Shown here one piece after another: positions 1-22,054 of a stretch of 22,054 nt of DNA. The DNA lies in the IMG/VR virus record IMGVR_UViG_3300020463_002038, positions 1 to 22,054 of that record. One strand, given 5' to 3'. The notes under the pieces are model-generated. The model made no database searches and had not been told where the DNA came from. It worked only from the letters and a program-made list of their open reading frames with translations. The position numbers and the translations under genes are program-made. The DNA is from a virus. Position 1 is the stretch's first letter. Each line of letters starts with the position of its first letter.

Positions 1-1092
1 TGGTACTGTTGGGTAGTTAATTGGCTGTACATAAATGTTATGATCATTTAGCAATGTGTCACTGGCTTGTTTACAACGCACAGGATCTCCTATTACAACA
101 GGTACAATATGTGTTTCGTTTTCTATCATGTTCAAATTTTTATGTCTAAGTATTTTCTTTAGTCTCGTTGCACGATTTTGATGTTGTTTACGCAACTCAA
201 CTCCATGCTCACTACAAAGATATTTTATGCTACTTAATGCTCCAGCACATACAACTGGACTTAAACTAGTTGTAAAAATAAAACCACTTGCTACACTTCT
301 TATCGCATCAATAACAACTGCGTCACCTGCAATATAGCCTCCTTGGCATCCAAATGCTTTGCCTAGCGTACCGTTTACAATATCTACATTATCTTGTAGT
401 CCTAGCAGTTGTGTATATCCTGCTCCGGTTTCTCCATATAATCCAACAGCATGTACTTCGTCTATGTAGGTCATAGCACCATATTTTTCAGCTAAGTCAC
501 ATATCTCATCCATATAGCTTATATATCCGTCCATGCTGTATACACTTTCAAATACAATACAAGGTGTGCCGTCTATATTTTTGAGTATGCTTTCTAGTTG
601 GTCTATATCGTTGTGTGCAAATATATGCTTAGTAGAACCACTGTGTCTAATTCCAGCTATTAAACTAGCGTGATTTTTACTATCGCTTATAAATTCAATA
701 TCAGGTATAATATTGCTAAGTGCTATTAGTGTCCATTCGTTTGCTACATATGCACTAGTGAATAGCAACGCACTTTCTTTGTTGTGTAGTTTAGCAAGTT
801 CGTATTCTAGAGCAACATGATAATGACTAGTCCCTCCTATGTTTCTAGTACCGCCGCTACCTGCTCCGGTTTGATCCAGTGCAGTGTGCATTGCATCTAG
901 TACAACTTTGTGCTGACCCATACCCAAATAATCATTACTGCACCAGTTTACGATGTTTTTAATATTGTAAGGCCCGTAGTAAATTGCTTGTGGATACTCT
1001 CCACGCTCTCTGAGTATGTCGTTGAATACTCTATAATTGCCACTACTCTTTAAGTTGGCTATTACACTTTGAAATTTGTTTTTGTCTATCAT
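1..1092 (-). CDS. hemA: 5-aminolevulinate synthase (HemA), C-terminus cut off by window edge
   Basis: PLP enzyme of the alpha-oxoamine synthase family, condensing glycine and succinyl-CoA to 5-aminolevulinate, the first step of the C4 tetrapyrrole (haem) pathway. My minus-strand translation gives 364 residues before the edge. Family residues are in order: [13 protein letters not shown] (about 49-61), [13 protein letters not shown] (about 78-90), [10 protein letters not shown], the PLP-binding [10 protein letters not shown] (about 211-220), [12 protein letters not shown] with the Schiff-base lysine at about 245, SGFIFTTSL, and [10 protein letters not shown]...QPINYPTVP at the edge. These match ALAS rather than BioF or Kbl, and full-length ALAS is about 400 residues, so roughly 40 are missing. 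The ATG at 1092 is the only sensible start and lies inside the end of the upstream small gene (50-nt overlap). It is probably cotranscribed with that gene from the late box at 1234-1241. Certain as a family member; its role in a phage is inferred. Confidence 0.95.
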
Positions 1093-1228
1093 TGTACTCT
1101 TTAAACATTTCTTTATCAATATGAGTCCATGAACCAGACCATGTACTTATAGTAAAGTACCCCATTTCATTGAATTCACGCTGAACAGCATTGTAGTCTT
1201 TTATCCATTCTTGAATGTACTTTAACAT
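1043..1228 (-). CDS. Small late protein of unknown function (61 aa)
   Basis: I do not recognise this protein. The open frame extends further upstream, but that part is antisense to hldD and crosses its promoter; the credible start is the ATG at 1228. It sits exactly 5 nt downstream of a TATAAATA late-promoter box (1234-1241). From there the protein is [15 protein letters not shown]... with an aromatic, mixed-charge composition ([16 protein letters not shown]), as in small soluble phage proteins. It has no signal peptide or membrane segment. No Shine-Dalgarno sequence is visible, the same as for other genes here with a box 5 nt away. Its last 50 nt overlap the start of hemA in another frame, so it leads a two-gene late transcript. 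Confidence 0.62.
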
Positions 1229-1233
1229 AGTTA

Positions 1234-1241
1234 TATTTATA
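1234..1241 (-). promoter_or_regulatory. T4-type late promoter box, TATAAATA
   Basis: On the minus strand this is an exact match to the T4 late-promoter box TATAAATA (gp55-dependent). It is followed by 5 nt (TAACT) and the ATG at 1228. With T4 spacing (box centred near -10) transcription would start at about the A of that ATG. It would serve the 61-aa gene and hemA. Confidence 0.72.
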
Positions 1242-1249
1242 GTTAATTG

Positions 1250-1278
1250 TTGACAAGACATTCTTCCTACAGTATAAT
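1250..1278 (+). promoter_or_regulatory. Consensus sigma70 promoter for the hldD operon
   Basis: TTGACA at 1250-1255, a 17-nt spacer and TATAAT at 1273-1278: both hexamers and the spacer are perfect sigma70 consensus. hldD begins at 1299 after an AGGAG ribosome site. It is back to back with the late box at 1234-1241, only 8 nt away on the opposite strand. Confidence 0.9.
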
Positions 1279-1298
1279 TAAACAAAATAGGAGTTAAC

Positions 1299-2171
1299 AT
1301 GCATATCGTCACAGGTGCGGCTGGTTTTATCGGTAGCAATATGGTAGCACATTTAAACAAGAATAACATTAGAAACATTGTTTGTGTGGATACTCTAAGT
1401 AGTAATAAAGTAGCTAACTTAGCAGGATTAGAGTTTATGGACTTTATTAGTCCAAACGAACTGCTAAACATGAATCTTAAAGATTGTACACTGTGGCACT
1501 TTGGCGCTAACAGTAAAACTAGTAGCAGTGATTGGGATAGTATATATCAATCTAATGTTGTATATACAAGAGAGTTAGCTGAAAAGTGCAATGATATAGT
1601 TTTTGCTAGTAGTGCTAGTGTATACGGTGATAGCTCCAACAATAGAGAATCTTCGAAAAATGAAGCACCTAAAAACATGTATGCCGCAACTAAAATGATA
1701 TGTGATAATATGCTTATAAATTATATAGAAATGTCTAAGATACAAAGTTGGCGTTTCTTTAATGTATATGGTAATAGAGAATCACATAAAATTTCTGCAC
1801 AACAAGCTAGCCCTTATACAAACTTTAAACACCAAGCACAAGTCAATGGGTTTATTGAATTGTTTGATAATAGTCATAATGTGCTTAGAGATTTTATTTG
1901 TGTTGACGATGTGGTAAAAATTATGTATGACACACATGCACAAGATGTTAGCTTTATAAGTAACTTAGGAACAGGTAGTACATATAGCTTTCAACAATGG
2001 GGAGAGCTAATAGCAGACAAGTATAATGCATCGATAAAATATATTGAAGTGCCAAACGAACTTCGTAACATATATCAAATGTACACCTGTAGTGATAATA
2101 CTAGTTTGCTAGATAGAATCGGCAACTATAAGTTTATTACACCCGAACAATTTGTAGAAGAAAATTTGTGA
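1299..2171 (+). CDS. hldD: ADP-glyceromanno-heptose 6-epimerase-like (HldD/RfaD) NAD(P)-dependent sugar epimerase
   Basis: Extended short-chain dehydrogenase/epimerase of 290 residues. The Rossmann loop TGAAGFIGSN is at 5-14, an acidic residue ending beta-2 is at D31, the active-site region is FASSASVYG at 102-110, and Y128-AAT-K132 is the Tyr-x3-Lys pair. FNVYGNRESHK at 154-164 and RDFICVDDV later are characteristic of HldD, as is NLGTGSTYSFQQ near the C-terminus. HldD converts ADP-D-glycero-beta-D-manno-heptose to the L-glycero epimer, the donor for inner-core LPS heptose. The ATG at 1299 has AGGAG 5 nt upstream and follows a perfect sigma70 promoter. Its end overlaps hldE by 4 nt (GTGA). 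Pairing with hldE makes the HldD assignment more likely than a generic UDP-sugar epimerase. Confidence 0.9.
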   Translation: MHIVTGAAGFIGSNMVAHLNKNNIRNIVCVDTLSSNKVANLAGLEFMDFISPNELLNMNLKDCTLWHFGANSKTSSSDWDSIYQSNVVYTRELAEKCNDIVFASSASVYGDSSNNRESSKNEAPKNMYAATKMICDNMLINYIEMSKIQSWRFFNVYGNRESHKISAQQASPYTNFKHQAQVNGFIELFDNSHNVLRDFICVDDVVKIMYDTHAQDVSFISNLGTGSTYSFQQWGELIADKYNASIKYIEVPNELRNIYQMYTCSDNTSLLDRIGNYKFITPEQFVEENL

Positions 2172-3328
2172 TTGTAGTAATAGGTGATATAATTATAGAC
2201 GAATATGTTTATGGAACTAGCACTAGGCTAAGTCCTGAAGCACCAGTGCCTGTCGTAAAACACCAAAAGACAGAACGTAAACTGGGTGGTGCAGGTAATG
2301 TGTATAATAACATAAAAAGCCTAATAGATGATGTTACACTTATTGGTTATAGAAATGATACTACAGATTGGCCCGTAGAACTATTTTGTACACATATGCC
2401 ACTAAAGCAAAGAATATATGCCGACAAACATTATATTACTAGAATTGATAGAGAACAAACAATCGATAATAGTACATTATTTGATTATGTAAAAGAACGT
2501 GTGCATAATTGTACAGTAGTAATAAGTGACTATAACAAAGGTACTATACAAGATCCGCAACGTTTAATAAAGATACTCAAAGACAATGGTTGTTATATAA
2601 TTGTTGATCCAAAACAACATTTAGATTTATATGCAGGTGCTGATGTAATCAAACCCAATAAAAAGGAATATGAAGAATACAATAATGGTGTTGATACTAA
2701 TATGGTCGTAACACTAGGTGCAGATGGTTACATGATAAATGATGTACATTATCCAACACAACAACAAGATGTATATGATGTTACAGGTGCAGGAGATACA
2801 TTTTTAGCTGTTATGGCATATTTTTTAGACTTTGGTGAAAATTTAGAATATGCTTGTGAAATGGCAAATAAAGGTGCAGGTGCTAGTGTGCAACACAATG
2901 GAGTTTATGTTATTCATTGGAAGGACTTAGATCCTCGCCCTACAGTTGTATTCACAAATGGATGTTTTGACTTATTGCATAGAGGGCATATAGAAATGCT
3001 TCGTGCCAGTAAAGCACTTGGAGAGCATCTTGTAGTTGGATTAAATACTGATGCTAGTGTAAAAAGATTAAAAGGTGATACTAGACCAATTAATACTGAA
3101 ACTGATAGAAAAGTTCTTCTCGAAAGTTTAGATTTTGTTGATGAGGTTATATTGTTTGACGAAGAAACACCACAACAGTTAATAGAAAGAATACGACCTG
3201 ATATAATTACAAAAGGTGGAGACTACACTGTTGATACTGTGGTCGGTAATGAGCTAGCAGAAGTTGTAATTATACCTACAGTAGAAAATCAAAGTACCAC
3301 AAATACAATCAAAAGGATAGTATTATGA
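2168..3328 (+). CDS. hldE: Bifunctional heptose kinase/adenylyltransferase (HldE/RfaE)
   Basis: Two fused enzymes in 386 residues. Residues 1 to about 250 are a PfkB/ribokinase-type kinase: GGAGNVYNN at 40-48 and VTGAGDTF at 205-212 with the catalytic Asp at about 210. It phosphorylates heptose 7-phosphate at O1. Residues about 258-386 are a cytidylyltransferase-fold domain: TNGCFDLLHRGH with HxGH at 271-274, and KGGDY and STTNTIKR near the end. It transfers AMP from ATP to make ADP-heptose. The E. coli enzyme is about 477 residues; here the kinase half is much shorter, but both active sites look intact. The GTG start at 2168 overlaps the hldD stop, and the end overlaps the cupin gene by ATGA, so translation is coupled. 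GmhA and GmhB are not in this window. Confidence 0.93.
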   Translation: MIVVIGDIIIDEYVYGTSTRLSPEAPVPVVKHQKTERKLGGAGNVYNNIKSLIDDVTLIGYRNDTTDWPVELFCTHMPLKQRIYADKHYITRIDREQTIDNSTLFDYVKERVHNCTVVISDYNKGTIQDPQRLIKILKDNGCYIIVDPKQHLDLYAGADVIKPNKKEYEEYNNGVDTNMVVTLGADGYMINDVHYPTQQQDVYDVTGAGDTFLAVMAYFLDFGENLEYACEMANKGAGASVQHNGVYVIHWKDLDPRPTVVFTNGCFDLLHRGHIEMLRASKALGEHLVVGLNTDASVKRLKGDTRPINTETDRKVLLESLDFVDEVILFDEETPQQLIERIRPDIITKGGDYTVDTVVGNELAEVVIIPTVENQSTTNTIKRIVL

Positions 3329-3690
3329 CACAACTTAACGGAGTACAGGAAAAAGGTTGGGGACGAGAATTAATTTTTGCCACCAATGACAAGTACTGTG
3401 GCAAACTTATGTTTTTTGACAAAAAAGGTGCAAAGTTTAGTATGCACTTTCATAAAGAAAAAGACGAAAGCTGGTATGTAATGAATGGTAGTTTTACATT
3501 ACATATTATGAATACAGACAATGCTGAATTGGAAACCCATGTGTTACACAAAGGAGACTCATGGCGTAACGAGCCTATGCTTCCTCATCAATTACTTGCA
3601 ATGGAGGATAACAGTATTATCGTAGAAGTAAGTACACCTGATAGTGTAGAAGATAATTATCGAATTGCTAAAGGTGACAGTCAGAAATGA
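3325..3690 (+). CDS. Single-domain cupin, probable sugar-pathway enzyme
   Basis: A 121-residue protein with one cupin barrel. Motif 1 is complete: G-x5-HxH-x4-E-x6-G, seen as GAKFSMHFHKEKDESWYVMNG, which gives a 2-His/Glu metal site. Motif 2 is GDSWRNEPMLPHQLLAMEDN, with Pro and His in the expected places. Such small cupins resemble the C-terminal domain of mannose-6-phosphate isomerase/GDP-mannose pyrophosphorylase and occur in surface-sugar clusters. Its 4-nt overlaps with hldE upstream and the SGNH gene downstream tie it to the heptose operon, so I infer a nucleotide-sugar or sugar-phosphate step. Isomerase, epimerase or a binding-only role cannot be separated from the sequence. The fold is certain; the substrate is unknown. 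Confidence 0.8.
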   Translation: MTQLNGVQEKGWGRELIFATNDKYCGKLMFFDKKGAKFSMHFHKEKDESWYVMNGSFTLHIMNTDNAELETHVLHKGDSWRNEPMLPHQLLAMEDNSIIVEVSTPDSVEDNYRIAKGDSQK

Positions 3691-4364
3691 GTAAACTATG
3701 GATTTTTGGAGATAGTTTTGTAAGTCCATTAAATAAAAACTACGACAAAGACTATTATCCGGATTGGACTTGGACTAAACAACTTGCTTATAAATTACAA
3801 TCAGATCTAAAAATAGCGGCACTACCGGGAATAAGTAATCAATGGATTTCGAAAGAAGTTACAAAACATTACGATCAAATGCAACCCGGAGATTTCGTGG
3901 TTGTTGTTACAACACAGCAGAATAGAACATGGTTAATAAAAGATCATCCTGAGTTTTCAAATATATTTGCAAATTCACATCACTTTGACAAATTTTTAAC
4001 TAAAAAACAATGCAGTGCCGTTAATTCTTATATAGAGCAATTTGCAGAACAACATGATTTTATAAGCAATATTCATTATGAATGGTTTTTAAGTTGGATT
4101 CGAACTAAACTTAGTTCAAAAGTAATGTTATGTTTACTACCGGGATTTGGTACTACTACATCACACGATATAACAGGTAAAATATGTTTAAGTGTTGTTG
4201 AAAAAAACGAATTTGCACAGTTACAAGATAAACCAATGTTTGACAAAAGGATAAATCATCTCAGTGAACACAACCATAAAATACTAGCAGATAAAGTTTA
4301 TAAGTTCTTTAAAGAAAACGAAAAGATCGATTTGAGTACTGAATTTATATCAAAAACTATCTAA
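3687..4364 (+). CDS. SGNH/GDSL-type hydrolase
   Basis: 225 residues with the SGNH signature blocks. Block I is WIFGDSFVSP with the nucleophile Ser at about 10. The Gly block is LPGISNQW at about 46-53. Block V is DKRINHLSEHNHKILA with Asp at about 186 and His at about 191. No signal peptide, so it acts in the cytoplasm or the virion. SGNH enzymes are esterases, acetyl-hydrolases or acetyltransferases of sugars and lipids. As last gene of the ADP-heptose operon (ATGA overlap with the cupin gene), O-acyl editing of a surface sugar is a reasonable guess. Its last 15 nt overlap the end of the convergent Nudix gene and no terminator hairpin is seen there. Confidence 0.78.
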   Translation: MSKLWIFGDSFVSPLNKNYDKDYYPDWTWTKQLAYKLQSDLKIAALPGISNQWISKEVTKHYDQMQPGDFVVVVTTQQNRTWLIKDHPEFSNIFANSHHFDKFLTKKQCSAVNSYIEQFAEQHDFISNIHYEWFLSWIRTKLSSKVMLCLLPGFGTTTSHDITGKICLSVVEKNEFAQLQDKPMFDKRINHLSEHNHKILADKVYKFFKENEKIDLSTEFISKTI

Positions 4365-4808
4365 CCAGTTGGGTAAATCAGTTTGATCTCTTTCACGTTC
4401 GTATATAGTTACTAGTTTGTCTACCAGTTGCTTATTTGATAATACAACCTTTGCACCTCTGTGTAATGGCTTAGGCCAACAGTCTATGCTTACCCAACTG
4501 TACCCACTGCTTTCATGATTACAACTAGGTATAAATTCTTCAAAAACTGTAACACAATATGTATTGTAGGTAAACTTATCATCGTCACTTAAAAATGTAT
4601 GCAGTGGATGCACTTTGGCAATGTCTGGTAGTATACCTATTTCTTCTCTACATTCTCTGAGTAGTGTTTCGATAGGACGTTCGTCTTTTTTAGCTTTACC
4701 ACCCCAAAAACTCCAAGTTAGTGGATGACTGCTTCGTTTGCTTCTTTGCTGTAACATTATTCTGCCTGTGTCTAAAGCTAAAAAACAACAGCCGCTTGCT
4801 TGTATCAT
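4350..4808 (-). CDS. Nudix hydrolase
   Basis: 152 residues with a complete Nudix box, G-x5-E-x7-REUxEExGU, at residues 37-59 (GKAKKDE...RECREEIGI). The REUxEE glutamates that bind the divalent metal are present. The N-terminal strand (ASGCCFLALDTGRIMLQQR) and a WSFWGG segment before the box are typical of MutT-like proteins. It hydrolyses a nucleoside-diphosphate-linked substrate, which could be an oxidised dNTP, a sugar nucleotide, ADP-ribose or a capped RNA; the box alone does not tell which. It is last in the minus-strand gp14-gp15-SGNH unit, 2 nt after the stop of the gene before. Nudix genes are common in T4-like phages. Confidence 0.9.
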   Translation of the reverse strand: MIQASGCCFLALDTGRIMLQQRSKRSSHPLTWSFWGGKAKKDERPIETLLRECREEIGILPDIAKVHPLHTFLSDDDKFTYNTYCVTVFEEFIPSCNHESSGYSWVSIDCWPKPLHRGAKVVLSNKQLVDKLVTIYERERDQTDLPNWLDSF

Positions 4809-4810
4809 AG

Positions 4811-5734
4811 TTACATTACCTTACTTGTAATAAAATTTGCAATCCAATTATTTGTGATTGGCCCAAAGTGTGCAAATAGTTTGTCTACTAGTTTTAAATT
4901 TGGATCTAAGTTCGTAAGATCTCTGCCAAACCAACTATCTAGAAATGTATCTAACTTAATTTCTCCGCTGAATGCTTTGGTTGCTGTACTCTGCTGTTCT
5001 TGCCAATGAAGGTAAAATTCTTCTCTTCCTAAGCTAAACTTGTTTAAGAATATAGGTTCTAAGTTTTTGTTTGCTAAATCTAAATAACTGCTAGTATTAA
5101 AAAAATCAAAAGCATAAACGTCAATATTACTCATATGACTTACCATCTCATAATGAGATAGTGAAACACGTTCTAGATAATCAGTAATGTATTCAGATGA
5201 CATATAGTTAGAGAATTCCTTTCTTTCTAACGAATAATTATCTTTCCGACTTGCATTTATTTGTATTCGTTTCATTTTTTGTGTATATATCGTATCTCTA
5301 TATAACGAAGTCCATATTACTACTATTTTTTTAGGCTTATATTTCCTAGATAATATCCAAACAAGATTTTGAAATATAAGACTATTACTTGCTCCAGGAA
5401 CACCCATGTTAATTACAGGATACTTTGTGATATTAGATAATTGTTCTGTTACTGTTTCTTCCATTGGCGAGCCTACTCCTGTAACGTGTGAACATCCTAA
5501 TACTACTATATAATTAGAAAAATCAAAATCATCATCAAAGTCAAAATTACATCTAAATCCTTTATCGTTAAAAGTATATTCGATACTTTGATTTAACCAA
5601 CGCCAATTTGTATCTCTTAAAATTTTAAAATTTTGTTCAAGTAATGTTTCACTGTCAGTTGCATGAAACTGTATGCTAGTACTTCGAATATCTTCGTTAT
5701 TCCCCCAAGGGATAGACAATGAGTTGGGTATCAT
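4811..5734 (-). CDS. Divergent SGNH-hydrolase-like protein
   Basis: 307 residues from the ATG at 5734. A TTG six codons upstream keeps the frame open, but the ATG sits in a TAATG overlap with the gp15 stop, exactly as gp15 itself does with gp14, so I prefer it. After an N-terminal segment of about 70 residues there is IVVLGCSHVTGVGSP (about 76-90), where GCSH stands in the place of GDS, then INMGVPGASNSL as the Gly block and KKIVVIWTSLYRD. A clear C-terminal Asp-x-x-His was not found, so catalysis is uncertain. It could be a non-catalytic or unusual SGNH fold. Its position between gp15 and the Nudix gene in a late operon suggests virion- or surface-related work. Unlike the SGNH protein at 3687, there is no link to sugar genes. 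Confidence 0.62.
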   Translation of the reverse strand: MIPNSLSIPWGNNEDIRSTSIQFHATDSETLLEQNFKILRDTNWRWLNQSIEYTFNDKGFRCNFDFDDDFDFSNYIVVLGCSHVTGVGSPMEETVTEQLSNITKYPVINMGVPGASNSLIFQNLVWILSRKYKPKKIVVIWTSLYRDTIYTQKMKRIQINASRKDNYSLERKEFSNYMSSEYITDYLERVSLSHYEMVSHMSNIDVYAFDFFNTSSYLDLANKNLEPIFLNKFSLGREEFYLHWQEQQSTATKAFSGEIKLDTFLDSWFGRDLTNLDPNLKLVDKLFAHFGPITNNWIANFITSKVM

Positions 5735-7140
5735 TACAGGTATATGCGCCAAAATCCGCTATTGTAAGTTCCTTCAAAAGCATTCACCCATTCGGTGCCA
5801 TTGTACTTTAATCTGTCGTTTGTAGTTGTATTCGTTGTATGCTGTACTGTTGATCCATTTAAACTTGCGTCAAATGTGATACTCCATGTGTTTGATCCTT
5901 GTGCATACTGTATAATGTCGTGCTTCTTGGCTGCACTGCCCAACCAGCCTGCACCTCCTGCTACGTCTTCTGTAAGCAGATATCTGTCGCCATCTGTCGC
6001 CGCAGATAAAGTTCCGTCGCCTGGTGTATTCGTCTGTGGATTTATTGCTGCATCTACTGCAGGTTGTGTGTTTGCTGGAAATGTACTAGCATCCATTGTG
6101 ATATCTAGTAAATTAACATTAACACTATTAACCGTAATATTTCCTATTATATCGCCTGTAGTTACAGCTGGATTATTAGTTTGCTTTAATCTAAGTTGAC
6201 TTATACCATCTCTAAATTCTCCAAATCCTTTAAATACTTCTACCCAATTTAATGGATTGCCGTCTGTACCTAAATTTGTATTACCTCTGTTTAGTAATTG
6301 TGCAGTACCTGCACCGCTAGCATCCATTGAAAATGCCATCTTAAAGTTTTCTAATGTAACAACTTTGTAGCTAGTGAATAGTGGACTATAGTCGCCTCCT
6401 GCTCTAAGTGCTGCAAGTCCAGCATCGTTAACATCGTCAATATTGTCAATGATAGTATGAATAATAGATTGTTTTGTAACTTTTGCTGGTGGATTAATTA
6501 GTACAGGCATAGTAAATGTCATTGTACTGATATCAATAATATCATCAATACCACTAGGAATTGCTCTAACACTCCATGTACTTGCTATTAGTTCAACATA
6601 ACTAAGCGTACTCCAATCTAGAGAATTATTACTAGTATGTATGTTTAGTGTAGGATTAAACAATACTAGTATCTGTTCTAACAACTGTAATTTCTGTTCT
6701 GTATTTGATGTCCACACATCTACTTGCATAGTTAAATTGTAAGGAACAGGTTGATGTCTTTTAATACTGTAAGAATTTCCTTGTTCGTTTGTATATGAAC
6801 CTGTCGCTTCGTCAAAACGTTTTTCAATAACTGGCACATTCTCTTCGTATTGTGCATATGTTCTTCGATCAGGTGTGGTTTCAAGTCCAGTTACATGACA
6901 ACTAATAAATGGTGTTGTCTGTGTCATATTCTCAGAATTTTCTCTTACTATGTGTGCCGCCATTCTACTAACGTCACCATAGCGTACAGGTGCAGTTTGA
7001 TAAACTACATTACCTTCAGAATCGCTGTGCATTGCAACTTGAAAGCCAGCAAAAATACGAATAAATTGTTGGATATATCTTCGCAACTGTTTGTCGTAGA
7101 AATAAGGAACCGCTGTGATTTTGCTAGCTTGGTATGCCAT
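5734..7140 (-). CDS. gp15: T4 gp15-like tail terminator / proximal sheath stabiliser, with C-terminal extension
   Basis: Residues 1 to about 240 fit the T4 gp15 family. Features are VPYFYDKQLRRYIQQFIRIF near the N-terminus, TAPVRYGDVSRMA, then YNLTMQVDVWTSNTEQKLQLLEQIL followed by FNPTLNIHTS, and a closing MTFTMPVLINPP strand. In T4 gp15 caps the tail tube and sheath and joins the tail to the neck. The protein is 468 residues against about 272 in T4. The extra C-terminal 200 or so carry a Gly/Thr/Asn-rich segment with DGDRYLL...NTWSI and KYNGTEWVNAF, which resembles the modules in gp18 below. The start ATG overlaps the gp14 stop by 1 nt (TAATG). It lies in a minus-strand late operon headed by the box at 8240-8247. 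Confidence 0.85.
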   Translation of the reverse strand: MAYQASKITAVPYFYDKQLRRYIQQFIRIFAGFQVAMHSDSEGNVVYQTAPVRYGDVSRMAAHIVRENSENMTQTTPFISCHVTGLETTPDRRTYAQYEENVPVIEKRFDEATGSYTNEQGNSYSIKRHQPVPYNLTMQVDVWTSNTEQKLQLLEQILVLFNPTLNIHTSNNSLDWSTLSYVELIASTWSVRAIPSGIDDIIDISTMTFTMPVLINPPAKVTKQSIIHTIIDNIDDVNDAGLAALRAGGDYSPLFTSYKVVTLENFKMAFSMDASGAGTAQLLNRGNTNLGTDGNPLNWVEVFKGFGEFRDGISQLRLKQTNNPAVTTGDIIGNITVNSVNVNLLDITMDASTFPANTQPAVDAAINPQTNTPGDGTLSAATDGDRYLLTEDVAGGAGWLGSAAKKHDIIQYAQGSNTWSITFDASLNGSTVQHTTNTTTNDRLKYNGTEWVNAFEGTYNSGFWRIYL

Positions 7141-8234
7141 TATGTATTATCCGCTCTTGTTTTAATTACTTGGCTCATTGGCTGTTGTTCTTTAAATTCT
7201 TGATTGTCTACTATTGTAGTACGGTCTGGATTATTAATAAATCCACTTGCATTATATGTTCTGTCTGTCCATGTTTTGTCGGTGATATTATCATATAGTC
7301 TGTGCCATTTACTACCTCTTCGAACAAATAATCTATTTGGGCTAAAGTCATTTCTAATAAAGTACTCGCCTTCATTGGGATTACTTGGAAATTGATCTCC
7401 AGTACTAATAGATTCACCGTGATTATAGTTTTCGTCTTTGTTAACAATTCCTCCAGCTGTAGCATCATCATAACCAAACAAGTGATCTGTTAAACTTGTT
7501 CCGGTCGGATCTTCAGCATCTGCAGCAGAAATAATTGCATCGCTAATATTAAATTCTGTTTTATATGTACTAAGATCATTTTTGAGACTGTTTGCATCAT
7601 CACTGTCGCCAAGTATATCGTAGTATTCTTGACTGTCTGTAAGTGGGCTTAGTTTAACACGCCAAATATGTGGATACCAAGTTTGACTAAATCCTTCAGC
7701 ACCTCTGTTCGCATCGTTGATAACATAATATTTGTTAATAGCTTTCTTATCATTACTCAATAATAGTGCATCTCTAAGATGTGGCAATTCTAATACATCT
7801 CCTGGCATTAGTTTTCTTCCTACAATGTCGACCATTTCATTCATATGGAATGTCATGTACAACATATCGTTACTTAAAAACAATCCAAATTGTGTTAGAT
7901 CAAAATCTGTATCTTGAACATTGTAGACACCACGTAATTCATAAATGTCTTGGTCATACTTGCGGTCTCTGTTTTCCATAAACAGCAAGTCTTGTATTTT
8001 TGTTTCGTTTATAACGCCGCCTACGTTAACTTCTTCTCCACTAAGTGGATCTACTTCTGTTCCACTGAGATAGTTGGGCTGGCTGGGGTCATTCTTATCA
8101 TTACCTACTGCTGGTCCTATGTATTTGTGTACATGAACTCCGGTACCTCCGATACTAAACTGCTCACGGATAGAGTTATCCATGTAGTGATAATCGTTAG
8201 TTTTGGTCGGTTTATATAAACTTAATCTTGGCAT
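7140..8234 (-). CDS. gp14: T4 gp14-like neck protein
   Basis: Neck protein joining the head vertex to the tail. The best start is the ATG at 8234 (MPRLSLYKPTKT), exactly 5 nt after a late-promoter box. An upstream in-frame ATG at 8276 would put the box inside the gene. That makes 364 residues against about 256 in T4. Family features: IREQFSIGGTGVHVHKYIGP, then NETKIQDLLFMENRDRKYD, FDLTQFGLFLSNDMLYMTFH, LMPGDVLELPHLRD, KYYVINDANRGAEGFSQTW and WRVKLSPLTDSQEY. The C-terminal extension includes PNEGEYFIRND...WHRLYD, similar to modules in gp15 and gp18. No Shine-Dalgarno sequence is visible, which fits a leaderless mRNA. Confidence 0.87.
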   Translation of the reverse strand: MPRLSLYKPTKTNDYHYMDNSIREQFSIGGTGVHVHKYIGPAVGNDKNDPSQPNYLSGTEVDPLSGEEVNVGGVINETKIQDLLFMENRDRKYDQDIYELRGVYNVQDTDFDLTQFGLFLSNDMLYMTFHMNEMVDIVGRKLMPGDVLELPHLRDALLLSNDKKAINKYYVINDANRGAEGFSQTWYPHIWRVKLSPLTDSQEYYDILGDSDDANSLKNDLSTYKTEFNISDAIISAADAEDPTGTSLTDHLFGYDDATAGGIVNKDENYNHGESISTGDQFPSNPNEGEYFIRNDFSPNRLFVRRGSKWHRLYDNITDKTWTDRTYNASGFINNPDRTTIVDNQEFKEQQPMSQVIKTRADNT

Positions 8235-8239
8235 ACAGT

Positions 8240-8247
8240 TATTTATC
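8240..8247 (-). promoter_or_regulatory. Late promoter box, GATAAATA, for gp14-gp15-SGNH-Nudix
   Basis: Minus-strand GATAAATA matches the T4 late box at 7 of 8 positions and is followed by 5 nt (ACTGT) and the gp14 ATG at 8234. The spacing is the same as at 1234, 9822 and 10526. Confidence 0.75.
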
Positions 8248-8261
8248 GTGAATCTACAAGG

Positions 8262-8289
8262 TTGACAAATAAGCAAACGGTGTTATATT
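8262..8289 (+). promoter_or_regulatory. sigma70-type promoter, copy 1
   Basis: TTGACA at 8262-8267, a 16-nt spacer and TATATT at 8284-8289. It drives the small gene at 8317 and is divergent from the gp14 late box, 15 nt away. Confidence 0.82.
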
Positions 8290-8316
8290 AGTAAGAAAAC
8301 TTCGAAGGGAATACCA

Positions 8317-8514
8317 GTGAAGACAATATTCATATTCTTATTACTGTCAACTGACATGGACATGACATTGGATGCAACGGCTGTGTATGGTCTACAAACA
8401 TTAGAACAATGTAACTTTATTTTAGAAACAATCAAGGGAGAGTTCAACGCAACAGACGGATACTGTTACGATGATAGCACCGGAGATATACACACAAAGT
8501 TTGGAAACTCATAA
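8317..8514 (+). CDS. Small, possibly exported protein (65 aa)
   Basis: I do not recognise this protein. The GTG at 8317 follows GAAGGGA at 8304-8310 with normal spacing, and a sigma70 promoter lies just upstream. The N-terminus (MKTIFIFLLLSTDM) is a short Lys-then-hydrophobic stretch like a signal peptide or membrane anchor, though the core is short and followed by acidic residues. The rest contains LEQCNFILETIKGEFNATD and one further Cys (GYCYDD). Two cysteines could form a disulphide if it is exported. The gene is monocistronic: its stop is followed by a second copy of the same promoter. An early membrane or periplasmic accessory protein is a guess. Confidence 0.6.
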   Translation: MKTIFIFLLLSTDMDMTLDATAVYGLQTLEQCNFILETIKGEFNATDGYCYDDSTGDIHTKFGNS

Positions 8515-8524
8515 ATCTAAGAGG

Positions 8525-8552
8525 TTGACAAATAAGTAAATGGTGTTATATT
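8525..8552 (+). promoter_or_regulatory. sigma70-type promoter, copy 2
   Basis: TTGACA at 8525-8530, a 16-nt spacer and TATATT at 8547-8552. The gene at 8588 follows, with a GAGGAG ribosome site just before it. Confidence 0.82.
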
Positions 8553-8587
8553 AGTAAGTAGACACAGAAAACTTTGAGGAGACTCGT

Positions 8588-9826
8588 ATGGCTAGAGTGA
8601 ATAAAATTACAGGTCGAGCAGTCAAGAAGAAAACGCCATTAAAGCGTATTAGTAAGCGTGGCTTGCAAGCACCTGGATTTGAAGGTTGGGAAAATTTATC
8701 TGGTGATAAGTTTCACAGACTAAAACGTCACAATAATGATTTCTGGTATATGAACTACAAGCATAATGAAAATATTGAACATTTGTTTACTTGGATGAAA
8801 CAAAATGATTACAGTAGATCAGATATTTCAAATGCAAAGAAAGCCGCTAAACATGAAGGGTTAGTAGGTATCTACTGTCGTATGCTGTTAGACGGGTGTC
8901 CAGACTATAATGAAAAAGAACAAGATTACTGGCAAGCATGTCCTGGCACAAATGGTGACATTGCTCCTATGACAGATTATATCAAACCCAAAGTTACTGA
9001 ACTTGTAGAAGCCGGTAAACTTATTGTCGAAGAGAAAAAATCTACAACTAAAAATATATATATTCCTAGCATACAGGAACGTTTGCAAGAAGCGGCTGAA
9101 GAAAAAACAGGCGAGCTAGACGAATGGATTGATAACTGGATGCGTGATCCTAAAAAGAATCCACTGAAAGATGTACATCCTATTAAATTGTTTAAGAAGA
9201 ACGGAATTAATCTAGGACACTTGCGTTTTGTGACAAACTGGTATAGTGGCGGCTATGAAGAACTACAAGAACTAGCTGATCTTCCAACACCTAAGAAACG
9301 TGACGATATGCAAGTACAACTTGCAGAGGGATATGAAACTTATACTAAAGCACAGATAAAAGAACTTACAGACTTTTATAAGAGATTGTACGATGCTATC
9401 GATATTATGAAAGCAGAGCAAAAACAAAACAGGGCAGTGCGTAAACCCAAAGTTAAAAGTGCTCAAGAGCTAGTTAAGAAGCTCAAGTTTAAGCCTAGTG
9501 ACGGAGACTTTGGTATTGCTAGTGTTAACCCAAGTGAGATCATTGATGCAACTGCCGTAGTTGTGTTTAACACAAAGAATCGTAAGATAGGCATTTACTA
9601 TGCAGATGATCATGCACAGTTTAAAGTTAAAGGAACTACACTACAACACTTTAGCGAAACCCGTAGCTTGCAGAAAACAGTTCGTAAGCCAGAAGAAATA
9701 CTGCCTAACTGGAAAAAAGTTACCAAACATAAACTAAAAGCACAATTTGGATATCTCAAAACAACTGAAACTAAAATGAATGGCAGGTTCAATGCCGATA
9801 CGATTATTCTCAAAGCATTCAAATAA
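8588..9826 (+). CDS. Basic protein of unknown function (412 aa)
   Basis: No function recognised. The ATG at 8588 has a GAGGAG site and a sigma70 promoter upstream, so it is likely early or middle. The N-terminus is strongly basic (about 25 residues with ITGRAVKKKTPLKRISKRG), suggesting nucleic-acid contact. Other visible segments are NDFWYMNYKHNENIEHLFTW, VGIYCRMLLDGCPDYNE, an acidic linker near 155-180, a lysine-rich region around 290-305, and a C-terminal half with VVVFNTKNRKIGIYYADD and LKTTETKMNGRFNADTIILK, which reads as beta-rich. No Walker, HNH, GIY-YIG or polymerase motif was seen. Its stop codon TAA lies inside the next late-promoter box. The codon use and lack of breaks make it clearly real. 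Confidence 0.85.
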   Translation: MARVNKITGRAVKKKTPLKRISKRGLQAPGFEGWENLSGDKFHRLKRHNNDFWYMNYKHNENIEHLFTWMKQNDYSRSDISNAKKAAKHEGLVGIYCRMLLDGCPDYNEKEQDYWQACPGTNGDIAPMTDYIKPKVTELVEAGKLIVEEKKSTTKNIYIPSIQERLQEAAEEKTGELDEWIDNWMRDPKKNPLKDVHPIKLFKKNGINLGHLRFVTNWYSGGYEELQELADLPTPKKRDDMQVQLAEGYETYTKAQIKELTDFYKRLYDAIDIMKAEQKQNRAVRKPKVKSAQELVKKLKFKPSDGDFGIASVNPSEIIDATAVVVFNTKNRKIGIYYADDHAQFKVKGTTLQHFSETRSLQKTVRKPEEILPNWKKVTKHKLKAQFGYLKTTETKMNGRFNADTIILKAFK

Positions 9827-9829
9827 ATA
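9822..9829 (+). promoter_or_regulatory. Late promoter box, AATAAATA, containing the upstream stop codon
   Basis: AATAAATA followed by 5 nt (CATGC) and the ATG at 9835. The TAA at 9824-9826 is also the stop of the gene before. There is no separate ribosome site. Confidence 0.72.
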
Positions 9830-9834
9830 CATGC

Positions 9835-10530
9835 ATGAAGATATTTGAGGTAATAGCAGAAGCACGGGTTGAACCTGACAAAGAGTTTATGAGTCAAGCA
9901 GAGGAGATATTAGATGATAGTATCTCTGAGTACCAGGATTACTTAGATGATAATGGTGACGTTGACGATATAAACGAACTTGAGGAAATACTCAACTCTA
10001 ATAATCATGATGATTTACCTATTGAGTTTTTTGCTACTGATCAGGACCGCAAAGATCCTAATGAATGGATTAGTGCAGAAGCTGGTGTAGAAAATGGTGA
10101 ACGATTTATGCAAGTGTATTTGTTCACAAAGAATTTACAAGGCAAATACGGACCAAAAACTTTTAAACAACTTGTGATGCGTATGTTAGCACATGAAACT
10201 ATACACTGGAACCAGTACAGTAAGATAGGACTAGATAAAGTTGGCAAAATTAAAAGTGGTCACCAAAAGGGTACTGAGATAGCTAGAAAAACTGGCAATG
10301 AACAAGATTGGATGCGTGAATATCTTAGAGACCCACACGAACTTATGGCATACGCCAGTGACTTAGCTAGTGAAATAAAAGATACAGATAATCCTGAGCA
10401 AGTGCTACGCAATCCAGAACAATACAAAAATGACTTGCCTAGCTATGCTAGATATAGAACTGTATTTGAGCCTAATAGCAAAGAGCTAAAGCAACTGCTC
10501 AAGTACACTGCGGATTATTATAACGGATAA
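9835..10530 (+). CDS. Putative zinc metallopeptidase (HExxH) with a capsid-targeting-like N-terminus
   Basis: 231 residues. H120-E-T-I-H124 within RMLAHETIHWNQYSK is an HExxH zinc site. DPHELMAYASDLA at about 166-178 offers a downstream Glu as a possible third ligand, as in gluzincin-like peptidases. The N-terminus MKIFEVIAEARVE ends a 9-residue peptide in I-A-E and closely resembles the capsid-targeting sequence of T4 internal proteins (for example IPIII), which gp21 cleaves after [L/I]-x-E. The stretch from 20 to 60 is acidic and probably helical. The ATG lies 5 nt from a late box and the stop TAA lies in the next box; gp13 follows. I infer a head-packaged or structural peptidase. Activity is not shown, and a peptidase fold without activity is possible. 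Confidence 0.75.
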   Translation: MKIFEVIAEARVEPDKEFMSQAEEILDDSISEYQDYLDDNGDVDDINELEEILNSNNHDDLPIEFFATDQDRKDPNEWISAEAGVENGERFMQVYLFTKNLQGKYGPKTFKQLVMRMLAHETIHWNQYSKIGLDKVGKIKSGHQKGTEIARKTGNEQDWMREYLRDPHELMAYASDLASEIKDTDNPEQVLRNPEQYKNDLPSYARYRTVFEPNSKELKQLLKYTADYYNG

Positions 10531-10533
10531 ATA
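10526..10533 (+). promoter_or_regulatory. Late promoter box, GATAAATA, containing the upstream stop codon
   Basis: GATAAATA followed by 5 nt (TTAGT) and the gp13 ATG at 10539. The TAA at 10528-10530 ends the metallopeptidase gene. Same stop-box-start geometry as at 9822. Confidence 0.75.
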
Positions 10534-10538
10534 TTAGT

Positions 10539-11276
10539 ATGGCACAGAGAGATGACTTAACAAAAGAGATAGAACTACGTTTAGGTGGTCAAATGGTTGA
10601 TGTAGAACTCGACCCTGAACACTATGAACTATCTATTAATAAAAGTTTTGAAAAATATAGACAACGCAGTGAAAATTCAGTTGAAGAATCTTTTATTCCG
10701 TTAACTGTAGCAGTGGACACAAGCGAATATACGTTAGAAAGTAGTATAGTTGATGTATATGATATCTATAGACGCAGTAGCGGAACACTAACCGGCAACG
10801 GCGCTGACATTGAACCATTCGAAAGTGCATATTTAAATAGCTATCTATTACATAGTGGTAGAGCAGGCGGCATGGCTACATTTGATGCTCTTAGTCAACA
10901 CAGAGAAACATTGGGTAAATTGTTTGGAGAACAAATTATGTTTACCTGGAATACTGTTACTAAGAAGTTATTATTACACAGAAAAATTAAAGCAAAAGAC
11001 ACTTATTACTTGCATGTTTATAAACAGCGTAGTGATGAAGAGTTATTAGTAGATCCTTATAGCGGTCCTTGGTTAAAAGAGTTTGCTCTTGCTCATGCTA
11101 AACTGATGCTAGCTGAAGCTAGAGGCAAGTTTAATACTATCGCAGGACCGCAAGGCGGTACTAGCCTTAATGCTGATGCATTGCGTAACGATGCACAAAT
11201 GTCAATGGACAAGCTAGAAGATGATCTCAAATATTATGCTGAAGGTCAAATGGGCCTTGGCGTTATTATTGGTTGA
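10539..11276 (+). CDS. gp13: T4 gp13-like neck protein
   Basis: 245 residues, shorter than T4 gp13 (about 309). Family features: LTKEIELRLGGQMVDVELDP at the N-terminus (T4 has a similar rRLG...VELT start), HYELSINKSFEKY, a central domain with FGEQIMFTWN and YYLHVYKQ, then WLKEFALAHAKLMLAEARGK, a helical region and the closing GLGVIIG, which parallels the T4 ending. gp13 binds the portal and, with gp14, builds the neck that accepts the tail. Here gp13 is on the plus strand about 2.3 kb from gp14, which is on the minus strand. It has no Shine-Dalgarno sequence and starts 5 nt from a late box. The stop TGA lies within the TTGACA of the next promoter. Confidence 0.85.
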   Translation: MAQRDDLTKEIELRLGGQMVDVELDPEHYELSINKSFEKYRQRSENSVEESFIPLTVAVDTSEYTLESSIVDVYDIYRRSSGTLTGNGADIEPFESAYLNSYLLHSGRAGGMATFDALSQHRETLGKLFGEQIMFTWNTVTKKLLLHRKIKAKDTYYLHVYKQRSDEELLVDPYSGPWLKEFALAHAKLMLAEARGKFNTIAGPQGGTSLNADALRNDAQMSMDKLEDDLKYYAEGQMGLGVIIG

Positions 11277-11301
11277 CATCGCAACTATTATCCTTTACTA
11301 T
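11273..11301 (+). promoter_or_regulatory. Probable sigma70 promoter for the dNMP kinase gene
   Basis: Perfect TTGACA at 11273-11278 overlapping the gp13 stop, a 17-nt spacer and TACTAT at 11296-11301 (4 of 6). The kinase ATG at 11329 follows with a GGAG site. TATACA at a 20-nt spacer is a poorer alternative -10. Confidence 0.6.
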
Positions 11302-11328
11302 ACATTATAACTTTTAATTGGAGCATCA

Positions 11329-11925
11329 ATGATAATTGGTATATGTGGTCTAATCGGCAGTGGAAAAGGAACTGTTGCCGATATTTTAGTTGAAAATCAC
11401 GGATTTGAAAAACTTAGTTTTGCTGACAAACTTAAAGATGGTGTAGCAACTGTATTTGGTTGGGATAGAGATTTATTAGAAGGCGATACAGACCGCAGTC
11501 GAATATGGAGAGAAAAAGAAGATACGTTTTGGACTAAAGAAACTGGTCAACTTATTACACCTAGATTAGTGTTACAATTATTTGGTACAGATTGTATGCG
11601 TAATGGATTTGATGATAGCATATGGGTAAGTCTTGTTAAACAACGTATAGTAGACAATCCAGATAATAATTGGGTAATACCTGATGTGCGTTTCCCCAAT
11701 GAAATGGATATGATACAAGAAATTGGAGGTCAGGTTTGGCAAGCAAGACGTGGAGATTTGCCAGACTGGTTTACAAATTGTAGAGATAACAATGTTAAAC
11801 CAGAAGATATACACCCAAGTGAATGGGCATGGATATTACCAGATGAAAAATTTAATCAAATTATCTATAACGATAACACACTAGAAGATCTGCTAATAAA
11901 AGTTAAAGAAATCATTAAGTGCTAG
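11329..11925 (+). CDS. gp1: Deoxynucleoside monophosphate kinase (T4 gp1-like)
   Basis: 198 residues beginning with the P-loop GLIGSGKGT at 7-15, followed by FEKLSFADKLKDGVATVFGW, a nucleotide-monophosphate-binding region typical of the T4 dNMP kinase family. Later come PRLVLQLFGTDCMR, NNWVIPDVRFPNEMD and GGQVWQARRG. The T4 enzyme (about 241 residues) phosphorylates dGMP, dTMP and hydroxymethyl-dCMP; which substrates this one takes is not readable. It feeds the dNTP pool during phage replication. It has its own sigma70-like promoter in the middle of late genes, which fits earlier expression than gp13 and gp18. The ATG at 11329 has GGAG just upstream. Confidence 0.92.
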   Translation: MIIGICGLIGSGKGTVADILVENHGFEKLSFADKLKDGVATVFGWDRDLLEGDTDRSRIWREKEDTFWTKETGQLITPRLVLQLFGTDCMRNGFDDSIWVSLVKQRIVDNPDNNWVIPDVRFPNEMDMIQEIGGQVWQARRGDLPDWFTNCRDNNVKPEDIHPSEWAWILPDEKFNQIIYNDNTLEDLLIKVKEIIKC

Positions 11926-11947
11926 GTTAACCTCCGTAACCCCCTAG
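11922..11947 (+). terminator. Weak hairpin after the kinase gene, possible terminator
   Basis: CTAGGTTA pairs with TAAC...CTAG around a 7-nt loop, with a 3-nt bulge of C. There is no T run after it, so intrinsic termination is doubtful; it may only be a structured leader or a processing site. Confidence 0.3.
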
Positions 11948-11962
11948 ATATATAGTGGTCCT

Positions 11963-11970
11963 GGTAAATA
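11963..11970 (+). promoter_or_regulatory. Late promoter box, GGTAAATA, for the tail sheath gene
   Basis: GGTAAATA continues as CTACTAG, the same 13-nt run TAAATACTACTAG seen at 16043-16057. The gp18 ATG is 32 nt downstream with its own AGGAG site. The first two bases depart from the box. Confidence 0.6.
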
Positions 11971-12002
11971 CTACTAGCAAATTACTTTAGAGGAGCGATA
12001 AT

Positions 12003-14495
12003 ATGGCATTAGTCTCAGCAGGTGTTGAAGTTAGTGTAGTAGATGAAAGTGCTTATGGTGCCCCAGGTGCTGGTACAGTACCACTACTACTAGTTGCAAC
12101 ACGTCAAGATAAAACAGATCCAACTGGTAGTGAAGCGGACGGTAAAGCTAAATTTACTAAATCAGCACAAGCAGGCAAGGTAATTAAAGTTACTAGCCAG
12201 CGTGAGTTGTCACAGTTTTTTGGTAACCCAACTTTCACTAAAAATGGAGTTTCAGTTGTACAAGGTAGTGAAACCAGCGAATATGGTTTAATGGCAGCGT
12301 ACAGCTACTTAGGACAAGGCAATCAAGCATTTGTTGTAAGAGCAGATTTAAATCTAGCACAATTAGAACATAGTACAACTGCACCAACAGCGGTGTATAG
12401 TACTGCTAACACACTTTGGTTAGACACAGATGCAAGTAAGTATGGTATCCACCAGTGGAACAACACAACTAGCAAATGGGTTAACAAAATTCCAGCAGTT
12501 GAAATTAACGTAGATGATGGTACAGACGTTGGCGGTGATGTACACACACCAGCTACTGCTGCAAGTGGTGCAACAGATGGAACATTCCTAGTTGTAGTAC
12601 ACGTTGATAACGAAGCATCAGTGAGTGGCGCACGTCAAATGAGTATTGAATACTTTTATGGTGTAGCTGGCGCATGGGAAGTTATGGACAGCGACAGTGA
12701 CATGACTGGCACAATTGGTGTAACTTATGATGAACACTTCAGTGCACCAGCAAGTCCAGCGGCTAATGATGTTTGGATTAAAACAACACGCCCAGGCAAC
12801 GGTTTAGCACTAGCACTAAGCACACACAATGGTACAGCATTTACATCTGCTACAGTACAAGGTATTAGTACTACACAAGCTGACGGTGCAGGAGCTATTG
12901 GTGATTTTGTTCCACAAGATGGTTCAAGTACAACTGCATTAACAACCGGCACAGCTACAGTAGGTCAATACTTGTTAGACCAACAAGCAAATACTAAAGC
13001 TACTATTGTTATTAGAGAAATAACAACAGGCGGCGCAGTAGGTGATTTAACAGCAACTACAGTATTAGCACAATCTGCAACACCAACTGGCACATTAGCT
13101 ACAGGTACATATTGGTTTACTAATCAACTTGATAAGTTAGATTTGTATGTAGTTACAGCAGGTAAGTTTTCACCCAAAGCAGGAACTTATAGCTCAACTG
13201 CACCAACAGGACCAAGCAGTGGTGATATTTGGGTAGACATTTCGCTAGCGGCAGAGAATCAAACTAACGAACGTGCTTATCCACACATTAAAGTTTATAA
13301 TGGTGCGGCATGGATTTCACATACAAACTCAGATCAAACAACCACAACAGGTGTATTGTTTGCTGATATTACAGACACAGCTGCAGATGCAACCAATGGC
13401 GGTGATGCTACAGTTATTAGTGGCGGACCAAATCCAGCTGTATATCCAAATGGAATGGTTGCTGTCAATATGGGACAGAGTCAAAACACAGTTCGAGCAT
13501 GGAATGGAACTGCTTGGAGAAATGGCGTAAGCAATCATGCAGATGGTAGCGGACGTTTTGGTAGATATGCACAACGTGGTGTTATTGCAACTGCAATGCA
13601 GGCAGTAGCAGCAGGTTCAGATCTTAGAGATCCACAATACAAGTACAGCTTGTTAGCGGCTCCGAATTATCCTGAGCTAGTAGACGAAATGGTAACACTT
13701 AATAGTGATAGAGGCGAAACAGCGTTTATTATTATTGACTCGCCAATGCGTAAAAATCCAACTGACGTTGTTAACTGGACTAAAAACAGTGGAAATGCAA
13801 CAGAAAATGGAGAAGATGGACTAGTAACAAAGAACACATACAGTGCAGTTTACTATCCAAGCGGAAACACTACAGAACCAGTAGAAGGTAATACTGTAGT
13901 TGTTCCTCCAAGTCATATGGCACTATACACATATGCGTACAACGACAACATTAGTTTCCAATGGTTTGCTCCAGCAGGAACTACAAGAGGTGTTGTACAA
14001 AATGCAAGTGCAGTAGGACATATTACAACAGAAGGTGAATTCAAAGCAATTAGTTTAACACAAGGTCAACGTGATGCTATGTATACTGATAAATTGAATC
14101 CAATTGCAACCTTCCCAGGGCAAGGAACAATAGTATTTGGACAGAAAACTTTACATGCTACAGCAAGTAGTTTGGATAGAGTTAATGTCGCACGTCTAGT
14201 TGCTTACTTGCGTGAAAGATTTGATGACATTGCTCGTCCATTCTTGTTTGAGATTAATGATGCACAAACAAGAGCTAGGGCCAAAGTAGTGTTTGAAAGA
14301 TTCCTATCAGACATCCTTAGTAGAAGAGGTCTCAATGACTTCGCAGTAGTATGTGATGATACAAACAATACACCAGCAAGAATTGATCGTAACGAATTTT
14401 ATGTTGATGTTGCTATTGAACCTTCAAAAGCAGCAGAATTCATTTATGTTCCGATTAGATTGGTGAATACAGGAACATTATCTACTACAAGTTAA
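12003..14495 (+). CDS. gp18: Tail sheath protein (T4 gp18-like) with a large module insert
   Basis: 830 residues against 659 in T4. The N-terminus (ALVSAGVEVSVVDESAYG) and the C-terminal third fit gp18: FPGQGTIVFGQKTLHATASS, LDRVNVARLVAYLRERFDD, then ARAKVVFERFLSDILSRRGL, FAVVCDDTNNTPARIDRNEF and VDVAIEPSKAAEFIYVPIR. The sheath contracts around the tube during DNA injection. Between about 125 and 506 are around five related modules, each with a W near a P/G turn (TLWLDT, DVWIKT, GTYWFT, DIWVDI, MVAVNM), four of them ending in a Trp/Asn-Gly-Thr-Ala-Trp-like segment (WNNTTSKW, HNGTAF, YNGAAW, WNGTAW). They are probably exposed on the sheath surface. The ATG has an AGGAG site; a strong terminator follows the stop. 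Confidence 0.93.
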   Translation: MALVSAGVEVSVVDESAYGAPGAGTVPLLLVATRQDKTDPTGSEADGKAKFTKSAQAGKVIKVTSQRELSQFFGNPTFTKNGVSVVQGSETSEYGLMAAYSYLGQGNQAFVVRADLNLAQLEHSTTAPTAVYSTANTLWLDTDASKYGIHQWNNTTSKWVNKIPAVEINVDDGTDVGGDVHTPATAASGATDGTFLVVVHVDNEASVSGARQMSIEYFYGVAGAWEVMDSDSDMTGTIGVTYDEHFSAPASPAANDVWIKTTRPGNGLALALSTHNGTAFTSATVQGISTTQADGAGAIGDFVPQDGSSTTALTTGTATVGQYLLDQQANTKATIVIREITTGGAVGDLTATTVLAQSATPTGTLATGTYWFTNQLDKLDLYVVTAGKFSPKAGTYSSTAPTGPSSGDIWVDISLAAENQTNERAYPHIKVYNGAAWISHTNSDQTTTTGVLFADITDTAADATNGGDATVISGGPNPAVYPNGMVAVNMGQSQNTVRAWNGTAWRNGVSNHADGSGRFGRYAQRGVIATAMQAVAAGSDLRDPQYKYSLLAAPNYPELVDEMVTLNSDRGETAFIIIDSPMRKNPTDVVNWTKNSGNATENGEDGLVTKNTYSAVYYPSGNTTEPVEGNTVVVPPSHMALYTYAYNDNISFQWFAPAGTTRGVVQNASAVGHITTEGEFKAISLTQGQRDAMYTDKLNPIATFPGQGTIVFGQKTLHATASSLDRVNVARLVAYLRERFDDIARPFLFEINDAQTRARAKVVFERFLSDILSRRGLNDFAVVCDDTNNTPARIDRNEFYVDVAIEPSKAAEFIYVPIRLVNTGTLSTTS

Positions 14496-14513
14496 AAAAT
14501 TAACAGAATACTT

Positions 14514-14543
14514 AATGGACGGCTTCGGCTGTCCATTTTTTTT
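14514..14543 (+). terminator. Strong intrinsic terminator after gp18
   Basis: AATGGACGGC - TTCG - GCTGTCCATT forms a 10-bp stem with one G-U pair closed by a stable UUCG tetraloop, and ends in 8 T. It would cap the gp18 transcript before the gp19 promoter. Confidence 0.93.
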
Positions 14544-14554
14544 GAGCTCATTTC

Positions 14555-14562
14555 GATAAATA
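14555..14562 (+). promoter_or_regulatory. Late promoter box, GATAAATA, for gp19
   Basis: GATAAATACTAA lies 12 nt after the terminator T run. The gp19 ATG is 29 nt downstream with a GAGGAG ribosome site, so this mRNA has a leader, unlike those with 5-nt spacing. Confidence 0.75.
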
Positions 14563-14591
14563 CTAACAGCCGGTATAACGAGGAGATTCAC

Positions 14592-15197
14592 ATGGCAGTT
14601 ATAACAACATTAGGTGTACCAGACAATACAGGTAACACCACAACTATTATGCCCAAACTACAATATCGTTTTAGAGCAACGTTTATTGGAGAGGGCTTTA
14701 GTGCAACTCCTACGAGAAGTGTAATTAGTGTAAGTAGACCAAGTCTCACACACGATGAAATTCCGTTGGATATGTACAATTCAAAAATCTATCTTGCAGG
14801 TAAACATATGTGGGAACCAGTAACAGTCACTTTTAGAGATGACGTAGATAGTGTAGTAATAAGAGAATTAAATGGACAACTTAATAGACAAGTTGATCAT
14901 GCAAATCAAAGTTCACCAAGATCAGGTAGTGCTTATAAGTTCCAGTTATTGTTTGAAACATTAGACGGTGCAAGTCCTACACCAGGTGTATTAGATAAGT
15001 TTGAATTAGCTGGTGCATACATTCAAAATATTCAATATGGTGATATGGCGTATGCAAGTAGTGATCAGGTTCAAGTTACTGTATCTATTAGATACGATAA
15101 TGCAGAAATTTATGATGCTGCTGGTAATGCAACATTAACAGGTGCAACATTAGATCAAACATTGAGTAATGCAACAGGCGCAGGCACCAATAGTTAA
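14592..15197 (+). CDS. gp19: Tail tube protein (T4 gp19-like)
   Basis: 201 residues against 163 in T4. Family features: LQYRFRATFIGEGF at about 24-37, SVISVSRPSLTHDEIPLDMYNSKIYLAGKHMWEPVTVTFRDD (about 43-84) and a long C-terminal half with YKFQLLFETLDG, FELAGAYIQNIQYGDM and VQVTVSIRYDNAEIY. gp19 subunits stack as hexameric rings to form the tube that DNA passes through. The gene follows the sheath gene as in T4, but behind its own terminator and promoter, with a GAGGAG site. The Ala/Thr-rich C-terminal tail (about 25 residues) is an addition. The next gene, 10 nt away, is probably a paralogue. Confidence 0.9.
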   Translation: MAVITTLGVPDNTGNTTTIMPKLQYRFRATFIGEGFSATPTRSVISVSRPSLTHDEIPLDMYNSKIYLAGKHMWEPVTVTFRDDVDSVVIRELNGQLNRQVDHANQSSPRSGSAYKFQLLFETLDGASPTPGVLDKFELAGAYIQNIQYGDMAYASSDQVQVTVSIRYDNAEIYDAAGNATLTGATLDQTLSNATGAGTNS

Positions 15198-15207
15198 GGG
15201 GTAGCCA

Positions 15208-16041
15208 ATGGGATTAACAAGTAATACCGGCTTTTATAACCCAGCCGCAGAGCATTTTGGTGTAGACGACCCAGTAATGGTCAAAGCACCTCGAATGAAA
15301 TACCAGTTTAAGCTGGAAATTGTTCTTAACGAAAATGTTGCTATGGAAGATAATAGTTTTGGCAGAACTTTTATCTTCGATAGAGTGATGTCAGCTAGCA
15401 TGCCGGATTTCGATTATGGTATGCAAACACTGAACCAATATAATCGTATGAGACATATTCCTACTAAAATGACTATTTCTCCCACTAGTATTAGTTTTTA
15501 TGATACTAAAGATAATCAGTTTTCAACACTAATGAAAGCATATGCTGCACATTACTTTCAAGGTCATGACATGGACTCTAAGAACTTTAGTGGTTATGAA
15601 ATACTAAACGCAAAGTTTGCCGCAGGAGATGCACATCAGTTTGGCGCTAAAAGTATCAGTTCAGATAGTAGATTTATGTTTGAAGAGATTAGAATATATA
15701 ATACTGATACTGCACAAGGCGGGAGAGTCACAAACTTATATAACAACATGATGTTAAATGTCCAAGCTGATACATTAGACTTTGGTGCTAGTGCTCCTTT
15801 AATATATAATGTATCATTTCAATCTGAACACGCAAATATTGGAAGTTTAGGGTCAGCTGATATTAATGCAACACAAGCAGGACAACAGAATATACTGTCA
15901 ACAGTTGCTTCAACTGTGGCTAATAGACCAGCACAACAGGCTGTAACCAGTATAGGACAACGAATATTTCGAGGTGAGACTTTAAGATCAAATGAAGTCC
16001 TACGCAATATTGATGGTCAAACATTCGTGATATCAAACTAG
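15208..16041 (+). CDS. gp19-like tail tube paralogue, possibly a tube initiator or baseplate junction protein
   Basis: 277 residues. The start MGLTSNTGFYNPAAEHFGV is followed by MKYQFKLEIVLNE, FIFDRVMSASMPDFDYGMQTLNQYN and IPTKMTISPTSISFYDTKDNQFST. This strand order - short first strand, a 'P..... N' loop, then an S-I-S-F-like strand - resembles gp19-type tube folds. SAPLIYNVSFQSEHANIG is its last strand. The final 50 residues (QQNILSTVASTVANRP...) look helical or flexible. In T4, the tube initiators gp48 and gp54 share the tube fold and sit between baseplate and gp19; this could be one. A second tube subunit is the alternative. It lies 10 nt downstream of gp19 with an AAGGGG site, so cotranscribed. 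Confidence 0.5.
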   Translation: MGLTSNTGFYNPAAEHFGVDDPVMVKAPRMKYQFKLEIVLNENVAMEDNSFGRTFIFDRVMSASMPDFDYGMQTLNQYNRMRHIPTKMTISPTSISFYDTKDNQFSTLMKAYAAHYFQGHDMDSKNFSGYEILNAKFAAGDAHQFGAKSISSDSRFMFEEIRIYNTDTAQGGRVTNLYNNMMLNVQADTLDFGASAPLIYNVSFQSEHANIGSLGSADINATQAGQQNILSTVASTVANRPAQQAVTSIGQRIFRGETLRSNEVLRNIDGQTFVISN

Positions 16042-16042
16042 T

Positions 16043-16050
16043 AATAAATA
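16043..16050 (+). promoter_or_regulatory. Late promoter box, AATAAATA, for gp4
   Basis: AATAAATACTACTAGA then ATG at 16059; 8 nt between box and ATG. Same spacing and nearly the same downstream bases as at 21694. No ribosome site is visible. Confidence 0.7.
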
Positions 16051-16058
16051 CTACTAGA

Positions 16059-16511
16059 ATGGCAAATAATTTTCAACAGGGTATATACGAAGTAAAAAAT
16101 CGTAGCAAGTATGTGGGTAAACATCGTCCTAAGTATAGAAGTGGCTGGGAATTAAAGTTTATGCGTATACTAGATGATCATCCTAACATCCTAGCCTGGG
16201 CTAGCGAAAGTCATAGAATACCTTATCGTAATCCAGCAACAGGTAAAAATACACATTATGTGCCAGACTTTTTTATAGTATACGAAGATAAAAATAAACA
16301 ACGAAAAGCAGAGATGATTGAAATAAAACCAGCAGGACAAACACTAGCACATGCAAAAAGTCCAATGCAAAAAGCAGCGGCTATAGTAAATGAAGCAAAA
16401 TGGCAAGCTGCAAAAGTATTCTGTAAACATCAAGGCGTTGGATTTCGTGTATTAACAGAACATGAGTTGTTTAATAATCCTAAACAGCCTAAGAGAAGGA
16501 AAAGAAGATGA
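16059..16511 (+). CDS. gp4: Head completion protein (T4 gp4/gp50-like), nuclease fold
   Basis: 150 residues, the same length as T4 gp4. YRSGWELKFMRILDDHP at about 26-42, IPYRNPATGKNTHYVPDFFI at about 54-73, and EMIEIKP at 85-91 form a PD-(D/E)XK-type site: E31, D70 and E88-x-K90. The C-terminus is very basic (KQPKRRKRR). In T4 gp4 is needed to make filled heads competent to join tails and acts at the packaged DNA end. Here it precedes gp16 with a 4-nt ATGA overlap. A late box lies 8 nt before the ATG. Confidence 0.9.
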   Translation: MANNFQQGIYEVKNRSKYVGKHRPKYRSGWELKFMRILDDHPNILAWASESHRIPYRNPATGKNTHYVPDFFIVYEDKNKQRKAEMIEIKPAGQTLAHAKSPMQKAAAIVNEAKWQAAKVFCKHQGVGFRVLTEHELFNNPKQPKRRKRR

Positions 16512-16999
16512 GTAGCAAGATTGAAGATGTATTTGATTTGCCTCCTATGAATGGAGAACCGATAGAAGAACCTATTACCCAAGGGTTAGATTTACCACAA
16601 CTACAAGAACAATTAGATCAAGCAGATAAAATTGATGCCGCACTACCAATGGTTAGAAATATGGAAACATTAGATAGTGATATGGACAAGTATGCTGATA
16701 AAGCTATGCATGCCTTTCAGGATCTTATGGATCTTGGACAAAATGTTGAAGATAGGCATGCAGCGGCTGTGTTTGATACAGCAAGTAAAATGATGACTAA
16801 TGCTATTACAGCTAAGACAGCTAAAATGGATAAAAAATTAAAGATGATACAACTACAGCTTCAAAAAGCTAAGTTGGATCAGCAGATAGCTAAAGATAGC
16901 GGCAAAGATGATGCTATTCAAGGCGAAGCAGAAGAGTTCGAAGATCGCAATAGTTTAATCAATGCTGTCATCGAAAAAATGGGTAAGCCTGATAAATAA
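16508..16999 (+). CDS. gp16: Terminase small subunit (T4 gp16-like)
   Basis: 163 residues, about the same as T4 gp16 (164). The N-terminal acidic part (IEDVFDLPPMNGEPIEE) and DKYADKAMHAFQDLMDLGQ, then DRHAAAVFDTASKMMTNAI and a long charged coiled-coil-like helix around 110-140 (KMDKKLKMIQLQLQKAKLDQ) fit the central gp16 region that builds the oligomer ring. It recognises concatemeric DNA and stimulates gp17. Its stop is part of the next late box. In T4 gp17 follows directly; here it lies 4.7 kb away behind five other genes. Confidence 0.85.
   Translation: MSSKIEDVFDLPPMNGEPIEEPITQGLDLPQLQEQLDQADKIDAALPMVRNMETLDSDMDKYADKAMHAFQDLMDLGQNVEDRHAAAVFDTASKMMTNAITAKTAKMDKKLKMIQLQLQKAKLDQQIAKDSGKDDAIQGEAEEFEDRNSLINAVIEKMGKPDK
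16991..16998 (+). promoter_or_regulatory. Late promoter box, GATAAATA, overlapping the gp16 stop
   Basis: GATAAATAACT; the TAA at 16997-16999 is the gp16 stop. The next ATG (17020) is 21 nt beyond with a GAAGGA ribosome site, so it would have a short leader. Confidence 0.7.
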
Positions 17000-17019
17000 C
17001 TATAACGAAGGAAATCGCG

Positions 17020-17517
17020 ATGAAAAGTTTGACACAATATCTAGCTGAATCTGAAAAATCCTATGAGTTCAGACTTCGTAGTCTTAACGAGATTTCAGAT
17101 GAACATATGGACCGTATTGAATCACATATGGCCAAATACAATATGGAGAGCATGAGCTCACCAAAGAAAACTATTATGCACACACCTAGGGGCTTTGAAG
17201 ATAAAGGCGCACAGGAAGTATACATGTACGACATTAAAACAAAACTTCCAGCAACACCAAATAGCCTGCAAGAAGAAATTGCAGGAATTTGCGGAGTAAG
17301 CCTAGGCAGTATGATTGTTAATAATATGCTAGAAGCTAAAGAGCTTTGGGACGTTGAAGAAGAAACAAAAGACGAAGAACCCAAAAGTGTATTAGCTGAC
17401 GCAGATTATAGCGATTCCGAAAAAGTAGATCACAGTGAGCATTACGGTAACGAGTTTGTTGATAAATTTGTTAAAGCTCAACCAACAAACCAACTCAACA
17501 AAGAATATAAGGTGTAA
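17020..17517 (+). CDS. Probable head-associated protein with capsid-targeting-like N-terminus (165 aa)
   Basis: No family recognised. The first ten residues, MKSLTQYLAE, end in L-A-E and match the pattern of T4 capsid-targeting peptides; the protein at 20456 starts almost the same way (MKTLKTYLKE). The next part (FRLRSLNEISDEHMDRIESH) is helical, followed by a mixed region with TIMHTPRGFEDKGAQEVYMY and a strongly acidic C-terminal third (DVEEETKDEEPKSVLADADY). First gene of the block between the terminase subunits, behind a late box and a GAAGGA site. Prohead core, internal protein or scaffold-interacting protein are all possible. The gene itself is certain. Confidence 0.8.
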   Translation: MKSLTQYLAESEKSYEFRLRSLNEISDEHMDRIESHMAKYNMESMSSPKKTIMHTPRGFEDKGAQEVYMYDIKTKLPATPNSLQEEIAGICGVSLGSMIVNNMLEAKELWDVEEETKDEEPKSVLADADYSDSEKVDHSEHYGNEFVDKFVKAQPTNQLNKEYKV

Positions 17518-17521
17518 AACA

Positions 17522-19741
17522 ATGGATTTAAATGACTTATACAAATTGGCAGGAATTCAAAGAAGTGATACACCTGCGGTTGAACCACAAGAAGTGGAAC
17601 AGCAAGTAATTGAAGAGCCAACAGTTGATGGCAGAGAAGATATGAAAGCAATGATTGCCTTGGTTAGTCCTGAGCAATTAAATAAACTAGTAGGAAATGC
17701 TCCAGTGGAAGAAGATATGCCCGGAGAAAATGTTACCACTAAAGCAAACCCACAAGAATTCAAAGGCACACTAGGTAGTCCAGCAGATTTAAGTCTGCGT
17801 AGATACTTGGGAGCAAACGGAATGCCAGTTTCAATGGACGAAAGTTCCGTTTACAAAGATTTGACAACAGAAGAACTTAGCGAAGCGTATTTTAATTATA
17901 AACTGGATGAAGCGCCTAGGAAGGTAATAGGGTTGAAAGATCCAAACTTCCATACTGGTCCAAAAGATCTAATGCCAATGCCAATGCCGGATCCAATGCC
18001 GAATCCAATGCCAAGGCCACCAATGCCGGATCCAATGCCGGATCCAAGAGATCCAGATTATCCAGATCCAATGCCAATGCCGGATCCAGGTCCACCAAAT
18101 GACCCAACTCCGTTTCCAAGGCCACCGATGCCGGATCCAGGTCCACCAAATGACCCAACTCCGTTTCCAAGGCCACCAGAGGACCCAACTCCGTTTCCAG
18201 GTCCAAAGCCAAAAGATCCACCAGGTGAACCAATTCCAGAGCCAAGACCAGAGCCAGGACCTCCAATTCCAATACCAGGTGGTGGACCAGAAGAACCACC
18301 AAAACCAAAGATCGGAGATCCGGACGAAGGCTGGTACATTGAAGAACCAGGAAAAGCAGAAGAACCTAAGGATCCAATCGACACAAAGATTGATCCAAAA
18401 GATTTAGATGGCGATTCACCAGCAGATCCAAAAGATCCTAATTGGGATTTGAAGTTGGATGCGTTGGGAAGAAATATACAGACTTCAAAAGAGAGAGAAG
18501 AGATGTTTCAAAAATATGGACTTACTCCTCCTAGAGATGTACTTAAAGCACAAATGAAGCGTGAACAAGACAGGCGTGATCGTACAAATAAAGTCGGTTT
18601 TGATAAACTCTACAACGATAGAGACGAGGATACTTTAAATAGTACTTACGTCTCGCAACGCGATGAAAATGGCAATATTATCGATCCAAACCCAAAGGAA
18701 TCAACTATGAATGAAGAACCAAATGAAGGTAATGAATTTACTGGCGCATTAGCAAACGCTAAAAAAGCTGGTAAAAAAGAGTTTAAAGTAGACGGTAAAA
18801 CATATCAAGTAGAAGCAGTAGAACAGCTTCATGCAGATATGAATAGAATGCGTAAACTATCAGGATTAACTGAATCAACCATAATGGAAAGACCCGGACT
18901 AGAAAACAAAAGAGGGTATGACCCATTTGGATCGCAAGAACCAGAAACAAGGTTAAAAAACCAAAGAGGATTTGACCCATTTGGATCGCAAGAACCAGAA
19001 ACAAGATTAAAGAATCAAAGAGGCTTTGATCCATTTGGAGCTCAAGAACCTCCACAAAGTTTACAAGGTAAACGAGGATTTGATCCATTTGGCGGCGCAC
19101 CGGGTGACGAAGGCGACGAACCAGAAGATCCAATGGGCGGCATGGGAGAACCTAGTGGCGAACCAGCTCCAAGAGTACCAGATGCAATAGGTCCAACACC
19201 TACACCACCTAAATCAGATCCAATATTTGATCCATTTGGCGGTGCACCAGGAGATGAAGGAGATGATCCAGAAGATCCAATGGGCGGTATGGGAGAACCT
19301 GGCGGACCAGCAGATCCACCCGCAGGAACAAGACCACCAGATGCAATAGGTCCAACACCTACACCTCCTGCTTCAGGAACAAGACCACCAGATGCAATAG
19401 GTCCAACACCTACTGATCCAGCTACTCCGAGTGATGGGAAAGAAAAACCCAAAGCACCTGAGATTACAGCACAAATGAGAAAAGATGCTGAAGAGTATGC
19501 TGATAGAGATGGATTGCCATTAGATCAACTAGGTACACTAGTACCAGGTACAGTTGGTGGAATTCCAACAACACTAGAAGTTGATCCAAACTCTGGTACT
19601 GTTATCGATACGAAAACAGGCGATGTTATTGGCGGTGATGATGCAGATGCAGCTAGAGAAGCCGCTAAAGGAAGAACTCCTGGATTAGGTAACAAAAGTG
19701 AAAGCCTAGAAAGACTTCGAACCCTGTCAGGTATTAAGTAA
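17522..19741 (+). CDS. Large Pro-rich, repeat-bearing protein, probably virion-associated (739 aa)
   Basis: Start is ATG 17522 (MDLNDLYKLAGIQ), 4 nt after the stop of the previous gene, with an AAGGTG site; an in-frame ATG at 17435 would overlap that gene by 80 nt. Order: an N-terminal domain (1 to about 140), a Pro/Asp/Met-rich stretch (about 150-263) with PMPDPM- and DPGPPNDPTPFPRPP-type units, a linker, EFTGALANAKKAGKKEF plus VDGKTYQVE (a small beta motif), four 18-residue units of the type GFDPFGSQEPETRLKNQR, two longer Gly/Glu units, a Pro/Gly region and a folded end. MRKLSGL at 18848-18868 and LRTLSGIK at the C-terminus echo the N-terminal LAGI. No catalytic motif was seen. It may be an extended virion linker or core protein. 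Confidence 0.8.
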   Translation: MDLNDLYKLAGIQRSDTPAVEPQEVEQQVIEEPTVDGREDMKAMIALVSPEQLNKLVGNAPVEEDMPGENVTTKANPQEFKGTLGSPADLSLRRYLGANGMPVSMDESSVYKDLTTEELSEAYFNYKLDEAPRKVIGLKDPNFHTGPKDLMPMPMPDPMPNPMPRPPMPDPMPDPRDPDYPDPMPMPDPGPPNDPTPFPRPPMPDPGPPNDPTPFPRPPEDPTPFPGPKPKDPPGEPIPEPRPEPGPPIPIPGGGPEEPPKPKIGDPDEGWYIEEPGKAEEPKDPIDTKIDPKDLDGDSPADPKDPNWDLKLDALGRNIQTSKEREEMFQKYGLTPPRDVLKAQMKREQDRRDRTNKVGFDKLYNDRDEDTLNSTYVSQRDENGNIIDPNPKESTMNEEPNEGNEFTGALANAKKAGKKEFKVDGKTYQVEAVEQLHADMNRMRKLSGLTESTIMERPGLENKRGYDPFGSQEPETRLKNQRGFDPFGSQEPETRLKNQRGFDPFGAQEPPQSLQGKRGFDPFGGAPGDEGDEPEDPMGGMGEPSGEPAPRVPDAIGPTPTPPKSDPIFDPFGGAPGDEGDDPEDPMGGMGEPGGPADPPAGTRPPDAIGPTPTPPASGTRPPDAIGPTPTDPATPSDGKEKPKAPEITAQMRKDAEEYADRDGLPLDQLGTLVPGTVGGIPTTLEVDPNSGTVIDTKTGDVIGGDDADAAREAAKGRTPGLGNKSESLERLRTLSGIK
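17972..18309 (+). repeat. Pro-rich coding repeat region
   Basis: Short PM/DP units followed by a 51-bp tandem pair (from about 18081 and 18132; unit DPGPPNDPTPFPRPP...) and a partial third. The reading frame stays open, so length change is in units of codons. Confidence 0.85.
18909..19095 (+). repeat. 54-bp coding tandem repeat (DPFG units)
   Basis: Four units of 54 bp (18 aa) with the DPF codons starting near 18920, 18974, 19028 and 19082. Units 1 and 2 are near identical, unit 4 leads into a 73-bp element (19081-19153) that recurs at 19228-19300. Confidence 0.88.
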
Positions 19742-19751
19742 GGAAAAGATA

Positions 19752-20456
19752 ATGCCAACATCACAGGAAATGAGAGTAGACAAAACGTTTAATGGTGCAA
19801 TGGATCAAATCAATCGATTGCAAAAAGTTTTCCGTGATGAAGGCGGCCTTGCTAAAGCAGTAGTTGATGTTGGCGGTAGTCAAGACTTTGGCGCTATACA
19901 AGAAGCATTTGACAACTTGTATGGTGCATTGGAAGATGCACACTATGATGCAATGGCTGGTATCGAAGTAGAAGCAGTAAAACAAAAGCTAGGATACGGT
20001 TTACACAAATACGTTAAAGAAGATCCTAGTAAGCCAAACTTTCCAATGGAAATAGAACTAGCTGGTGACAGCATTTGGGATAGAGATGAACCTAATCCAA
20101 AAACTGTTACAGTTACAGACTATAATATGGATAAAGATGAAGAAGGATATGTAAGTGTTACAGTTCAACACGACGGTCCTTGGACTGTATATACAGATAC
20201 AGGTTTTGAAAAAGCTATTAGTGAGATGATTGGTATGGAAGTTTCATTTAGTGAACAAGGTATGCAACAAGATGGCATAGCTCACTTAGAAGGCGGAGAT
20301 GCTATGGAATCAGTAACTGAGAGTGCATGTGGTTGTGGATCTAGTTGTTCATGTGACGGTGCTTGTACATCAAGTTGTAACTGTGGACCAAGTTGTGATG
20401 ACACTTCACAAGCTGATATAGAACTAGCAATGTTAAAAAGAAATGCAGGATTATAA
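19752..20456 (+). CDS. Unknown protein with an 8-Cys tail and LKRNAGL C-terminus (234 aa)
   Basis: No family recognised for the body. Residues 1-110 look helical (MDQINRLQKVFRDEG..., EAFDNLYGALEDAHYD), 115-165 beta-like (TVTVTDYNMDKDEEGYVSVT). From about 193 to 215 there are eight cysteines in 23 residues, spaced CxC-x3-CxC-x3-C-x3-CxC-x3-C with Gly and Ser between, like a metallothionein or a small metal cluster. The last eleven residues, ELAMLKRNAGL, are nearly the same as the end of the next protein. The ATG has an AAGGA site and the stop overlaps the next start (TAATG), so translation is coupled. The Cys tail could bind zinc or copper, or be a disulphide cross-link; none is shown. Confidence 0.78.
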   Translation: MPTSQEMRVDKTFNGAMDQINRLQKVFRDEGGLAKAVVDVGGSQDFGAIQEAFDNLYGALEDAHYDAMAGIEVEAVKQKLGYGLHKYVKEDPSKPNFPMEIELAGDSIWDRDEPNPKTVTVTDYNMDKDEEGYVSVTVQHDGPWTVYTDTGFEKAISEMIGMEVSFSEQGMQQDGIAHLEGGDAMESVTESACGCGSSCSCDGACTSSCNCGPSCDDTSQADIELAMLKRNAGL

Positions 20457-21196
20457 TGAAAACACTTAAAACATATCTCAAAGAAGATCAAATAGATGAT
20501 AAAAAGATGGACCAGTTAGAGGAAATAGAAAAGTCTGCATATAGACTTATGGCTCAAATTGGAGAGTTAGAGGATCTAGACAGAGCTGAAGGCGCAAGTG
20601 GTGCTTATGATCTTACTGATCAAATAGTTACAATGGACAAGCACATGCAAGGCATGATTGAAGTTATACGGAGAGCATTTAAAATTGTTCCAACAAACGA
20701 ACCTGTAACAGGTGAATCAGTCGATGAAAATATCTCTAATATACCAATTAATGAGTGGTGGAGCGAATGGCAATCAGCTACAGCAAATTTCCCAATGATA
20801 GGAAAGTATATGAGAGGGTTTGGATATGATCCAAGTAGCAAAGAAGGTGTTAAAGCCTTTGTTAAACAAAACCCATCATGGATACAGAAGATGGGCCAAA
20901 TTTACGGAAAATATGCAAATGTTGGTTCTATACTTGGAAGAGCATTTGCTCCGCCAGGAATGAATGTTGATAAAGCAGTCGAGATAAGAGATAAAGTAAA
21001 AAATAAATACCCAACAGCATTTAAGCAGTTTGCACAAGGTGATGCAGGAGGTGCTCTTAAGACTATAGGAGTTACAGATTCAGTTGCAAGACAACATATA
21101 CAAAACATAATGTTCGAAGCCGCTATCGAAGCCGCCAAAGAGATTGTAACAGAACATCAAGAATTACAACTTCTTAAACGAAACGCAGGTCTCTAA
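20456..21196 (+). CDS. Unknown protein with capsid-targeting-like N-terminus and LKRNAGL tail (246 aa)
   Basis: MKTLKTYLKEDQIDDKK starts with a ten-residue peptide ending in L-K-E, like the protein at 17020. A helical stretch (EEIEKSAYRLMAQIGELEDL...) is followed by a more folded centre with EWWSEWQSATANFPMIGKYM, NPSWIQKMGQIYGKY and FAPPGMNVDKAVEIRDKVKN. The end, EIVTEHQELQLLKRNAGL, shares its last seven residues exactly with the previous protein, although most of those codons differ. No catalytic motif was seen. Start overlaps the previous stop; the next gene begins 1 nt after its stop. I infer a head-packaged protein; the mechanism is unknown. Confidence 0.78.
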   Translation: MKTLKTYLKEDQIDDKKMDQLEEIEKSAYRLMAQIGELEDLDRAEGASGAYDLTDQIVTMDKHMQGMIEVIRRAFKIVPTNEPVTGESVDENISNIPINEWWSEWQSATANFPMIGKYMRGFGYDPSSKEGVKAFVKQNPSWIQKMGQIYGKYANVGSILGRAFAPPGMNVDKAVEIRDKVKNKYPTAFKQFAQGDAGGALKTIGVTDSVARQHIQNIMFEAAIEAAKEIVTEHQELQLLKRNAGL

Positions 21197-21197
21197 T

Positions 21198-21698
21198 ATG
21201 AGAATCTTAGAATTATTTGAAGATCCAGGAGATCCAGAAGAAACTCCAAAACTTAGACCATCTGACTGGGCGCCTAAGAAAAAAGGTATGGATGACTTCG
21301 AACCTAACACACCTTTTGCATATGGAACAAAGCATAAGATGCAACAGAGAATGAAAGCAACTCAGAAAAAGGCTAAAGATGCTGGCTATGTAAAACCAGA
21401 CGGAACTGCTGATACTAGAGCATATTTCCAAGACAAACATGACCGAGAACGAGCAGAGGCTCAGGCAAAAGATCGTGCGTATAGAAAAAAATATCCTACA
21501 GGTAACGTAACAAGAAATGATACAGGCGACGATACTGGCAGTCTCGGCGTAACTGTAAGATCGTATGAAGATCCACCTAAACAAGTTCATCCAGATGATC
21601 GAAAAGATCAAAATAAATGGATGGGCGATGTAATGAATAAAAGGGCAAAAACTGCAAAAGCTCGTCACGAATTGAAAAGCACCCCAGACTTCACATAA
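21198..21698 (+). CDS. Basic hydrophilic protein with possible capsid-targeting N-terminus (166 aa)
   Basis: No family recognised. MRILELFEDPG begins with eight residues ending in L-F-E. The rest is very hydrophilic, rich in Lys, Arg, Asp and Pro, with APKKKGMDDFEPNT, a helical KHKMQQRMKATQKKAKDAG, HDRERAEAQAKDRAYRKKY and few hydrophobic residues, so it is probably disordered or DNA-bound. That is the composition expected of a small internal head protein. It begins 1 nt after the previous stop, and its own stop TAA is inside the late box of gp17. Confidence 0.75.
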   Translation: MRILELFEDPGDPEETPKLRPSDWAPKKKGMDDFEPNTPFAYGTKHKMQQRMKATQKKAKDAGYVKPDGTADTRAYFQDKHDRERAEAQAKDRAYRKKYPTGNVTRNDTGDDTGSLGVTVRSYEDPPKQVHPDDRKDQNKWMGDVMNKRAKTAKARHELKSTPDFT

Positions 21699-21701
21699 GT
21701 A
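21694..21701 (+). promoter_or_regulatory. Possible late promoter box, CATAAGTA, for gp17
   Basis: CATAAGTA, followed by 8 nt (CTACTATA) and ATG at 21710. It matches the context at 16043 (ATAAATACTACTAGA then ATG) but departs from TATAAATA at two positions. The TAA at 21696-21698 is the stop of the gene before. Confidence 0.5.
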
Positions 21702-21709
21702 CTACTATA

Positions 21710-22054
21710 ATGAGTGTAGATACAAACTTAATCAAAACCCCGTATAAACGTGAGAAATTCAATCAACAACAAATTGAAGAGATCGTTAAGTGTACACAAG
21801 ATCCTCAATATTTTATTGAGAACTTTGTATGGATACAGCATCCAGTCAAAGGCAGATTAAAGTTTGACTTGTTCGACTTTCAAAAAGAACTGCTTGACGC
21901 TTATCACAATCACCGCTACAGTATAGCACTTATTAGTAGACAAATGGGCAAGTCGACTGCGGCTGGCGCATATTTGTTATGGTATGCTATGTATGTACCT
22001 GACCAAACTATTCTTATTGCGGCACACAAATACAGCGGTGCCCAAGAGATTATG
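21710..22054 (+). CDS. gp17: Terminase large subunit, N-terminal part (T4 gp17-like)
   Basis: 115 residues before the edge. The opening (REKFNQQQIEEIVKCTQDPQ, then YFIENFVWIQHPVKGRLKFD) and FDFQKELLDAY precede the Walker A SRQMGKST at about 76-83 with Lys at about 81, and QTILIAAHKYSGAQEIM; T4 gp17 has SRQLGKT here. The ATPase half drives DNA into the prohead through the portal; the nuclease half and Walker B lie outside the window. It starts 8 nt after a late-box-like sequence with no evident ribosome site. In T4 it follows gp16 directly. Confidence 0.95.
   Translation, partial: MSVDTNLIKTPYKREKFNQQQIEEIVKCTQDPQYFIENFVWIQHPVKGRLKFDLFDFQKELLDAYHNHRYSIALISRQMGKSTAAGAYLLWYAMYVPDQTILIAAHKYSGAQEIM

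Follow-up and report, generated by a model that had tools for sequence, protein, structure and literature searches.

Which kind of protein does a marine phage of the giant (jumbo) type encode between its two terminase genes, and where would such proteins go? In the DNA analysed here (IMG/VR record IMGVR_UViG_3300020463_002038, positions 1 to 22,054; the whole 22,054-nucleotide stretch is hereafter the window), five same-strand open reading frames (ORFs) fill the 4.7 kb separating a gp16-like ORF from the terminase large subunit, a spacing and gene count that the initial annotation had given and that we confirmed. That annotation considered the five genes a cassette of head-targeted proteins, based on short N-terminal sequences resembling those of T4 internal head proteins. 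The T4 capsid-targeting sequence (CTS) is the classic route for head loading and has been used to package foreign proteins, and the proteomes of jumbo phages are mostly uncharacterised. In this work, we compared the cassette with about 110 related loci, and our results indicate that its products are probably prohead-core or internal-head proteins, brought in by two kinds of address peptide, with their bodies staying in the head.

Locus and gene order

The borders and genes of the cassette are the following:

16508..16999, + strand: gp16-like small terminase, left border (phrog_16202, 1.6e-11)
17020..17517, + strand: ORF-A, core cassette gene, 165 aa (phrog_14802, 'virion structural protein, head and packaging', 1.1e-9)
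17522..19741, + strand: ORF-B, 739 aa, Pro-rich and repeat-rich, start ATG at 17522, length highly variable
19752..20456, + strand: ORF-C, 234 aa, with a Cys-rich segment preceding its C-terminal tag
20456..21196, + strand: ORF-D, 246 aa, with tags on both ends
21198..21698, + strand: ORF-E, 166 aa, basic, pI 9.3
21710..22054, + strand: terminase large subunit, right border, cut off by the contig end (phrog_5989, 4.5e-30)

An ORF of the gp16 type is found at the equivalent place in PA5oct, Phosso, 2.275.O and the relatives, and the terminase large subunit of the window displays 53% identity to that of PA5oct. ORF-A was found in essentially every related cassette examined, and apart from it the gene content is hypervariable. 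ORF-D, used as a query against viral contigs, gave no match to the patterns used, and was therefore regarded as a rare accessory gene. Low-confidence fold models were obtained for ORF-A (pLDDT 64, a small alpha/beta body) and ORF-C (pLDDT 59), and a Foldseek search with the former returned only uncharacterised phage proteins and non-specific alpha/beta folds.

The separation of gp16 and gp17, previously taken as special, proved not to be so: cyanophages hold 3.2-7 kb in the same slot, where the site is counted as an insertion hot spot (PMC3037559). Taken alone, an insertion at this site is already known and ordinary.

An N-terminal tag in the T4 register

Three cassette genes start with a sequence ending in L-x-E, and the three readings made earlier were all correct; an ORF with the same kind of N-terminus was also found elsewhere in the window:

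17020..17049, + strand: N-terminal capsid-targeting-like tag MKSLTQYLAE of ORF-A, LAE at 8-10, then S, predicted cut after E10
20456..20485, + strand: N-terminal capsid-targeting-like tag MKTLKTYLKE of ORF-D, LKE at 8-10, then D
21198..21221, + strand: short N-terminal tag MRILELFE of ORF-E, LFE at 6-8, then D
9835..10530, + strand: ORF outside the cassette, N-terminus MKIFEVIAE, then A; HExxH motif

In T4 IPIII the first 10 residues suffice; residues 4 and 7 are the main determinants of targeting, 8 and 10 those of processing, and the gp21 protease cleaves after L/I-x-E (PMC9026906). ORF-A and ORF-D are in the exact T4 CTS register (positions 4 and 7 hydrophobic/aromatic, [L/I]-x-E at 8-10), and ORF-E is two residues shorter. 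With the T4 ipIII N-terminus read as MKTYQEFIAEA, ORF-A displays the register of IPIII, including the free 'x' positions: among 22 homologs, K2, Y7 and E10 are invariant, L4 and L8 are present in 21, and positions 5 and 9 vary; [LI]xE occupies residues 8-10 in all 35 intact ORF-A variants. Family members of ORF-D keep its tag (MTDKTFKDYLKE, MTDKTFKQYLTE), and that of ORF-E takes the forms MRIFELFE, MRISEILFE, MRLSELFE and MRMSELFE in relatives, the first two of which differ by an indel with [LI]xE still kept. The N-terminus of the ORF at 9835 likewise varies by indel (MKIFEVIAEARVEP vs MRLHELIEARVEP) with [LI]xE retained, and the site followed by AR is kept in MRLHELIEAR, MKVYEIVEAR and MRLHELVEAR. 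The gp67-like core protein of 2.275.O starts with MKLVELFEA, comparable to the ORF-E tag.

The N-terminal tag was found on 15 architectures, in six body groups mutually without similarity at E <= 1e-4; the claim is limited to these numbers because under single linkage the B/C/D mosaics collapsed into a single group with 120 members. Within one GAPDYNP family the tag is even exchanged, with MSKTFKDYLQE preceding AGAPDYNP, and MEIDVLKQLAGLITE or MDISRLIQLSGLNNE preceding AMGAPDYNP.

As for chance, starts of the form M[KR]-x(3-7)-[LI]xE occur in 4 of the 258 PA5oct ORFs that carry no virion-detection annotation, and in about 2% of the non-cassette ORFs of the loci studied, a rate at which three of five starts would be expected with a binomial probability of about 8e-5. 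The enrichment among virion-detected PA5oct proteins is weak and not significant (5/93 vs the 4/258 above, p = 0.059), and hence the N-terminal pattern alone was not taken as proof; it is a weak predictor by itself, and it is the conservation pattern that makes the N-terminal observation solid. The bodies of ORF-A, D and E are hydrophilic and acidic or basic as described (pI 4.8, 5.6 and 9.3, respectively), a trait that is uninformative as evidence, because gp16 is comparably acidic and hydrophilic (pI 4.5).

A second tag shared with the scaffold

The initial annotation counted three tagged genes out of five, which holds for ORF-A, D and E; however, ORF-B and ORF-C are also tagged, by a second motif, LxxLxxLAG[IL] (hereafter LAG), located at the termini of both and of ORF-D:

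17522..17557, + strand: N-terminal LAG tag of ORF-B, MDLNDLYKLAGI, conserved N-terminally in B-type genes
18839..18874, + strand: internal LAG tag of ORF-B leading into an L-x-E site, MNRMRKLSGLTE, from sequence
19706..19738, + strand: C-terminal LAG tag of ORF-B, LERLRTLSGIK
20418..20453, + strand: C-terminal LAG tag of ORF-C, IELAMLKRNAGL
21164..21193, + strand: C-terminal LAG tag of ORF-D, LQLLKRNAGL

Of 124 distinct cassette ORFs other than ORF-A, 100 carry the tag, against a background of 0.18% in shuffled proteins. Sixteen matches among 727 ORFs were initially scored as outside the cassette, and all were cassette genes on contigs ending before the terminase; in five contigs 35-89 kb long and in the window, no copy was found beyond the cassette. 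The tag is thus near-confined to cassette, terminase-adjacent and scaffold genes, the last because the same peptide forms the C-terminus of the gp22-like scaffold in 79 of 79 IMG/VR loci and in eight cultured jumbo phages (PA5oct, Phosso, 2.275.O, Munch, 121Q, RaK2, GAP32 and Atu_ph07); close to its end, the Munch scaffold also has the NAG form seen in the ORF-C tag. In GAP32 and Munch the scaffold is tagged, but no such tagged cassette lies beside the terminase, and the peptide is absent from gp22 of T4 and of cyanophage S-H38. The cassette proteins themselves do not classify as gp22-type scaffolds, coiled-coil core proteins encoded between gp21 and the MCP gene, since the cassette lies between gp16 and terL.

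The shared termini might play no part in targeting and reflect only recent gene duplication and recombination within a hypervariable locus. The B/C/D proteins are indeed module-sharing mosaics, as their single-linkage group reflects, but we consider this origin improbable: the N-terminal tags sit on six groups without detectable body similarity, codons and tag length (through indels) vary while the hydrophobic/LxE pattern is kept, and LAG is universal on the scaffold, which does not significantly resemble the cassette bodies (best E 0.039).

Highly improbable, in turn, is that the C-terminal LAG is a by-product of ribosome-binding sites, the Ala-Gly codons GCAGGA containing AGGA ahead of the next tightly packed gene. 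Among 74 C-terminal tags, 41 do place the Gly codon 5-10 nt ahead of the following start, and Ala is encoded by GCA in 66 of 70. However, GCA is equally preferred in N-terminal (26/28) and internal (22/25) tags, which counts against this explanation because such tags cannot serve the next gene; moreover, 33 of the 74 C-terminal tags are at least 19 nt from any start, 76 nt separate the scaffold stop from the start of the MCP gene in 2.275.O, and the hydrophobic spacing ahead of AG is conserved too.

Protease, scaffold and capsid protein in relatives

A gp21-like protease (Peptidase_S77, PF03420) was identified in three cultured relatives and in five of five long contigs; four of the latter were read, and all four hold ORF-A homologs. 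It was found neither in the window, a 22-kb fragment that also lacks scaffold and MCP, nor in the closest contigs tested (fragments of up to 89 kb), so that the link of the cassette to gp21, scaffold and MCP rests on relatives. The terminases of these relatives display 48-59% identity to that of contig L007, which in turn is 97% identical to the window's over the N-terminal 115 aa.

In these relatives the MCP pro-region ends in an [LI]xE processing site in 80 of 80 cases, and [LI]xE occurs 19.7 times per scaffold vs 7.1 in shuffled sequences (2.8-fold enriched); these sites point to [L/I]-x-E as the protease specificity of the lineage. [LIVM]xE was found upstream of the C-terminal LAG tag in 49 of 77 tails vs 38 expected, which is only suggestive of removal of this tag by the protease.

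Virion annotations and the probable place of the cassette proteins

GenBank notes of PA5oct annotate as virion-detected by ESI-MS/MS both gp282, the ORF-A homolog, and gp281, in the ORF-B slot. The LAG motif is present in 4 of 93 virion-detected PA5oct proteins vs 1 of 258 other ORFs (p = 0.019), the single one being the scaffold itself, which is not annotated as virion-detected. Together with the conservation in relatives, these annotations give good support to the reading that a T4-type tag at the N-terminus directs proteins to the head, and this part of the original proposal stands. Clipping after L-x-E is a different matter: the virion-annotated PA5oct homolog of ORF-A starts with MKSFRDYYDA, and those of Phosso (MKNFYEYLSS) and G026 (MKTLFEYIET) also have no [LI]xE at residues 8-10, so clipping would not be conserved in these three and, as predicted from sequence, is not universal.

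The cassette products could instead be head-assembly factors, that is, extra core or scaffold parts or packaging accessories acting in assembly only and then removed. Their address peptides are common to the scaffold and the gp67-like core protein, the genes sit between packaging genes, and the near-constant presence of ORF-A is as expected of such a factor. Nevertheless, we regard this reading as rather unlikely, given that gp282 and gp281 are annotated in virions and the PA5oct scaffold is not, that internal [LI]xE is not in excess, unlike in scaffolds (7 vs 5.6 expected in ORF-B; 2 vs 1.7 in ORF-C), and that gene content other than A is hypervariable.

A further possibility, somewhat more plausible but still tentative and additional to internal-head residence, is that the proteins would act as effectors like T4 IPs and Alt, ejected with the DNA and countering host defence or reprogramming the host. 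T4 IPI* acts in this way, and in T-even phages the internal proteins combine a conserved targeting sequence with diverse bodies (PMC3012670); a hypervariable cassette behind conserved tags is the pattern expected in an arms race. On the other hand, no cassette protein displayed a recognisable effector domain in PHROG, Pfam and fold searches, and ORF-B is of low complexity.

Under the internal-head reading, which we favour, cassette proteins would enter the prohead core by means of a cleavable address at the N-terminus, an address mimicking the scaffold, or the two together. In ORF-A, D and E, docking on the core would be mediated by the hydrophobic residue at position 4 and the aromatic one at position 7, and a gp21-like protease would later cut these proteins after [LI]-x-E. 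ORF-B, C and D would be assembled as scaffold mimics via LxxLxxLAG[IL] and, because LAG is a scaffold C-terminal peptide, are expected to bind the partner of the scaffold tail, either the shell protein or the core. After maturation, the cassette bodies would remain in the head with the DNA. For the window phage, we infer the docking partners, the scaffold tail, the cleavage and the copy number.

LAG is an apparently undescribed peptide and a putative head address. More broadly, and with somewhat less confidence, we propose that the last ~10 scaffold residues probably constitute a second general head address in jumbo T4-like phages, copied at either end, interchangeably with the CTS, by unrelated, fast-evolving cargo proteins, which would thereby take part in prohead assembly as scaffold mimics. 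If LAG is such a second, independent address, it would allow the internal head proteins of jumbo phages to be sought by a sequence rule; it would also suggest a minimal packaging tag, and mark where the scaffold touches shell or core. A changing cargo set behind fixed tags is, in turn, a testable claim on head loading by phages.

Comparison with known systems

The cassette resembles T4 IPI, IPII, IPIII and Alt in the register of the N-terminal tag (hydrophobic 4, aromatic 7, L/I 8, E 10), in the constant tag with variable bodies, and in the gp21-type protease, here in relatives. No PHROG or Pfam match of the cassette bodies to the T4 IP or Alt families was found; the T4 IPs themselves share mainly the CTS, so body homology is not strictly defining. 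In contrast to T4 IPs, several cassette proteins add a second, C-terminal tag, and the cassette lies between gp16 and gp17, whereas ipIII and ipI are elsewhere (next to e and near 57/1).

With the gp22-type scaffold of jumbo T4-like phages (PA5oct gp330, 121Q 602, RaK2 ORF093; phrog_10922) the cassette proteins share the C-terminal LxxLxxLAG[IL]; however, that scaffold is coiled-coil-like and rich in [LI]xE sites, in which the cassette bodies are not enriched. In herpesviruses, the short C-terminus of scaffold VP22a binds the major capsid protein and is freed by the maturation protease (PMC12474303). This tail offers a model for the possible function of the LAG peptide, with no sequence relation implied. 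We know of no cargo that copies the herpesvirus scaffold tail.

The hypervariable gp16-gp17 region of cyanomyoviruses is the same slot with variable gene content (PMC3037559), and in cyanophage S-H38 it holds a protein starting with MKTYKQFLNES, whereas in Sf-CH1b it holds metabolic genes; no LAG tags were seen in the translated slot genes of two cyanophages. Finally, in phiKZ and SPN3US, compared here for their inner-body/ejection proteins, a gp21-related protease clips many head proteins, which are kept inside the head (PMC9026906), with the difference that the phiKZ cleavage motif is S/A-x-E.

Gene order around the terminase

The terminase of the window is closest to those of the cultured jumbo T4-like phages PA5oct (53% identical), Phosso and 2.275.O. 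Genes at the right end are arranged as follows:

gp1
tail sheath
two tube-like genes
gp4-like head closure
gp16
ORF-A to ORF-E (the cassette, starting at 17020, 17522, 19752, 20456 and 21198)
terminase large subunit

PA5oct displays the same order, and its gp16-terminase gap holds two genes, gp282 (an ORF-A homolog) and gp281 (in the ORF-B slot), both carrying the database annotation 'structural protein, ESI-MS/MS' in this one relative. Cyanophages are known to carry inserted genes between gp16 and gp17 (PMC3037559), as do the cyanophage genomes examined here. ORF calling in metagenomic loci followed a simple longest-ATG rule, and fold models were of low confidence.

The N-terminal tag and its cleavage

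In T4, the first ten residues of IPIII are enough for packaging, with targeting dependent on residues 4 and 7 and processing on residues 8 and 10, and gp21 cleaves after L/I-x-E (PMC9026906). The initial annotation had assigned T4-type L-x-E N-termini to three cassette genes, which was borne out: ORF-A, ORF-D and ORF-E start with MKSLTQYLAE, MKTLKTYLKE and MRILELFE, and since T4 ipIII reads MKTYQEFIAEA from sequence, ORF-A and ORF-D match it position by position. K2, Y7 and E10 never change among 22 ORF-A homologs; 21 of them also keep L4 and L8, encoded by varied codons, and the residues at positions 5 and 9 are free to vary. [LI]xE is retained in 35/35 intact ORF-A variants. The N-termini of ORF-E and of an ORF at 9835 show one-residue length differences, yet [LI]xE is retained. 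The ORF-A homologs of PA5oct, Phosso and contig G026 lack LxE but keep targeting residues 4 and 7, from which they are predicted to be packaged and left unclipped at that site.

Further cassette proteins start with MKRFTEYLNEG, MKTFTEYLKEG, MKKFTEYLKEA, MSKTFKDYLQEA, MIEKRFRKYLSEG, MKMKNFKDYLVEN and MKRLTQYLAEQ. The N-tagged proteins form six groups, with no body similarity detectable between groups.

The window is a viral fragment of 22,054 bases, and none of gp21, the major capsid protein (MCP) and the scaffold lies within it. Among relatives, gp21 (PF03420) was found in 3/3 cultured phages examined and in 5/5 long contigs also carrying the terminase, [LI]-x-E immediately precedes the mature MCP start in 80/80 (e.g., YLAE/SATAGAT; slashes mark predicted cuts or junctions), and scaffolds average 19.7 [LI]xE sites versus 7.1 in shuffles; together, these sequence features make it very probable that the T4 cleavage rule is valid in this group.

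A second tag shared with the scaffold

ORF-B starts with MDLNDLYKLAGI and ends in LERLRTLSGIK, and ORF-C and ORF-D end in LKRNAGL. The underlying pattern, LxxLxx[LN][AS]G[IL..] (the LAG tag), is present in 100 of 124 distinct cassette proteins other than ORF-A (106 IMG/VR loci) and in 16/727 other ORFs (shuffled expectation, 0.18%), all 16 being cassette genes on contigs that stop short of the terminase; in five contigs of 35-89 kb and the window, every match falls inside the cassette.

The gp22-like scaffold, whose gene sits between those of gp21 and the MCP, ends with the same peptide in PA5oct (ELRRLAGIK), Phosso (ELRRLAGIEK) and 2.275.O (RLTKIAGIRK); the aligned tails are poorly conserved except for invariant L361 and A365-G366-I367. 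The peptide was found in 79/79 MCP-adjacent scaffold genes of IMG/VR loci and in Munch, 121Q, RaK2, GAP32 and Atu_ph07, some with LSG or NAG variants, and was absent from the scaffold ends of T4 and cyanophage S-H38. PA5oct has the strict motif in its scaffold and in four proteins detected in virions, gp281 and gp249 among them. In contigs G020, G021, G022 and G026, its carriers are the scaffold, terminase-adjacent genes and a few others.

In the cassette loci, ~90% of tags, wherever they sit in the protein, use GCA for their alanine (background, 58%), a bias that a ribosome-binding role does not account for in full. That the C-terminal motif is a by-product of a ribosome-binding site is unlikely, because N-terminal and internal copies show the same codon bias and 33/74 C-terminal tags are too distant from a start.

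Two kinds of segment lie ahead of LAG tags. A recurrent module (NEFxGxLAxAKxAGKKEFxVDGKTYxVE / NAFNQAAAAAARAGKxxFEFGGKTxK), found in ORF-B (18700-18820) and relatives, is reshuffled between cassette proteins, and a possibly metal-binding Cys-rich segment, CGCGSSCSCDGACTSSCNCGPSC, occurs in ORF-C (20325-20400) immediately ahead of its LAG tag, with similar segments in other cassette proteins (loci L009, L098).

Exchange of tags and fate of the proteins

The GAPDYNP protein family carries the N-tag in L080 and L082 (MSKTFKDYLQE/AGAPDYNP) and a LAG-tag start in L031/L065 (MEIDVLKQLAGLITE/AMGAPDYNP), L061, L054 and L057, with E preceding the junction in all cases. Nothing else in the data points as directly as this swap to a common job for the two tags. 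Common descent alone does not explain tags conserved across indels and on unrelated bodies.

The cassette proteins may be assembly factors, structural cargo stored in the head or ejected effectors; the virion annotation of the PA5oct homologs and the lack of enrichment of internal [LI]xE sites in cassette proteins favour retained cargo. Ejection into the host, raised in the initial annotation, would be only an analogy with T4 IPI* (PMC3012670).

Other genes

Three regions outside the cassette were also noted:

1-1119 (-), phage-encoded 5-aminolevulinate synthase (TIGR01821, 2.4e-157), a haem-pathway gene adjoining heptose genes, cut by the contig end
1299-3328 (+), ADP-heptose epimerase-like ORF and compact HldE-like kinase/adenylyltransferase fusion
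9835-10530 (+), ORF with CTS-like (capsid-targeting) N-terminus MKIFEVIAE/A and a HETIHWNQ metalloprotease-like motif

Both ORFs at 1299-3328 score under their families' curated cut-offs, and constitute a possible lipopolysaccharide-heptose module. The 9835-10530 product, with no convincing family match in the profile libraries tried, is a possible packaged protease. A second island in G022 (156047-167990; L307, L308), far from the terminase, comprises several ORFs with LAG tags plus a protein with the CTS-like sequence MRASEFLNEA. CTS-like starts outside the cassette in L122-L134 of contigs G006-G008 (MKARQFLAEA, MKANEFLAEA, MRARELLTEA, MKIFDIITED, MKVSDIVEA) point to likely additional packaged proteins elsewhere in these genomes.

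Comparison with known systems

CTS-bearing internal proteins are already known in T4, with whose ipIII the ORF-A and ORF-D tags are in register, and gp16-gp17 insertions are likewise known; the proposed shared address, the scaffold-tail peptide, appears new, as our searches of an open-access library found no description of it in that role. Its closest parallel in mechanism is the C-terminal end of the herpesvirus scaffold, an MCP-binding segment that the protease releases (PMC12474303).
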